Source: Planctomycetaceae bacterium (GTDB lineage Bacteria; Planctomycetota; Phycisphaerae; Tepidisphaerales; Tepidisphaeraceae). Taken from it: DNA of 64,000 nucleotides. The DNA is taken from contig JAIYCY010000017.1 of assembly GCA_027487775.1 (NCBI GenBank), forward strand, positions 62,001-126,000, written 5' to 3'. The position numbers were made by a program, and so were the translations under genes. Positions 1 to 64,000 of the stretch are shown piece after piece (within the stretch, counting starts at the first letter, position 1; each line of letters starts with the position of its first letter). The notes below the pieces were generated by a model that saw only the letters and a list, made by a program, of their open reading frames with translations, did not search any database and was not told the DNA's origin.

Positions 1-229
1 CAACCATCGGCCTGTTCAACGCTTGCGCTACGAGATTCGCGCGAGCATGAACCGTCGAAATGCGTGTTTGAGCGTGTGGATGACGGCGCCGAGCTGTGCC
101 CTTGCGAGATCCGCTTCATCAAAGTGGGTTCGTCAGGGTCCGCGCCGCCCGGAGGCTTGCTTTGCGTCGTCGCGTGTCGTGCTGCCCGGTAACAGCAGGC
201 GCGGTGGACTCAATCGAGCTGGAACAACC
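1..229. other. left-edge region, no confident gene
   Basis: Frame 1 of the plus strand stays open from the window edge to a TAA at about 190-192. It could be the last 63 codons of a gene entering from the left. The translation is Cys- and Arg-rich and matches no family I recognise, so I do not call it as a gene. Confidence 0.25.
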
Positions 230-258
230 GCGAATCCACTCCATATGGACGGATTCGC
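230..258. promoter_or_regulatory. composite dyad upstream of PEP-CTERM gene
   Basis: GCGAATCC (230-237) and GGATTCGC (251-258) are perfect inverted arms. Between them lies a second perfect palindrome, TCCATATGGA (240-249). The element ends 25 nt before the start codon at 284. It could be an operator or a leader hairpin. Confidence 0.4.
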
Positions 259-283
259 TTGGAGATCAAGGGAGAGACAGATC

Positions 284-994
284 ATGCGTATCGCGAACTT
301 CGCTATCGTCGGCCTAGCAGGCCTCGGCACCTTCGCCGCCACAAGCTCCGCGGCCGTCCCGTGGGCAGTCCCCAGCGGCACCGCACCCGGCGGAGCATTC
401 ACCTATTCCAACGGCGGAAGCGACTCCGGCCTCTTCGGAAGCCCGGTCGTCCTCTCCAATGGATTCCAGTTCTTCCCAAACAACTTCTTCGCCTCAAGCT
501 CCAACGGCGTCGCTCAGACCACGCGTGACCGCTTCTACGTCACCATCAATCTCCCCAGCAACGCTCCCCAAGGCACCTACCTCGAAAGCATCAAAGTCAA
601 AGAAGCCGGCGACTACGCCATCCTCGGCGGCGGTGCTGTCCAGGCGGCCGGTCTCATGACCATGACCGTCCTCTCCTCCGATCCCGGTGGACCCACCCCA
701 GGAACCGTCCTCTTCCAAAGCCTCGTCGCCAGCCCCGCCATGCCCGTCTCGACCACGTCCGCGGTCGCTGGGCCCTGGACCGGCCAACTCCACCTCGACA
801 TCCCCACCGGCGTGAAGAGCCTCCAGATCGTCATGAACAACATCCTTCAGGCGACCAGCTTCGCCAACGGAACGTCCCTCATCGACAAGAAAAACACCGG
901 CGTAGAAATCGAAGTCGTCATCCCCGAGCCCGCCACCGCTGCCGTCATGCTCGGCGGAGCCGGTCTCATGCTCATCCGCCGTCGCAAGGCCTGA
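284..994 (+). CDS. PEP-CTERM sorting domain protein
   Basis: This encodes a 236-residue exported protein. Residues 1-25 form a signal peptide with a hydrophobic core and Ala-rich end. The last 25 residues are a PEP-CTERM anchor: the V-I-P-E-P motif, a hydrophobic helix and a terminal R-R-R-K cluster. In PEP-CTERM systems such tails are processed by an exosortase, which is not in this window. The middle part is Gly/Ser/Thr-rich with no catalytic motif I recognise. The ATG at 284 is chosen because GGAGAG lies about 8 nt upstream (271-276) and the signal peptide begins there; the longer open frame from 23 has no signal sequence at its start. It is followed by two strong hairpins. Confidence 0.85.
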   Translation: MRIANFAIVGLAGLGTFAATSSAAVPWAVPSGTAPGGAFTYSNGGSDSGLFGSPVVLSNGFQFFPNNFFASSSNGVAQTTRDRFYVTINLPSNAPQGTYLESIKVKEAGDYAILGGGAVQAAGLMTMTVLSSDPGGPTPGTVLFQSLVASPAMPVSTTSAVAGPWTGQLHLDIPTGVKSLQIVMNNILQATSFANGTSLIDKKNTGVEIEVVIPEPATAAVMLGGAGLMLIRRRKA

Positions 995-1003
995 GTCAGG
1001 CGC

Positions 1004-1035
1004 GCTGAATGCACCACGCTAGCCGTGCATTCAGC
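1004..1035. terminator. hairpin after PEP-CTERM gene
   Basis: GCTGAATGCAC (1004-1014) pairs perfectly with GTGCATTCAGC (1025-1035) around a 10-nt loop, starting 10 nt after the stop codon. No T-run follows, so it is either a terminator without a U-tract or an mRNA 3'-end stabiliser. Confidence 0.45.
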
Positions 1036-1447
1036 TAGGCTCTCGTGCGATCGATCCGTCATCAAGACAGCCAGGCATCACGCCTGCTCACAATGACGAT
1101 CCTTCCACATCGAACCTAAAAAACTGGTACAAGACCGCCAATCAAACCGGTCGACCAAAAGCGCCAAACCACAACCGCAGAAACCGCCCGACTTACCCTC
1201 GGGCTCGCCAGTCGGTCTCTCAAACTTACCGGCGACGCGACGCCTCAACCGCGCCGCGCCGAACTCAGCAGCCCGTCGCCCAACCCGCGACGGGCTGCTC
1301 TGCTTCCCAACAATTCAGCTCATCCTCCACCATCACAACCCACCACAAACTCAAATGCTTTCATTCGGATGCTTCCACTCAGATGCCTCCAATTGGAGGC
1401 TCCGACACAGACGCATCGACGCAAACCCATCCGCCCCCCAAAACTCA
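1036..1447. other. intergenic region between convergent genes
   Basis: I find no gene in this stretch. It holds the 13-bp-stem hairpin at 1267-1299 and a 16-bp perfect palindrome, GCCTCCAATTGGAGGC, at 1385-1400. The rest is featureless. Confidence 0.5.
1267..1299. terminator. 13-bp perfect stem-loop
   Basis: AGCAGCCCGTCGC (1267-1279) and GCGACGGGCTGCT (1287-1299) form a perfect 13-bp GC-rich stem with a 7-nt loop. It lies between convergent genes and could end transcription from either side. There is no adjacent T-run. Confidence 0.5.
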
Positions 1448-2725
1448 TCATTCCCCCACAACAGGACGTCGTGCCCTTTCGATCCGCTCTCGCAGCCGCT
1501 CGATCGCGACCGCATCCGCAATCTCCACGCTCGGAATCTCCTCAGCCTTCACACCCGCCCTCTTCAACAAGTCCGCCCCCGCGCGACGCACGCGAACGTC
1601 CGGGTGATACAACAAGTCGATCACCACATCTCCACGACCACGCAACCGCGAAATCTCCTCCGCATTACCACGCGGCGTCTCGCTCAGTAACGCGTCCGCA
1701 CGGCTTTGCTGTTCGGGGCTCAGCTCCACCGGATCGATCTGCAGCAACCTGATCCGCGCATCGATTCCCATCGCGTCCAACGCATCGCTCGCTGCCTGCC
1801 GGTCGGAATACTCCTCGGCATCGAGTCGCTTGATCAGCTGATCAATCTCCTCAAGCCGCTTCGCTTCAATCACCACATCGTCCGCAGCCAAGTCCAACGC
1901 CAACGGTGCACTCGCAAGTGCCGGAACCTCCGGTACGCCCATGACCGAAAACAATCGCCTCAGCGGCAAGCGCGCATCCGCATGATCCGCCATCAACCCG
2001 CCAAAACTCGCGCTCACAAATCGCCTCATCCGCTCGGCATGATCTTCCACCGCATTGCCCCGATCATCCGGACCCGCCGCCCCATCCATGCCGTCCGGGA
2101 TCACCCGTTGACCCAACCGCTGCACATAAAACGATATCCCACGACCAGGCTCATCCCCCCCCGCCATCGGATTGTCGATGTACTGACTCGTCGAACTCCC
2201 ATCCAGCCCCTGCTCGCTCAGAGAAAGATTCATGATCGAACCGATCTGAGACAACTCCGCAATCGTCAGCCGCTTCTCAGCCTCATCGAAATGATAAATC
2301 GCAACGCGCGCCACCGAGCCCACTTCACCCAGCGGAACGACCTGAATTGTGCAAACACCCGGCACATCCGACAGCGGCTGCACGAATCGATCCACACGCG
2401 CACCATTGATCACAGGCGCATGATCCCCAACCACGCTCACCGTCAGACGCCCACCCTCAATGCGGAATCGTAGCACGTCGCGAATCGACCTCACCTCGCC
2501 CACCGCAAGACCCGCCGACTGCGATTCCACATACGCACGCTGCTCGGCTGCGAACGCTTCGATCTGACGCTCGATCTCACTCTGCGACGATGTGCTCTGC
2601 CCCTCTCTCCCCTGGTTGACCACACCCTCATCCCACGCAGCCGCGCGATCGGCGCACGCGACGCCCAGCAGAATCGACATCGAACACGCCTTCGCCAGAT
2701 GTTGCCTTCGCCCTACGCTCATCAT
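1448..2725 (-). CDS. exported hypothetical protein with HEAT-like C-terminal part
   Basis: This encodes 425 residues. The N-terminus has a hydrophobic stretch ending in a Cys/Ala-rich segment (about residues 12-30), so export is likely. The middle part (about 60-180) looks like a mixed alpha/beta domain with no known motif. Residues about 290-400 resemble the planctomycete HEAT-like pattern (an I-x-x-L-I-x-x-L segment, a Y-x-x-R-x-A-A segment, a D-A-M-G segment, then R-A-D-A-L-L). The start ATG overlaps the recR stop codon (ATGA), which places it last in the leftward operon and suggests translational coupling. I do not recognise a specific function. Confidence 0.7.
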   Translation of the reverse strand: MMSVGRRQHLAKACSMSILLGVACADRAAAWDEGVVNQGREGQSTSSQSEIERQIEAFAAEQRAYVESQSAGLAVGEVRSIRDVLRFRIEGGRLTVSVVGDHAPVINGARVDRFVQPLSDVPGVCTIQVVPLGEVGSVARVAIYHFDEAEKRLTIAELSQIGSIMNLSLSEQGLDGSSTSQYIDNPMAGGDEPGRGISFYVQRLGQRVIPDGMDGAAGPDDRGNAVEDHAERMRRFVSASFGGLMADHADARLPLRRLFSVMGVPEVPALASAPLALDLAADDVVIEAKRLEEIDQLIKRLDAEEYSDRQAASDALDAMGIDARIRLLQIDPVELSPEQQSRADALLSETPRGNAEEISRLRGRGDVVIDLLYHPDVRVRRAGADLLKRAGVKAEEIPSVEIADAVAIERLRERIERARRPVVGE

Positions 2726-3354
2726 CGCCCCTCCGTCGAAAGGCTCTGCCTGCCACGAATCGCATCGTCCAGCACACTCCGATTCGCGTATTCAATCTGC
2801 GTCCCCGCCGCCAATCCACGCGCAAGCCGCGTCAACGCAATCCCCGGAAACCGCTCGCCTATCGTCTTCTGCATACTGAGCAACGTCAGATCTCCGTCCA
2901 GATTCGGATTCGTCCCAAAGATCACCTCACGCACCTCACCGCCCTCCAGTCGCTCCAGCAATCCCCCGATCGTCAAATCGCTCTCATCAGTCCCATCCAA
3001 CGGCGCAACCCGACCCAGCAACACGTGATAAAGCCCGTGATACGTCCCTGACGCATCGATCGCCAGCAAATCCTTCGGCTGTTCAACCACACAAATCGTC
3101 GAGCGGTCCCGCCGCGCATCCCGACATACCTCACACAACGCCGGCCCTTCACTTGAAAGCTCCGCGAGGTTGTAACAGACCGAACAATGCGTGATCCGTG
3201 TCTTCAAATCATGAATCGCTCGCGCCAGCGATAATGCCTCCTCCGATGGCAGCTTGAGCAAATGAAACGCGATCCGCTCCGCGCTCCGGGCACCAATCCC
3301 CGGCAAGCTCGAAAATGCATCGATCAAATTCTGAATCGTTGTCGTGTATTGCAT
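2722..3354 (-). CDS. recR: recombination mediator RecR
   Basis: RecR works with RecO (and RecF) to load RecA on gapped DNA. The 210-residue length is normal for the family. An N-terminal helix-hairpin-helix (L-P-G-I-G about 17-21) is followed by a C4 zinc finger (Cys57, Cys60, Cys74, Cys77). A Toprim domain starts near residue 85 with the V-V-E-Q-P-K motif. The C-terminal A-R-G-L-A-A-G-T segment is also typical. It starts 3 nt after the methyltransferase stop codon and overlaps the next gene by 4 nt. It therefore sits inside a tight leftward operon. dnaX and the YbaB gene, its common neighbours elsewhere, are absent here. Confidence 0.95.
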   Translation of the reverse strand: MQYTTTIQNLIDAFSSLPGIGARSAERIAFHLLKLPSEEALSLARAIHDLKTRITHCSVCYNLAELSSEGPALCEVCRDARRDRSTICVVEQPKDLLAIDASGTYHGLYHVLLGRVAPLDGTDESDLTIGGLLERLEGGEVREVIFGTNPNLDGDLTLLSMQKTIGERFPGIALTRLARGLAAGTQIEYANRSVLDDAIRGRQSLSTEGR

Positions 3355-3357
3355 GAA

Positions 3358-4215
3358 TCACCGCTTCCGGATGCGCGATCGCTTCTCCGCCCGTACAATC
3401 AAACGCGGGCTGTCGTGCGAATACGACTCGCCATTGTATCCCCCTCGAACCTCGCTCACGCGAAAGCCCGCTTGATTCAGCAGCAGCTCCAACTCACGCC
3501 GCTCGAACCACGTGATCTCAAACCGCACCGCTCGAACCTGCACCTCACCGGCATCATCATGCCAGTGATAATCGAATCGCACCTCACGCCGCTGCTCACC
3601 TCGGCCGGGCTTTAGCGATACCAATCGCATCACACTTCGACCCAGATGACGCGAATAAAACAAATGCGGCTCGATCTGCTCCTTCGACTCATGCGAAAGC
3701 TCCGCTACCGACGGGTTAAAAACATCCAGCAAGATCGATCCGCCCGGCCGCAGCGATTCGTGTAATCGCAGCAGCACCGCAAGCTGCTGCTCGGCCCTGG
3801 TAAAGACCAAAAAACTATTGAACAAACTCGCCGCACAATCAAATCGCCCGCGATCCCTCGCACCCAACTTCCAATTCAGCAAATCAACACATCTGAACGA
3901 GAGCCGATCCGCATCCAAGCCGAGCGGCTTCGACTTTTCCCGAGCAATCTGAAGCATCGAGTCGTCATAATCCAGCCCGAGCACGCAATGCCCCGCCTCC
4001 GCGAGCGGAATCGCAGCCCGACCCGTCCCACAACCGGCCAGCAACACCCGACGCGACCGCCCACCCAAATCTGCAAGCAGCATCGCAACATCCTGGTTGT
4101 CCGCGTGCAGCTCGGCATATTCGTCATCGTAAAGCCACGGCACCGCTCGATACGACCGCGACGCACTCGATGAATGAGCGCGACTCTGCCTCGACTTAGT
4201 GATCTGTTTCTTCAT
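3358..4215 (-). CDS. class I SAM-dependent methyltransferase
   Basis: This encodes 285 residues. The Rossmann methyltransferase signature is clear: motif I V-L-L-A-G-C-G-T-G (57-65), then G-L-D-Y-D-D-S-M as the acidic SAM ribose contact, and a later G-G-S-I-L-L-D-V-F-N strand. The first 25 residues are basic and probably disordered. The ATG at 4215 overlaps the stop codon of the upstream hydrolase gene (ATGA); the open frame continues upstream but would overlap that gene heavily. The substrate is unknown. The fold matches the general small-molecule type (Methyltransf_25/11). Confidence 0.85.
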   Translation of the reverse strand: MKKQITKSRQSRAHSSSASRSYRAVPWLYDDEYAELHADNQDVAMLLADLGGRSRRVLLAGCGTGRAAIPLAEAGHCVLGLDYDDSMLQIAREKSKPLGLDADRLSFRCVDLLNWKLGARDRGRFDCAASLFNSFLVFTRAEQQLAVLLRLHESLRPGGSILLDVFNPSVAELSHESKEQIEPHLFYSRHLGRSVMRLVSLKPGRGEQRREVRFDYHWHDDAGEVQVRAVRFEITWFERRELELLLNQAGFRVSEVRGGYNGESYSHDSPRLIVRAEKRSRIRKR

Positions 4216-5039
4216 GCTCGCCCTTCCGTCGCTGGAACGCTCACGCGAAGACCGTCGTAGGCGAATCCAACGCCAGCGGGCAGTTTGGGTTCGTCTCGGG
4301 CGTGCAGCACCCGGTGTGACATGTGCGTAAACAACGTTCGCGCGGGCCTGTGTCGTTCGACCGCCTCCAAAGCTTCGTCGATGTTGAAGTGCGTCGGATG
4401 CTTCGTGTCCTGCAACGCATCGAGCACCAGCACTTCCAATCCATCCAATAGCGGACGCGATGATTCCGGTATCGCTGAGACATCCGTGCAGTAGGCAAGA
4501 TCGCCGATGCGAAATCCCAGCACATGCCCCCGGCCGTGCAAAAGCGGGATCGGCGTCCACGTCCGCCCGGCGATCTCGAACGGGCCGACGATCCGGCGAT
4601 CCACCAACTGCGGCCGAAAAACGCCCGGCTCATGCTGCGTCCGAAATCCATACCCGAAAATCGCCAGCACCGTCTGACTCGTCGATTCGTCCATCCAACA
4701 ATCCAATGGCGCATTGCGAATCGCATTGAACCGACGAAGATCGTCGATCCCCATGATGTGATCCGCATGCGCGTGCGTAAACACGACGGCGTCGATGTCA
4801 TCGATGTCTTGCGCGACGCATTGCAGACGCAACTCGGGCGTCGCATCCACCAGCACGCTCGTCGAACCGTATCGAATCACCACGCTGCATCGCGTACGCG
4901 CGTCTCGCGGGTCGACGCTCGTGCAAACCTCGCAACGACAGCCGATCATCGGAACGCCAGCGCTCGTGCCGGTACCGAGAAAGTGAAGTTCAAGCGGCGA
5001 ACTGTTCGACGAACTTTGCACGCAACTGAGCATACGCAT
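4212..5039 (-). CDS. PhnP-like metallo-beta-lactamase hydrolase
   Basis: This encodes 275 residues. After a short variable N-terminus it has L-G-T-G-T-S-A-G-V-P (21-30) and a C-R-C-E-V-C zinc-like cluster. The metal-binding T-H-A-H-A-D-H (88-94) and a late T-H-M-S-H follow. This is the pattern of PhnP/MBL phosphodiesterases related to RNase Z. PhnP itself opens cyclic phosphates, but no C-P lyase genes are nearby, so the real substrate is unknown. The gene sits between the zinc-ribbon membrane protein (6-nt gap) and the methyltransferase (4-nt overlap). Confidence 0.85.
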   Translation of the reverse strand: MRMLSCVQSSSNSSPLELHFLGTGTSAGVPMIGCRCEVCTSVDPRDARTRCSVVIRYGSTSVLVDATPELRLQCVAQDIDDIDAVVFTHAHADHIMGIDDLRRFNAIRNAPLDCWMDESTSQTVLAIFGYGFRTQHEPGVFRPQLVDRRIVGPFEIAGRTWTPIPLLHGRGHVLGFRIGDLAYCTDVSAIPESSRPLLDGLEVLVLDALQDTKHPTHFNIDEALEAVERHRPARTLFTHMSHRVLHARDEPKLPAGVGFAYDGLRVSVPATEGRA

Positions 5040-5045
5040 TGCCGA

Positions 5046-5804
5046 TCAGGATTCGACCGGAGACTGAGTTTGATTCGCATACCGAATCGCTCCCATCGCG
5101 CGGACGTAGGTGGCGAAAATTGCCACCGACGCAATCACCACGAACGCGGAGAGTCCATACAAATACCAGTGCGGCGGATGGTCGGGCAAATGGCCCTGCG
5201 TGCGAAGCAGCATGTAGAGCATGATCAAGCACGACGCCAGACCCGCCCATGGCACGAATTGACTCGTGAGATAGCAAAGCACGCGTCGCACCCGCGCCGC
5301 GGGCAGGCGATAGCCCCAATACGCCCCTTCCAGCGACGTCAACCACGCGATCAGCCGAATCCCCACGCCGGGCGACATCAGGAAACCGCCCAGCATGGGG
5401 ATCAACATGCCTATGCCTGCGAACGTCAGCCAGCCGGACAATCCATCTGGAATCCGCCACAGGGGCGAGATCGATGTGAAAACAAACCGCAGATGCAGCA
5501 TCACGCCCGGCCAGGCGAAACAGGCGACGAGAATCAGCGTGCGCCAGGCAAAACGATTCTCGCGCGGATGTGTGCCGACTGAAATGCCTCGCGCGGATCG
5601 TGTCGGCGCGATGATCCAACGAAAGAGCGTCGCACGATAGTTTCGATCGATTTCATACGGCGTTGCGTGTCGGCCGTTGTCGATCGCGCTCGAGCGCACG
5701 CTGCGCCCGCATTCCGGGCACGCACCGTCCGGCGGAAGGCCCGCGAGGTTGTAGCCGCAGCCCTCGCAGAGCAAATCGTCGATCGATGGCGCGACTCGGG
5801 ACAT
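5046..5804 (-). CDS. zinc-ribbon multi-pass membrane protein
   Basis: This encodes 252 residues. The N-terminus holds a double-CxxC zinc ribbon, C-E-G-C-G-Y-N-L-A-G-L followed by C-P-E-C-G (residues 13-34), common on planctomycete membrane proteins of unknown function. Four to five hydrophobic segments follow, near residues 92-110, 123-145, 185-203 and 215-235. It is the first gene of the leftward operon that runs through the hydrolase, methyltransferase and recR. Its leader contains a degenerate heptamer repeat (5814-5848). Function unknown. Confidence 0.75.
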   Translation of the reverse strand: MSRVAPSIDDLLCEGCGYNLAGLPPDGACPECGRSVRSSAIDNGRHATPYEIDRNYRATLFRWIIAPTRSARGISVGTHPRENRFAWRTLILVACFAWPGVMLHLRFVFTSISPLWRIPDGLSGWLTFAGIGMLIPMLGGFLMSPGVGIRLIAWLTSLEGAYWGYRLPAARVRRVLCYLTSQFVPWAGLASCLIMLYMLLRTQGHLPDHPPHWYLYGLSAFVVIASVAIFATYVRAMGAIRYANQTQSPVES

Positions 5805-5813
5805 GGGAAGAGA

Positions 5814-5848
5814 TGTGTGATCAGTGGTCAGTGGTGGGTGGTGAGTGA
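5814..5848. repeat. degenerate 7-bp tandem repeat
   Basis: Five heptamers of the form T-[CGT]-[AGT]-G-T-G-[GA] lie head to tail between trmB and the zinc-ribbon gene. The two central copies are both TCAGTGG. Confidence 0.55.
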
Positions 5849-5852
5849 TGCG

Positions 5853-6476
5853 TCAGGATCGCTTGCGACCGGCGATCGCATAAAACGCGCGGCCCTCTTC
5901 GATGAACTTCCGCTCGAAATTGCTCCCGACGACCTCACCGCGACTCGCATCGCCCGGCGGGGTGAATTCGACAACCTCAAAAACACTCGCGCGGACAACG
6001 CGTTCGATCTGTTCCCAATAATCTACATGGTCGGTGACGATCTGGATCAGACCGCCGGGCTTGAGAATGCGATGGGCCTTGGGCATGAAGGCGTCGCTGA
6101 CGAGACGTCGCTTGTGATGTCGCGCCTTAGGCCACGGATCAGGGAAATAAATGTGCAGCGTGCTGACCGACTCGGCGGGGACGAACTCATCGAGGAAGAA
6201 CCCGGCCTCGGCGCGAATGGCACGGGCGTTGTCGCAGTTGCGCCTGCGAAGTCGGTCGGCGGTGTATCGATAAAACCAGCGGGCCCATTCGATGCCCAGA
6301 AAGTTGACCTCGGGCCGCTTGAGCGCTTCGTTGACCAGAAACGTGCCCTTACCGCTGCCGATTTCCACTTCGACCGAATGGTCGTTACCGAATAACGTCT
6401 TCCAATCGATCGGCCTCGGAAGCGTTTCGGGATCGAGGCCGTGTGAATCGGTTTGTAGCGTTCGATGGTTCTGCAT
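5853..6476 (-). CDS. trmB: tRNA (guanine-N7-)-methyltransferase
   Basis: TrmB makes m7G46 in the tRNA variable loop using SAM. This form has 207 residues. The SAM-binding motif E-I-G-S-G-K-G appears near residue 38, G-I-E-W-A-R-W about 30 residues later. The family hallmark Y-F-P-D-P-W-P-K and the downstream K-P-G-G-L-I-Q-I strand complete the set. I chose ATG 6476. A GTG at 6560 would add 28 weakly conserved residues and is possible, since a TATAGG hexamer lies 10 nt before it. The gene diverges from the PAC2 gene at 6587. Confidence 0.9.
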   Translation of the reverse strand: MQNHRTLQTDSHGLDPETLPRPIDWKTLFGNDHSVEVEIGSGKGTFLVNEALKRPEVNFLGIEWARWFYRYTADRLRRRNCDNARAIRAEAGFFLDEFVPAESVSTLHIYFPDPWPKARHHKRRLVSDAFMPKAHRILKPGGLIQIVTDHVDYWEQIERVVRASVFEVVEFTPPGDASRGEVVGSNFERKFIEEGRAFYAIAGRKRS

Positions 6477-6572
6477 GCCGGGCAGAGAGAATAGCAGCCC
6501 AGGGGCGGGGATGTCTTGTCCGCACTGAATCAGATTCTGATTCGAGGGATGAGATATCACGACGGTTTGACC

Positions 6573-6578
6573 TATACT
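6573..6578 (+). promoter_or_regulatory. -10-like TATACT, 8 nt before PAC2 start
   Basis: TATACT lies 8 nt upstream of the ATG at 6587, so transcription would start almost at the start codon. The complement reads TATAGG towards trmB, so the two divergent promoters may overlap. Confidence 0.4.
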
Positions 6579-6586
6579 GTCGGACG

Positions 6587-7429
6587 ATGAATGCAGGCGT
6601 GAAATGGCTGAATGCCGAGCCGGTTCCGGGTGCGACGATGCTGCTGGCGCTTTCCGGTTGGATGGACGGTGGATTCGTCTCGACGGGGACGGTGACGAAT
6701 CTCATGCGCGGCAGAGACCTGCGAAAAGTCGCCGAAATCGCGCCGGGCGGCTTCTACATCGATAACTTCCCCGCCGCTGGCTCCATGGAGGCAGCCGCGA
6801 TCTTCCGGCCCAACGTCAAGTACGAAGACGGACTCATCACCCACATCGACACCACCGAAAACATCGCCTACGCCGATCCCAACGCCCGACTCATCTTCTT
6901 CAACGGACGCGAACCCAGCATCGACTGGTCCGGCTTCGCTGATCGACTCTTTGACATCATCCGAACACTCGGCGTGGCCCGCGTTGTCTTTATCGGCAGC
7001 TTCGGCGGAAGCGTCCCCCATACACGCGCGCCCAGGCTCTACGCCTCAGTCTCCCATCGCGCAATGCTCGAAGAACTCGACGCGCTTGCACTGCGTCGCA
7101 GCAATTACGAAGGACCCGGCCATTTCGCCTCGATGATGCTCCACCTCGCACCCCGCAACGATGTACGCATGATGAGCCTCGCGGTCGAAATCCCCGGATA
7201 CCTGCAAGGCGCAAACCCCGCCAGCATCGAAGCCGTCACCAAACGGCTCGTACCAATGCTCGGACTGCAAACCGATCTGACAAGGCTGCGAAAAGAAAGC
7301 ACCGAATGGGAACATCGCGTCAGTCGCGAAATCGCCAAAGACAAAGACCTCGCACAAACCGTCCGCGAACTCGAAGAACAATACGACAACGAACTCATCC
7401 AAAACACCGACCTCGAAGAGACGGCCTGA
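6587..7429 (+). CDS. PAC2 family protein
   Basis: This encodes 280 residues matching the PAC2 (proteasome assembly chaperone 2-like) fold. It shows A-L-S-G-W-M-D-G-G near the N-terminus, the D-x-x-x-A-x-P-x motif for a cleft, V-V-F-I-G-S-F-G-G in the middle and a C-terminal charged helix (residues about 225-275). Bacterial PAC2 proteins have no firmly known substrate. Many occur in actinobacteria, and planctomycetes also carry them. No Shine-Dalgarno is visible. A -10-like TATACT 8 nt upstream suggests a leaderless mRNA. It is convergent with the next gene. Confidence 0.85.
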   Translation: MNAGVKWLNAEPVPGATMLLALSGWMDGGFVSTGTVTNLMRGRDLRKVAEIAPGGFYIDNFPAAGSMEAAAIFRPNVKYEDGLITHIDTTENIAYADPNARLIFFNGREPSIDWSGFADRLFDIIRTLGVARVVFIGSFGGSVPHTRAPRLYASVSHRAMLEELDALALRRSNYEGPGHFASMMLHLAPRNDVRMMSLAVEIPGYLQGANPASIEAVTKRLVPMLGLQTDLTRLRKESTEWEHRVSREIAKDKDLAQTVRELEEQYDNELIQNTDLEETA

Positions 7430-7504
7430 TGCCGCCACTCCGAGGCCGGTAGACGTGGATGCGAATGCTAAATGCTGTTGGATGCTTCGGACACGCTCGT
7501 TGGC

Positions 7505-8260
7505 TCAGGCCGCCCGCGTCTCGCCCGAGCGACGTGCCTCGACCGCGCGACGCACATAACGACCGCGCCCGACCGTCTGCTGCTTCGCGCTCGCCTTCGA
7601 GAAGGGATTGTCACTGGCAATCCGAACCGCATCGAGCGCGTCAGGGGCGTAGAGGTCCGCTCCGATTTCTTCCGCGAGACCCTCCGCTCGCTTGTAGATT
7701 CCGCCGCAGCACATGACCTGCATGTCGGGATTGCTGTTCACATCACGCAAGTAGTCGATCAGCTTGCGGACCGCTGGCACACCCTGCGGACGCGTTGCAA
7801 ACAGGCACAAGAGATTCGGTCGATAATCGCCGATGAGCTGGAGAAGCTCGTCATTCGCCACACCTCCACCGACGAAGCGGACTTCCCAGCCCATCGCCTC
7901 GAAGAGGTCCACCGCAATCTGTCCGCCAAGCTCTTCCGGTTCGGCATCGCCGCACGCAATCACCGCACGCTTGCCGTTGCCAGGAAGGCTCGGGAGCTGA
8001 CGCGCGATCTGATCACTGATCTGACGATTGAGTCGCGTCGCCATGTTCAAGGCGATGCCAGTGATGCGATCCTCCTTAAAGAGATACTGAATTCGCTCCA
8101 TGACCGGCCAAACGAGCTTGGTCAGGATTTCGAGTGCCTCCACGCCACAGTTCATGGCGTCTTCGACAACCGACCGCGCGGCGGATCTATCCCCGGTCAG
8201 CAGGGCTTCGATGTAGGCATCAGCGATCGACGATTCGGACAGCGACGGATTGAAACTCAC
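7505..8260 (-). CDS. B12-binding-fold protein lacking the axial histidine
   Basis: This encodes 251 residues. Residues 1-90 look like the helical B12-binding-2 cap (E-A-L-E-I-L-T-K-L-V-W-P-V-M region). Residues 95-225 look like the Rossmann-like cobalamin-binding domain, with the V-R-F-V-G-G-G-V strand and a C-C-G-G-I strand. The usual D-x-H-x-x-G loop is replaced by E-P-E-E-L-G, so the histidine that ligates cobalt is a glutamate. It may bind no cobalamin, or bind it base-on, or act as a scaffold. The start is GTG at 8260, supported by AGGAG 6 nt upstream. No cobalamin enzyme is next to it. Confidence 0.8.
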   Translation of the reverse strand: MSFNPSLSESSIADAYIEALLTGDRSAARSVVEDAMNCGVEALEILTKLVWPVMERIQYLFKEDRITGIALNMATRLNRQISDQIARQLPSLPGNGKRAVIACGDAEPEELGGQIAVDLFEAMGWEVRFVGGGVANDELLQLIGDYRPNLLCLFATRPQGVPAVRKLIDYLRDVNSNPDMQVMCCGGIYKRAEGLAEEIGADLYAPDALDAVRIASDNPFSKASAKQQTVGRGRYVRRAVEARRSGETRAA

Positions 8261-8593
8261 GGACGACTCCTATCTGTACTGCGCATCCTTCCCATGTTCA
8301 CTTCGCGACGGCCGTCCGTGGTCATCGCTCCCATCTCGACGATAAGATGGGCAACTTGTTAAGAAATGTATCGTCGACACATCCAAAATTTCTTTACCCA
8401 TTTTAACAAATTTTCGTTTCGACCGGCAAGACCGACTTATCCAGATTCACATTCGCCCGGCCTCCCGACGGTCGCCTCAACGCATTGCCCGCGATTCCGG
8501 GCGCGATTCGGTCCAATAACTTCCTCGCAAATTCGAGCCAAGACCTGATATCGACAGGTGCGGGCTTGCGACCCATCCGGTTACCATGCGCAC
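8261..8593. other. divergent promoter region, AT-rich
   Basis: This is the intergenic region between divergent genes. It is AT-rich around 8350-8420, unlike the rest of the window. It holds a dyad, CCCATCT (8330-8336) and AGATGGG (8345-8351), that could be an operator. No gene is visible. Confidence 0.4.
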
Positions 8594-10303
8594 ATGCAGC
8601 CCGCGCACCAACCAACTCGTGGATCGAACTTCCATCGCATCGGCCCGCTTCTGCACGCGACCGCCGGGCTTTCCTGCTTGCTTCTTCTCGCAAGTCACAC
8701 CCACGCCAACACCTTCGATCGCATCGTCGTCTTCGGCGATTCGTTGTCGGACGTGGGCAACGTCGCCGACCTCACATTCGGTCTTGCGCCCGGCGCCGGT
8801 TACTTCCAAGGTCGATTCAGCAACGGACCCGTCTGGGTCGAAAAACTCGCCGACTCTTTCAATATCGCAAGGCCCACTCGATCTCGCGCAGGCGGACGCG
8901 ATTACGCTCACGGCGGAGTCAAAACAGGCTCCGGCTCGACCTCACTCTTCCTCTTCATCACCGCGCCAAACATCGGAACTCAGATCAATCAGTTCCTCGC
9001 CACAAATCCCACCCGACCCACCGACCTCTATGTCGTCTGGGGCGGCGCGAATGACTTCTTCGACGGACAAACCAACGTCACCATCCCAGCTTCAAACATC
9101 GCACAACACGTCACCTCTCTCACCAACGCCGGCGCAAAACACGTCCTCATTCCCAATCTTCCACCCCTGGGCGAAACTCCTCGCTTTAACACCAGCCAGA
9201 CCGACCGCGCCGCCTTCAACGCCCGCACCGCCAGCTACAATGCCGACCTCGCTCAACGACTCAGCACGCTCGCCACCCAAACCTCCGCCAACCTCTATCC
9301 GCTCCAAGTCGACGATCGATTCGCCGACATTCTCGCGGCCCCCTCAACCTTCGGTTTCACCAACGTCACCACGCGGGCCCTCAATGGATCCACCGTCGTC
9401 AGCAATCCTGATCAATTCCTCTTCTTCGACGACGTGCATCCGACACGCGTCGGGCATGATCTGATCGCGGAGTCGGCTTTCGGACTGCTCAGCCTTCGCG
9501 AGTTGGCGGGCAGCGCAAGCACCCTCGACTGGACCAACGACGCGTCTTGGAAACCTTCGGTCAGACCCGACCGCTTCAGCGATGTACAGCTGCGCTCGAC
9601 CTCGCCCCGACGCGTCGATCTGGATACATCGGCGGCCGCACGTCGCGTGACCGTCGCGTCGCAGTCCCTGCTCGATCTGACTGCACGACTCTCACTCAAC
9701 GAATCGCTCCGCGTTGAAACCGGCGGATCGCTCGGCGTGACGCTCAGCGCCGCAGGCTCATCGCTCGTCGAAGCGGCACAGATCGTCATGTCGGCGGGCA
9801 GCGAATTGAAGGTGAACCGGTCGGACGGATTCTTGCCCACGCCAGGCGATCGCTATGAAATCGGACTCGCGGACGTCCTGAACGTCAATGCCAACATCCT
9901 CGGCATCGATGCCCTGCCTGGCCTGCAATTCTCCATCGAGACGGCCGGTCGATCGCTCGGACTACTCGCCTCCGCCACCCCCGGCGATGTCGATCTGAAC
10001 GGACTGGTCGGTTTCTCAGATCTACTCGTCCTCGCACGCAACTACGGATCAACGTCGTCCACGCCATGGCACTGCGGCGACCTCGACCGCAGCGGCGCTG
10101 TCGACTTCGCCGACCTCTTGATCCTTGCCCGAAACTACGGCCCCTCGACCCTGCCCACGTCGCACGACGGAATCGGTCTCCAAGTCTGGTCGGACTTCCA
10201 ACTCGCCATGCAAATCGTCCCAGAACCAAGCACACTCGGTCTGATCGGGTCGATCGGACTGCTCGCGAGCCGATCAAGGCGATCGACACGCGTGCTGCGA
10301 TGA
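8594..10303 (+). CDS. GDSL/SGNH esterase with dockerin-like repeats and PEP-CTERM tail
   Basis: This encodes 569 residues. A signal peptide (about 20-40) precedes an SGNH hydrolase domain with block I G-D-S-L-S-D (Ser50), G-G-A-N-D as block III, and block V D-D-V-H-P (Asp279, His282). It should cleave ester bonds outside the cytoplasm, perhaps on polysaccharide or lipid. Residues about 300-455 are a beta-rich region resembling planctomycete autotransporter-like repeats. Two dockerin type I-like repeats follow (G-D-V-D-L-N-G and G-D-L-D-R-S-G, each with L-A-R-N-Y-G). The protein ends with V-P-E-P-S, a hydrophobic helix and an Arg-rich tail. ATG 8594 is preceded 6 nt upstream by TACCAT, a weak -10. 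Confidence 0.9.
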   Translation: MQPAHQPTRGSNFHRIGPLLHATAGLSCLLLLASHTHANTFDRIVVFGDSLSDVGNVADLTFGLAPGAGYFQGRFSNGPVWVEKLADSFNIARPTRSRAGGRDYAHGGVKTGSGSTSLFLFITAPNIGTQINQFLATNPTRPTDLYVVWGGANDFFDGQTNVTIPASNIAQHVTSLTNAGAKHVLIPNLPPLGETPRFNTSQTDRAAFNARTASYNADLAQRLSTLATQTSANLYPLQVDDRFADILAAPSTFGFTNVTTRALNGSTVVSNPDQFLFFDDVHPTRVGHDLIAESAFGLLSLRELAGSASTLDWTNDASWKPSVRPDRFSDVQLRSTSPRRVDLDTSAAARRVTVASQSLLDLTARLSLNESLRVETGGSLGVTLSAAGSSLVEAAQIVMSAGSELKVNRSDGFLPTPGDRYEIGLADVLNVNANILGIDALPGLQFSIETAGRSLGLLASATPGDVDLNGLVGFSDLLVLARNYGSTSSTPWHCGDLDRSGAVDFADLLILARNYGPSTLPTSHDGIGLQVWSDFQLAMQIVPEPSTLGLIGSIGLLASRSRRSTRVLR

Positions 10304-10322
10304 TTCAAATCGCAACACAAAA

Positions 10323-11378
10323 TCAAACCGCTCGGATGTTGATGCTGGCCGGGTCGGGAGGCTCGGCGATACCCGTGATGCAGATCGCCTTCTTGCCCCG
10401 GAACTGACCGATCGTTCCGCTGAACTTCCGCCGACCTTCCACGTCGATGATCACATCTTCGTCGATCCGCTTGTCCGTCGTGATCACATCGCCCGGCCTA
10501 AGCGTCAGCAAATCGCTCAGGCGGATCGACGTCTGCGCCAGCACCGCGTGCATATCCACCCGGGCCACGCCCACATTCCGATGCAGGCGTCGTACCGATT
10601 CGTCGTTCTGACCTTTACGCTGATAGTTAAACCACGTCTGGCTGCTCAGCTTGGTCACAATCGGCTCGATCACGTTGTACGGAATGCACAGGCTCATCGT
10701 CCCCGTGCGGTTCCCCATCTTCAATTCAAAACCGACGACAACAACCGTTTCGTTCGGCGGAACGATCTGAACGAGCTGCGGGTTGGACTCAAAATCGTGA
10801 ACTTTGAACGTCACGGGCGTGATGTTGCTCCACGCTTCGGAAAGGTGATTGGTCGCGCGATCGGTGATCCGCTCGACAAGCCGCTGCTCAATCTGCGTGA
10901 GCGGCCTCTGAGGAATGAACAAATCCGCATTGCTCCCCCCGAGCAGACGATCAATGATCGGATAAACGATCAACGGACTTAGCTCCAGGCACACTTGTCC
11001 ATCGAGTTGATCACTCTTAAGCAAGTTAAAGCAGGTCGGATTCGGCAGCGAGTGAATGAATTCGCTATAGGTCAGCTGCTCGAGGTTGGCGACCGAGACT
11101 TCGATGATGGTGCGAAGAAAACCAGAAAGACTCGCGCCAAAGTTTCGCCCGAAGCCTTCATGCAACGCTTCCAGCGCACGCATCTGATCCTTCGAAACAC
11201 GCTCCGGACGCTTGAAGTCGTAAATCGCATGATCAATGTTCTCGACGATGCGACCGCCGACGTAGCTCACCGCCTGGACCGGGCCGGCATGCTTCGGCTC
11301 ATCAATGGCAGCAATCGAACCTCCGTCCACAGCGGCGAGGAGGGCGTCGACCTCGGATTGGTCTAAAATGTCACCCAC
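10323..11378 (-). CDS. fliM: flagellar motor switch protein FliM
   Basis: FliM is the CheY-P-binding and torque-switching component of the flagellar C-ring. This copy has 351 residues. The N-terminal I-L-D-Q-S-E-V-D-A-L-L segment (4-14) is the CheY-binding peptide plus linker. The middle domain contains G-F-G-R-N and a C-F-N-L-L-K segment, and the C-terminal SpoA-like domain has L-R-P-G-D-V-I. It starts with GTG at 11378, with a strong GGGAGGT at 11387-11393, 8 nt upstream. It stands alone here, without fliN or other flagellar genes beside it. The 14-bp tandem repeat at 11434-11495 lies in its upstream region. Confidence 0.95.
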   Translation of the reverse strand: MGDILDQSEVDALLAAVDGGSIAAIDEPKHAGPVQAVSYVGGRIVENIDHAIYDFKRPERVSKDQMRALEALHEGFGRNFGASLSGFLRTIIEVSVANLEQLTYSEFIHSLPNPTCFNLLKSDQLDGQVCLELSPLIVYPIIDRLLGGSNADLFIPQRPLTQIEQRLVERITDRATNHLSEAWSNITPVTFKVHDFESNPQLVQIVPPNETVVVVGFELKMGNRTGTMSLCIPYNVIEPIVTKLSSQTWFNYQRKGQNDESVRRLHRNVGVARVDMHAVLAQTSIRLSDLLTLRPGDVITTDKRIDEDVIIDVEGRRKFSGTIGQFRGKKAICITGIAEPPDPASINIRAV

Positions 11379-11815
11379 GAATTGCGACCTCCCTGTCGCG
11401 GCTGTCTGTGGTTGGATCTGCTTCGTCGTCGCTCGCGTCCATTCACTCGCGTCCGTTCACTCGCGTCCGTTCACTCGTGTCCATTCACTCGCGTTTGCGC
11501 ACGAGCAACGGCGTCGTCACGCACCTGCCAATCGACCGTCCCGACTGGACCTCGATCAGTATTATCGGCAAATCGCTTCATCTTTCCATACCCGCTTCCG
11601 ATGACGACGAATCGCCCCCGCCCGCCCAATCCCCATGCCGGGCGATCGGATTCTCTCGGGCAAGGAAGACAACCTCACCGGAATGTGCATAAACTGCTCA
11701 TCGAGCGACGGATTCGCTCGAAACATGGCCGGAGACGACGGCGTCCTCTCCTTGAATCATGTCCTGTTCGACTTCCCCCAAAATCGGCCAAGCATTCAAT
11801 CACGGGCAAGCCACC
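11379..11815. other. divergent intergenic region fliM / surface protein gene
   Basis: Apart from the fliM ribosome-binding site and the 14-bp repeat array, I see no gene here. The open frames crossing it are driven by the repeat and look non-coding. Confidence 0.5.
11434..11495. repeat. 14-bp tandem repeat upstream of fliM
   Basis: Four 14-bp copies, CGCGTCCATTCACT with A/G and C/T changes, follow each other (11434, 11448, 11462, 11476), and a fifth partial copy ends at 11495. The array lies 56 bp before the fliM start. Confidence 0.85.
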
Positions 11816-14057
<2,242 letters not shown>

Positions 14058-14062
<5 letters not shown>

Positions 14063-14114
14063 TCTGATCAGCTTACCCGCTTGATCTCATCAGCGTTCCC
14101 GCTTGATCTCATCA
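14058..14114. repeat. 22-bp tandem repeat starting at a stop codon
   Basis: Two full 22-bp units start at 14058 and 14080, and a third copy of 13 bp starts at 14102. Each begins CTTGATCT and contains ATCAGC. The first unit contains the TGA stop (14060-14062). The preceding coding bases (GATCAGCGTACCGA) resemble the end of the unit, so the array looks like repeated duplication of the gene's 3' end. Confidence 0.8.
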
Positions 14115-14145
14115 GGCCCACCAATCATCGCGCGACACGATCGGG

Positions 14146-14151
14146 TAAACT
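14146..14151 (+). promoter_or_regulatory. -10-like TAAACT, 6 nt before glycosidase start
   Basis: TAAACT ends 6 nt before the ATG at 14158, and no Shine-Dalgarno is present. This is consistent with a leaderless transcript. Confidence 0.35.
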
Positions 14152-14157
14152 GCACTC

Positions 14158-16329
14158 ATGCCACGATCACATCGGCCAACGCTACCCGCCCTCTCGCGTC
14201 TACTCCTCGCTGGTCTGCTCCTAACCTCTCACCACGCCACCAAGGCCAATCAGCCCAGCCCGACGCATCTCAACTCGTCGATCCACAACCCAACATCCAA
14301 CGAAGCGCCCCCGCAGAACCACATCCAGCCCGCCGACCTCGACGCACTCGGACAGCTCCGCGCCATCGTCGATTGGCCCGCCAGCATCTGGGCGCGATCC
14401 AGCGTCTGGATCGTCCAAAACGACTGGCAACGCATCACCCAGCAATGGAACCTCACCCACACCCAATGGAACCACGACGGCACCCAACTCTCCGCCGCCT
14501 TCCCGATCGAACCCGCCCCGATCCTCCTGCAGCAATCCCACCGTCCACAAAGTGACCACTCCCGATTGAGCTACCAACTCCACGCAAAACAGCGCGTCGA
14601 TCTCAACGGCATCTACTGGTTTCTCGATGTCCGCGTCGATGATTTCCGGGACGGCGAAATCGAAATCGCCCATCAACGCGTCCCACTCCCCGCCGATTTC
14701 AACGTCAAAGAACTCGGGGCCGCACATGCTTCACATCTGACCATCCGATCACGCGACAAGCTCAAACAGATCACCCTCAACTTCGGCTCGCCGCGAGACA
14801 TTCAAATCCAGGACGCACGCGCATTCGGGCCAACCAATGACGTCTTTCAGGTCTTCGTCCAGTTTCATGCCGGGCCGCTCTCGTCCGACATCCACGCCGG
14901 CTTCGATGTCGATGTCAAGGCGACTCTTCGACCCGCTTCCGAGCCCGTTCGGATTGATCTTGCCTCCGATGGCGTCTCGCATCGCTACGACGGCATGGGT
15001 GGAAACTTTGTCTATGCGATCGATCACCCCGCCACGCGAAAAAATCTCGCAGAGCTTTCGCCAGCCTGGGCCCGCATCGGTGTCGACCTGCGACTCTGGG
15101 AACCGTCCAACGACAACGACGATCCAACAATATTCAAGCCCCAGCCGCCAGAGCGAAACACGCCCGAATCAATCCGCCTGCGCGAACGATTCACACTCGA
15201 TCGCGAACTCGCCCGCCGCGCGCAAGGCAACGTCATCGCCAGCGTCTGGTATCCGCCCGAATGGCTCATGGATCAGCCGCACCACGACCCGCATCACTGG
15301 CGCGAACACGCCGGCACCATCGCTCGCGATCGCTGGCCCGAACTCATCGAATCGATCCAAAGCTATCTGCTGCATCTCAAATCCATCGGATGCGAACCCA
15401 AGCTCTTCTCCTTCAACGAAAGCGACCTCGGCGTCTATCTCAAACTCGACGGCGAATCCAAACGCGATCTCTACCGCGCGCTCGGCGAGGCACTCCAACA
15501 AGCCGGCCTTTCCACCAAACTCCTGCTCGGCGACTGCGCTTCACTTCGCGAAGGCTGGACACAAATCCAACCCACGCTCCACGATCCCCATGCGATGCGA
15601 CACATTGGTGCCATCGCCTATCACGTCTGGTCAGGCGAACGCGACATGTGGGACACCTGGAGCGATCTCGCCCGACGACTCAATCTCCCGCTTCTCGTCA
15701 CCGAGGCCGGCGTCGATGCCGGCGCATGGCGCAACCATGCATTCAACCGACCCATCAACGCACTCCGCTCCGCAGACCGCTACGTCCGACTCATCTCCGA
15801 GGGCCGCGTCAATGCACTGCTCGAATGGGAATGGACCGGCGACTACTCGCTCTTTGAAGATCGCGATGGACGTCTTCTCTACACCTCACGCGCACAACTC
15901 ATCCGACAGCTCCACGACCTCACACCAACTCCCGCGCTCGTCATGCAAACCACGCCACACCCCGACATCGCAGCAGCGGTCCTTCGACGAGCACCAAACT
16001 CCAATGCCAACGCCGACGTGGCGTGGGTCATCCACCTCGTCAACACCGGCCCAGCTCGTGACATCACGCTCGAAAATCTCGACCTCGAAACCCGCAGCCC
16101 CCACCAGATCAACCACGCCGATCAAACAACCCCCGATCAAATGACCCAAATGAGCCTCGAACTGCACGTCCTCGATCTTGCCAGCCCACCCATCGAGTCG
16201 ATCTCTTCCAGACCCTCTCAAATCCTCAACACCCAACAAAAAACCATCGCGCAACAAAAAACCATCGCGCTGCGTCTGCCCGCGGGCGCGATGGTCAGTC
16301 TTGTCTTGCGAGATCAACCTCGCAACTGA
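14158..16329 (+). CDS. exported clan GH-A glycoside hydrolase (GH30/GH39-like)
   Basis: This encodes 723 residues with a signal peptide (1-30). Residues about 45-275 form an all-beta N-terminal region of unknown type. A (beta/alpha)8 catalytic domain follows, opening with Y-D-G-M-G-G-N-F, which resembles the GH30 entry strand. The acid/base candidate is Glu421 in S-F-N-E-S and the nucleophile candidate is Glu516 in V-T-E-A-G, spaced as in clan GH-A. A W-E-W-T-G strand and a C-terminal beta domain complete it. It should hydrolyse a polysaccharide outside the cell; I cannot name the substrate. An in-frame 18-bp duplication (16234-16269) repeats Q-Q-K-T-I-A near the C-terminus. Confidence 0.8.
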   Translation: MPRSHRPTLPALSRLLLAGLLLTSHHATKANQPSPTHLNSSIHNPTSNEAPPQNHIQPADLDALGQLRAIVDWPASIWARSSVWIVQNDWQRITQQWNLTHTQWNHDGTQLSAAFPIEPAPILLQQSHRPQSDHSRLSYQLHAKQRVDLNGIYWFLDVRVDDFRDGEIEIAHQRVPLPADFNVKELGAAHASHLTIRSRDKLKQITLNFGSPRDIQIQDARAFGPTNDVFQVFVQFHAGPLSSDIHAGFDVDVKATLRPASEPVRIDLASDGVSHRYDGMGGNFVYAIDHPATRKNLAELSPAWARIGVDLRLWEPSNDNDDPTIFKPQPPERNTPESIRLRERFTLDRELARRAQGNVIASVWYPPEWLMDQPHHDPHHWREHAGTIARDRWPELIESIQSYLLHLKSIGCEPKLFSFNESDLGVYLKLDGESKRDLYRALGEALQQAGLSTKLLLGDCASLREGWTQIQPTLHDPHAMRHIGAIAYHVWSGERDMWDTWSDLARRLNLPLLVTEAGVDAGAWRNHAFNRPINALRSADRYVRLISEGRVNALLEWEWTGDYSLFEDRDGRLLYTSRAQLIRQLHDLTPTPALVMQTTPHPDIAAAVLRRAPNSNANADVAWVIHLVNTGPARDITLENLDLETRSPHQINHADQTTPDQMTQMSLELHVLDLASPPIESISSRPSQILNTQQKTIAQQKTIALRLPAGAMVSLVLRDQPRN
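16234..16269. repeat. 18-bp in-frame tandem duplication
   Basis: CAACAAAAAACCATCGCG occurs twice in a row (16234-16251 and 16252-16269) inside the glycosidase gene and adds six residues. Confidence 0.9.
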
Positions 16330-16422
16330 TTGTCTCATCCGATTTCAGACCGCAGAAGAAAGCCCGTCGCACGTTTGCTGCAATCAAGCGGTCCAAAACA
16401 ATCAAGCAGGCCGAACCGGACA

Positions 16423-16779
16423 TCACGCGCTGAACGAGTGCCCACAGCCGCAACTGCTCGTCGCGTTCGGGTTCTTAAACACAAACCCACGGCCCATCAC
16501 CTCGTCCTTGAAGTCGATCTCAACGCCTTCGAGATACAACAAACTCTTGGAATCGATCACAACCTTCACGCCGCCCGAAGTGAACTCTTCGTCCGTCTCA
16601 CCCGGCGCGTCCTCAACCAAATCAAGCACATAGCTGAAACCCGAGCACCCTCCGCCCTTCACGCCCACGCGGAGCCACGTCTTCTCCTCCGGCAGGCCCT
16701 GCTCGGTGACGATGCTCTTGATTTCCTTGATCGCTGAATCCGAAAGACGGATCGGGCTGACTTCAACTGGTGTGGACAT
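16423..16779 (-). CDS. A-type iron-sulfur carrier (IscA/ErpA/HesB)
   Basis: A-type carriers pass Fe-S clusters from the scaffold to target enzymes. The protein is 118 residues, a normal length. The three conserved cysteines are present: G-G-G-C-S-G in the middle and C-G-C-G-H near the C-terminus. ATG 16779 is supported by AAAGGAG ending 9 nt upstream; the longer frame to 16800 would include this site in the coding part. No other isc or suf genes are nearby, so I cannot say whether it acts as IscA, SufA or ErpA. Confidence 0.9.
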   Translation of the reverse strand: MSTPVEVSPIRLSDSAIKEIKSIVTEQGLPEEKTWLRVGVKGGGCSGFSYVLDLVEDAPGETDEEFTSGGVKVVIDSKSLLYLEGVEIDFKDEVMGRGFVFKNPNATSSCGCGHSFSA

Positions 16780-16901
16780 GATTTCAATCTCCTTTAGCAA
16801 TGCGTAAGCTCAAAACTGCGACACGGTCGCAATCACGAACTCCAAAAGAATAGGCCGTCGACATGCGGAGATCAATCTTATCGATCGATCTGCATTCTCT
16901 G

Positions 16902-16932
16902 CCATGCGTCCCCCATGCGTCCCCCATGCGTC
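16902..16932. repeat. 11-bp tandem repeat
   Basis: CCATGCGTCCC occurs at 16902 and 16913, with a third partial copy at 16924-16932, upstream of the Fe-S carrier gene. Confidence 0.75.
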
Positions 16933-17029
16933 AGAATCGCGATCGTGTGGCCTGTCGAGTGTAACGACTGGCGCGATTGAACGATTCAGAGCGGAAACCA
17001 CGCCCCCATCTTCAATTTTCAACGACCGG

Positions 17030-17035
17030 TAAACT
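17030..17035 (+). promoter_or_regulatory. -10-like TAAACT, 8 nt before TadG-like start
   Basis: TAAACT lies 8 nt before the GTG at 17044. It supports that codon as a leaderless start in preference to the ATG at 17080. Confidence 0.35.
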
Positions 17036-17043
17036 GATCGCAG

Positions 17044-18171
17044 GTGGGCGACGACCATCAAACATTCGATGACACATACATGGGAAAGCTGACTCATCAA
17101 CGCCCGGCGGCTTCAGAAGCGGCCCGCGGCGCTGCATTGGTGTGGGCGACGGTCACCACGGTGCTCGTCATGCTCTTTGCTTCGTTCGCGGTTGATTTGG
17201 GTCGCGTGATGGTCGCTCGCAGTGAATTGCAGGCGGCCGCGGATTCCGCAGCCCGCGCTGGCGTCAATGTCTTCCAAGCCACACGTTCCTCCACCAACGC
17301 CGTCTCAGCTGCCGTCGCCTCCGCCTCAGAAAATCGCGCTGACGCCACGCCCGTCGCGCTCGATCCCAACCTCGACGTGCAAATCGGCGTCTGGAACGCA
17401 ACCAACCGCACCTTCACGCCCTCCTCATCTCCCACTCCCAACGCAAACGCCGTACGCGTCACCGCACGACGCATCGCGGCCCGCAATAACGCCACACCCC
17501 TCACCTTCGCCTCGCTCATCGGCGTGCCATCCATCGATATCGAACGATCCGCCATCGCAATGGTCGCTCAGCCTAACTCCACCACGGCAGACGTCGCCGG
17601 TCGAGGCAACGCCTTCTCAGGCGGGCAACCCGTCAATACCTTCCTCTACGATCCCTGGGGAGGCGAAACCGTCAGCGCCTCTCTCACCCCAACCAGACTT
17701 AACGCGTTCGAATTACGCCCCGGTGCTACCATGACCTTCGCCGCCACAGGGTCTGTCAGCTTCCAATCATGGAGCGGCATATGGAACGGCCCCGAAGGCA
17801 ACGGCGCGCCCACCTCCCTGATGTTCCCCGACAACCACCCCGGCATGGGCGACATCATCGCCCCTGGAATGTCACTCATCGCCGTCTTCCTCGACGACAC
17901 CAACCCCACCGCTCACGCAGGCTCTCGCCCCGCGCGACTCGACTTCTCCACACCCGCCGCTCGCAACTACACACAACTCACACCCCAACTCCGCCAACCC
18001 TTCTTCATCGGAACCGGCACCAATCCCGACGGTTCCAAACGCGCAGTCGTCGTCCCACAAGGCGCAACAAGACTCTTTTTCGGCACCATGGATGCCGTCG
18101 CATGGCGCGACAACGCAGGCGTCTTACAAGTCAATATCCAACAACTTGGTTCCGTCATCACCGCACGCTGA
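17044..18171 (+). CDS. TadG/TadE-like Flp pilus-type membrane protein
   Basis: This encodes 375 residues. One transmembrane helix (about 28-48) is followed by the TadG-like pattern D-L-G-R-V-M-V-A-R-S-E-L-Q-A-A-A-D-S-A-A (50-69), in which the helix continues outside the membrane. The rest (about 180-375) is a secreted beta-rich domain with no motif I know. TadG-like proteins are minor parts of Tad/Flp pili, but no other tad gene is near, so this may be a stand-alone surface protein. I chose GTG 17044 because of the -10 element just upstream; ATG 17080 is the alternative and shortens it by 12 residues. Confidence 0.75.
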   Translation: MGDDHQTFDDTYMGKLTHQRPAASEAARGAALVWATVTTVLVMLFASFAVDLGRVMVARSELQAAADSAARAGVNVFQATRSSTNAVSAAVASASENRADATPVALDPNLDVQIGVWNATNRTFTPSSSPTPNANAVRVTARRIAARNNATPLTFASLIGVPSIDIERSAIAMVAQPNSTTADVAGRGNAFSGGQPVNTFLYDPWGGETVSASLTPTRLNAFELRPGATMTFAATGSVSFQSWSGIWNGPEGNGAPTSLMFPDNHPGMGDIIAPGMSLIAVFLDDTNPTAHAGSRPARLDFSTPAARNYTQLTPQLRQPFFIGTGTNPDGSKRAVVVPQGATRLFFGTMDAVAWRDNAGVLQVNIQQLGSVITAR

Positions 18172-18238
18172 TCCTCCAATCCAATCCACGCGTGACCAAA
18201 TCCACACGCGATCAAACCCACGCCTCACCACGCCACCA

Positions 18239-18877
18239 TCAAGGTGCGGCCACACGCCTGAGCGTCAACGGCTCCTCCGCATACGCACGCGCAGTGTCGG
18301 CGGCCTTCAACAGGTTGCGAAGACTCTCCCGCGTTCCCACCAAACCAGGAACCTCCCAACCCTCCTCGCCTCCCACAAGATCAAATCGACCCATATTCTC
18401 GCCGATCCATTCCCCCTTCACCCGCTTCAAATTCAAAACGCTCACCGACTCATCCAACGCACTGATCCGCAAATAATAAAATGGCGTAAACGATAACGAT
18501 TCATTCGGCGAAGCATCATCCGTCGTCTTCGTTCGAATCGCCGCAAAGTACACGCCCCCGCCCACGTCAAACACCTCAAGCTCCGCCTTCTGTCCAGCTA
18601 AACGGTGCGGAGGTTCAATCTCAACTCGATATGCATCCGACTTGCTCCCATCGTCCTTCAACTCCCGACTGATCCTCACCCGACCAGGCCGCGGCATCTC
18701 ATCTTCCTTCAACTCCAAAAAACCAAAATCCACCACTTCATAAACCCCCTCAAGATGACTCACCTCCCGACGATCTTCGTTCGCAAGCCGAACAAACGAA
18801 TACGCCCCATGATCACAACCCACCAGCAACATCCCCATCAACCAACATCCCAGCCAAATCATTCCAAAACCACGCAT
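18239..18877 (-). CDS. lipoprotein of unknown function
   Basis: This encodes 212 residues with a lipoprotein signal: a hydrophobic core ending in L-L-V-G-C (Cys near residue 21). The mature part is mostly beta strand and charged, with no recognised domain. The start ATG at 18877 has a strong GAGGAGG 5 nt upstream, so the longer frame (from 18895) is rejected. It is convergent with the TadG-like gene. Confidence 0.75.
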   Translation of the reverse strand: MRGFGMIWLGCWLMGMLLVGCDHGAYSFVRLANEDRREVSHLEGVYEVVDFGFLELKEDEMPRPGRVRISRELKDDGSKSDAYRVEIEPPHRLAGQKAELEVFDVGGGVYFAAIRTKTTDDASPNESLSFTPFYYLRISALDESVSVLNLKRVKGEWIGENMGRFDLVGGEEGWEVPGLVGTRESLRNLLKAADTARAYAEEPLTLRRVAAP

Positions 18878-19068
18878 GGAAACCTCCTCATCCAATCAAA
18901 ACAGCCTACGCCCCCGCCTTCACCCCAGCTTGGCGCGCCAACCCCTGCCACGCAAGCCCATTTCAACCGCCAAACCCCGATCAACCCCGACCTTTCTGTC
19001 GCAATCGTCAACCTGCAACCGCACTTGATTTCGAGCCTCAAATCGGAAATACTTCAGGACTCGCACAC

Positions 19069-19151
19069 GGGCGTGTAGCGAAGTGGCCAAACGCATCAGA
19101 CTGTAAATCTGACGACTTATGTCTTCGAAGGTTCGAATCCTTCCGCGCCCA
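19069..19151 (+). tRNA. tRNA-Tyr (anticodon GTA)
   Basis: The sequence folds as a class II tRNA with a long variable arm. The acceptor stem is GGGCGTG (19069-19075) with CGCGCCC (19144-19150). The anticodon stem is TCAGA/TCTGA around the loop CTGTAAA with GTA at 19103-19105. The T arm is GAAGG-TTCGAAT-CCTTC. The discriminator is A19151. CCA is not encoded and must be added. It is the only tRNA I see in the window. Confidence 0.95.
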
Positions 19152-19633
19152 ATCAACTGATCGAAATCCCACCCGCCGATCAGACCTACCGCCCCAACCG
19201 CACACAACCACTCGATTACTTCTGATATCTCGACTCCTTCTGATATCTCGACTCCTGATATCCCGATCCCGCCTGATGCCCAACCGATGAACTTTCGGCC
19301 CGGTTGCGTTTCGCCTGTCGGTGCGCGGGCCGAACGAATGTGCGCGCGAGCGTGAAGATTGCGCGCCCGAGCATCGCCAAAACGCCTCATTCTGCCGCGT
19401 GTTGGATGCCACTTCGGGTCGATTCGTCCGAAGCAACAGCCCGTGTTGATCCGCTTTCGAGCTCAAACACGGAAATCTTTGTCAAAATCGTCGTTGGCGC
19501 TGCGCGCCTGCGGACGCAACCGCGCAGCGCGCCCCTTGAAATAGAGATGCCTGGTGCCCAAATCAACTTCAATGCACGCGGCACGCAACACAAACCTCGT
19601 CGATCGCCTTCCGAAACACTCCAAACTCATGCG
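19152..19633. other. intergenic region after tRNA-Tyr
   Basis: I find no gene here. It holds the 18-bp tandem repeat at 19220-19270. Confidence 0.5.
19220..19270. repeat. 18-bp tandem repeat
   Basis: TTCTGATATCTCGACTCC occurs at 19220 and again at 19238, followed by a diverged partial copy (TGATATCCCGATCCC, 19256-19270). Confidence 0.8.
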
Positions 19634-21124
19634 TCATTCCATGTCAGAAAGCTCCTTCGCGATCGAGCCGACGACGGCTTTGGCATCGCCGAAAAGCATC
19701 AGGGTTTGATCGAGCGTATAGAGTTCATTGTCGATCCCCGCAAAGCCAGGGTTCATCGAACGCTTGATCGCAAAGACCGCACGGGCCTGATCCGCATTGA
19801 GAATCGGCATCCCGTGGATCGGGCTCGAAGGGTCGTGACGGGCAGCGGGGTTCACCACGTCGTTCGCGCCGATCACCAACGCAACATCCGCCTGCGCAAA
19901 ATCGCCGTTGATCTCATCCATCTCCGCGAGCTTGTCGTACGGAATCTCCGCCTCGGCGAGCAGCACGTTCATGTGCCCCGGCATTCGGCCTGCAACCGGG
20001 TGAATCGCAAATCGCACGTCCACGCCACGCTTCGTCAAATGATCGTACAACTCACGCACCTTGTGCTGCGCCTGCGCGACCGCCATCCCGTAACCCGGCA
20101 CAATGATCACACGCGACGCAATCCCCAAAATCTGCGCCGCCTCCTCCGCAGTCGTGCTCTTGACCGGCTTCTTGTCACCCTGCTGCTGCGACGCCTGAAC
20201 CTGACCGAATGCACCAAACAAAACGTTCGTGAACGAACGGTTCATCGACTTGCACATGATGATGCTCAAAATCAATCCGCTCGCGCCGTCCAACGCACCC
20301 GCCACGATCAGAAGCTTGTTGTCCAGCACAAATCCCATCAGCGACGCGCTGAGACCGGCATAACTGTTCAGAAGCGCGATCACCGTCGGCATGTCGCCTC
20401 CCCCGATCGGAAGAATAAGCATCACGCCAAACCCAAGACTCAAGACGATCAGAATCGGCAAGATCCACGTCTGGTCCGGCCAGATCGCAAGAGCAACGCC
20501 ACACAACACCGCTCCACTCAACACACCGATATTCACCAGATTCTGCCCGCGATACGTCATCGGCCTTGTAGGCAGAATCTCCTGCAGCTTTCCGAAGGCC
20601 ATCAGCGAACCGGTAAACGTCAGCGCGCCCAGCAAAATCTCGGCGCACAGAATCGCCATCACATAAGGCGGTGTGCCCTCCTTGCCAAAATCCATGTAAA
20701 AGTGCGCGACACCCACCAGTGCCGCCGCCAGTGCGCCGAATGCGTGCGAGAGCGCGGTCCGTTGCGGCACGTGCGTCATCGGCATGAGCAGCGCCATCGG
20801 AATGCCAGCCGCCGCGCCGATCACCATCCCCACGATGATCCAGTCGTAATGAACCACCTCCGAACTCACCAACGCGCCCACGATCGCCGCCAACATCCCC
20901 AGCGCCCCGATGTGATTGCCCTTACGCGCTGTCGTCGGCGCGCTGAGCCACTTCAACGACAACACAAAACACGCACACGCAAACAAAAAACAGCACAGCG
21001 TGAACGCATTCTGCACCGCATCACCATGCCCACCATGCGTCGCAGATCGAATCACCCCCGCCTCCGCACGCGCGAGCATCGCACCGTATCCGCCCGTCAA
21101 AATGTCATGCAAAAGCGTGCTCAC
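19634..21124 (-). CDS. pntB: NAD(P) transhydrogenase subunit beta
   Basis: PntB carries the second half of the membrane proton channel (domain II) and the NADP(H)-binding domain III. With PntA it couples hydride transfer from NADH to NADP+ to proton influx. The protein has 496 residues. It shows eight to nine hydrophobic helices through about residue 270. Domain III follows, with I-I-V-P-G-Y-G-M-A-V (NADP loop), H-P-V-A-G-R-M-P-G-H, G-A-N-D-V-V-N-P-A-A and a K-R-S-M-N-P-G-F-A-G segment, all diagnostic. It overlaps pntAB by 4 nt and ends the operon. Confidence 0.97.
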   Translation of the reverse strand: MSTLLHDILTGGYGAMLARAEAGVIRSATHGGHGDAVQNAFTLCCFLFACACFVLSLKWLSAPTTARKGNHIGALGMLAAIVGALVSSEVVHYDWIIVGMVIGAAAGIPMALLMPMTHVPQRTALSHAFGALAAALVGVAHFYMDFGKEGTPPYVMAILCAEILLGALTFTGSLMAFGKLQEILPTRPMTYRGQNLVNIGVLSGAVLCGVALAIWPDQTWILPILIVLSLGFGVMLILPIGGGDMPTVIALLNSYAGLSASLMGFVLDNKLLIVAGALDGASGLILSIIMCKSMNRSFTNVLFGAFGQVQASQQQGDKKPVKSTTAEEAAQILGIASRVIIVPGYGMAVAQAQHKVRELYDHLTKRGVDVRFAIHPVAGRMPGHMNVLLAEAEIPYDKLAEMDEINGDFAQADVALVIGANDVVNPAARHDPSSPIHGMPILNADQARAVFAIKRSMNPGFAGIDNELYTLDQTLMLFGDAKAVVGSIAKELSDME

Positions 21125-21414
21125 GGCTTCACCTCACGCTTCTTAAACATCCTGAGCATCCGCTCTGTGATCAAAAATCCGCCCACAATGTTCGTCATCG
21201 CACACGCGACCGCGATCGTCCCCAACACCATCCCGAGGCGACTATGACCCTGACCCGCGAGCTGAATCGCTACCACCACGCTGATCGCGCTGATCGCGTT
21301 CGTCAACGACATCAACGGCGTGTGCAGCATGTGACTCACACGCTTGATCACCTCCAAACCAAGAAAGGCCGCCAACAAGAAAACAAACAGATGCGAGAAA
21401 AGGTCACTGGTCAT
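21121..21414 (-). CDS. pntAB: NAD(P) transhydrogenase subunit alpha part 2
   Basis: This 97-residue membrane protein supplies the N-terminal part of domain II. Its presence as a separate gene shows the three-subunit enzyme type, as in Rhodospirillum rubrum, not the fused PntA of E. coli. Three to four helices are visible, with H-T-P-L-M-S-L-T-N-A-I-S between the first and second. ATG 21414 is preceded by GGAGG at 21420-21424. The stop overlaps the pntB start (ATGA). The region just upstream contains the repetitive mini-ORF. Confidence 0.95.
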   Translation of the reverse strand: MTSDLFSHLFVFLLAAFLGLEVIKRVSHMLHTPLMSLTNAISAISVVVAIQLAGQGHSRLGMVLGTIAVACAMTNIVGGFLITERMLRMFKKREVKP

Positions 21415-21430
21415 CGATGCCTCCGTTGCT

Positions 21431-21517
21431 CTATGCACTGCTCAACGCAGTGCCCAAGGCTGTACTCAATTCTGTGGTCAATGCTGTGCTCAAAGCACTG
21501 CTCTCTGGCTTGCTCAT
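21431..21517 (-). CDS. repetitive 28-residue mini-ORF between pntAA and pntAB
   Basis: An ATG 8 nt after the pntAA stop opens a 28-codon frame that ends 16 nt before pntAB. Residues 8-27 are five tetrapeptides of the form [AE]-L-[STG]-[TS]. They are encoded by a 12-bp degenerate DNA repeat (21437-21496 in plus coordinates). Because the repeat unit is a multiple of three, the frame survives copy changes. There is no clear Shine-Dalgarno, so translation would depend on coupling to pntAA. It may equally be untranslated repeat DNA that happens to stay open. Confidence 0.35.
   Translation of the reverse strand: MSKPESSALSTALTTELSTALGTALSSA
21437..21496. repeat. 12-bp degenerate tandem repeat in the pnt operon
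   Basis: Five 12-bp units start at 21437, 21449, 21461, 21473 and 21485, with consensus [AT]GTGCTCAANGC. They lie inside the pntAA-pntAB gap. Confidence 0.75.
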
Positions 21518-21525
21518 GGACTGAC

Positions 21526-22662
21526 TCACGACAGCCCCAGGATCGATTTGAGATTCGCATGCACCACCACGCCATCACGCGTCAGTGTCATTGCGCTTGT
21601 GATCTCGTCGGCGGGATCGAGTTTCCACGCGCCGGACTTGTCGGTGATGGCTTCCAGCAGCTTCTGCAGATTGGCGGCGTACACCTGCGACGCGTGCGTC
21701 GGCACGCCCGCAGCGAGGTTCCGCGCGCCGATGATCGTCACGCCCTCACGCACGACCGTCTCTCCGGGCACGGTGAGCTCGCAGTTTCCCCCACGCTCGG
21801 CGGCCAGGTCGACGATCACACTCCCGCGCGCCATCCGCTTCACCGCTTCCGTCGGAATCAATTTCGGTGCCGGCTTTCCCGGAATCAACGCAGTCGTGAT
21901 CACCACATCGCTCTCCGAAATCACCCGCGCCATCAACTGACGCTGCTTCTCCTGCTGCTCGGCAGACTGCTCTCTCGCATAACCACCCGCGTCCTGCGCA
22001 CCGCTCGTGTCCATCGGAAGCTCAATGAACTTCGCGCCCACCGACTGCACCTGCTCCTTCACCGCAGGGCGAACGTCGTACGCACTCACCACCGCACCCA
22101 AACGCCGGGCCGTCGCAATCGCCTGCAAACCCGCCACCCCCGCCCCGATCACAAACACACGCGCCGGCTGCAACGTACCCGCCGCTGTCATCATCATCGG
22201 GAAAACCCGCTCCAACTTCTCCGCCGCCAAAATCACCGCCAAATAGCCCGCCAAATTCGCCTGACTCGACAACGCATCCATCGACTGCGCTCGCGTGATC
22301 CGCGGAACCAGCTCCATCGCCATCGCTGTCACACCCGTCGATGCGAGCTCACGCACAAACTCCGGATGATCCAGAGGCCTCAGCATCCCGATCAGCACCG
22401 AACCCGCACGCATCGTCCGCACCCGCTCGATCGACGGCACGCCGATCGTCATCACAACATCCGCTCCGCCCCAACCCGAAACGACCTCCACAAGCTCCGC
22501 CCCCGCAGACTGATAGCCCGCGTCGTCAAACATCGCAGACAAACCTGCCCCACGCTCAACCTCCACCGCATGCCCGGCAGCTACCCACTTCTTCACCACC
22601 GCCGGCACCACCGCCACGCGAAGCTCCTCCCCCATCACCTCATTCGGCACGCGAATCCTCAT
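21526..22662 (-). CDS. pntAA: NAD(P) transhydrogenase subunit alpha part 1
   Basis: This 378-residue soluble subunit is domain I, which binds NAD(H). It has the alanine dehydrogenase/PNT N-terminal domain with the early E-x-R-V-A-V-V-P pattern, and the nucleotide loop V-F-V-I-G-A-G-V-A-G-L-Q-A-I. The A-Y-D-V-R-P segment, the long mobile-loop region around 225-250 and D-L-A-A-E-R-G-G-N-C also fit. ATG 22662 has AAGGAGG immediately upstream (22666-22672). It is the first gene of the leftward pnt operon. Confidence 0.97.
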   Translation of the reverse strand: MRIRVPNEVMGEELRVAVVPAVVKKWVAAGHAVEVERGAGLSAMFDDAGYQSAGAELVEVVSGWGGADVVMTIGVPSIERVRTMRAGSVLIGMLRPLDHPEFVRELASTGVTAMAMELVPRITRAQSMDALSSQANLAGYLAVILAAEKLERVFPMMMTAAGTLQPARVFVIGAGVAGLQAIATARRLGAVVSAYDVRPAVKEQVQSVGAKFIELPMDTSGAQDAGGYAREQSAEQQEKQRQLMARVISESDVVITTALIPGKPAPKLIPTEAVKRMARGSVIVDLAAERGGNCELTVPGETVVREGVTIIGARNLAAGVPTHASQVYAANLQKLLEAITDKSGAWKLDPADEITSAMTLTRDGVVVHANLKSILGLS

Positions 22663-22793
22663 GCGCCTCCTTCGTTCAAATCACGCATCCACATCATCGG
22701 ACTATTCAGTCCTTTTTCAAGAACGATCTCCCCTTTGCGACAATCTGACCTACTCAAACAACGCTTGATCCGCCGAAGCGTCCTCGTAACAGA

Positions 22794-23558
22794 TCACACC
22801 GCAACGTCATTCCAGGTGATGAGCTGGTGTTCAACGGAGGACCGCAGCGCTGCGCCAAGCTCCAGCGCGGCTTCGGTTTGTGATCGCTGCCACTCGTGTT
22901 GGATGCCGGGGTGAACCCCCACCTCGAGCGTCGGGCCCTTGCATCGACTCAGCATCGCAGCAATCCAGTCATTCCCGTCGCGACCGTCGGGCATCGCGAG
23001 GTGAGCGGTTGTGGCAAAAGCCTTCCGAATCCGCCGTCGCCACAGCGGTCCGACCCAATAAGTCGGCGATCGCCACGCCGGACGAAGGTAGATGTCCTGG
23101 CTGGTCCGCACGCGTCGAATCCCAAACTCCGGAAGGACGATGCGGAGTGCTCGCATAAATGGAGCGAACTTGTGGATGTGTCCGTGAGAATCAACATGGC
23201 TGATCATGATGCCCGCATCACGCACACGCTTGATCTGCGCGCGGGCCTCGTCGGCGATCTGCTGCACCGAAAGTCGGCCGGCGAGTGCGCGTTTTCGAAC
23301 CACCTGCGAATGCAGAAACTCACCCCGATCATCCAAAAGGCCCGTGGGATGGGTCAGGGGCACACCCTCGCACCAGTTCAGATGAACGCCAAAGCTAAAG
23401 CGCGCGTTCTTGAGCGCGTAATCGATAGCGGTATCGAAGGCGGGCATGTTCGCCATGATGGTCGCGCTGGAGAGTCCACCCGACTCGAAACACTCGATGG
23501 TCGATTGGACGCTCGTCGCGTCGTATCCGAAGTCGTCGGCGTTGACTATCAATTTCAC
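22794..23558 (-). CDS. ChbG/HpnK-type carbohydrate deacetylase
   Basis: This encodes 254 residues of the YdjC family. N-A-D-D-F-G at residues 6-11 and H-V-D-S-H-G-H in the middle supply the metal ligands, and G-V-H-L-N-W is the family's third motif. Family members remove N-acetyl groups from sugars such as diacetylchitobiose or hopanoid-linked N-acetylglucosamine. It is the last gene of a five-gene operon with an ACP, SDR, AMP ligase and acyltransferase. That context suggests it frees a sugar amine that is then acylated. This is inferred, not shown. Confidence 0.88.
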   Translation of the reverse strand: MKLIVNADDFGYDATSVQSTIECFESGGLSSATIMANMPAFDTAIDYALKNARFSFGVHLNWCEGVPLTHPTGLLDDRGEFLHSQVVRKRALAGRLSVQQIADEARAQIKRVRDAGIMISHVDSHGHIHKFAPFMRALRIVLPEFGIRRVRTSQDIYLRPAWRSPTYWVGPLWRRRIRKAFATTAHLAMPDGRDGNDWIAAMLSRCKGPTLEVGVHPGIQHEWQRSQTEAALELGAALRSSVEHQLITWNDVAV

Positions 23559-23567
23559 GGGGCGTCC

Positions 23568-24773
23568 TCAGCTGAAGAAGTTGTCACCGTCAGCAGGCCT
23601 CAATCGCCATGCAGACGCCTTTTTGAACTCCGCCTTGAATACCGGACTCTTCGCGTTGGCCTTGTACAGAAAATCCAATTCGCCTATCCCGATGAATCCG
23701 TATCGCTTCAAACGCGCTGCGGTCTCTGGATCAGGCACGCAAATCTCGATCGCATCCGGCCCGGCGGATCCGAGCTGATCAGCGGCGATCAGGCAAAGGT
23801 CGGCTTCATCGATCGCAGCGGGTTCATAGATGATCCAATCCTGCAACGACGCAAGGACAACATTCTTAAGTTGTCGCTGCGTGACGGTTTCGAATCGCCG
23901 TGCCTTGGTCATAAAAACTGCCACGACCGCGCCCGAACTGTCACGAATCGAATACAAACCGCTTCGCCTACTCGGCTCGTCTGAGAACTGCTGCCCAAGC
24001 TCCCACAGATACCAGTCGATCGATCGATCTGGACAAACCCGTGCAGTCGATGGCACCGTTCGCAGAACCCCGGCCGCAGATGCAGCCGACTCCGCGACGA
24101 CTTCAAGCCGAGCACCCTTCGATGAAAACAAACGCACAACACCGCGGTGTGCGGTCAACGCCAAATCCACCGGCCAACCCGCAACCCGAGCCGCGGGATA
24201 AGACTTCAGAATCGCCTGCACGAACGCACGACTCCGGCGAATCTGCACCATCCTCCGCATCGGAAAATGTGTCCAGCCGAGCTTCTGGTAGATCGGCTTG
24301 ATCATCTGCGAAATACCACAGACCGCCACCGTCGGATTCAACGCCTGAAATCGCAACAGGATCATCAAACCAGTCCCCGATTCACGCGCCTCCTCAGTCA
24401 CAAAAAGCGAAGACCCATAGATCACACGATGCTGGACGCCATCGACATGCAAAACAGACGGAAACGCGTCCATCCGACCCACCGGAAGTCCGTTGACCAG
24501 GCCGATGATGCTGCCGACATCCTCGTCGCGCGCGAACGGATTCGCAGCCAACGCACGCTGCTTGGCGGGATGCATCATCGCGATCGCGTCGTGTGGCGGG
24601 CCAAACTTCGGCAATTGACCGCTGCGAAGCTGACCCACGGTTATGATCTCAAGCCCTGTGGAGGATTCGGCCATGGTCGATGCGTCCTGGTGAGCGATTC
24701 GCAATACATCCGTTGGATCCGAAATCGCCGATCGAAATTTCGTCAGAAGGTTCAAGTTCGGATCCATCGACAT
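23568..24773 (-). CDS. GNAT-like acyltransferase, two-domain
   Basis: This encodes 401 residues. Residues about 40-190 resemble a GNAT domain of the type in surface-polysaccharide loci (I-I-G-L-V-N-G-L-P-V-G strand, Y-G-S-S-L-F-V strand, Q-K-L-G-W-T-H-F near its end). A second similar half follows (S-G-A-V-V-A-V-F-M strand, L-K-R-Y-G-F-I-G-I-G-E-L-D-F-L-Y near the C-terminus). It may transfer an acyl group from ACP or CoA to an amino sugar. The ATG at 24773 lies 12 nt after the ligase stop. The call rests on pattern, not on a strong motif. Confidence 0.55.
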   Translation of the reverse strand: MSMDPNLNLLTKFRSAISDPTDVLRIAHQDASTMAESSTGLEIITVGQLRSGQLPKFGPPHDAIAMMHPAKQRALAANPFARDEDVGSIIGLVNGLPVGRMDAFPSVLHVDGVQHRVIYGSSLFVTEEARESGTGLMILLRFQALNPTVAVCGISQMIKPIYQKLGWTHFPMRRMVQIRRSRAFVQAILKSYPAARVAGWPVDLALTAHRGVVRLFSSKGARLEVVAESAASAAGVLRTVPSTARVCPDRSIDWYLWELGQQFSDEPSRRSGLYSIRDSSGAVVAVFMTKARRFETVTQRQLKNVVLASLQDWIIYEPAAIDEADLCLIAADQLGSAGPDAIEICVPDPETAARLKRYGFIGIGELDFLYKANAKSPVFKAEFKKASAWRLRPADGDNFFS

Positions 24774-24785
24774 CCGACCGGCCCG

Positions 24786-26138
24786 TCAACGCGTGTCGTC
24801 GGTGCGAACACGCTTGAAACGGCTGTTGATCTGATTGTCAGAGGTGATTTCGATTTGCGAGGGCACTTTGTATCCATCGAGCCTCGCTGTCAAAAATGTG
24901 CGGAGCCGGGGCCTGAACACCGCCGGTGGCTCCGGCGAAATCAATGTCACGCGCGCCGCCACGATGTTGCCAATCAACGGATTGGACTTCCCAAACACCA
25001 CAACGTCTGCGACGTTGTCCAACTTGCGGATCTCCTCTTCAACCTCGATGGGATAGACCTTCAGGCCGCCCACGTTGATGATGTCCGACTTCCGACCCAG
25101 AATGCGAATGTACTCGCCGTCAACTTCCACCATGTCGCCGGTGATGAACCAACCGTCCTCCGTAAACGGGCTCGGGGCGTTCAGATAACCGATCATCGCA
25201 GATTTGGCCTTGATCTGCAGAATGCCATCCACCACTCGCCACGCGTAACCTTCCCCGCCGATCTTCATCCAGAGCGAATCGTTCGACTTCGAACTGCTAT
25301 GCATCGTGCCGAACTCGGACGCCCCATACTTCTGCAGCAAAACCGCATTCGGAAAGGCTTCGCGAGAGCGGTTGAGCGTCGCTTGTGGCATCACTTCCGC
25401 GCCATAGGTAATGAACTTCAGACTCGAAAGATCATATTTCTGATCCGCTCCGGATAGAAACAGAAGATTCAAAAAAGTCGGTGCCGTCGGGAGAACCTCG
25501 ACTTTGAACTCTTCAATCGCACGGCAAACCTCCTCCGGCGTTCGTTCGCCCACGACGACGAGCGTGCTGGCATTCGACAAACAATAAAAAAGCGTGTCGA
25601 GCCCGCCGATGTGATCAAAGAGCAAAAACGCAAGCGTTCGCAGATCATGTTTCGGCTTGCGAAACTTCTGCAGCAAAGCCGACAGATCATGCACCACGCC
25701 TTTGCTCTTGCCTGTCGACCCAGAGGAGAAAAGCACGAGACCAGGAGAATCCAAGGTGCGCAGCTGCTGATACTCCGCGTGCCCGGCAACGACCGGCCGC
25801 TTATCGACTTGCACAGACTCGTCGGGGGCAATGGTGACGATCCATTCAACCTCACCAATGTTCAGCACGTCATCGATCAGAACAGGCGAAGCACCGGTGT
25901 ACGGCACACAAATGCATCCGTGCCGGATCAAGGCCAGCAACATGGTCACACCAGCAGGCGAAAAATCGCCTCGAAGCAAAACCACGGAACCACGTTGAAC
26001 GCCCGCGTGCCTGAGCGATTGAGTCGATTCCTCAACGGCCTCGAGCAGTTCGCCGTAGGTTGCGGTCCTGGTCCGTCCGGTGATCGCAACTTTCTCAGGC
26101 GACCTCCCCAGAAGGTCGAAGAAGAATCCGACGCTCAT
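24786..26138 (-). CDS. AMP-dependent acyl ligase (ANL superfamily)
   Basis: ANL enzymes activate a carboxylate with ATP and load it on CoA or an ACP. The 450 residues are slightly short for the family. Key motifs are present: L-F-S-S-G-S-T-G-K-S-K-G (ATP loop), Y-G-A-S-E-F-G (A5), T-G-D-M-V (A7), I-L-G-R-K-S-D hinge (A8), and a late N-S-R-F-K-R segment that supplies the catalytic lysine position. It overlaps the SDR gene by 4 nt. An ACP gene in the same operon suggests acyl-ACP formation. Confidence 0.85.
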   Translation of the reverse strand: MSVGFFFDLLGRSPEKVAITGRTRTATYGELLEAVEESTQSLRHAGVQRGSVVLLRGDFSPAGVTMLLALIRHGCICVPYTGASPVLIDDVLNIGEVEWIVTIAPDESVQVDKRPVVAGHAEYQQLRTLDSPGLVLFSSGSTGKSKGVVHDLSALLQKFRKPKHDLRTLAFLLFDHIGGLDTLFYCLSNASTLVVVGERTPEEVCRAIEEFKVEVLPTAPTFLNLLFLSGADQKYDLSSLKFITYGAEVMPQATLNRSREAFPNAVLLQKYGASEFGTMHSSSKSNDSLWMKIGGEGYAWRVVDGILQIKAKSAMIGYLNAPSPFTEDGWFITGDMVEVDGEYIRILGRKSDIINVGGLKVYPIEVEEEIRKLDNVADVVVFGKSNPLIGNIVAARVTLISPEPPAVFRPRLRTFLTARLDGYKVPSQIEITSDNQINSRFKRVRTDDTR

Positions 26139-26842
26139 CCCACACCCCCGAGATACATCACCTGCCCGGTGATGAAGTCGCTATCGGGGTGGAGGAAAAA
26201 ATCGCAGACGTTGGAGACGTCCCTCATCTCGCCGAACCGACGAATCGCCTGCCGGGCCAGAAGTGCGTCCATCTTCTCTTTCGGCACCGATCGAATCAGA
26301 TCGGTCTTGACTGGCGTTGGACCCACTGCATTGACCAGAATGTTCAATTCTGCCAGTTCCCGTGCCATCACCTGAGTCAACGATTCGATCGCCGCCTTGC
26401 TGGCCGCGTAAATCGCCTCGCCTTCCAGCCGCAGCGGTGTGGCGACGGTGGCAAAATTGACGATCCGACCGCCACCCGCTCTCTGCATGAGCTTGGCGAA
26501 CTCGCGACAAAACAAAAAAGTCCCGAAAACGTTGGTCTCGAAAACCCGACGCGTCGTCTTCATCGGCGTGAGCAGGATGTGATTCATGCTCGCAATCCCC
26601 GCGTTGTTCAGCAACGCCTGAACACCGCCGAACCTTCGACCAATGTCGAAAGCCATCTTGCGCACCCCTGCCTCATCGGCGACGTCAACACAATAATGAT
26701 GGTACGCAGGATGGCTCAGATCGCTCGCCTCTCGACTGCAACCCGCCACCGTCCAACCACGCTCAAGGTAGTATTCCGAGAGATATCGGCCGATGCCCTT
26801 ACGGGTCCCGGTCACCACCATTACCTTCGTTTTTTCACTCAT
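26135..26842 (-). CDS. short-chain dehydrogenase/reductase
   Basis: This 235-residue SDR has T-G-T-R-K-G-I-G (cofactor loop, about 11-18), N-N-A-G and Y-A-A-S-K (catalytic Tyr and Lys). The catalytic serine position, 13 residues before the Tyr, is threonine. The similarity to FabG-type enzymes and the neighbouring ACP gene suggest it may reduce a ketone on an acyl-ACP intermediate. It follows the ACP gene by 7 nt and overlaps the ligase gene by 4 nt. Confidence 0.87.
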   Translation of the reverse strand: MSEKTKVMVVTGTRKGIGRYLSEYYLERGWTVAGCSREASDLSHPAYHHYCVDVADEAGVRKMAFDIGRRFGGVQALLNNAGIASMNHILLTPMKTTRRVFETNVFGTFLFCREFAKLMQRAGGGRIVNFATVATPLRLEGEAIYAASKAAIESLTQVMARELAELNILVNAVGPTPVKTDLIRSVPKEKMDALLARQAIRRFGEMRDVSNVCDFFLHPDSDFITGQVMYLGGVG

Positions 26843-26849
26843 GGCTTGC

Positions 26850-27155
26850 TCACTCGGCTTCGTTTACCAACTGATGAACGTACGCGCCGAGGGTGCCCAC
26901 CGAACGAAACGGTGAGTTTCGCAGCGACATCGCCTTCTCGTCCGCTAGCGTGATCGCAACACCAAAACGCTCGCCGACCGCACTTTCAATGCTCACGATC
27001 AAATTAACCAACCCCAAAGAATCCATGACGCTGCCCGCGCCATAAAGCACCGTCTCATCCGACTTGCCGATCTGACGATCCGCGGGCCGTGACTGGTTCA
27101 ACTCGTCAATCGCCGACGCGACCGCCGATTGAACTTCTGCAAGAGAAAACTTCAT
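26850..27155 (-). CDS. acyl carrier protein
   Basis: This 101-residue acidic protein has the ACP signature around V-M-D-S-L-G-L-V-N-L, in which the serine would carry 4'-phosphopantetheine. It is longer than FabF-pathway AcpP (about 78 residues) and lies in a biosynthetic operon, so it is likely a dedicated carrier. ATG 27155 is chosen; the longer frame to 27203 adds residues with no ACP similarity. It is the first gene of the leftward operon, and I see no strong Shine-Dalgarno. Confidence 0.82.
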   Translation of the reverse strand: MKFSLAEVQSAVASAIDELNQSRPADRQIGKSDETVLYGAGSVMDSLGLVNLIVSIESAVGERFGVAITLADEKAMSLRNSPFRSVGTLGAYVHQLVNEAE

Positions 27156-27375
27156 GGGTGACTCGGCCTTTCGTAAATGCTCGGGGAAATCCTCAGAAAT
27201 CAACGGAATTCCCGCATGTCAAACCAGCAGCCTAACCCATCGAGAACGGGTAAGTCAATCGCCAAAGCCAAGTGCAAATCAAACCCAACAACCGCGCTTA
27301 ACCGCCCGATCAACACCCCAACCGCTCGGATCGGACGCCCATCGATCGACTCTCTCGTTTTCACGCAGTTTCTGG

Positions 27376-27381
27376 TCTAAT
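27376..27381 (+). promoter_or_regulatory. -10-like TCTAAT, 7 nt before lactonase start
   Basis: TCTAAT ends 7 nt before the ATG at 27389, with no Shine-Dalgarno between. Leaderless start suspected. Confidence 0.35.
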
Positions 27382-27388
27382 CCTCTAC

Positions 27389-28516
27389 ATGCGACGGATC
27401 TTCCAATTCGGGCTTGGCTTTATTGTGGCTGCGTTGTTCACACACTCGACCCCTGCACAAACTATGGACATCTACATCGGCACCTACACCGGCGAGCCCA
27501 AGGGCGCGACGGTCTCGCGCAGCGAAGGCATTTATCGCGCGACCTTTGATCCGAGGGACGCTTCGATCTCAAACCTCCGACTCGTTGCCCCCATGGATAG
27601 CCCGTCGTTCCTTGCCATCGACGGCGAACGACTGGCCGCCGTCGGAGAGACCGGCTGGGGCCGCGGACAGGCGGGCGATGTCGCGCTCTTTCGCATCCAA
27701 GCCGACGGCGCACTCGTCGCCTCCGGCAAACAATCGAGCCAAGGCTCCGGACCCGCCCACGTCAGCATCAACGGCGAACACGTTTGGATCGCCAACTATG
27801 GAGGAGGATCGGTCGTGAGGCTTCCAATCCTCGCCGGTCAGCTTCAGAAGGCCGACTACATTGATCAGCACCACGGCAGCGGTCCTCACAATCGCCGGCA
27901 GCAGTCCGCCCATGCCCACTGCGTCGTCCCCCACCCCTCCCGACGATTCGTATACTCCGCCGACCTCGGCACCGACACGATTCACGTCAGCCGTGCCGAC
28001 TCCGGAAAGTCCATCGAAATGCACAAGACCGCGCCCGGCGCAGGCCCGCGCATGATCGACTTCACCCCCGACGGTTCCCGGCTGCTCGTCATCTACGAAC
28101 TCACCGGCGAAATCGCCCTCTTCGATGTCGACCCGGAATCCGGAAAGCTCACGCATCGGCAAACCACTACGCTCCTGCCCGACGGATTCTCCGGCTCACC
28201 GAGCGGCGCTCATGTCGAGGTCTCATCCGACGGCACACGCGTCTACGCCAGCGAACGTGGCTCGGACACCGTCTCCACCTTCTCGCTCAACGCCGAATCG
28301 GGCCTGACGCGATTGGCGGTCACTCCCACGGGCGGAAACACCCCGCGCCATTTCACGCTCACGCCCGACGGCAAGCACTTCATCGTCGCCCTGCAGGACA
28401 CCCATCAACTCACCGTCTTCGCACTCGACGACAACGGCATCCCGTCGCCCGTGCCCAACGCCCGCCCACTGCCCATCGCCTCACCGAGCTGCGTCGTCTT
28501 TGCACCAACACGCTAA
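27389..28516 (+). CDS. exported lactonase-family beta-propeller protein
   Basis: This encodes 375 residues with a signal peptide (1-23, ending T-P-A-Q). The mature protein has the 6-phosphogluconolactonase (YbhE-type) seven-bladed propeller pattern: I-G-T-Y-T near the start, G-P-A-H-V-S, H-C-V-V-P-H-P, G-A-G-P-R-M-I-D-F-T-P-D-G and T-P-R-H-F-T-L-T-P-D-G. Cytoplasmic relatives hydrolyse 6-phosphogluconolactone, whereas exported planctomycete members probably act on other sugar lactones. It ends in a hairpin terminator that includes its stop codon. Confidence 0.88.
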   Translation: MRRIFQFGLGFIVAALFTHSTPAQTMDIYIGTYTGEPKGATVSRSEGIYRATFDPRDASISNLRLVAPMDSPSFLAIDGERLAAVGETGWGRGQAGDVALFRIQADGALVASGKQSSQGSGPAHVSINGEHVWIANYGGGSVVRLPILAGQLQKADYIDQHHGSGPHNRRQQSAHAHCVVPHPSRRFVYSADLGTDTIHVSRADSGKSIEMHKTAPGAGPRMIDFTPDGSRLLVIYELTGEIALFDVDPESGKLTHRQTTTLLPDGFSGSPSGAHVEVSSDGTRVYASERGSDTVSTFSLNAESGLTRLAVTPTGGNTPRHFTLTPDGKHFIVALQDTHQLTVFALDDNGIPSPVPNARPLPIASPSCVVFAPTR

Positions 28517-28543
28517 TCGCCTCGCCACGGCGATTAAGTGTTT
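28514..28543 (+). terminator. intrinsic terminator after lactonase gene
   Basis: TAATCGCC (28514-28521) pairs with GGCGATTA (28529-28536) around a 7-nt loop, followed by AGTG and a T4 run (28540-28543). The 5' arm contains the TAA stop codon. Confidence 0.65.
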
Positions 28544-28620
28544 TCCCTACAGATTCTTGGCTTCGACACTCACGTTTTTGAAACCCAACGCCACCCCGTT
28601 GTTGGTACACTCGAAGAGGA

Positions 28621-30093
28621 ATGATGAACTTCACAACGACATCCCAAAATCCCGCACCGAGAGTCAAAGCCAGCCTTCCCATCATCGAACCCGGAAAGGC
28701 ATATGACTTTGATCGCTACGCCGATGCCGCCGCACGCGATGAGCGCCTGAAACGCGCCGTCGATAACGCTGTCGTTCGCAACGATCGGGGCCGCGCACAA
28801 AGGATGCTCGATCTGCCCGATCCCGACGCCCTCCGATCGCTCGCGGGTCAGATCAAACAACACACCCTCGACAATCTCGATTACTACCTCCTGCAGCTCA
28901 AAAAATCCGTCGAAGCACGCGGCGGAGTCGTCCACTTTGCACGCGACGGCGAGGAAGCCACACGCATCATCCTCAACATTTGCCAATCCAACGGCGTGAA
29001 GTCGATCATCAAGTCCAAGAGCATGGTCAGCGAAGAAATCGAACTCGGCCACACCTTCGAGCGTGAAGGCTACGACGTCGTCGAGACCGACCTCGGCGAA
29101 TTCATCGTGCAGATCGACCACGACAAGCCGAGTCACATCGTTACGCCCATCATCCACAAGGATCGCCAATCGATCGCCGAGCTGTTTCGAGATTATTTCA
29201 AGACGCCTTACGACGACGATCCCAAGGCGTTGACCATGCAGGCGCGAAAGCACCTGCGCGACAAGTTCCGCCGCGCAGATTTCGGCATGACAGGCGGAAA
29301 TTTTATCGTCGCCGAGACCGGGGACATCTGCTGCGTGGAAAATGAAGGCAACGTGCGCCAATCGACCACGAGCCCGCGCATCCTTCTTTCCCTAGTCGGA
29401 ATCGAAAAGCTCGTTCCGCGCATGCAAGACCTTGCGGTGATGCTCAAGCTGCTGGGCCGCAGTGCGACGGGTCAGCCGATGACGGTCTACACCAGCATCT
29501 TCGGGCAGCCGCGACTGGCTGGCGATCGCGACGGACCGGAGCAGTTTCATCTCGTGCTCATGGACAACGGGCGCAGTCGGATTCTGGCAAGCGAAGAGTA
29601 TCGCGAGACGCTCCGATGCATCCGCTGCGGCGCGTGCCTGAACGCCTGCCCCATCTACCGCAAGATCGGCGGACACAGCTACGGCAGCGTCTACCCAGGC
29701 CCGATCGGCGCGCTCATCACGCCCCTGCTCAACGGCATCGAAACATTCCCAGACCTGCCCAAGGCATCCAGCCTCTGCGGCGCGTGTTACGAAGCATGTC
29801 CGGTCAAGATCAACATTCCCAAGCATCTGATCAATCTGCGTCGCGACCTCTTGGGTCGAGGTTCGGGAAGCAAGATCGAAAAGAAGGTTTACAAATTGTA
29901 CGCGTGGATGATGGGCACGCCCGCCCGCTATAAACTGGCCGCTCTGGGCAGTCGACTTTTCCTGCGATTCACCGCGCGCAACGGCTTCGTTCGCCGCGTG
30001 CCTCCGCCCGGCTCAGGCTGGACTCAAATCCGCGACATCCCCGCGCCCGCAGCCCGCACGTTCCGCGACGAGTGGAAACGCTCGCGACGATAA
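28621..30093 (+). CDS. LutB-like lactate-utilisation iron-sulfur protein
   Basis: This encodes 490 residues. It has an N-terminal LUD domain (about 70-310, with S-K-S-M-V-S-E-E-I and M-T-G-G-N-F-I-V-A-E-T-G) and then two 4Fe-4S motifs, C-I-R-C-G-A-C-L-N-A-C-P and C-G-A-C-Y-E-A-C-P. A C-terminal LutB-type extension follows. LutB works with LutA and LutC in lactate oxidation in Bacillus; neither partner is in this window. Two adjacent ATG codons (28621 and 28624) can serve as start. AGAGGA fits the second one better. Confidence 0.9.
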   Translation: MMNFTTTSQNPAPRVKASLPIIEPGKAYDFDRYADAAARDERLKRAVDNAVVRNDRGRAQRMLDLPDPDALRSLAGQIKQHTLDNLDYYLLQLKKSVEARGGVVHFARDGEEATRIILNICQSNGVKSIIKSKSMVSEEIELGHTFEREGYDVVETDLGEFIVQIDHDKPSHIVTPIIHKDRQSIAELFRDYFKTPYDDDPKALTMQARKHLRDKFRRADFGMTGGNFIVAETGDICCVENEGNVRQSTTSPRILLSLVGIEKLVPRMQDLAVMLKLLGRSATGQPMTVYTSIFGQPRLAGDRDGPEQFHLVLMDNGRSRILASEEYRETLRCIRCGACLNACPIYRKIGGHSYGSVYPGPIGALITPLLNGIETFPDLPKASSLCGACYEACPVKINIPKHLINLRRDLLGRGSGSKIEKKVYKLYAWMMGTPARYKLAALGSRLFLRFTARNGFVRRVPPPGSGWTQIRDIPAPAARTFRDEWKRSRR

Positions 30094-30541
30094 CTCGACC
30101 ATCGACCCGCAATCCGCCCGGCGATCTCCTCATCTCAAGCGACCCCAGCGTCATCTCCGTTATCGGATGATGATGTAGGCCGACTCAACACCGAATGCAG
30201 CTCAACGGGCTATCATTGACAGGTAGTCGATCGAATTCGCACAGGGGTAGCGATTTGGGCATTTGACGTTGCTCCGGGCGAATCGTACCGAGTATGCGGG
30301 CCATGCGTTTTGGCCCGGTCGATGAGTCCGTCAACTCACCGGCACGACGTCGTTTTTCCGTCTGACGAAACAAGTCCGACAGCGGCGGCGTCGATCAGAG
30401 AGCAGGCCTGCCTCGACGGAGCGAGTCGGGCCCATGTATCGGCCTCTCAAATCGGTTCGACTTCGAACAGCCCATCATCGCGATGAGCGTCGAACGTCCC
30501 TGCCGATCAGAGAGTCCGAGAAAGAGAAAGTGGGAGAAATT
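30094..30541. other. long leader of the giant surface protein gene
   Basis: About 450 nt lies between the lutB-like gene and the GTG at 30542. Two -35-like hexamers are present (TTGACA 30216-30221 and TTGACG 30263-30268) without a good -10. A small dyad, CGGGCC and GGCCCG, lies near 30297-30318. I looked for a c-di-GMP riboswitch core and did not find one. The frame upstream of 30542 is open from ATG 30434. Confidence 0.35.
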
Positions 30542-33500
30542 GTGACCCCGTTTACGAAGTCTAACGCCGAATCCTCGTCACGTCCCGATACTCACGTGCG
30601 GAACAGCAATCGACCGCAAAGCATCGGTCCTGCGCGAAGCTCGCAGCCGCGCTCCACCAGCCTCGAGGCCGCCGCTCGCGGTGCCGTCAACGGCGTGCTC
30701 GAGCGCCTCGAAGTGCGCCAACTCCTCTCCGATTCCACCATCCAGGATCTCCCCTTCCGACTCGACTTCGACGCCTCACGCCCTTCCAGCGTCCTCGATC
30801 AAGACAATCAAGGCACCGGATTCACCCGCGTCCAACACAATCAGAACGGCACCCAGTACGACCCCTCACGCATCGATCTCGACACCAATACCGGCGTCCT
30901 TCGCCTCACCAGCATCGGCAGTTCCACGCATGGCGGAAACGGAGGAACTGACAACTCCCTCGTCAACGGACTCGAAACCCAATTCAACGGACAGCAATCA
31001 GGCTTCACCATCGAAACCCGACTCGTCGGCCCGCTCGACTTCCTCAGCGACACCTTCGAGCAGGCAGGCCTCATGTTCGGGCCCGATCAGGACAACTTCC
31101 TCAAGCTCGTCGCCATCCGAGGCGTCGACGGACAGCGAATCGAGTTCAGCGACGAATACTCCAACGGCTCCGGAGGCCTCTACGCAACACGCCACGGCAG
31201 CGCCTCACAAATGAACGTCGGCAGCTTCGCTTCCATTCAATCACTCGATCTCCGCATCGTCGGCGATGCCTTCTCCGGTGTCGTCGAAGCCTACTACCGC
31301 GTCAACGGCTCAGGTGACGACGCCTTCACACGCTTCGCGCACGACATCACCGTCCCGCTCGAAAAACGCGACGCATTCTTCAACGCAGCCAGCCGCGCGG
31401 GAATCCTCACCTACCACAAAAACGACGGCCCGCCCATCACCGCAACGTTCGACCACTTCGCCGTCACAGGCCCCATCAACTTCGCCAGCAGCACGCCCGC
31501 GGTCAGCGTCAACCGCTCGCAGCTCTTCTTCACCGACATCTCCTCCTCTCAGTCCGGCGGATCGGGCACGAGCCTCGCCCAGACCCTCACAATCGCCAAC
31601 AACGGCTCGACCAATCTCACGCTCACCAACGCGAGCTTCGCCTTCAGCTCAGGCAACTTCCGCCTCGCCTCGCCCATCAGCGGAACCGTCACCGTCGAAC
31701 CGGGGCGCACCTACAGCACGCTAATCGTCTTTGAATCCTCGTCGCTCGATCAGATCACCACCGGCAATCTCAACATCAACACCGGCGCAGGCAACCCCAG
31801 CCTGAACGTCGAACTCCGCGGACTCGGCACACGCGGCTCCGAGGGCAACCTCGAACCCAGCCTCGCTCGACTCTTGCAACTCTTCAACATCCCCATCAAC
31901 GTCGGCGACCCCGACGCAGCCACCACCGACATTCCCAGCCCACTCCCCGCCGGCACCGACGAAATCACACTCGGCGCACTCCGCAAAGCGGGAAGCGGCC
32001 CCGTCACCATCGAACTCCTCGCCAACTTCGCTGGCAAAGTCGGAAACACCTCCACACGCTTCGGATACTACCGTCCCGGAACCATCCAGGACCGCACGCA
32101 ACTCTTCGCCGTCAATGACACCAACGCACAGACCGCAAGCCCCGATTTCTCCGGCAGCCTCAGCTTCGACCCCGGCCTCGCCGCGTTCGGCCTTTACGGC
32201 GAATTCCCCGTCTTCAGCAATCGCATCGTCGCCTCCGAAGCCGCACTCAACACTTGGGAAACCAATTCCTCCCGACGCCAGAAAATGCGATTCTTCCCGC
32301 TGAAGAATCCTGACGGATCCAACGTCCCCAATGCATACGTCTTCGCGCTCGAGGAATGGACCGTCAGCTTCGATCAAAACGACATCGTCGGCATCATCCG
32401 CAACGTCACCCCCCAAGCCGCCGCCGCCGAACTCGGCTGGCAAAACCTCGATGGCGTCCCCTTCCACGATCGACTCGTCTTCAGCCGCATCACCAACCTC
32501 GCCATCGAAGACCCCAACACCGGGCAAATCCCCAACACCGTCAAAGACACCTCCGTCCTGCGTCTTCTGAACACCGGCACCCAAAATCTCTCCATCACCG
32601 GCCTCTCCATCAGCAACGGCGATTTCGTCATCGATTCCATCCGCGCCGTCGGCAGCACCACCAACCTCTCCGCACCCTTCACCATCGCGCCCGGCGCTGC
32701 CGTCGATGTCACCCTCCGATTCGTCTACACACGCTCAGGCACAGGCAACGAACAACGCAACGCCACACTCACCATCCAATCCAGCGACGCTGACGAACCC
32801 ACGCGAACCTTCACACTCGCAGGTCTCTGGCAAAGCCACTCCGAAAACGCCCAAGGCGTCGGCAGTGTCGAGGCAACCCTCCTGCGGATCATCCAAACCC
32901 TCGGCTACAACATCAACGTCGGAACCAACTTCCTCGTCTCCGACAACCAAGTCACCAAGAGCGGCAACCGCGCCACCAGCCCCAGCTGGGTCACCACCGT
33001 CAACAGGACCGGCGAAGAAGTCCTCAGCAGCAACTGGCTCCGCGCAGACAATTCCCGACCCGTCGGCGTTCGCATGCTCGCAGCCTATCACCAGCAAAAA
33101 ACACAGGCCGCCTCCCAAGTCCGATGGGTCAACCCCTCCGCTACCAGCGGTGGCTCTTTCCTTTTCAGGCACAAGCCCAGCGATGGGCAGACCATGCTCC
33201 CCGTCCTCGACAACAACTCACCCGCTTTCGCTGAATTCAACCCCACCAGCGCCTTCCAACTCCGCGTCGATAGCCACTGGTCCGACGCCTCCAAAAACCA
33301 GTTCTCCGTCGCACCCGCTGCATTCCCATTCATCGACGGCGGTCACGCCATGCGCTGGTACCCCGCTCGCGACGCCTCCGGAAACCTCATCCCCAATACC
33401 TACATCGTCGCACAAGACTACACAGGTCAATCCTTCTCCAACTACGACTATCAGGACAACATCTACCTCGTCACCAACGTACGACCCGAGTCAGGACCCA

Positions 33501-36301
33501 CCGCCGTCACCAATCCCTCCGCCACTGCGCAAGCCGACTCCATCCGACTCAACTGGCAAGCCAACACCGAAGGAAACCTCGCCGGCTATCGCGTCTATCG
33601 TTCCACCACATCCAATGGAACCTACGCCGAACTCACCACCAATCCCGTCACAGGAACGTCCTTCTCCGACGCTTCTGCATTGGTGAACGTCACCTACTTC
33701 TACCGCGTGATCGCAGTCGACTATCACGGAACTCTCGGCGCGACCGGCTCAACCGTCAGCGCCACCCGATCCGTCGACACCACGCCACCTGCCACACCCA
33801 ACGGTCTCACCGGTTCCGGAAGCCTCTCAGGCATCTCGCTCGACTGGTCTGACAACGCCGATTCCGACCTTGCCGGCTATCGCGTCTATCGCGCGTCTTC
33901 CGTCAACGGAACCTACACACTCCTGACCTCCACACTCCTCACCGCAAGCGCTTTCGTCGATGCCAATGCGCCAGCTGGTGCAACCAGCTTCTATCGCGTC
34001 ACCGCCGTCGACAGCTCGGGCAACGAGTCCAACTTCGCCTCCGTCAGCGCATCCCGACCCGCCAACCCCAATCCGCCCGCCGCCCCGTCTTCACTCAGCG
34101 CCGTCTCCAACACGCCCGGACGCGTCGATCTCACTTGGACCGACAACGCCTCCAACGAAGTCTCATTCCAACTCGAACGTCGTACCGGCTCTGGCAACTT
34201 CACACTTATCGCAACACTCGGCGCGAATACCACCAACTACACCGACAACTCCGCCGACGAAGGCGCGACCTACACCTACCGCATCCGCGCCGTCAACACC
34301 GACGGAAACAGCAACTACTCCAACGAATCCACCGTCAACGTACCGGTCACGCCCACCACCGCGCCCAGCAATCTCGCCTCGCTCGTGCTCGGCCCGACCA
34401 GCGTTCGGCTGACCTGGACCGACAACGCGACCAACGAATCCGGCTTCCGCATCGAACGTCGAACCGGATCAGGTGCCTGGAGCCAGATCGCCAGCGTCGG
34501 CGCGAACGTCACGCTCTTCGTCGACGCCACCGCCGCTGCTTCCACCACCTACTCCTACCGTGTCCGCGCCTTCAGCGGTGCAGGCGAAACCTCTCCGACC
34601 AACGAAGTCACGCTCACCACACCTGTCGCCGACAGCTACGTCAGCACCGACATCGGAAACCCCACCCCACCTGGGTCAACCAACGTCGTCAACTCCGGTC
34701 GCGACTACGACATCACCGCCGGCGGCGTCGATGTCTGGAACTCCGCCGACCAACTCCGCTTCGTCCACCGATCCATCACAGGCGACTTCGATTACTCCGT
34801 ACGCATCACCAACATCACCGCCGCCGACTCCGGTTCGATGGCCGGCCTCATGGCCCGCGCCTCAACCGCCGCCGGCTCGCAGCACGCCTTCATCCGCGCC
34901 CGCGCTGCCAACACCATGCGCTTCAACTACCGCTCGGCCACCAACGGCTCGAGCACCGGCGTCGGAAGCCTCACTGCAAACTTCCCCAACCAATGGGTCC
35001 GACTCACCCGCGTCGGTAACACCTTCACCGGTTTCGGATCTATCGACGGAACCAACTGGACCGTCGTAGGCTCCATCACCATCGCCATGCCAGCCACCAT
35101 CCAACTCGGAATGGCCGTCAGCGCTCGCGTCTCCAACGGATCCACTACCACCGCACAATTCCGCGATCTCACCGATCGCTCCGGCATCAACACACCCGCG
35201 CCCGCCACGCTACTCACCGGACAAGCCGACGCTCTCCCACGCGTCGTGCTCAACTGGCAGGACAACAGCAACAACGAAACAGGCTTCCGCATCGAACGCC
35301 GCGTCGGATCAGGTGCCTGGTCCAACATCGGCTCGGTCGCCTCCGGCGCCACGCAGTTCATCGACACCACCGTCAGCCTCGGCGTCACCTACGACTACCG
35401 CGTCATCGCCTTCAATACCCAAGGCGACGCCCCCGCAAGCAACATCGCCTCGGTCGGCGTCACCAGCGGAATCCCGACCGCACCCTCAAATCTCTCCGTC
35501 GCTCAACTCGGTCGCTCCGCTCGCCTCCAATGGAACGACAACAGCAACAACGAACTCGGCTTCCAAGTCGAACGTCGACTCAGCTCCTCATCCACTTTCG
35601 TCACCATCGCCACCCTGCCGGCGAACGCCAACGGCCACACCGATTCCGACATCTCCACCGGCGTCACATACATCTACCGTGTCAAAGCCATCGGATCATC
35701 CGCAGATAGCAGCTACTCCAACGAAGTCTCCTTCGCCTCACCCACCACCGCGTCGTATAGCAGCTCCGACATCGGCTCACCCGCCGCCGGTTCGACAACC
35801 GTCGTCACGCCCTCACGCGATTTCGACATCAACGCCGCTGGTTCCGACGTCTGGAGTCGATCCGATCAGTTCCGCTTCGTCTACCAACAAGTCACCGGAG
35901 ACTTCGATATCCGCGTCCGCGTCGAAAGTCTCTCCGCCGCAAATGCCAACGCCATGGCCGGGCTCATGGCACGCGAAACCCTCAGCGCCGACTCACGCAA
36001 CATCTACATGAAGGTCCGCGCCAACACTTCCCTCCGCACCACCTATCGCGCCACCACCGCCGGCAACACCGTCGGCGCAGGCTCCGGAAACACCAGCTTC
36101 CCCAACGCATGGCTCCGACTCGTCCGATCCGGAAACAACTTCACAACATTCGTCAGCCCCAACGGAACCAACTGGACCGTCCACAGCACCGTTACGCTTG
36201 CTCTCAACTCCACGCTCCTCATCGGAATGGCCGTCGCCAGCTACAGCCCCACCGCCACCACCACAACACCCGTCCGCTTCCGTGATCTTGAAATCCTCTA
36301 A
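30542..36301 (+). CDS. giant LEVRQLL-type surface protein with FN3 repeats
   Basis: This encodes about 1919 residues. After a basic Ser-rich leader comes L-E-R-L-E-V-R-Q-L-L (about 55-64). A concanavalin-like domain (about 75-310) follows, then a choice-of-anchor-D domain (about 325-430). The region to about 985 is paralogous to the protein at 11816. FN3-like domains follow, two in tandem near 990-1180 and more after that. Two copies of a roughly 190-residue beta domain (G-L-M-A-R core) are separated by FN3 domains. There is no C-terminal anchor. GTG 30542 is chosen for GGGAG 5 nt upstream (30532-30536); ATG 30434 would add 36 residues. Adhesion or matrix role is inferred. Confidence 0.85.
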   Translation: MTPFTKSNAESSSRPDTHVRNSNRPQSIGPARSSQPRSTSLEAAARGAVNGVLERLEVRQLLSDSTIQDLPFRLDFDASRPSSVLDQDNQGTGFTRVQHNQNGTQYDPSRIDLDTNTGVLRLTSIGSSTHGGNGGTDNSLVNGLETQFNGQQSGFTIETRLVGPLDFLSDTFEQAGLMFGPDQDNFLKLVAIRGVDGQRIEFSDEYSNGSGGLYATRHGSASQMNVGSFASIQSLDLRIVGDAFSGVVEAYYRVNGSGDDAFTRFAHDITVPLEKRDAFFNAASRAGILTYHKNDGPPITATFDHFAVTGPINFASSTPAVSVNRSQLFFTDISSSQSGGSGTSLAQTLTIANNGSTNLTLTNASFAFSSGNFRLASPISGTVTVEPGRTYSTLIVFESSSLDQITTGNLNINTGAGNPSLNVELRGLGTRGSEGNLEPSLARLLQLFNIPINVGDPDAATTDIPSPLPAGTDEITLGALRKAGSGPVTIELLANFAGKVGNTSTRFGYYRPGTIQDRTQLFAVNDTNAQTASPDFSGSLSFDPGLAAFGLYGEFPVFSNRIVASEAALNTWETNSSRRQKMRFFPLKNPDGSNVPNAYVFALEEWTVSFDQNDIVGIIRNVTPQAAAAELGWQNLDGVPFHDRLVFSRITNLAIEDPNTGQIPNTVKDTSVLRLLNTGTQNLSITGLSISNGDFVIDSIRAVGSTTNLSAPFTIAPGAAVDVTLRFVYTRSGTGNEQRNATLTIQSSDADEPTRTFTLAGLWQSHSENAQGVGSVEATLLRIIQTLGYNINVGTNFLVSDNQVTKSGNRATSPSWVTTVNRTGEEVLSSNWLRADNSRPVGVRMLAAYHQQKTQAASQVRWVNPSATSGGSFLFRHKPSDGQTMLPVLDNNSPAFAEFNPTSAFQLRVDSHWSDASKNQFSVAPAAFPFIDGGHAMRWYPARDASGNLIPNTYIVAQDYTGQSFSNYDYQDNIYLVTNVRPESGPTAVTNPSATAQADSIRLNWQANTEGNLAGYRVYRSTTSNGTYAELTTNPVTGTSFSDASALVNVTYFYRVIAVDYHGTLGATGSTVSATRSVDTTPPATPNGLTGSGSLSGISLDWSDNADSDLAGYRVYRASSVNGTYTLLTSTLLTASAFVDANAPAGATSFYRVTAVDSSGNESNFASVSASRPANPNPPAAPSSLSAVSNTPGRVDLTWTDNASNEVSFQLERRTGSGNFTLIATLGANTTNYTDNSADEGATYTYRIRAVNTDGNSNYSNESTVNVPVTPTTAPSNLASLVLGPTSVRLTWTDNATNESGFRIERRTGSGAWSQIASVGANVTLFVDATAAASTTYSYRVRAFSGAGETSPTNEVTLTTPVADSYVSTDIGNPTPPGSTNVVNSGRDYDITAGGVDVWNSADQLRFVHRSITGDFDYSVRITNITAADSGSMAGLMARASTAAGSQHAFIRARAANTMRFNYRSATNGSSTGVGSLTANFPNQWVRLTRVGNTFTGFGSIDGTNWTVVGSITIAMPATIQLGMAVSARVSNGSTTTAQFRDLTDRSGINTPAPATLLTGQADALPRVVLNWQDNSNNETGFRIERRVGSGAWSNIGSVASGATQFIDTTVSLGVTYDYRVIAFNTQGDAPASNIASVGVTSGIPTAPSNLSVAQLGRSARLQWNDNSNNELGFQVERRLSSSSTFVTIATLPANANGHTDSDISTGVTYIYRVKAIGSSADSSYSNEVSFASPTTASYSSSDIGSPAAGSTTVVTPSRDFDINAAGSDVWSRSDQFRFVYQQVTGDFDIRVRVESLSAANANAMAGLMARETLSADSRNIYMKVRANTSLRTTYRATTAGNTVGAGSGNTSFPNAWLRLVRSGNNFTTFVSPNGTNWTVHSTVTLALNSTLLIGMAVASYSPTATTTTPVRFRDLEIL

Positions 36302-36337
36302 TCACTCGTTCCAATCTCACATCGAACATTCGCCGTA

Positions 36338-36343
36338 TAGAAT
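36338..36343 (+). promoter_or_regulatory. -10-like TAGAAT, 6 nt before hemW start
   Basis: TAGAAT (within TATAGAAT) ends 6 nt before the GTG at 36350. The bases AATCATCGC just before the start are identical to those before the gene at 57558. Confidence 0.4.
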
Positions 36344-36349
36344 CATCGC

Positions 36350-37570
36350 GTGCTTCCTCTGCTCGATGACCTCAAGTCCAATCGCCTCGATCCCGCATCG
36401 CTCCCAGCCTGCGAGGTCGAGGCACTCTATGTCCATATACCGTTCTGCTTCCATAAGTGTCACTACTGCGACTTCTATTCCATCACCCGACAAACTCCCG
36501 AACGAATGCATGCCTTCGTCGATCGACTCCTCGCCGAAGCACAACTCTGGAAAACCCTCGCCCCGCACATCGCCTCACACATCGCGCCCCGAACCATCTT
36601 CTTTGGCGGTGGCACGCCCTCGCTCCTGCCACACGATGCGATGCACCGCCTTCTCACGGGCCTCAGGAATGTTTTCGATTTCTCCCGCGTCCATGAATGG
36701 ACCATCGAGGTCAACCCCGCCACCACCGATCTCAATTATCTCCACATGCTCCGCGCTCATGGCGTCGATCGACTCAGCTTCGGCGCTCAATCCTTCGATC
36801 AGCGAGATCTCATGGCGCTCGAACGTCACCACCATCCCGATGACGTCCATCGCTCTCTCGATCTCGCCCGCCAGGCCAGCTTTACAAGACTCAACATCGA
36901 CCTCATCTACGCCATCCCAGGCCAGTCGCTCGAATCCTGGCAGGCCTCTCTCAACCATGCCCTTGCCCTCAACACAGAACACATCAGCGCCTACGCACTG
37001 ACCTACGAGCCCAACACACCGCTCACAGTCCTGCTCCGCGAAGGTCGCATCACGCCCGCCGACGAATCAACCGAACTCGACATGCTCCGCACCACCCGCG
37101 CCACGCTCGATCGCGCCGGAATGCCCGCCTACGAAATCTCCAACCACGCAAAGCCCAACGCCGAAGCCCAACACAATCTCGCCTACTGGCGCGGACTCAA
37201 CTACCTCGCTCTCGGACCCAGCGCAGCCTCACATCTAGCCGGAACTCGCTTCAAAAACATCCCCCACATCGGCGAATGGGAATCCGCCATCGACGATCGC
37301 ATCCTCCCGGCACGCGACGTCGAATCTCTCACCCGCGCAGAGCAATTCCACGAACGATTCATCTTCGGCCTGCGCCTTGCCGAAGGCATCGACCTGCACC
37401 GCACCGCCTCTGATTACCAGGTCCGCATCCCCGACGATTTCCACTCGAAAATCTCCCAACTCCTCACACTCAAGCTCATCGAGCATCATCCGCTCCACCC
37501 CACAAGCCTTCGACTCTCCGGTCGTGGCATCGAAGTCGCCGACAGCATCGCCGCAGAATTCTCACGCTGA
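36350..37570 (+). CDS. hemW: radical SAM heme chaperone HemW
   Basis: HemW is a heme-binding radical SAM protein related to oxygen-independent coproporphyrinogen oxidase (HemN). The 406 residues carry the cluster motif C-x3-C-x2-C (Cys33, Cys37, Cys40) in Y-V-H-I-P-F-C, then F-F-G-G-G-T-P-S, V-D-R-L-S-F-G-A-Q-S-F and a HemN C-terminal domain (from about 290). The HemN-specific N-terminal extension is absent, which favours HemW. The start codon is GTG, with a -10-like element 6 nt upstream and no Shine-Dalgarno. A 13-bp repeat begins at its stop codon. Confidence 0.92.
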   Translation: MLPLLDDLKSNRLDPASLPACEVEALYVHIPFCFHKCHYCDFYSITRQTPERMHAFVDRLLAEAQLWKTLAPHIASHIAPRTIFFGGGTPSLLPHDAMHRLLTGLRNVFDFSRVHEWTIEVNPATTDLNYLHMLRAHGVDRLSFGAQSFDQRDLMALERHHHPDDVHRSLDLARQASFTRLNIDLIYAIPGQSLESWQASLNHALALNTEHISAYALTYEPNTPLTVLLREGRITPADESTELDMLRTTRATLDRAGMPAYEISNHAKPNAEAQHNLAYWRGLNYLALGPSAASHLAGTRFKNIPHIGEWESAIDDRILPARDVESLTRAEQFHERFIFGLRLAEGIDLHRTASDYQVRIPDDFHSKISQLLTLKLIEHHPLHPTSLRLSGRGIEVADSIAAEFSR

Positions 37571-37604
37571 ATTCGCAAGCTGAGTTCTCTCGCTGAATCT
37601 GTTC
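37566..37604. repeat. 13-bp tandem repeat starting at hemW stop
   Basis: Three 13-bp units (37566, 37579, 37592), each starting GCTGA[AG]T, follow each other. The first contains the hemW TGA stop (37568-37570). Confidence 0.65.
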
Positions 37605-37639
37605 CGCCTTTGCGGGCAGGCCCCATAATTGCACGCTCA

Positions 37640-37663
37640 GTTCACGTTCCCGCTTTCGTGAAC
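37640..37663. promoter_or_regulatory. dyad upstream of the pilus operon
   Basis: GTTCACG (37640-37646) and CGTGAAC (37657-37663) form perfect arms around 10 nt. It could be an operator for the pil operon or the hemW terminator; no T-run follows. Confidence 0.35.
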
Positions 37664-37811
37664 AGCCTCATCCTCCTCGCTTCGTCTCACACACCCCGCA
37701 TTTGTTTCCGATCTTCTCTAATGAAGACGTCGTGCTGCCTCACGCAACACGACACCTACGGACAGATGAACGCTAATCGTGTCTGCCCCTTCGCGTGTGA
37801 GTGGAGATCTG

Positions 37812-38891
37812 ATGCTCAACTTCGTCAAACCTTTCCTTTCCGAACGCAACGAGCCGATCGGCATCGATTTTGGCACGACACGTCTCCGCCTCGCACAAAC
37901 TTCCCTCGAGGCCGAAGGGCTCAAACTCCAATGGGCGGCGGGCTGTGATGTCCCGCAGGACGTCGTCGATCAACGCGCCACGCGGTCCGGATTCTTCATC
38001 CAGTCGCTCAAGACCCTCCTCAGTCGCTCCAGCTTCCAGGGCAGACGCGCGGTCCTCACGCTCCCAGCATTCCTCACACACGTCCGACACGTCCGCGTCA
38101 ATCGAACTCAGCCCGAAGAACTCCCAAGCCAACTACGCACCGCTGTCGCCGACAAACTACCCGGCTCGCCCGATGACTACGTCTTCCGGCATGTCATCGC
38201 TGGAGAATTCCGGGCAGATCAGGGAACGCAGATCGAAGCCATCGTCATGGCCGCGCCCAAACGCGATGTCGAGCAGCTCCTCGACGACGCTCGCCGCGCA
38301 AAACTCGACGTCGTCGGACTACTCGCACAACCCGCCGCCATCATCGAGTGCTTCCAACGCGTCTATCGTCGCGCCGCTGACGCCGAGGCAGTCAACCTCT
38401 TTGTCGACTTCGGCACCCGGCAAACACGCGTCCTCATCGGTCATGAAGGCACGCTCCGCTTCGCTAGATCCGTCGCCAGAACGCTCTACGACGCTTCCGC
38501 TGAACCCGACAGCGTCCAACTACTCGCAGATGACATCGACCTCTGCCGCCGCTACCACGAAGCCATCTTCCCCGAAAGGCCCGTCACCCGACTCATCTAC
38601 GTCGGCGCCGCAGCCCACGCTGAATCAGCAACTCAATCCATCGCAGAAGCCCTCGGACTGCCCGCCCAGATCGGCGATCCGCTCGTCCGTTTCAACCGCA
38701 GCCAAATGCCGCAGCTTGATGTCCTCGATCGCCGCAAACCCCAACCAGAATGGGCTGCCGCCATCGGCGCATCACTCTCCCTCTCCACCCATGCCCCGGC
38801 AAGCAGTCAACGTGAAGCTTCCGTCGCTCAACAGCATCGCTCAACAGATCAAACGCCCGCAGCCGCCCCAACGGGAGGTTCAACCCGATGA
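37812..38891 (+). CDS. pilM: type IV pilus assembly protein PilM
   Basis: PilM is an actin-like cytoplasmic ATPase-fold protein that binds the PilN tail and links the inner-membrane alignment complex to the motor. This one has 359 residues, with the phosphate-1 motif I-G-I-D-F-G-T-T (about 16-23) and a second V-D-F-G-T-R-Q-T. A Pro/Gln/Ser-rich tail (about 325-359) ends it. ATG 37812 has GGAG 5 nt upstream. It overlaps pilN by 4 nt and opens the operon. Confidence 0.9.
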   Translation: MLNFVKPFLSERNEPIGIDFGTTRLRLAQTSLEAEGLKLQWAAGCDVPQDVVDQRATRSGFFIQSLKTLLSRSSFQGRRAVLTLPAFLTHVRHVRVNRTQPEELPSQLRTAVADKLPGSPDDYVFRHVIAGEFRADQGTQIEAIVMAAPKRDVEQLLDDARRAKLDVVGLLAQPAAIIECFQRVYRRAADAEAVNLFVDFGTRQTRVLIGHEGTLRFARSVARTLYDASAEPDSVQLLADDIDLCRRYHEAIFPERPVTRLIYVGAAAHAESATQSIAEALGLPAQIGDPLVRFNRSQMPQLDVLDRRKPQPEWAAAIGASLSLSTHAPASSQREASVAQQHRSTDQTPAAAPTGGSTR

Positions 38892-39601
38892 GTCACTTCA
38901 ACGACCTGAGTTTCCTACCCGAAGACTACCTCGCTACTCGCCGGGCTCGACGCGCCAATCGACTCTTCTCCGCCCTGCTCGCGATCACCATCGTCGCCGT
39001 CTCCGCCGCTTACATTGTCGCTGATGCGTCGGTCCTTGCACTTCGCACCGAGCATCGCGACGTCATGCGGGCCTATCAGCAGGAATCTCTACGCCTCAAA
39101 CAGCTCGACGAGCTCCGCAAGCAGCACGATCAAATCGCCTACCGCGCTCGGCTCGCTGAAGCGCTCGTCGAAAAGAATCCTCGCTCCGAACTTCTCACTG
39201 GCCTGACCGATCTGCTCCCACCAGGGACTGCACTCCTCGAACTCAATCTCGAATCCAAAGCACGACCACGCACACCAGCCAAGCCCGAGACCACCACCAA
39301 AGCACCCGCCGCTTCCAGCAAGAAAAAAGCCAAGCAGCCCGCCGAACCTCCCAAGCCCGAACCGCTCATCTACGACCAATCCATCAAGCTCGTCGGCATC
39401 GCCTACACCGACCTTCAGGTCGCACGCTACATGGACGCTCTCAAACGCCACCCGCAATTGAACGACGTCGATCTCATCCTCTCGCGTCAGTTCGAATATC
39501 AGGACGAACCCGTCCGCCGATTCGAAATCAGCCTCCGCCTGAATGATCGCGCTCGCGCCCAGCCTTCAGATCGCAACGGAACCTTAGCGGGAGGGAACTG
39601 A
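38888..39601 (+). CDS. pilN: PilN-like type IV pilus assembly protein
   Basis: This encodes 237 residues. The N-terminal F-L-P-E-D-Y-L segment (about 9-15) is the PilM-binding type of motif. One transmembrane helix (about 27-48) is followed by a coiled-coil stretch (55-95). A Lys/Pro/Ala-rich linker (about 120-155) then leads to a ferredoxin-like periplasmic domain. PilN forms a heterodimer with PilO. The overlap with pilM suggests coupled translation. Confidence 0.85.
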   Translation: MSHFNDLSFLPEDYLATRRARRANRLFSALLAITIVAVSAAYIVADASVLALRTEHRDVMRAYQQESLRLKQLDELRKQHDQIAYRARLAEALVEKNPRSELLTGLTDLLPPGTALLELNLESKARPRTPAKPETTTKAPAASSKKKAKQPAEPPKPEPLIYDQSIKLVGIAYTDLQVARYMDALKRHPQLNDVDLILSRQFEYQDEPVRRFEISLRLNDRARAQPSDRNGTLAGGN

Positions 39602-39603
39602 AC

Positions 39604-40161
39604 ATGAACCTCGGACTTCGCGAAACCGTCACGCTCCTGCTCGTCGTCGGCGTACTCGCAGGCGCCTACTTTCTGGGATTCAAACCGCTCGGCGAACATC
39701 GCAAAGCGCTCCGCGCCGACATCGATCAACGCAACGTCACTCTTCAGCAACTCCGCGCCACCAACGCAAGCCTTGCCGACCTTGAGCAGCAGCTCAACGA
39801 CATGAACACCGCGCTCGCACACTTCGAGCAACGCCTACCCCGCGAAAAAGACGTTCAACAAATGCTCGGCAATTTCGCAGAACTCGCCGAAGCTCATGAT
39901 CTCTCCGTCCAAACCGTCCGCCCAGGTCGCAGCGAAACTGTACCCGGCGGCGTCGAGCAACCCATCGAGGTCAACCTTCGCGGGCCTTACCCGGCTTTCC
40001 ACGCCTTCCTCACTCAGGTCGAACAACTCGATCGCATCAGCCGCGTCAAACATCTCACACTCAAAAAACTCGACGAACGTGACGGAAATGGCGCTGAAGC
40101 CAAGCTCACGCTCTCCATCTTCTTCGCGCCCGACGCATCCAAGGTCGCCGCCGCCCAATGA
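39604..40161 (+). CDS. pilO: PilO-like type IV pilus assembly protein
   Basis: This encodes 185 residues with a transmembrane helix (8-26) and a coiled coil (about 30-80). A small alpha/beta domain contains L-R-G-P-Y-P-A-F-H-A-F-L, typical of PilO. It follows pilN by 2 nt. With PilN and PilP it makes the periplasmic alignment complex. Confidence 0.87.
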   Translation: MNLGLRETVTLLLVVGVLAGAYFLGFKPLGEHRKALRADIDQRNVTLQQLRATNASLADLEQQLNDMNTALAHFEQRLPREKDVQQMLGNFAELAEAHDLSVQTVRPGRSETVPGGVEQPIEVNLRGPYPAFHAFLTQVEQLDRISRVKHLTLKKLDERDGNGAEAKLTLSIFFAPDASKVAAAQ

Positions 40162-40176
40162 CACCGATTTCAATCG

Positions 40177-40869
40177 ATGATCCAACGACAGGGAGTCTCT
40201 GTGAGTCAGGTCCGCTCAAACCCAAATCCGCATGGTCCCGCCCAACCCTTCGGTGTGGGCGCGAGCAGCTCATCCACACTCGGCCCGTCCGAGTCCCTCA
40301 TCGACGCAGCCTCAACCCACTCATCCCTGCGCGAACGTCTCGCCAATCTCCCCGATCTTTCCAAGATCATCCTCACCCTGCTCGTTCTCGTCGCCTGCGT
40401 CGGACTCTACGCGATGCATTGGCGCACCAAGTCACTCGCGTCGTCCCTCCAGGCCACCACACAATCCGTCAAGCCCGCTGACTCGCCCGTTAAAGCCTTC
40501 GCCACAACACTCATCAGCACGCGCGCACTTATCGCTCAAGTCCAATCCGACTCCACACGCCTGACATCCGCTCCCACCATCACCGCCGACCCGTTCCACT
40601 ACACCCGCCAACGCCCCATCGAAGTCGCCTTACCTCAGGTCACCCCGTCCGCGCGCAACGACGACGTCGAACTTCGAAAAGCCCTCGCCTCCCTCTCGCT
40701 ACAATCCATCCTCGCCGGCAGAACCAGCTACTGCCTCATCAACAATCAACTCTACGCCGTCGGACAGACCGTCGGACCTTTCACCATTGAATCGATTAGC
40801 CCCGCCGCTGTCATTCTGCGGTCGGGCGACTATCGCTTCGAACTCAAAATGAGCCTTCCCAATCGCTAG
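40177..40869 (+). CDS. PilP/GspC-like alignment protein
   Basis: This encodes 230 residues. A cytoplasmic N-terminus of about 60 residues precedes a transmembrane helix (about 64-82). The C-terminal 55 residues (from L-Q-S-I-L-A-G-R to the end) resemble the small beta domain of GspC/PilP: a Y-x-V-G-Q-x-V line, then a strand pair with I-S-P-A-A-V-I-L-R. Typical PilP is a lipoprotein, and this one has no lipobox but a membrane helix as in GspC. Its position after pilO supports the role. Confidence 0.7.
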   Translation: MIQRQGVSVSQVRSNPNPHGPAQPFGVGASSSSTLGPSESLIDAASTHSSLRERLANLPDLSKIILTLLVLVACVGLYAMHWRTKSLASSLQATTQSVKPADSPVKAFATTLISTRALIAQVQSDSTRLTSAPTITADPFHYTRQRPIEVALPQVTPSARNDDVELRKALASLSLQSILAGRTSYCLINNQLYAVGQTVGPFTIESISPAAVILRSGDYRFELKMSLPNR

Positions 40870-40943
40870 CACTTTCATCCACTCACCCAACCAGCAACAC
40901 CGCTCAACACCCGCATCATCAGAAACGAGAGATCACCCGCCCT

Positions 40944-42815
40944 ATGCGACTTCGCCGCCAACAACCCGATCCAAGCCCGGTCGCTACGCGCCAGCATGCG
41001 GCGTCGCAAGCATCAGTCGCAGATCGTGCTGATCAACCTGCCGGAGCCACCACGCAAGACTTCTCTCCGCACGACATCGACATCGCTCCGCCCGTCTTTC
41101 GCCCGCAGTCCACACGCACGCGCCGCAGCATCGAGCAAGTCCTCGCCGAACGCGAGTCACTCACCGCCGAGCAAATCCACGCTCTTCGCGATGCTCTCAC
41201 CCGCGCAGCGGGCAAGCCGATCGCCTCCGTTATCACCGCCGCCAACATCGTCCCCGAGCCGCGCGTCTACTCCGCACTCGCCGAGTCGATGGGCCTCACA
41301 TTCCTCTCCCCCGACCTTGGCGCGCTAAACGCCTCCCTTCTCGACACGATCGGTACAGACTACGCTCGCACGCAACTCGTGCTGCCCATTTCCGTCGATG
41401 CCAGCACACTCACCATCGCCGTCGCAGATCCTGCCAACGTCTTCCTGATCGATGAAATCTCCCGCAAGACAGGCAAAGCAGTCCGCACGCTCGTCTCGAC
41501 GCCCACCGACATCCTCCGCTCGATCGATCATCTAACTGCCGCCGACGCGGGTAGCGCCGTCGACGACATCATCAAAGATATCGCCGATGACGATGTTCAA
41601 CTCGTCAAGGAATCTCGCGAAAGCGAAGTCAACGACCTCGAAAAGGCGGGAAACGAGTCGCCCGTCATCAAGTTCGTCAACTATCTCATTCAGGACGCGA
41701 TGAGACAGGGCGCAAGCGACATCCACATCGAACCACGCGAGAAACAACTTCGCGTGCGATATCGCATCGATGGCGTCCTCTTTGAGGCCATGACCCCGCC
41801 TCACACCATGCACGCCGCTGTCACGTCACGACTCAAGATCATGGCCAACCTCGACATCTCTGAACGCCGCCTCCCGCAGGACGGCCGCATCCGAGCCATG
41901 GTCCAGGGACGCCAGGTCGATCTCCGCATGAGCACGCTACCCACCGCATTCGGCGAAAAAACGTGCATCCGAATACTCGACAACAAAAGCATCAGCGTTC
42001 CTCTCGAAGCGCTCGGCTTCAGCGAGGCCGCTCTCACCATCTGGCGACGCCAGATCGATCAGCCACACGGCATTCTCCTTGTCACAGGCCCCACTGGCTC
42101 GGGCAAAACGACCACGCTCTATAGTTCCCTCCGCGTCATGGACGGAAACGAAATGAACATCAGCACCGTCGAAGACCCGATCGAATACACACTCGCAAGT
42201 GCCAATCAGGTCCAGGTCCACGACAAAATCGGCATGACCTTCTCCGCCGCACTGCGCAGCCTCCTGCGGCAGGATCCCGACGTCGTCATGCTCGGTGAAA
42301 TCCGCGACGGCGAAACAGCACGCATTGCCGTCCAGGCCGCCCTCACCGGACACCTCGTCCTCAGCACACTCCACACCAACGACGCTCCCAGCAGCGTCAC
42401 TCGACTCATCAACATCGGCGTCGAACCCTACCTCATCAGCGCAGCACTCAACGCCGTGCTCGCACAGCGACTCGTCCGAAAGCTCTGCCCCCATTGCCGA
42501 AAACTCGCCGCCCCCAGTGACTCGATGCGCGAGTTCCTCAACATCCAGGGATTCAACGAAACGGACATCTGGGCCAGCACCGGCTGCGACAAATGCAGAA
42601 AAACTGGCTTCTCAGGAAGGCTCGGCATCTACGAACTCATGGTCATGGATGACGCACTTCGTGACATGGTCACGCAGAATCCAGACGTCAACAACCTTCG
42701 AAAGTACTGCCGCGAACGCGGACTCATCGCCCTGCGCGAAGACGGATTTGAGAAGGCCCGCGCGGGTCTCACCACGATCGATGAAGTGCTGCGCGTCACA
42801 GAATCCAGCCTCTGA
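40944..42815 (+). CDS. pilB: type IV pilus extension ATPase PilB (GspE family)
   Basis: PilB is the hexameric motor for pilus extension. The 623 residues include an MshE-N-like domain (about 60-200) and a nucleotide-binding domain with Walker A G-P-T-G-S-G-K-T (about 380-387). Asp and His boxes (I-R-D-G-E-T, S-T-L-H-T-N) follow, then a C4 zinc module C-P-H-C plus C-D-K-C. The order within the operon, before pilT and pilC, is common. Confidence 0.95.
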   Translation: MRLRRQQPDPSPVATRQHAASQASVADRADQPAGATTQDFSPHDIDIAPPVFRPQSTRTRRSIEQVLAERESLTAEQIHALRDALTRAAGKPIASVITAANIVPEPRVYSALAESMGLTFLSPDLGALNASLLDTIGTDYARTQLVLPISVDASTLTIAVADPANVFLIDEISRKTGKAVRTLVSTPTDILRSIDHLTAADAGSAVDDIIKDIADDDVQLVKESRESEVNDLEKAGNESPVIKFVNYLIQDAMRQGASDIHIEPREKQLRVRYRIDGVLFEAMTPPHTMHAAVTSRLKIMANLDISERRLPQDGRIRAMVQGRQVDLRMSTLPTAFGEKTCIRILDNKSISVPLEALGFSEAALTIWRRQIDQPHGILLVTGPTGSGKTTTLYSSLRVMDGNEMNISTVEDPIEYTLASANQVQVHDKIGMTFSAALRSLLRQDPDVVMLGEIRDGETARIAVQAALTGHLVLSTLHTNDAPSSVTRLINIGVEPYLISAALNAVLAQRLVRKLCPHCRKLAAPSDSMREFLNIQGFNETDIWASTGCDKCRKTGFSGRLGIYELMVMDDALRDMVTQNPDVNNLRKYCRERGLIALREDGFEKARAGLTTIDEVLRVTESSL

Positions 42816-42861
42816 TCAAACCACGAATTAACCACCCGAATCCTCAAGCCAACTCCTCACC

Positions 42862-43929
42862 ATGACAGACAACCTCCTCACCGACATCCTCACCACCGCC
42901 GTCCGATCCAAGGCCAGCGACATCCACATCAACGTCGGCCTGCCTCCGATGATGCGCGTCAACACCGTCGTCAACCCGATGCAGTTCCCCGTCATCGACT
43001 CCACATCCGCCGAACAACTCTTGCGCCGCATGCTCCCCGAGCCAGAACGTTGGGAAGCGTTCATCAAGCTCCGCGACGCAGACTTCAGTCATGCAATCCC
43101 AGGTGTCAGCCGCTTCCGTGTCAATGCCCACTATCAACGCGGCTCAATCGCCATCGCGTTCCGAACCGTCAACGACACCATCCGACCCATGGCCGATCTC
43201 CATCTGCCCGACGCGATCCAACGCCTCACCGATCTGCCCAGAGGACTCATCCTCGTCACCGGCGGAACCGGATCCGGAAAATCCACCACGCTCGCCGCCA
43301 TGATTCAAACCATGAACCAACGCGAGCAACTTCACATCATCACGCTCGAAGATCCCATCGAATACGCGTTCCAATCCGACAAAAGTGTCATCGAACAACG
43401 CGAAGTCGGCGCCGACGTCCCCAGCTTTGCCAGCGGCCTGCGCCACGTGCTGCGACAAGACCCCGACGTCATCCTCGTCGGTGAAATGCGCGACCTCGAA
43501 ACCACCAGTGCCGCCATCACCGCCGCCGAAACCGGTCACCTCGTGCTCTCCACTCTCCATACCGTCAACGCACCTCAAACCATCGAACGCATCATCGACA
43601 TCTACCCCAGCGATCAACAAAACCAGATCCGCTCCATGCTCGCTAACACACTGCAGGCGGTCATCAGCCAGACTCTCTTCAAACGCAAGGACAAACCCGG
43701 CATGGTCCCCGCCATCGAGATCATGCTCTGCACGCCCGCGGTCAGAAACTGTATCCGCGAAAATCGCATCTTCGAAATCCCCAACATCATCTCCACAAAC
43801 CGCGCCCTCGGAATGCAAAGCCTCGACGACTCCATCAAAAACCTCGTTCTCAACGGACTCATCGATCGACGCGACGCCGTCAGTCAGGCGGCCTATCCCG
43901 ACAAACTCGAGCGCGCTCTGGCGGCCTGA
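42862..43929 (+). CDS. pilT: twitching motility ATPase PilT
   Basis: PilT drives pilus retraction. The protein has 355 residues, normal for the family. Walker A is G-G-T-G-S-G-K-S (about 134-141). I-R/M-R-D-L-E-T and T-L-H-T-V-N-A-P-Q-T mark the Asp and His boxes. The A-I-E-I-M-L motif is specific to PilT. Retraction implies twitching or DNA uptake. No second pilT-like gene (pilU) is seen. Confidence 0.96.
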   Translation: MTDNLLTDILTTAVRSKASDIHINVGLPPMMRVNTVVNPMQFPVIDSTSAEQLLRRMLPEPERWEAFIKLRDADFSHAIPGVSRFRVNAHYQRGSIAIAFRTVNDTIRPMADLHLPDAIQRLTDLPRGLILVTGGTGSGKSTTLAAMIQTMNQREQLHIITLEDPIEYAFQSDKSVIEQREVGADVPSFASGLRHVLRQDPDVILVGEMRDLETTSAAITAAETGHLVLSTLHTVNAPQTIERIIDIYPSDQQNQIRSMLANTLQAVISQTLFKRKDKPGMVPAIEIMLCTPAVRNCIRENRIFEIPNIISTNRALGMQSLDDSIKNLVLNGLIDRRDAVSQAAYPDKLERALAA

Positions 43930-43997
43930 TCTTCGATCCGTGGCCGCCTTCATCTTGTTCATCGTTCGCAAACATCGTCTCGTGAATCGGAGTTCAG

Positions 43998-45221
43998 ATG
44001 CCTGAGTATCGATACAACACCCGCACCAACGACGGCTCCACCAAAAGTGGCACGCTGATCGCCAACTCGCTCGACGCAGCCAGCGCAACCCTGCGCGGAC
44101 GCGGTGACAAGGTCATCGAACTCGCTCCCGTTGATGCCTCTTCCCAAAAGAAGTGGTATCAGGCGGTCAACATCAGCTTCGGACCGAGCCAAAAGGAAAT
44201 CTGCGCCTTCACCAGCCAGCTTTCGGTCATGCTTCGCGCGGGCATTCCGCTGCGCAGCGCCATCGAAGGCATCGCCGAACAGACCGCCAATCCCAAATTC
44301 CACGCGATGCTCCGGCAGATCCAACGCGATCTGGAATCGGGCAAACAACTCTCCGAAGCTCTATCACGATATCCGCGACACTTCGGCTCGCTCTACATCA
44401 ACATGGTCAAGGCCAGCGAAATGTCCGGCGGGCTCTCAAAGATGCTCGACCGCGTCGCTGCCTATCTTCAGCAAAACATCGAGACCAGCGCCATGGTCAA
44501 AGGCGCGATGATCTACCCCGGCATCATCGGCACCCTCGCCGTAGGTGTGACCATCTTCCTGCTTACGTGGGTCCTCCCGCGATTCATGGTCATGTTCAAG
44601 GGCAAAGAACAATTCCTGCCCACGCCCACCAAAGTCCTTCTCACAGCAAGCGACTTCATGACAGGCTACTGGTGGGCGGTGCTCATCGGCATCGGTCTTG
44701 CCATCGGCGGAGTCGTCTTTGCCCTGCGCACCGAACCCGGACGCGCATTCTTCGACACGCTGGCACTCCGAGTGCCGCTGGTCAAAAAAATGTTCCGCGC
44801 ACTCTGCATCACACGCAGCCTCCACACCATGGGACAACTCATCAACGCAGGCGTCCCCATGCTCGACGTCATCGGAATCACCGCCGACGTCAGCGGCAAC
44901 ACGCACTATCGCCGACTCTGGCGACGCGTGCAGGCCAACGTGCAAGAAGGAAAGAAGATCAGCCAACCGCTCCAGCAGTCGAGCCTGCTCCCCAAATCCG
45001 TCGTTCAGATGGTCGGCGCAGGCGAAGAATCCGGCAAGCTCGGCGAAGTGCTTGACGAAGTCGCCGAGTACTACCGCAAGGAACTCGTCGGCACGATCAA
45101 GGCTGTCACCGGCATGATCGAACCGCTCATGATCGTCGTCATGGGCGGTCTCGTCGGATTCATCGCCATGAGCATCATCCTGCCCATCTTCAAGATGAGC
45201 GAAATTGCCACCAAACAGTAA
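43998..45221 (+). CDS. pilC: type IV pilus inner-membrane platform protein PilC (GspF family)
   Basis: PilC is the membrane platform on which PilB and PilT act. The 407 residues have two GspF repeats (about 70-190 and 270-395) and three transmembrane helices (near 172-195, 222-245 and 378-400). The F-x-x-Q-L-S-V-M-L-x-A-G-I-P-L segment and the V-Q-M-V-G-A-G-E-E-S-G-K-L segment are family hallmarks. GGAG lies 5 nt before the start. It follows pilT by 68 nt. Confidence 0.95.
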   Translation: MPEYRYNTRTNDGSTKSGTLIANSLDAASATLRGRGDKVIELAPVDASSQKKWYQAVNISFGPSQKEICAFTSQLSVMLRAGIPLRSAIEGIAEQTANPKFHAMLRQIQRDLESGKQLSEALSRYPRHFGSLYINMVKASEMSGGLSKMLDRVAAYLQQNIETSAMVKGAMIYPGIIGTLAVGVTIFLLTWVLPRFMVMFKGKEQFLPTPTKVLLTASDFMTGYWWAVLIGIGLAIGGVVFALRTEPGRAFFDTLALRVPLVKKMFRALCITRSLHTMGQLINAGVPMLDVIGITADVSGNTHYRRLWRRVQANVQEGKKISQPLQQSSLLPKSVVQMVGAGEESGKLGEVLDEVAEYYRKELVGTIKAVTGMIEPLMIVVMGGLVGFIAMSIILPIFKMSEIATKQ

Positions 45222-45284
45222 CCACGCCTTCATTCACGCCGTCATCGACCGGCACACCCATTTCATCCACGCCATTCTGGGACG

Positions 45285-45878
45285 ATGGAAGATTCTCGAT
45301 CGAAGATCATTTCTCGGACGAGATTTGACTGTCGATCGTTTCAATTCGACATCCAAGGCGTGAAGAGGCGCAAAGGCCAAAACATCACGCGAGGATTCTC
45401 GCTCGTCGAAGCCGCCATGGCGATCGCGATCGTCGGCGTGAGCTTTGTCGCCTTGATGCAACTCTGGGCTGTCTGCACGCAGCAGAATCGCATCGCCAGC
45501 GACGTCACCACCGCCTTCATGCTCGCCGAGCAAATCCAGGAACTCACCGCACCGCTCCCGCTTAACGACCCCGCCACCGGCTTCATGGGCTTCGGCACCG
45601 AACTCGCCGAAACCATCGACACCTTCGATGACATCGATGACTTCGACGGACAGACTTTCAGCCCGCCCATCGATGCCGCACGCCAACCGCTCCTCGAACT
45701 CTCCGCCTATACGCAGCGAGTCACCGTCGTTCCGGTCAACGGCACAGACCTCGATGGAAATCTCAACGGACTGGCAATCTCCAAGTCAACCTACACGGGC
45801 GCGATGCGGGTCACGGTGTCCATCGAACGCGATGGACGTGAGGCTGCGCGACTGAGTTGGATTCGAGTCGATCGTTAA
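45285..45878 (+). CDS. PilV-like minor pilin
   Basis: This encodes 197 residues. A prepilin cleavage motif, R-G/F-S-L-V-E, precedes a hydrophobic helix (about 37-60), as in type IV pilins. The leader of 36 residues is long; an in-frame GTG at 45360 would give a more usual 12-residue leader. The globular part has no cysteine pair. It probably primes the pilus together with the next two genes. The prepilin peptidase is not in the window. Confidence 0.8.
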   Translation: MEDSRSKIISRTRFDCRSFQFDIQGVKRRKGQNITRGFSLVEAAMAIAIVGVSFVALMQLWAVCTQQNRIASDVTTAFMLAEQIQELTAPLPLNDPATGFMGFGTELAETIDTFDDIDDFDGQTFSPPIDAARQPLLELSAYTQRVTVVPVNGTDLDGNLNGLAISKSTYTGAMRVTVSIERDGREAARLSWIRVDR

Positions 45879-45901
45879 GACGCACCAACACGGACACGCC
45901 C

Positions 45902-48055
45902 ATGCGATTCATCCACGCGACAGCCAACCAGAATCTTGATCCATCACGCCCGCGCACAACAAAACACCGGCATCCTCGCGGAATGGCGGCGGTGCTTGCG
46001 CTGCTATTCATCACCCTCATCGCTGTACTGGCGGTCGGCCTTTACGCAACGGCAGGCAGCAACACCCAGGCCGCCTCGCGCCACGCGCAGGCCAGCAGCG
46101 CCCGCGCAGCTGCCGACAGTGCACTCGAATGGGCCGCCTGGCGATTCGCTCAAATGCCGCTTCCCCTGACCAGCGTCGGAAACATCACCCCCGGAGTCGC
46201 CGTCGATCTATGGCCCGGCATCCGCACCACCATCATCAATGACCTTCAGCCCATGGCATCGTCCGGATCGTTTGTCACCTGGGACCCAGCCGCTTCGGTC
46301 CTCTCCACTCAGAGCTTTCGCATCGACGACTCTGACACCACCGCTCGCATCGAGTTTCGTCAGCATCCCATCGCTGGCGATCCAAACCCGCTCGACGCAC
46401 GACACATCCGCGTGACCGCCATCGCCACCGACGGACTCGCCGAGCGCCGCGTCAGCGCTGACTTCAAAATCGAGAAACGCATCCGCTACGCCGTCGTCAG
46501 CAAAACACGCATCCAGATCGGACGCAACGTCCTCGTCGAAGGACCCATGGGCATGAGCACCGCAAACCGCACGCCGCCCTACCTCATCCTCAGCGACTTC
46601 GAACACCTCGCCACCTCGCTGCGCACTCGCATCCGCGCCTTCCAGGCATGGTGTGAAACCAATCGATCCGACTTCGACAACCGCGTCCGCGTCGGCTCGA
46701 CAGAATACGCCGCCGTCCTCGCTGCAGGATACGGCGACGTCGATCTGGATGGCTATGTCGATGAATTTGATCTCTTCGTCGATCATTACGACTCCGACAG
46801 TGACGGCGCTGTCAGCCTCGCCGAGTTCACAGATCCGGTCACCGGAAAGCCCTACGACACAAACCTGTTTAAGACCATCGACGAACTCGGCGCACCGCTC
46901 TACGAAGGCGATGTCACACGCTACGGATTCGCCGACAACAAACTCGATCGCCACGACGGCTACGCCAAAACACGCGGACAGATTTCGATGGCCATCTCGC
47001 AGAACGGCTTTGGCAGCGCTCAGTCATCCGGAGGACTCACCATCTTTGACAACATTCGCGGAACCGTCATCCCCGATCGCTCCGACCAAGCCCCGGTCAA
47101 ATTCAACGCCAGCGACATCTTCGACTTGAATCCGCTCAACTTCGAGCAATGCGCCGCCAACTTCCGCGCGCAATCAGGATCCGCTGCCGGCGCAGCGACC
47201 CGATCCGCGGGCCTCATCGCCAACACCACGCTCACCCTCGCCGACGCCAACGGTACACCCATCGTCGAACGCACCCCGTTCGGTTCGACCAGCTATCAAG
47301 CCACCTACCGCCGACCGGTATTCCGCAATCTCACACTCCGCAATGTCATCATCCCCAAGGGCATGAATGCACTGTTCGACAACTGCACCTTCGAAGGCGT
47401 CACCTTCATCGACAGTGAACGCAACATCACCACCAGCTCCGGAAGCGTGACTACCGACCAAAGCCAGGGAATGAGCTGGTCTCAGCGAAGAATCAGCGGC
47501 GATAACTTCAGCAAAGACAGGCAGCTCATCGGTTCGGGGACACCCACCTCCGGCCAAACGCTCACTCGCGGATCCCGCGACGGAAACAACATCCGCTTCC
47601 ACAACTGCACCATCAAGGGCCCGATCGCAAACAACTACGCGACCGCCTACACCCACTTTGCAAACAGCTGGGAGTTTACCGGCGCAACACTCTTCGATAA
47701 CCAAACCGACGACACCGCCACCATCGTCGCACCCCAAACCAACATCGAAATGGGCAGCTTCACTAACCCCGGCTCTGCTCCCAGCACACTCGTCGGCGTC
47801 GTCGTCGCTGGCAACATCGACATCCGAGGAACCAGCGTCGTCGACGGATCCATCATCGTCACCGGCGATGGCGCGGGCAATACCACGCTCGGCTACTTCG
47901 GTGCCAGCGACGGCGACACCAATCCCAGTGCCATGCCCGAAGGCGGATTCGGTCGACTCAATCTACGCTACAACCCGTATCGCCCTCTCCCCGACGGCAT
48001 CAACATCCGCGTCAATCTCAATCCGGTCGCAGGCTCATATCGGGAGGGCGATTGA
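45902..48055 (+). CDS. large PilX-like pilus protein with two EF-hand loops
   Basis: This encodes 717 residues. After a basic leader, M-A-A-V-L-A-L-L-F-I-T-L starts a transmembrane helix (about 28-52) typical of PilX-type minor pilins. Instead of the usual short domain it has about 650 residues. Two consecutive calcium-binding loops, D-V-D-L-D-G-Y-V-D-E-F and D-S-D-S-D-G-A-V-S-L-A-E-F, lie near 280-312. The C-terminal third is a beta-helix-like region (N-L-T-L-R-N-V-I-I, F-D-N-C-T-F-E-G-V-T-F, I-R-F-H-N-C-T-I-K-G). Calcium-dependent adhesion or pilus tip function is plausible. Its stop overlaps the TTG start of the next gene. Confidence 0.8.
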   Translation: MRFIHATANQNLDPSRPRTTKHRHPRGMAAVLALLFITLIAVLAVGLYATAGSNTQAASRHAQASSARAAADSALEWAAWRFAQMPLPLTSVGNITPGVAVDLWPGIRTTIINDLQPMASSGSFVTWDPAASVLSTQSFRIDDSDTTARIEFRQHPIAGDPNPLDARHIRVTAIATDGLAERRVSADFKIEKRIRYAVVSKTRIQIGRNVLVEGPMGMSTANRTPPYLILSDFEHLATSLRTRIRAFQAWCETNRSDFDNRVRVGSTEYAAVLAAGYGDVDLDGYVDEFDLFVDHYDSDSDGAVSLAEFTDPVTGKPYDTNLFKTIDELGAPLYEGDVTRYGFADNKLDRHDGYAKTRGQISMAISQNGFGSAQSSGGLTIFDNIRGTVIPDRSDQAPVKFNASDIFDLNPLNFEQCAANFRAQSGSAAGAATRSAGLIANTTLTLADANGTPIVERTPFGSTSYQATYRRPVFRNLTLRNVIIPKGMNALFDNCTFEGVTFIDSERNITTSSGSVTTDQSQGMSWSQRRISGDNFSKDRQLIGSGTPTSGQTLTRGSRDGNNIRFHNCTIKGPIANNYATAYTHFANSWEFTGATLFDNQTDDTATIVAPQTNIEMGSFTNPGSAPSTLVGVVVAGNIDIRGTSVVDGSIIVTGDGAGNTTLGYFGASDGDTNPSAMPEGGFGRLNLRYNPYRPLPDGINIRVNLNPVAGSYREGD

Positions 48056-48675
48056 ACCTCTTCCGCAAAACGCCCCCTGCCAGGTCGTCAGATCAAAGTC
48101 GTCGATCGCGAGCATCACGCGGCTTCACCATTGTCGAAGTCCTGATCGTGCTCGCCATCCTCGCCGCATTGATGACTGCGATCGGATTCGCGATTGACGC
48201 GTCGCTCAAGTCGTTTGCGGTCAACGTCGGTCACGCCGAAGCCGTCGAACGCGCACGCAGCGCCAGCCTTCGCATCACCGCAGATCTCCGCGCCGCGACC
48301 GATGTCACCCCCGTCGATGCTGAAGCGATCGACGCCTTCAAAAATGGAAGCAGCGTCGTCGATCGCGGCGTTTCATTCATCGATGCTGCCGGTCGATCTG
48401 TCACTTACCGCTTCGACCCTGATGCCAGCCAACTGCTCGCCGATGTCGACGATCTCGATCCGGTCGTCCTCGCCCGCGGCGTTGAGGCGTTCTCGATACG
48501 GCTCACGCCCGCCCGCAGCGCCGATGCACGCAAGGCTGGACTTCCGCACGATCTACTCGATCGCGGAACTCTCAGCATCACCGTCCGACCCACTGGTGGT
48601 TACGGCGACCGCACAGACACCGGCGTCGCTGTCACACTCTCAGCCAGCATCGCGCCACGCACCAATCGCTGGTGA
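48052..48675 (+). CDS. PilW/GspJ-like minor pilin
   Basis: This encodes 207 residues with a basic leader and a cleavage motif R-G/F-T-I-V-E-V followed by a hydrophobic helix (24-46). The rest resembles the PilW/GspJ pseudopilins. The start is TTG at 48052, supported by GGGAGGG just upstream, and it overlaps the previous stop codon (TTGA). It is the last gene of the pil operon. Confidence 0.83.
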   Translation: MNLFRKTPPARSSDQSRRSRASRGFTIVEVLIVLAILAALMTAIGFAIDASLKSFAVNVGHAEAVERARSASLRITADLRAATDVTPVDAEAIDAFKNGSSVVDRGVSFIDAAGRSVTYRFDPDASQLLADVDDLDPVVLARGVEAFSIRLTPARSADARKAGLPHDLLDRGTLSITVRPTGGYGDRTDTGVAVTLSASIAPRTNRW

Positions 48676-48855
48676 ATCAACTCATCGACATCAATCCCGC
48701 ACCAGGCCACGCAATATCCATGCGTTCCTCCCCGCGGTTGGCTAGAACGAAATTTCAATTGTACGTCATAGCAATGGCCTGACACCGGCCAGCAACATCA
48801 CCCTGAAGAGTGATGTGGCCTCACGAGGCCTTCGGAACCTTTTTTGGAGCGAGTC
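48676..48855. other. intergenic region with structured leader
   Basis: There is no gene in this gap. It holds three adjacent hairpins and a T-run immediately before a ribosome-binding site (see 48795-48845). Confidence 0.5.
48795..48845 (+). promoter_or_regulatory. tandem hairpins and T-run in leader
   Basis: ACATCAC (48795-48801)/GTGATGT (48810-48816) is directly followed by GGCCTC (48817-48822)/GAGGCC (48825-48830) and a T6 run (48840-48845). The ribosome-binding site GGAG starts at 48846. This resembles an attenuator, or the terminator of the pilus operon. Confidence 0.5.
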
Positions 48856-49374
48856 ATGAAGCGTCATCTTTGGATCGGTGCGGTTGTGGTTTCGAGTCTC
48901 TGCCTTGCCGGCTCGATCGCGCATTCAACGCCGGGCGAATCCGGATCCCCTGCTGGTGGAGTCGCTTCCGACGCCCCGGTTGACCCATTCGTCGGCGCGT
49001 GGCGCGTCAGCGTCGATCCCTCCCTCGAAGCCGCCGACGCTGGGGTCAACCCGTTCAACGACAGCATGCTCTTCCATGACAACACCCTCAGCAGCGAAGC
49101 CCTCGCGATGCTCGGGTTCGCGCCGGTTGCCTACGATCTTTTCTCCGCCGACCAAAAAATGCAATTCCGCGCCACCTTCACCAGCGAAGATCGCGGAACG
49201 GTCGTCGTCGAAGGATCGCGTGGCTCGCTTCTTCTCTCCGGGACGCTGACCTGGACACGTGATGACAGCGTCCATGTCTATCACCTCACCGGCGAATTCA
49301 TCCCCGAGCAGGATTCCGCGGATCAGAATCACGACCAAGATGAACAAGCGGATGCGAGTTCGCCTGCCGATTGA
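48856..49374 (+). CDS. exported hypothetical protein
   Basis: This encodes 172 residues with a signal peptide (about 1-24). The mature part is short, with beta strands ending in V-Y-H-L-T-G-E-F, and a tail rich in Asp, Gln and Ser. I recognise no family, although P-F-V-G-A-W-R-V resembles the start of lipocalin-like domains. ATG 48856 has GGAG 6 nt upstream (48846-48849). It is followed by a hairpin that precedes the SpoIIE gene. Confidence 0.65.
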   Translation: MKRHLWIGAVVVSSLCLAGSIAHSTPGESGSPAGGVASDAPVDPFVGAWRVSVDPSLEAADAGVNPFNDSMLFHDNTLSSEALAMLGFAPVAYDLFSADQKMQFRATFTSEDRGTVVVEGSRGSLLLSGTLTWTRDDSVHVYHLTGEFIPEQDSADQNHDQDEQADASSPAD

Positions 49375-49390
49375 TTTTCGCTAAGATTCA

Positions 49391-49430
49391 CCCGACACAC
49401 GCGATCCAGCCGACCGTCGCGTGTGTCGGG
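49391..49430 (+). promoter_or_regulatory. 14-bp perfect stem-loop abutting a start codon
   Basis: CCCGACACACGCGA (49391-49404) pairs perfectly with TCGCGTGTGTCGGG (49417-49430) around a 12-nt loop and ends 3 nt before the ATG at 49434. A -10-like TAAGAT (49382-49387) stands just before it. It could be a terminator or a 5' hairpin that controls translation. Confidence 0.55.
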
Positions 49431-49433
49431 CAC

Positions 49434-51179
49434 ATGTCTACGACGCTCAGTTATCAGTCTCGTCCGCCACAATTGCCCAAGCAGCAATCGGAGTACGCCC
49501 ATGCCTATCAGGCCGAGCGTGGTCGATGGCTGAGAAGGCGGTTTCTTGCCTACGTCGGCTTGAACTTCCTCCTCTCGCTCCCGTGGATCCTGCCGGGATG
49601 CCGTTCGTTTGGCGGTTCGAGCACACCTGATTCGATGGACCTGTTTCTCGACGTCTCGTTGGTGCTCTTTCTTTTGATGTACGGCATCGGCTTCGCCTGG
49701 GCATGGCGGGCCAAACCCAAATACGAATCCATGATGCGCGCCGCCCGACTCCTCTTTATCGTCGGCGGAGCCTACATGGTGCTCATGACCATCGGGTATC
49801 TCAGACCCGCTGTCGAAATGGGCATCGCCATGGGACTGCAAGCCGTCCCCAACCCCAACGCTAAACTCGCTTCCACTGAATCACGGCCGCCCCCACTCAC
49901 TTTCGAAGACTTCGACGAGGAAGATGTCGCACCACCGCTCTTTCTACCGCCCGCAATCACCGGAACTCCCACGAGCATCGAACGGCGACCCAGCCTCGCC
50001 GTCGATCCGGTCAACGAATCGCCTCGCACGACCGCTACGACCAGACGACCCGTCGAACCGATTGTGATCAATTTCGGCAACGAAACACTCGACCCCACCA
50101 AGCCGCTCAACGCCAAATGGAACCGCCGACTCACCACCGTCGCCCAGACCAGCACCTGGGTGATGCTCGCCTTGATGCTCTTCTTCAATCACCTTTTCAT
50201 CTGCATCTTCATCCCCTGGACAGTACGCGAATCCATCCTCCCGTCGCTGCTCGTTCTCGCACTCGCAGCCGCCGTCATCGTCGCTGACATCCTCGTCGCA
50301 CCCGCGCCCGGTGTCCTGGTCGCCAGTTCCGTCGGACTGCTCGGCCTAACAATCATCCCCGGAACGTTTCTCAACTGGCTGCGATTCAGCCGGTTTAACT
50401 CCCGATTCAAACTCCGCTACGAGTCCAGTCGCTTCCAACAAATCTCACGCGAAATGGAAGGCGCACGACAAATCCATGAGGCCGCACTTCCTCCGCCACT
50501 CCGCGACGGACCACTACTCGTCGAATACGCCTACGAACCCATGCGCGAGATCGGCGGGGACATGCTCGTCATGCACCGCCCATCCCACGACATCGTCCAT
50601 GCCGTGATCTTCGATGTCACCGGACACGGCGTCGCTGCCGCACTCACCGTCAACCGACTCCTCGGCGAAATCGAACGAACCTTCGCCGAGCAACCCAACG
50701 CCTCACCCGAACTCCTGATTCGAAATCTCAACGCCTACGCCTACGCCACGCTCTCGAGGCATGCCGTCTTCGTCACCGCCATCGCCGTCCGAATCGATGC
50801 CTCCAACGGACAGGTCGAGTTCGTCAGCGCAGGACATCCCACTGCATTTCATCTCCAATCCGATCGCCTGACCCGCAAGATCGAATCCACCGCCATGCTC
50901 CTCGGAGCCGTCGGAAACGATCTCTACGACGTCGATGTCGAGCGGTTCCAGATTCAGCCCGGCGAAGCCGTTCTCCTCTACACCGACGGAGCTAGTGAAG
51001 CCGCCGACGATGACGGAAACATGCTCCGCATCGCTGGCGTCGAACAACTCTGCCGCGATGTCACTCGATCCAACCCGTCCCACGCGGCCTGGCCTTCGCT
51101 TATCCTCGATCATGTCCGACATTTTCGCAGCGGACCGCCTCAAGACGATACGCTCATCGTCAGCCTCTACCGCGCCTGA
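49434..51179 (+). CDS. membrane-bound SpoIIE/RsbU-type PP2C phosphatase
   Basis: This encodes 581 residues. Three transmembrane helices (near 35-55, 65-88, 102-120) precede a Pro/Thr-rich linker of about 120 residues. Two to four more helices follow (about 250-330), and then a SpoIIE phosphatase domain (about 350-580) with E-I-G-G-D, D-V-T-G-H-G-V-A-A-A-L, S-A-G-H-P and Q-D-D-T-L. Such enzymes dephosphorylate anti-sigma-factor antagonists, but no STAS or anti-sigma gene is adjacent. ATG 49434 is chosen; a TTG at 49371 in the same frame would place the hairpin inside the gene. Confidence 0.88.
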   Translation: MSTTLSYQSRPPQLPKQQSEYAHAYQAERGRWLRRRFLAYVGLNFLLSLPWILPGCRSFGGSSTPDSMDLFLDVSLVLFLLMYGIGFAWAWRAKPKYESMMRAARLLFIVGGAYMVLMTIGYLRPAVEMGIAMGLQAVPNPNAKLASTESRPPPLTFEDFDEEDVAPPLFLPPAITGTPTSIERRPSLAVDPVNESPRTTATTRRPVEPIVINFGNETLDPTKPLNAKWNRRLTTVAQTSTWVMLALMLFFNHLFICIFIPWTVRESILPSLLVLALAAAVIVADILVAPAPGVLVASSVGLLGLTIIPGTFLNWLRFSRFNSRFKLRYESSRFQQISREMEGARQIHEAALPPPLRDGPLLVEYAYEPMREIGGDMLVMHRPSHDIVHAVIFDVTGHGVAAALTVNRLLGEIERTFAEQPNASPELLIRNLNAYAYATLSRHAVFVTAIAVRIDASNGQVEFVSAGHPTAFHLQSDRLTRKIESTAMLLGAVGNDLYDVDVERFQIQPGEAVLLYTDGASEAADDDGNMLRIAGVEQLCRDVTRSNPSHAAWPSLILDHVRHFRSGPPQDDTLIVSLYRA

Positions 51180-51183
51180 CCCC

Positions 51184-51381
51184 TCACATTCCCAGCCCCC
51201 CCCCCGCATTCGCAAAAAGATGCACTTCGCGCAGCGAATCCCAACGCGGATCGAGCCCCACCGCCAACGCACGTTCCAAAGTCTCGACACATTTCAACTC
51301 ACCGCCGAAGCCTCCAACGCATACAATCCGCCGGGCGTAGATCGCGACCCAATCGCGGTCTACCCGCAGATCCTCGTCCAT
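51184..51381 (-). CDS. candidate 65-residue antisense-strand protein
   Basis: In the 230-nt gap between two rightward genes, the minus strand has an open frame of 65 codons. Its translation shows V-A-I-Y-A-R-R-I-V-C-V-G-G-F-G-G and L-E-R-A-L-A-V-G-L, an amphipathic pattern more protein-like than the other frames. A run of ten C bases (51196-51205) becomes a Gly triplet near its end. The plus strand also has an open frame here, so this is only a candidate. Confidence 0.25.
   Translation of the reverse strand: MDEDLRVDRDWVAIYARRIVCVGGFGGELKCVETLERALAVGLDPRWDSLREVHLFANAGGGLGM
51196..51205. repeat. poly-C tract (C10)
   Basis: Ten consecutive C bases lie just after the SpoIIE gene stop. Such tracts are prone to slippage. 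Confidence 0.9.
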
Positions 51382-51409
51382 CGACAATCGCGATTGCCGG
51401 AGCCGAAAT

Positions 51410-52684
51410 ATGAACGACAAAACCCGACTCGCCCGACTCACAGCATCCCTCGTCGTCGCATGCCAACTCGTCGTCCTCGGACCGGGTCTCACCCATGCGT
51501 CTGTCCCCGAGCCGTCGAACGCCAATCCAACTACCGCGTCTGATCTTCACGCACAAACCGTGCAGCGAGCCCGAACCATCCAACAAAACTCCATCGGCTA
51601 CCTCATCCAGAACCAAAGGCCCGATGGCACATGGACCAGCCCGCAAGAGCCGCCCGCCATCACCGCGCTCGTCCTCCGAGCCCTGGTTCGTGACAGCACG
51701 CCTCAAGCACACGCAAAACCCATCCAACGCGGCTTCGCCGCACTCCTCGCCGACCAACGCATGGACGGCGGGGTCTACCGAGATCTGCTTGCCACCTACA
51801 ACACCGCCATCGCGCTCTCCACGATGAGCGCAGCCAACGATCCCGCCTTCGCCCCGCACATCGAACGCGCCGTCGCCTATCTCCGCGCCATGCAATGGAC
51901 CGTCGAAACAAGACCCGAATTCCAAGGCGACAACGAAACCAACACAGGACAACAAGTCGTCACCGGCATCGAAGACCCCTTCTACGGCGGCTGGGGATAC
52001 GGTGGTCGCTCCCGAGGCGCCGGACGCCCCGACCTCTCCAACGCTCAAGTCGCCATCGAAGCACTACACGACGCAGGCATACGCTCCGATGATCCGGCCA
52101 TGCAACGAGCTCTCACATTCCTGCAACGACAACAAAACTGGAGCGAAACCAACGACCAACCATGGGCCAGCAACGACGGCGGATTCGTCTACGGCCCCAG
52201 CGATGATCGCTCAGGCGAAAGCTTTGCCGGCGAGGCCACCGCGCCCGACGGCTCACGCATCCTCCGCTCCTACGGCTCCATGACTTACGCTGGACTCAAA
52301 AGCTACCTCTACGCAGGTCTTGCCAAAGACGATCCACGCGTCAAAGCCGCATGGAACTGGATCGCCGACAACTTCACCTTCGACGAAAACCCCGGCATCG
52401 GCTCCATAAGACCCGAGCAGCGCCGATGGGGACTCTACTACTACTTCCACACCGCCAGCCGCGCACTCAACCTCTACGACGAACCCATCATCAACACGCC
52501 GGAAGGACCGCGCGACTGGCGCGTCGCGCTCCTGAACAGCCTCGAAAAACTCCAACAGCCCAATGGCAGCTTCGTCGGCGAATCCAAGTGGATGGAAAAC
52601 AACCCAACACTCGTCACCAGCTACGTCGCAATCGCTCTTGCCGATATCATTCAAGACCTCCAGCAACACCCGGTGAAACCTTGA
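51410..52684 (+). CDS. exported prenyltransferase/squalene-cyclase-fold protein
   Basis: This encodes 424 residues with a signal peptide (1-30). The mature protein has alpha-toroid repeats as in terpene cyclases and prenyltransferases: Y-L-I-Q-N-Q-R-P-D-G-T-W, A-Y-L-R-A-M-Q-W, F-L-Q-R-Q-Q-N-W and L-Q-Q-P-N-G-S-F. The catalytic D-x-D-D-T-A motif of squalene-hopene cyclase is absent. Planctomycetes have many such exported toroid proteins of unknown role. The next gene starts on its stop codon. Confidence 0.85.
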   Translation: MNDKTRLARLTASLVVACQLVVLGPGLTHASVPEPSNANPTTASDLHAQTVQRARTIQQNSIGYLIQNQRPDGTWTSPQEPPAITALVLRALVRDSTPQAHAKPIQRGFAALLADQRMDGGVYRDLLATYNTAIALSTMSAANDPAFAPHIERAVAYLRAMQWTVETRPEFQGDNETNTGQQVVTGIEDPFYGGWGYGGRSRGAGRPDLSNAQVAIEALHDAGIRSDDPAMQRALTFLQRQQNWSETNDQPWASNDGGFVYGPSDDRSGESFAGEATAPDGSRILRSYGSMTYAGLKSYLYAGLAKDDPRVKAAWNWIADNFTFDENPGIGSIRPEQRRWGLYYYFHTASRALNLYDEPIINTPEGPRDWRVALLNSLEKLQQPNGSFVGESKWMENNPTLVTSYVAIALADIIQDLQQHPVKP

Positions 52685-53496
52685 GCGAGCTACCACCCGA
52701 TTCAAGCGCCCATCAACACCGCGACAATTTCGACTTCTATCCCAGGCCGATCGACGGAAAACCCGCCTCCGTCTTCGTCGATCTCGCATGGCGCGAACAC
52801 ATCCCCGACGATCCCGATTCCGTCGATCCCGCGCGCCCGACGCTTCTGATCATTCAAGTCGCCCTGCAGCATCCCAGCCCCGACGGACTTCCCACCCAAC
52901 AGGAATTCCAACACCTCGCAATGATCGAAGACACACTCGTCGGACCACTCGAACAACTCCTCGATGCCGTCTATGTCGGTCGTATCACCACCGACGGTCG
53001 ACGCGACTTCTTCTTCTACGCTCCCAGCGACGAAGGCTTCGATGAAGCCGTCACGCGACTCCGATCCGCATTCGGATCATCACCCGCACGCATCGGACGC
53101 GCTCTCGATCCCACCTGGCGATTCTATCGCGAAACACTCTTTCCCGATGCCGACGGACTCAGGCATATCGCCGACCGAAAAATCATCCGACAGCTCCAAA
53201 GCCTCGGCGACGACGAAATCTCGCCACGCGAAATCACTCACTTCTGCTACTTCCCCGCAATCGAGCAACGCGCCGGCTTCATCGCTCGTGCTTCTCAAAA
53301 GGGCTTCCTCACCGAACCCTTCGAAGCTTCCGAACCAGACGTCCCTCTGCCCTGTGGACTTAAACTCTCACGCAATGACCGCGCCGACGCCCGACACATC
53401 TCCGCCGTCACCGTCGCTCTCCTCAACCTCGCACGCGAATTCGACGGCGAATACGACGGCTGGGAGTCACCCGTCGTCGGCGGACAATCCAGTTGA
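52681..53496 (+). CDS. DUF695 and RraB-domain protein
   Basis: This encodes 271 residues. Residues about 10-150 match the DUF695 pattern (V-F-V-D-L-A-W, F-F-F-Y-A, W-R-F-Y at its end). Residues about 160-230 match RraB (D-R-K-I-I-R-Q-L, P-R-E-I-T-H-F-C-Y-F-P, A-G-F-I-A-R-A, G-F). In E. coli, RraB inhibits RNase E. In this fusion the partner is unknown. The start is TTG at 52681 overlapping the previous stop (TTGA). Longer ATG-less extension is ruled out by the preceding gene. Confidence 0.8.
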   Translation: MSELPPDSSAHQHRDNFDFYPRPIDGKPASVFVDLAWREHIPDDPDSVDPARPTLLIIQVALQHPSPDGLPTQQEFQHLAMIEDTLVGPLEQLLDAVYVGRITTDGRRDFFFYAPSDEGFDEAVTRLRSAFGSSPARIGRALDPTWRFYRETLFPDADGLRHIADRKIIRQLQSLGDDEISPREITHFCYFPAIEQRAGFIARASQKGFLTEPFEASEPDVPLPCGLKLSRNDRADARHISAVTVALLNLAREFDGEYDGWESPVVGGQSS

Positions 53497-53525
53497 CCCG
53501 ACCGCTTCAGCCCCGCGACCCTTCC

Positions 53526-54425
53526 ATGCCCCCGCCCCTCATCGCGATCATCGGTCCGACCGCCTCCGGAAAAAGCGCCCTCGCGCTCGCACTCGCTGAA
53601 CACCTGCACGCAGAAATCCTCAGTGTCGACTCCATGCAGGTCTATCGCCACATGGACATCGGAACCGCAAAACCCTCCCGCAAGGAGCAAGCACGCGTCC
53701 GACATCATCTCATCGACATCATCGATCCCGTCGATTCCTTCACCGTCGCACGATTCGTCGAAGAAGCAGACCGAACCATCGCTGATGGCCAGGCTCGGAA
53801 AGTACCACTCATCGCTGCCGGCGGAACACCCATGTATTTCAAGGCCCTCTTCGAAGGACTCTTTGAAGGCCCCAGCGCCGATCCCAAGCTCCGCGATCAG
53901 CTCAACGCACGAACTCTCGACGACCTCCACGCCGAACTCTCACGCGTCGATCCCACCGCCGCCGCGCGGATCCACGCCAATGACCGCAAACGCCTCGTCC
54001 GCGCACTCGAAGTCTTCCATCTCACCGGCAAACCCATCACCGATCATCACGGCCAATGGGGAAGCAATCCTCGACATCCCGCAATCTGGCTCGGACTCAC
54101 CATCGAACGTGAACAGCTCAACCGCCGCATCAACGCTCGTTGCCGAGCCATGTTCGACGAAGGCTGGATCGATGAAGTCCGTTCACTCCTCCATCGCTTC
54201 GGTCGTCTCTCGCCCACCGCCTCCGAAGCCGCTGGCTACTCCGAAATCATCGACGCACTCTCCAACAGCCGATTCGATGAAGCACTCGAAGCCGCCAAAA
54301 TCTCCACCCGCCAACTCGCCCGACGACAAATCAAGTGGTTCCGACGCTTCCCCGATGTCCGATGGATCGACGCGACACTCCCCCTCGATCTTCAATTGCA
54401 ACACGCCATCGCTCAAGTCGCATAA
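53526..54425 (+). CDS. miaA: tRNA dimethylallyltransferase
   Basis: MiaA adds dimethylallyl to A37 of tRNAs reading UNN codons. This 299-residue protein has G-P-T-A-S-G-K-S at the N-terminus, D-S-M-Q-V-Y about 30 residues later, the A-G-G-T-P-M-Y segment and the C-terminal R-Q-L-A-R-R-Q-I-K-W-F-R motif. ATG 53526 gives the canonical N-terminus; a TTG at 53493 overlapping the upstream stop is an alternative. It forms an operon with the toroid and RraB genes. tRNA-Tyr elsewhere in the window is a MiaA substrate type. Confidence 0.95.
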   Translation: MPPPLIAIIGPTASGKSALALALAEHLHAEILSVDSMQVYRHMDIGTAKPSRKEQARVRHHLIDIIDPVDSFTVARFVEEADRTIADGQARKVPLIAAGGTPMYFKALFEGLFEGPSADPKLRDQLNARTLDDLHAELSRVDPTAAARIHANDRKRLVRALEVFHLTGKPITDHHGQWGSNPRHPAIWLGLTIEREQLNRRINARCRAMFDEGWIDEVRSLLHRFGRLSPTASEAAGYSEIIDALSNSRFDEALEAAKISTRQLARRQIKWFRRFPDVRWIDATLPLDLQLQHAIAQVA

Positions 54426-54470
54426 CAATCCTTCTTCAAGCCAGAGCCCCCACCACCCGACATCAACCCT

Positions 54471-55163
54471 TCATGCGCTCAACACCGCTCGCACTGTCGA
54501 CCATCGCATATCGCTGACCACCGCGTCGGCTATTGAAAGGCTCTCCAAACTCTGCGTGCTCGCAACCCCGATCGTTCGAAATCCCAGCGGCCTGAGTCGC
54601 TCTATCACCCGCGGCGCGTCCTCAAACACCACCGTCGATTCCGCCTTGATCGACTTCTGCGTCAAACGCGACAACTCGGCAATCGTATGCACATAGCCCG
54701 CCGGATCCGGCTTGCCCACCGAAACGTCTTCAGCACTCGTGATCACACGAAAACAATCGCGCAGCCTCACGCCCTCAAGCATCAACTCGATCTCATCCCG
54801 CAACGCGCCCGAACAAATCGCCAGCGGATACCTCCGCCATAACGATCGCACCGTCTCCTCGACGCCTTCAAGCGCTTCATACCTCCTGTCCAGAATCAAC
54901 TGCCTCGCCACACGCGCCTTGTGCGCCAGTAACTCCAACAGCTGACCCGACTTCAACGTGATCCCTCGCGCCGACGCGATCGCACGCCACACCCCGCGAT
55001 CGTCGTAACCAATCAAATTCTCAAAGTACTCACTCGCTGATAACTCGATCCCCACATCACCCGCCGCCCGCGCAAAAGCCTCAAAGTGCAAATGCTCCGA
55101 CTGCACCAACACTCCATCAAAATCGAAAACGACCGCCGAAATCTTCCGCATCCCCTCCAACAT
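54471..55163 (-). CDS. HAD hydrolase, beta-phosphoglucomutase-like
   Basis: This encodes 230 residues. Motif I D-F-D-G-V-L-V (nucleophile Asp near 12), motif II I-C-S-G-A, Lys in V-G-K-P-D-P, and motif III F-E-D-A-P are all clear. The cap domain between motif I and II is helical (C1 type). The substrate is probably a small phosphate ester. Two starts are possible, ATG 55163 and ATG 55151; GGAGGGG sits between them. The gene is convergent with miaA. Confidence 0.88.
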   Translation of the reverse strand: MLEGMRKISAVVFDFDGVLVQSEHLHFEAFARAAGDVGIELSASEYFENLIGYDDRGVWRAIASARGITLKSGQLLELLAHKARVARQLILDRRYEALEGVEETVRSLWRRYPLAICSGALRDEIELMLEGVRLRDCFRVITSAEDVSVGKPDPAGYVHTIAELSRLTQKSIKAESTVVFEDAPRVIERLRPLGFRTIGVASTQSLESLSIADAVVSDMRWSTVRAVLSA

Positions 55164-55232
55164 ACACCCGAAGCCACCCATTTCATCCCCGACCGATAAC
55201 CACGATCGCCCCAGACCCGATAAACACCCCAC

Positions 55233-55537
55233 CCGATAAAATCCGCATTTCCCAGACTGTCAACAACTCATCACCGCTAATTTGGATAATTTAGGGTATA
55301 TGCGATATCCATCATCGTGCGGATTCCGCACCCAAGCGCAGATTTTTCTGCGCGACCCAACCACCCACACGCATGCAAATCAATGCTCAAACAACAGTTA
55401 CAGCCTCTACACTTTTTTCCACAAGGTTCAAGATCAAGTGCCCACTGCGTCGATTCTCTCTCCATCACCAGCGACTATCGCTGGCGGACGGACCGAGGAC
55501 GGCCGTTCGAGACATGACTCGAATCCAGGAGTGACAC
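55233..55537. other. intergenic region and flgM leader
   Basis: Three perfect hairpins are visible: GCGCAGA/TCTGCGC (55336-55353), CCAGCGA/TCGCTGG (55468-55484) and TTCGAG/CTCGAA (55506-55523). An AT-rich stretch (55275-55310) may hold the promoter. I see no sigma-28-type consensus. Confidence 0.4.
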
Positions 55538-55834
55538 ATGAGCGACATCAACAACAGTATCACCAAAGGCATCGGCGGGGCCTTGCCCGTCAACCGCCTC
55601 CCACACGCACGCGTCGCCTATCAGGCCGAGACCTCCACGCCACAGCCCGCTCGCTCCGCCGACAAAGTCGAGCTCAGCCCCCAAGTCCAAGCCCTCCTCG
55701 AAAAACTCCGAGCCGGCGACATCCGACAAGACAAAGTCCAGGACGTCCGCGCACAACTCGCTGAAGGATCCTACGAAACCGACGATAAACTCAACACCGC
55801 CATCGATCGGCTTATCGACGACCTGACCGCCTAA
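55538..55834 (+). CDS. flgM: anti-sigma-28 factor FlgM
   Basis: FlgM binds FliA (sigma-28) and blocks late flagellar gene expression until the hook is complete. The 98-residue protein has a disordered N-terminal half and the C-terminal FlgM pattern: D-K-V-E-L-S, I-R-Q-D-K-V-Q-D-V-R, G-S-Y-E-T-D-D-K-L and L-I-D-D-L. AGGAG lies 6 nt before the ATG. No fliA or flgA gene is beside it. It follows a hairpin-rich leader. Confidence 0.9.
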   Translation: MSDINNSITKGIGGALPVNRLPHARVAYQAETSTPQPARSADKVELSPQVQALLEKLRAGDIRQDKVQDVRAQLAEGSYETDDKLNTAIDRLIDDLTA

Positions 55835-55881
55835 ACGTCTGACCGCGTGCGCTGTCAAACAACCCACCAAAACACACACCG

Positions 55882-55896
55882 GGCAGTCCCACTGCC
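55882..55896. terminator. hairpin between convergent flgM and glycosyltransferase
   Basis: GGCAGT (55882-55887) pairs with ACTGCC (55891-55896), and a longer imperfect stem continues to about 55926 across the stop codon of the facing gene. No T-run. Confidence 0.35.
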
Positions 55897-55917
55897 GATG
55901 ATTCGGAAACTTCCCGA

Positions 55918-57378
55918 TCATCCGGCAAACGGGCTGCCCGGTCGCTTTGGCCCGCCACCCGGACGACCAACCGACCCGCTCTGCGTACCCACGCGCTTCA
56001 CGCCACCGATCGAGCCCCCCATCATCACGCCACCCGACTGTCCTACCTGACTCGCACCACTCGACTGATTCTGACTCAAAACCTGACGACGCGCAGGCGG
56101 TGCCGACGCGTGGGCGGGCTCTAGCCCCGACGTCGTGTTGGCGGTCTCTTCATACAACTTCAGCATCTGCGGCAGGACCGCCTCCAACGAATACTCCCGC
56201 TCAATCATCGCCTCAGCATTCCGCCCAAGGTCCCGATGACCCGCCGGATCACGCAACACACGCAAAATCTTCTCCGCAAAATCCTCCGCACTAAAAAAGT
56301 CCGCGAGCAATCCGTTCTCACCATCCCGAATCATCTCCTCCACCGGCGCTGTCCTCGATCCGATCACCACCGCCCCACAGCTCAACGCATCCATCATGCT
56401 CCAACTCAACACAAACGGAACCGTCAGATAGACATGCGCATCACCCGCCGCCAGCATCCGCGCGAGTTCAAACGGGTCGATCCGACCCAGAAACCGAATC
56501 CGTGATAGATCATAGGTGTCCTGATCCAAGACCCACTGCTTAAACGTCTTGCCCCCCGTGTGCGCTTCATCTCCCCCGTAAGCAATCCGATCCGTCCCCG
56601 CCACCAGAAAAATCGCCTCCGGCATCTCCCGACACACGATCTTCGCCGCCCGCATGAAAACGTCGAACCCGCGCATCGACTCAAAACCGCGCGCACAATA
56701 CGTCACCACTTTCGCATCCCCCGGAACCTCCACCCCCGCGATCGTCCGCACACCTCGCAAACCCAACGCAGGCCTTAGCGATTCGCCATGCCCGTGGTAA
56801 ACCCTCCGGTCGATTCCATCAAATACCACACGCAGCTTCTGATCGAATTCACTCGGAAATCTCGACTTCTGAAATCGTGTCGGACAATACCCAAGCTGAC
56901 AGTTCACCAGATCGAGCAGGATCATCGCATTCCGCGCTCTCGCACGCAGATACTTCTGATCCTCCAACGTCCAACCCAGGTCAGATCGGAAATCCATGTC
57001 ACTCTGCGGATCACGCGGGCGATAGAAATACTCGAAAAAGTTCAGCACCGGCACATCCGGATAAAGTTCACGCAGAAACAGCGTCGAACCAAATCCAGAA
57101 TGCCCCACGATCAGATCCGGACGAAAGTCCTTCATGTCACGTAACGCGTGATACACGCCGTCGCAATGCCATATCGTGTTCTCAAACGTACGCGAACAAA
57201 AGTGGTGATTCGCCGTCGCTCCACCCGCCGCCTTGTACTGAATCTTACGAACCCCCGCCGCATTCCCCGCCGGCGTTTCGCTCACGAAACTGCACTCCCA
57301 TCCCATCTTCTCCACCAAATACGCCGCAATATGCCCAAACTGGGCCGGAAAATTCTGATGGACATAAAGCACGTGCAT
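55918..57378 (-). CDS. GT4-family glycosyltransferase with Gly/Ser-rich tail
   Basis: This encodes 486 residues. It is a GT-B glycosyltransferase: an N-terminal H-Q-N-F-P-A-Q-F-G-H segment, and a C-terminal domain with R-F-L-G-R-I, V-V-I-G-S-R-T-A-P-V-E-E-M-I and D-G-E-N-G-L-L as in group 1 (GT4). The last 70 residues (from about 415) are rich in Gly, Ser, Pro and Gln and look disordered, which is unusual. ATG 57378 is chosen; GATGAT lies 6 nt upstream. Its acceptor and sugar are unknown. Confidence 0.87.
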   Translation of the reverse strand: MHVLYVHQNFPAQFGHIAAYLVEKMGWECSFVSETPAGNAAGVRKIQYKAAGGATANHHFCSRTFENTIWHCDGVYHALRDMKDFRPDLIVGHSGFGSTLFLRELYPDVPVLNFFEYFYRPRDPQSDMDFRSDLGWTLEDQKYLRARARNAMILLDLVNCQLGYCPTRFQKSRFPSEFDQKLRVVFDGIDRRVYHGHGESLRPALGLRGVRTIAGVEVPGDAKVVTYCARGFESMRGFDVFMRAAKIVCREMPEAIFLVAGTDRIAYGGDEAHTGGKTFKQWVLDQDTYDLSRIRFLGRIDPFELARMLAAGDAHVYLTVPFVLSWSMMDALSCGAVVIGSRTAPVEEMIRDGENGLLADFFSAEDFAEKILRVLRDPAGHRDLGRNAEAMIEREYSLEAVLPQMLKLYEETANTTSGLEPAHASAPPARRQVLSQNQSSGASQVGQSGGVMMGGSIGGVKRVGTQSGSVGRPGGGPKRPGSPFAG

Positions 57379-57545
57379 CCCCGAATCATCCTCGGCGCAC
57401 TCTCGCCTGACAAGGGCCTTCTTCGGCAAGTCCCGCAAGATCAATCAACAATCCATAATGCTTCCTGAACCACTTGCGATTCGCGTGATCAATCAGAAAC
57501 GCAGTTTCTCCGACCCACAAAAGCCATCTATCCACAGCGCACTGA

Positions 57546-57551
57546 TACAAT
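57546..57551 (+). promoter_or_regulatory. -10-like TACAAT, 6 nt before start
   Basis: TACAAT ends 6 nt before the ATG at 57558, in the context AATCATCGC shared with hemW. Leaderless start suspected. Confidence 0.4.
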
Positions 57552-57557
57552 CATCGC

Positions 57558-57812
57558 ATGCCACACACAGACGCCGAGTACAAGTTGGCCCTCAAGGCTT
57601 TTAAGAAGAAGATCAAACACGCACAGCTTGAAGAAGATTCCAAGCTCGGGCGAAGTCCGCTCTCCGGTACCAAGGCCCGCATCCTCAGCGTCCAGCCCCC
57701 GACCGGTCACGGTCGCGAAATCTGGCGCGAACTCGCCGAGAAGGGCCATCTCATCCACGACGGCGGCGGCTTCTATTCACTCGCTCCAGAACACAAATCC
57801 AACGAAGCCTGA
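57558..57812 (+). CDS. small basic hypothetical protein
   Basis: This encodes 84 residues. The N-terminal part is a charged helix rich in Lys (residues 6-28). A segment with P-P-T-G-H-G-R-E-I-W and a Gly-rich H-D-G-G-G-F-Y-S-L segment follow, resembling a compact helix-turn-strand domain. I do not recognise the family, but codon use and a promoter-like element directly before the ATG support a real gene. It faces the nucleotidyltransferase gene. Confidence 0.65.
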   Translation: MPHTDAEYKLALKAFKKKIKHAQLEEDSKLGRSPLSGTKARILSVQPPTGHGREIWRELAEKGHLIHDGGGFYSLAPEHKSNEA

Positions 57813-57852
57813 GCCGCATCACACGCGTCGTGAGCAGCCTCATGGACCGCCC

Positions 57853-58674
57853 TCAATAATCGACCTTCACCTTACCCAGTCGCTCCGCCACCGGACCGAT
57901 GTCGCCCCGGCTGCTCATGTCCAGCACGGGGAGCTTGTACTTCAGCGCCGCAAAAGGCTCACGAAGTGCGTCGATGCAATACTGGGCTGCGTCGGTGATC
58001 TCATACTCCCCGCGAGCACTCAGCGGAATCGCACGACACGCATCAAACAGCTTGCGCGAAAATCGCCAGCAGTTCATCGAACAAAAAATCGGATCGCCCA
58101 ACCGCGCGAGTAACTCCTCCGACGGCTTCTCGTGGATCGTCTTCAAATGCCCGGCCGGCGTGACTTCGACGGCGGCAAACTTCGAAATCCGATCCGCTGT
58201 GATGTTTGATCCCGCAATCATCGCATCACGTTCGAACACCGCCAGTCCCGCGCCCTTCAGCTCGCGCAGTCCGTTGAGCGCCTCGGGCGGATAGTAGTTG
58301 TCTGAATTGATCACAAGGAAATCGTCCGAGCCACAAAACGCCTCCGCTGCCGCAGCTGCGTTGGCGGTGCCGAGCGGCTTGGCCTGCGTCGCAAAGTCCA
58401 GCTTGATGCGCTTGGCCGGATTCTGTTTCGTGTAGTAGTCGCGAACCTGATGATGATCCGGACCGATGACGAGGCACACTTGCCCGTAGCCGGCCTCGGT
58501 CAGCGCGGTGAGCACGTAATCGAGAAATGGGCGATCTCCGAGGCCCGATCCGATCGGAATTAATGCCTTAACTCCGCTGGCCGCCGCCTGCGCCTGCGCG
58601 CCCGAAAGCTGCGCCGACTCATCCGCCTTCCGCATCCTCGTCCCAAGACCCGCCGCCAAAATGACTGCTTTCAT
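57853..58674 (-). CDS. sugar nucleotidyltransferase
   Basis: This encodes 273 residues with a nucleotidyltransferase fold. L-A-A-G-L-G-T-R-M-R (6-15) is the NTP loop, followed by a short insertion and G-V-K-A-L-I-P-I. N-S-D-N-Y-Y supplies the metal-binding Asp. The C-terminal half resembles glucose-1-phosphate thymidylyl- or uridylyl-transferases. The sugar specificity is not evident. It may work with the neighbouring glycosyltransferase. Confidence 0.85.
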   Translation of the reverse strand: MKAVILAAGLGTRMRKADESAQLSGAQAQAAASGVKALIPIGSGLGDRPFLDYVLTALTEAGYGQVCLVIGPDHHQVRDYYTKQNPAKRIKLDFATQAKPLGTANAAAAAEAFCGSDDFLVINSDNYYPPEALNGLRELKGAGLAVFERDAMIAGSNITADRISKFAAVEVTPAGHLKTIHEKPSEELLARLGDPIFCSMNCWRFSRKLFDACRAIPLSARGEYEITDAAQYCIDALREPFAALKYKLPVLDMSSRGDIGPVAERLGKVKVDY

Positions 58675-58744
58675 GCCCCGCGATCATGCCTCTTCATCTT
58701 CTTTCGTCAATCACACATCGTCATCTCGTTTCGTTCATACGGAT

Positions 58745-60139
58745 TCATCGTCCGATCCGACGCTCTGCCTTTGCCCAATAACGACTGAACCGCTTCAGAT
58801 CCACCCCAACCTCCAGTTCCACAAAATCCCGCGCCTTCACCCACTCCACCGACACTTGCGATTCGAGCCGTCGCACCACACGCCCGATCGCCGGGTCGGG
58901 CGAATGCCCCGTCACCACCCGATCTACACCCGACCGCTCAACTTCGCCCAGAATCGTCGCAACAACATCATTGCTCGCGATCACGCGCACCGGCATCTCC
59001 GCCAGCGACTCGCCGATGAATCGCCACCGCTTTGCCGACCATCGATCACGACCCGATCGTGTGCAATCGATCACAAAGATGGCACACGCAGAACCATCCA
59101 TCAAGCCACGCATCGCAGGATGATCTGCCGACAACATCCCGTCATGAACCCACACCAAGTGCCCGCCCGGCGAGGACTCGTCCATCGCATCGTCCTCCTC
59201 CGGCTTCGACCAGAACGATCGCCCGCCCGCTCCCGAGCCAAAACCACCACCCCCATCCCGAACGCCCGCCCCCTCATCCATAACAACCGCCCGCGGAAAC
59301 AACTTCTGCGCGATCGCCTCGTATCCGTCGTCAAACAAATCATTCGCATCATGCTCGACAAACCGATCACCTGAATACTTCAGCACGTTCGCACGATTGA
59401 AAATGTACGGCTTATGGCTGAACGTGCTCGCACACCACTGCCAACTCAAGTTATTGCTCGCCTCATCACCGTCCAACAGATGCTCCAAAAACCATCGCGC
59501 CCCCGCCTGCCACTTCACGCGACGGCCGTGCACCACGTAGCCAGCCATCCACATCCGCGCGTGGTTGTGCAGATACCCCGTCTCATACAACTCACGCACA
59601 AACGCGTCGATGTAATCAATCCCCGTTCGCCCCTCACGCACATCGACCGGTAGCTCGTCGGCATAGTCGTTCGCATGCCAACCCGTTTTGTAAGGCTCAA
59701 GATCGTCCCAAATGTCCGAGCCGATCTGCTTCCAGACACGCTGATAAAAGTCTCGCCACGCAAGTTCCTGCACAAACTTCTCGATGCTGCCCCGGCGATG
59801 TGACGTAAGTGCAAAGTCGAGTACCTCGCGCAGCTCCAGCACGCCGTGCCGCAGGTAAGCACTCAATTGCGTCACAGCCCCGTCCAGATGGTTCCGCGTT
59901 CGTCCGTATTCGGAGGGGTCGGTCCGCGCGAGCCGCCGCTTCGCCTCGTCACGCCCACCGGGCAATCGCCTCGTCGACTTACGCGACAGCTCAATCTCCA
60001 CATCATCAGCATCCGGGCAGGCCGTGCGAATCATCGACTCGATCCACGCTCGATCCTGCAAGCCATCCTGCAGGGCAATCGAGCCATCCCACTCACGGAG
60101 CACCTGTCCTCCTGCTGTCCCGTTTGATTCGATCGACAT
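58745..60139 (-). CDS. photolyase-like protein with swapped domains
   Basis: This encodes 464 residues. Residues about 80-262 are a photolyase/cryptochrome FAD-binding domain: Q-L-S-A-Y-L-R-H-G, E-L-A-W-R-D-F-Y, T-G-I-D-Y-I-D-A-F-V-R-E-L, H-N-H-A-R-M-W and A-S-N-N-L-S-W-Q-W. Residues about 325-447 are an alpha/beta photolyase-type domain: L-V-W-V-H-D-G-M-L, A-I-F-V-I-D, R-V-V-T-G-H. Canonical photolyases have this Rossmann domain first. A Gly-rich linker (about 290-322) joins them. It probably binds FAD; DNA repair or signalling is unknown. A TTG at 60193 would overlap the next gene. Confidence 0.82.
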   Translation of the reverse strand: MSIESNGTAGGQVLREWDGSIALQDGLQDRAWIESMIRTACPDADDVEIELSRKSTRRLPGGRDEAKRRLARTDPSEYGRTRNHLDGAVTQLSAYLRHGVLELREVLDFALTSHRRGSIEKFVQELAWRDFYQRVWKQIGSDIWDDLEPYKTGWHANDYADELPVDVREGRTGIDYIDAFVRELYETGYLHNHARMWMAGYVVHGRRVKWQAGARWFLEHLLDGDEASNNLSWQWCASTFSHKPYIFNRANVLKYSGDRFVEHDANDLFDDGYEAIAQKLFPRAVVMDEGAGVRDGGGGFGSGAGGRSFWSKPEEDDAMDESSPGGHLVWVHDGMLSADHPAMRGLMDGSACAIFVIDCTRSGRDRWSAKRWRFIGESLAEMPVRVIASNDVVATILGEVERSGVDRVVTGHSPDPAIGRVVRRLESQVSVEWVKARDFVELEVGVDLKRFSRYWAKAERRIGR

Positions 60140-60173
60140 CTCCGACGATAGGCCCGCTCCGTCATCCAGACTT

Positions 60174-61085
60174 TCAATTCGCGGCGGGCTCAATCAGCTT
60201 CGGCTCGACGTCCTGCGACCAATACCGCTCACCCTCACCAAGCCACCCCTCATAAATCTCATCACCAAACCCGCGCTCCCGATCAAATGGCGCAGGCCCC
60301 GCCCGCAATGACACCGTCAACTCGTCCTCACCTCGACGAATCACCACCAGAATCCGCTGCCCCACTCGCGTTCCGTTCATCACCGATCTCAGCGATTCAA
60401 AATTGTGCACCGCATACCACGTCACCCGCTCGTCCGGATTCCAAGGCACCGGCGCCATCCGCAGGATCACATCCCCCTCCAAAAGCCATGTCAACGCGTC
60501 ATAGCCCGCCCGACGCTCAGGAACCAGCAAACCACGCGCAGGGCCGCCCGGCGCGTCTATCACCACCGGTTGAATCGATCGCAAACCGATCATCCCCTGA
60601 CCCTGACCCTGAAATTGATGCCGACTCACCACAAACAAATGAATCATCGCCGAACGCAGCGCACGACGCTGCTGGGCAGAAAGCGGTGACTGCTCGATCG
60701 CCAGCCGCTTCAGTTCCTCCATCGCAAGCCCAGCAGGCACATCCAGCAAAAACTCCGCGCGATACAACACCGATTCCGCCGGCCTTCTCACTTCAGGATC
60801 CGCATCACCCAAATCTCGCAACGCAACACGCAACCGTTCACGTCCCTCCGCACGCCTCTGCTCGATCTCCGCCTCATTCCGCTCGGCCTCGGCAATCTTA
60901 GGATCGCCTGCGACCGGCTCCTGCTGTTGTTCAGCTGCTTGATTCGACTTCGCCTCTTCGTCTCCGCGCGACAGTCCGACGAAAACAAAGTTTGCAGCCA
61001 TCGACACCCCTACGAGTGCAAAACGCAATCCTCCATTGCAGCACCCTTTCCGCCGATCCCTCGATGCTTTGCGACTTTGCTTCAT
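60174..61085 (-). CDS. exported protein with PDZ-like C-terminal domain
   Basis: This encodes 303 residues. An N-terminal basic segment and hydrophobic stretch (about 20-38) form a signal or anchor. A Glu/Gln-rich helix (about 45-85) and a helical region follow (about 85-150). The C-terminal half resembles a PDZ domain: L-E-G-D-V-I-L-R-M, N-F-E-S-L-R-S-V-M-N and R-I-L-V-V-I-R-R-G-E-D-E-L-T-V-S-L. ATG 61085 is preceded by TATACT 8 nt upstream. No protease domain is present. It starts a leftward pair with the photolyase-like gene. Confidence 0.75.
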   Translation of the reverse strand: MKQSRKASRDRRKGCCNGGLRFALVGVSMAANFVFVGLSRGDEEAKSNQAAEQQQEPVAGDPKIAEAERNEAEIEQRRAEGRERLRVALRDLGDADPEVRRPAESVLYRAEFLLDVPAGLAMEELKRLAIEQSPLSAQQRRALRSAMIHLFVVSRHQFQGQGQGMIGLRSIQPVVIDAPGGPARGLLVPERRAGYDALTWLLEGDVILRMAPVPWNPDERVTWYAVHNFESLRSVMNGTRVGQRILVVIRRGEDELTVSLRAGPAPFDRERGFGDEIYEGWLGEGERYWSQDVEPKLIEPAAN

Positions 61086-61093
61086 CACCCACA

Positions 61094-61099
61094 AGTATA
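61094..61099 (-). promoter_or_regulatory. -10-like TATACT, 8 nt before PDZ gene start
   Basis: The spacing and the flanking CC match the PAC2 gene at 6587 exactly (CCTATACT, 8 nt, ATG). Confidence 0.4.
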
Positions 61100-61128
61100 G
61101 GCTCTGTCCGTCGATCACCCTCTTGCGT

Positions 61129-61134
61129 TACGAT
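61129..61134 (+). promoter_or_regulatory. -10-like TACGAT, 6 nt before amidohydrolase start
   Basis: TACGAT ends 6 nt before the ATG at 61141; no Shine-Dalgarno is seen. Only 55 bp separates the two divergent starts. Confidence 0.3.
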
Positions 61135-61140
61135 TCGTCC

Positions 61141-62709
61141 ATGCTGCCCTCCAATACTTCTCCTCACGCCGATCTCGTGATTCGCGGCGGACGCTTCTGG
61201 CTTCCCGAGCCGTCGCCCCAAACCCACGCACTCGCCATCCGTCGCGGGGTCATCGAAGCGGTTGGCACGCTTACCGACATCTCCCCTTGGATCGGCCCGG
61301 CCACACGCATCATCGACGCCTCCGATTCCCACGTCATGCCAGGTCTGCACGATTGCCACACGCACCTGCTCTGGACCGGCAAGCTCTTGGTCACGCAGGC
61401 CGACCTCGCTGGCGTCGGCTCGATCGGCGAATTGATCGACCGGCTCGCCGAGACATCACGCAACGTGCCGGGATGGGTCGTCGGCTTTGGCTGGGATCAG
61501 GACAAGCTTCGCGAGCGACGTATGCCCACGCGCGATGATCTGGATCGCGCCTTTCCCGATCGACCCGTGCTGGCCAGCCGCGTCTGCGGACATGCCGCCG
61601 TCGTCAACAGCGCAGCCCTCAAGCTCATCTCCCACGAAGCCCGCAACGCAGGCAACATCCACACAGGCCTCTACACCGAAACCGCCATCACGCCCTTCTA
61701 CCGCGCGGTTCCGCCTCCCGACGATCAAACCCTCGAACGCGCGCTGCTCGCTGCCATGCAAACAGCCCTCCGATCCGGCATCACCAGCGTTCAAACCATG
61801 CTCGATACCCCCGACCAACTCCGAGTCTTTCATCGACTCCGACAACGCCTCGGAAAACTCCCCGTTCGAATCGTCGGGATGCCCATGGAAAAGCATGCCG
61901 ACACGCTCCACGCACAAGGACTCGCCACCGGATTCGGCGACGATTGGCTCAGCCTCGGCGCAGTCAAATTCTTCGCCGACGGTTCGCTTGGCGCTCGGAC
62001 AGCCCTGCTGTCGGCGCCTTACGCCGACGATCCCTCAACAGTTGGACAGCGCATCTACGACCCGCAGGCACTCTGCGATCGCGTTCGCCATTGTGCCTCC
62101 CTCGGATTCGCCATCGCCTGCCACGCCATTGGGGATGCCGCGCTTGACGAAACACTGCAAGCGATGGATCAAGCCATCAACGCCCAAGCCGACATTCCGC
62201 TCATCACCGGCCGTGCCCGCGTCCATCGCGTCGAACACGCCAGCCTCACACGTCCAGATCAGATCGATCGCCTCGCACGCTCCGGCGTTCGCGTGACGTT
62301 GCAACCGCAATTCGTCACCAGCGACACCTGGACGGGCGATCGCGTCGGCCCGGATCGATCGCGTTGGTGTTATCCGTTTGCGAGCCTTGTGCGAGCGGGC
62401 GTACGCGTCGGTCTGAGTAGCGACGCACCCGTCGAACGCATCGACGCAGCAGCGTGTCTCCGCGCGGCCGTCGGTCGTCATCCCTGGGCGCCGCACGATG
62501 CCATGACCCTCGATGAAGCCGTCGAAGCCTATACGCTCGGTAGCGCAGCGCTGGCAGGCATCGACGATCGCGTCGGCTCACTCCGCCCGGGCATGCTGGC
62601 AGATCTGGTCGTCTTCAAGGATCGATCGAACGAACCGAATCGAATCCTTCCGTTCGACGAACGCCCCACACACGTCGTCGTTGCCGGCGAGTGCGTGGAA
62701 CACAGGTGA
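61141..62709 (+). CDS. YtcJ-type amidohydrolase
   Basis: This encodes 522 residues of the amidohydrolase 3 (YtcJ) family. The metal motif H-D-C-H-T-H lies near 70-75. G-F-G-W-D-Q-D, K-F-F-A-D-G-S-L-G-A-R, H-A-I-G-D-A-A and S-S-D-A-P-V-E follow, with the last Asp as catalytic. These enzymes hydrolyse amides or cyclic imides; the substrate is unknown. ATG 61141 is preferred over the longer frame, whose first 35 codons run into the divergent promoter. Confidence 0.9.
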   Translation: MLPSNTSPHADLVIRGGRFWLPEPSPQTHALAIRRGVIEAVGTLTDISPWIGPATRIIDASDSHVMPGLHDCHTHLLWTGKLLVTQADLAGVGSIGELIDRLAETSRNVPGWVVGFGWDQDKLRERRMPTRDDLDRAFPDRPVLASRVCGHAAVVNSAALKLISHEARNAGNIHTGLYTETAITPFYRAVPPPDDQTLERALLAAMQTALRSGITSVQTMLDTPDQLRVFHRLRQRLGKLPVRIVGMPMEKHADTLHAQGLATGFGDDWLSLGAVKFFADGSLGARTALLSAPYADDPSTVGQRIYDPQALCDRVRHCASLGFAIACHAIGDAALDETLQAMDQAINAQADIPLITGRARVHRVEHASLTRPDQIDRLARSGVRVTLQPQFVTSDTWTGDRVGPDRSRWCYPFASLVRAGVRVGLSSDAPVERIDAAACLRAAVGRHPWAPHDAMTLDEAVEAYTLGSAALAGIDDRVGSLRPGMLADLVVFKDRSNEPNRILPFDERPTHVVVAGECVEHR

Positions 62710-62763
62710 TGGATTGATTCGATCGACTGGGTGGTCCGTTTCCCCGCTTGCCACCGCGATCGA

Positions 62764-63624
62764 TCAACGCTTTCGCCCGAGCATCAGGAGGCTCACACCG
62801 GCGAGCAGGCCGAGCGTGGCGGGCTCGGGAACGGTGAATGCCCAGCCCGCGTTGGCGGGGAAAGCGCCGAGGTTGAAGCTGCTGCCCGCGGGGCTGCTGG
62901 AGAGCGTGCTCGATGCGGTCGAGCGGAACATGACGTTGCTGTTGCTAGACCCGACGGCGGGCGGATCGTAGAGCCCGACCGCTAGCAAGCCAAGTGTGGC
63001 GTTGCTCGTCGAGGTGAAGAAGTTGTCAAATGCCATGCCCGCCCAGAACGTGCCATCCGCGGGTACGTTAAACCATCCTCCCGGCGTCGTACCGGAACCG
63101 AGAACAGCGGCGGTGTTGGCAGGGAGCGTGATGACGTTGAAGCCGATGCCTGCGATCAGTGTGCCCGGACTAGCGGCCGTGCCGTCGTTATCGAAGAATC
63201 TCGGTCGAGGGCGAAACGCAATCGGGCTCGAACTCGGATTGGCAATCGCAAAACGGAACGACTGGACCCGACCACCGGCCCCGAGCGGCGACGCGATGTC
63301 ATCTGCGAGCATCTTCGTAACTCCGCCTGAGGCGCTACCAACCACTTCGGTCTGACTCGAGAAACTCGATATATTGTCGTACGCGACCATCGTCGATTCC
63401 GGGGAAGGCGCGGGGATCGGAGCATTGCCCTCGAGATCAAAGAGGCGCAAGACGATCGCATCCCCTCCATCCAGCTCAGCCGGATCGTCAAATTTTGCCA
63501 GCGATGCCCGCACCACCGACGCGGATAGACCTAGACCCGCGGCCAAGGCACCACACAGGGCCAGCCCATGCCCTCGGCCGATCCGAATCCCAGAACACCG
63601 ACGAATATTGGAATCTTTCCTCAT
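62764..63624 (-). CDS. PEP-CTERM sorting domain protein
   Basis: This encodes 286 residues. A signal peptide (about 18-40) is followed by a beta-rich secreted domain with I-P-A-P-S-P and F-W-A-G-M-A-F-D-N segments. The C-terminal anchor is V-P-E-P-A-T-L-G-L-L-A-G, a hydrophobic helix and R-K-R. ATG 63624 is chosen because it gives a proper signal length. Like the first gene in the window it needs an exosortase encoded elsewhere. The function of the domain is unknown. Confidence 0.85.
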   Translation of the reverse strand: MRKDSNIRRCSGIRIGRGHGLALCGALAAGLGLSASVVRASLAKFDDPAELDGGDAIVLRLFDLEGNAPIPAPSPESTMVAYDNISSFSSQTEVVGSASGGVTKMLADDIASPLGAGGRVQSFRFAIANPSSSPIAFRPRPRFFDNDGTAASPGTLIAGIGFNVITLPANTAAVLGSGTTPGGWFNVPADGTFWAGMAFDNFFTSTSNATLGLLAVGLYDPPAVGSSNSNVMFRSTASSTLSSSPAGSSFNLGAFPANAGWAFTVPEPATLGLLAGVSLLMLGRKR

Positions 63625-64000
63625 TTTCCCATCGCTCCATTTTCCAAGGCCCAGCCGAGACCCACGCGACGCACCCGAGGCAGTCATCGAGAGTCGACCC
63701 GACCCACTGCCAACAGCCTACCCCTGAAACGGGCAAGAGACAATCAAATTTTTGCCAAAAAAGGATCACCGCCGCATTTCATGCGACCGCCCCATTCCCG
63801 ACAAGGACGTCGCGGTCGCTGGCAGAGATTCTGCCTGCTTGGCTGGGGCGCACGGCCCTAGAGATCGCAATCAGACAGCGCCGCTCTGACCCGGAAGGTC
63901 GAATCAGGCATCGGTCGATGTCTTGGGATGTGTGGAGCGGAGGCAGCGGTCGCACACGCGTCGGAAGTGGTGGCCGGTGATCGCAAGCGTCACGGCGCGA
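63625..64000. other. right-edge intergenic region
   Basis: There is no confident gene here. The PEP-CTERM gene's promoter must lie in the first part. A possible gene end is listed separately at 63904. Confidence 0.4.
63904..63999 (-). CDS. possible C-terminal end of a gene entering from the right
   Basis: On the minus strand the frame is open from the edge to a TGA at 63904-63906, 31 codons. The translation contains H-H-F-R-R-V-C-D-R-C, a possible zinc-binding Cys pair, and codon third positions are GC-rich as in the other genes. It is too short to identify. Confidence 0.25.
   Translation of the reverse strand, partial: RAVTLAITGHHFRRVCDRCLRSTHPKTSTDA

Follow-up and report, generated by a model that had tools for sequence, protein, structure and literature searches.

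A FAD-first photolyase-family protein without the iron–sulfur cysteines of Phr4 and Phr6, and its predicted role in CPD repair

The 64,000-nucleotide stretch of planctomycete DNA analysed here (the window) encodes a photolyase-family protein with its two domains in reversed order, the FAD domain first (58745..60139, minus strand). The order is read from the open reading frame and its translation, from the succession of PF03441 and PF00875, and from an AlphaFold2 model. The aligned residues lead us to regard the protein as probably a fused, Fe-S-free, Phr6-like CPD photolyase of the Phr4/Phr5/Phr6 kind. The reversed order itself was already published in 2022 and is not new (PMC9426592). What is new, as judged from aligned sequences, is that all four Fe-S cysteines, which every Phr4/Phr6 was reported to have, are missing from the window protein and from the two relatives closest to it. 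New here is also the span of the FAD-first reversed family, which takes in Acidobacteriota, Deinococcus plasmids, Alphaproteobacteria and the lineage of the window.

Gene and domain order

The gene lies on the minus strand, runs from an ATG at 60139 to a stop at 58745 and encodes 464 amino acids with no internal stops. Translation may start at this ATG or at a GTG near 60103; in the model of the whole protein (mean pLDDT 85.3, pTM 0.86) about 17 residues at the N-terminus are disordered. The FAD-binding catalytic domain, canonically C-terminal, occupies residues about 59-285 (59285..59965, minus strand). It is followed by a Gly-rich disordered linker at residues 291-317 (59189..59269, minus strand; pLDDT < 50 at 291-294 and 296-317) and by an antenna-type Rossmann domain, canonically N-terminal, at residues about 325-464 (58748..59167, minus strand). 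Sequence and predicted fold together establish the domain identities, the domain order and the two-gene form found in relatives.

The FAD half is recognized directly. PF03441 matches residues 122-253 (E 5.2e-28, 98.3 bits against a Pfam cut-off of 27), the best PDB matches are class I photolyases (1tez, 1owl; E 1e-23), and the FAD family aligns by hhalign with the C-terminal columns of 18 canonical photolyases (99.8%, E 1.1e-30). NCBIfam matches on the window protein all fall within this half, far under cut-off.

The second half is recognized at the level of the family. In the window protein alone PF00875 matches residues 328-438 under its cut-off (E 0.016-0.038); in an alignment of the C-terminal domain of 29 family members, 24 match it individually, with a best E of 3.5e-5. 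When PDB sequences are searched with the antenna-family profile, the first five matches are cryptochromes and photolyases (best E 8e-4), and hhalign places the family on the N-terminal columns of 18 canonical class I photolyases (98.1%, E 1.2e-13). As a negative control, the antenna family gives no match to the FAD family (E 0.22). Foldseek aligns in sequence order, so the two halves were compared separately rather than as a whole permuted chain. Modelled alone, the antenna domain forms a five-strand alpha/beta fold (pLDDT 87.8) with plant cryptochromes, then photolyases, as its best PDB fold matches (Foldseek probability 1.00; TM about 0.6 over 146 residues). A signature of the antenna family, RFSRYW, lies near the C-terminus (58775..58792, minus strand); its R, F, R and W are invariant in the 29 members, and it aligns with the end of the canonical antenna domain, YTPYxRAW. 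In the lineage of the window the antenna domain shows little conservation, and one member, L082, lacks part of it.

The reversed order had been proposed in a sequence-only reading from five motifs, all of which are present: WRDFY at residues 128-132, HNHARM at 191-196, NNLSWQW at 229-235, LVWVHD from about 327 and AIFVID from about 353. Its view of the C-terminal half as an antenna-like Rossmann domain agrees with the separate searches of the two halves by profile and by fold. Some observations would suit a different origin, namely the chance joining of a canonical FAD domain to a Rossmann-like domain of other descent, or mis-assembly of the gene: PF00875 stays under cut-off in the window protein alone, and universal stress proteins (Usp-like) occur among the lower fold matches of the antenna domain. 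We consider such an artefact scarcely credible. Profile searches, predicted fold and comparison with relatives all point to a photolyase antenna domain, the order recurs in independent genomes, and the reversed order is taken as real because profiles, fold and the linker-bearing whole model concur. An assembly error is excluded by the same order in two other genomes of the family to which the window belongs, which supply the fused members L082 and L083.

The gene immediately upstream (60174-61118, minus strand, 314 amino acids, without a Pfam match) is on the same strand. As it ends only about 34 bases from the photolyase ATG, the two may be co-transcribed. A promoter and terminator scan across the photolyase gene region gave no signal above chance. 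Farther away, at 55538-55834 on the plus strand, lies a small FlgM-like anti-sigma-28 protein, which suggests flagella in the host. The genome gives ten matches to PF07596, a family that is typical of Planctomycetota and that none of 14 control genomes contains; this suggests a member of the Planctomycetota, perhaps of the Phycisphaerae.

Active site and predicted function

Positions aligned to the active-site and tryptophan residues of E. coli photolyase are nearly all invariant across the family. The motif N192-H-A-R-M196 (59552..59566, minus strand) aligns with E. coli N341 and M345; N192 is invariant and M196 is kept in 23 of 24 members. The motif N229-N-L-S-W233-Q-W235 (59435..59455, minus strand) aligns with N378, W382 and W384, and N229, W233 and W235 are invariant. 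W210 corresponds to W359. The third electron-transfer tryptophan position varies within the family, being W154 here and H, Y or F in others. With E125 and W128 aligned to E274 and W277, the equivalents of the CPD-contacting residues E274, W277, N341, M345 and W384 of E. coli photolyase are all kept. From these alignments we infer that the protein binds FAD, undergoes photoreduction through W233 and W210, and repairs CPD lesions; CPD repair appears more likely than (6-4) repair.

The sequence-only reading had left the choice between light-sensing and repair. Sensors have arisen from photolyase folds several times. The host genome carries two more photolyase-family genes, C4 (a 574-aa frame in canonical order) and C20 (a 472-aa frame whose N-terminal PF00875 domain looks class II-like), so repair need not depend on the window protein, as would suit a cryptochrome-like blue-light sensor. 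Against such a role, the lesion-contacting residues are kept, the protein has no signalling domain or tail, and its neighbour genes are unrelated enzymes; we think a sensor very unlikely. The light-sensing half of the proposal finds no support, and repair is made likelier by the active-site residues and by the UV phenotypes of Phr4/Phr5 (PMC9426592). In that work, disruption of phr4 in Synechococcus RS9916 lowered UV survival, and in the one functional test of a relative, phr4/phr5 protected E. coli from UV-C with no significant light-dark difference (PMC9426592). This result counts against taking repair driven by light as established in the family.

In the proposed CPD photolyase, the FAD half would bind the damaged bases and FADH-, and the antenna half would pack on it and either pass on excitation or simply complete the fold. 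No CofG/CofH (FO synthase) match exceeds its cut-off in the host genome, which is 94.7% complete. One of the CofH-like proteins passes the MqnE cut-off and the other scores best as MqnC, just under cut-off; these two enzymes of menaquinone synthesis are the best explanation for them. Since FO synthase was not found in the genome, 8-HDF is unlikely as the antenna pigment, and another pigment is presumed.

Fused and separate halves in relatives

Scanning GTDB genomes with peptide seeds of the window protein returned 74 loci; because the seeds come from that protein, the numbers of fused and split forms given below do not amount to a census. Where both halves are readable, 5 loci are fused, all in Acidobacteriota (L004, L015, L016, L019, L043), and 41 carry two adjacent genes. 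Fused members occur also on three Deinococcus plasmids, besides the two genomes from the family of the window. Deinococcus sp. QL22 encodes the halves as two genes, which overlap by 4 bases (ATGA). Its plasmid-borne antenna subunit (WP_249396018.1, L126:3184-3705) is annotated just as 'hypothetical protein' and is encoded directly downstream of a 'FAD-binding domain-containing protein'; the antenna subunit of Synechococcus WH7803 likewise has no NCBIfam match.

The sequence-only reading had offered fusion of separately encoded halves or circular permutation as the source of the reversed order. The many relatives with adjacent separate genes make fusion the better option and leave permutation as the lesser one. 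An upstream FAD-subunit gene would have been fused end to end with a downstream antenna-subunit gene, which would account for an order opposite to that of canonical photolyases. We take the direction to have been fusion and not fission.

A possible programmed +1 frameshift has been proposed between phr4 and phr5 (PMC9426592). Among the 41 split loci the antenna frame relative to the FAD gene is +0 in 12, +1 in 8 and +2 in 21; the antenna genes have their own start codon, at spacings from overlap up to about 260 bases. In 12 of 12 Nostocales-type cyanobacterial genomes where the FAD gene has no adjacent antenna gene, the antenna gene is found elsewhere, mostly on a different contig; one pair lies 5.4 kb apart on the same strand (G069) and another 36 kb apart on opposite strands (G073). 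Such distant pairs cannot be joined by a frameshift; for these, an enzyme of two subunits is the simplest reading. The use of all three frames, together with the distant pairs, makes two subunits a better account of the split form than a programmed frameshift.

In the phylum of the window the family is rare: at E 1e-40 it occurs in 2 of 343 genomes, and the other of these, L117, is split and has all four Fe-S cysteines. A contig labelled Blastopirellula (L040, NZVR01000033.1) has its FAD gene nested inside marine Synechococcus with 100/99 support and is probably a mis-binned Synechococcus contig, not the source of a planctomycete gene. Matches in phage records cover the FAD half only, at 31-36% identity, and none covers 80% of the query.

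Iron–sulfur cysteines and the FAD-domain tree

In the window protein, Tyr176 (59612..59614, minus strand) stands where 20 of 24 family members have the first Fe-S cysteine. Cysteine positions 2-4 align with Val261, Asp264 and Asp267 in a shortened loop (59339..59359, minus strand). The full set of four cysteines is present in 57 of 77 aligned FAD sequences. Five members with a complete cysteine region and a readable Phr4/6-type antenna are free of all four: the window protein, L082, L083 and two Alphaproteobacteria labelled Hellea/Algimonas (L017, L023; 0/4 each). The remainder of the 20 without the full set are SPL-like proteins, L059, L060, L062 and the truncated L056. As the five antenna-bearing members each keep 0/4, loss of the cysteines is all-or-none. 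Two of the others, Burkholderiales proteins of about 383-385 amino acids (L059:3950-5098, L060:3941-5095), have the FAD domain first and no Fe-S cysteines. Their C-terminal domain ends in CRSFSxFW, similar to RFSRYW, and they are possibly a further diverged reversed-order branch.

The closest described relatives, Phr4 and Phr6, were predicted to be (6-4) photolyases from their four Fe-S cysteines, present in all reported members, and from a UV-C phenotype (PMC9426592). That the window protein is likewise a reversed-order (6-4) photolyase we judge distinctly unlikely: all four cysteines are absent from the window protein, L082 and L083, which makes that basis inapplicable, and the N/M pair of the active site is of the CPD type. 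If the prediction for the relatives is right, CPD repair by the window protein would be a change of substrate.

On the FAD-domain tree, the family and the SPL-like proteins separate from canonical class I photolyases (95/96). The SPL and class I rows form separate 100/100 groups, the SPL rows being recognized as such because they resemble short proteins of the Roseobacter type, and not through a curated model. The lineage of the window is basal, with weak forks. Among the sampled members the Fe-S state requires 1 change, in either direction, and a single Fe-S-free clade is not rejected (AU p 0.116). The fused state requires 3 changes; with a borderline AU p of 0.042 for one single fused clade, more than one fusion is likely, not certain.

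The NewPHL/SPL proteins are inverted ssDNA CPD photolyases (PMC13274461), and the window protein might act like them or belong with them. SPL-like proteins are its nearest outgroup, have the FAD domain first and are without a full Fe-S cysteine set. These likenesses make a preference for ssDNA possible, and the proposal is the least improbable of the alternatives, although still unlikely. Membership of the SPLs is rejected: the window protein falls outside their 100/100 clade and is without their motif GFFxFKKxI. Its antenna family matches SPL C-terminal domains weakly (hhalign 10.6%, E 0.003), in contrast to the strong match to canonical antenna domains. In the SPL-like L064-L074 this weak match is collinear, as is one to the canonical antenna (E 5e-4); this C-terminal domain is perhaps an antenna domain that has diverged greatly.

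We tentatively propose, at somewhat less than even confidence, that the enzyme was ancestrally of two subunits, that FAD and antenna proteins were joined in the 'wrong' order on several occasions, that the lineage of the window is an Fe-S-free branch with its own substrate range, and that this family may go back to a single FAD-first ancestor common to it and the inverted SPLs. If such an ancestor existed, the FAD-first layout would be an ancient alternative beside the canonical layout and not a recent rearrangement of it. Two published ideas, that the Fe-S cysteines imply (6-4) activity and that a programmed frameshift joins phr4 and phr5 (PMC9426592), become testable with natural proteins, since there is a branch without all four cysteines and there are genomes with distant halves. 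Deinococcus, which is culturable, holds fused and split forms and makes a direct comparison possible.

Comparison with known photolyases

The described FAD-first photolyases of the picocyanobacteria Synechococcus and Cyanobium, encoded by phr4 and phr5 or by a single phr6 (Haney et al. 2022, PMC9426592), are the closest counterparts. Both halves are homologous to those of the window protein and follow the same order, and identity to the gene pair of Synechococcus WH7803 is about 40%. The two differ in host group and in the four Fe-S cysteines of Phr4/Phr6, none of which the window protein has, and its lineage lies outside the cyanobacterial members on the FAD tree. The four-cysteine pattern of the wider Phr4/6 family is common to the FeS-BCP (6-4) photolyases such as Agrobacterium PhrB (PMC9426592), which the window protein matches at only E 0.01 and from which it differs at all four positions. 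The NewPHL/SPL proteins, for example that of Dinoroseobacter shibae, resemble it in their inverted topology and in having no Fe-S cluster (PMC13274461; PMC9426592); they form their own clade and end in GFFxFKKxI where the family of the window has RFSRYW. With the class I CPD photolyases of E. coli (1dnp) and Anacystis (1qnf/1tez) the window protein shares both folds and the active-site N, M, E and W, in swapped order and with an FAD domain that is shorter at its C-terminal end (profile positions 1-133 of 203).
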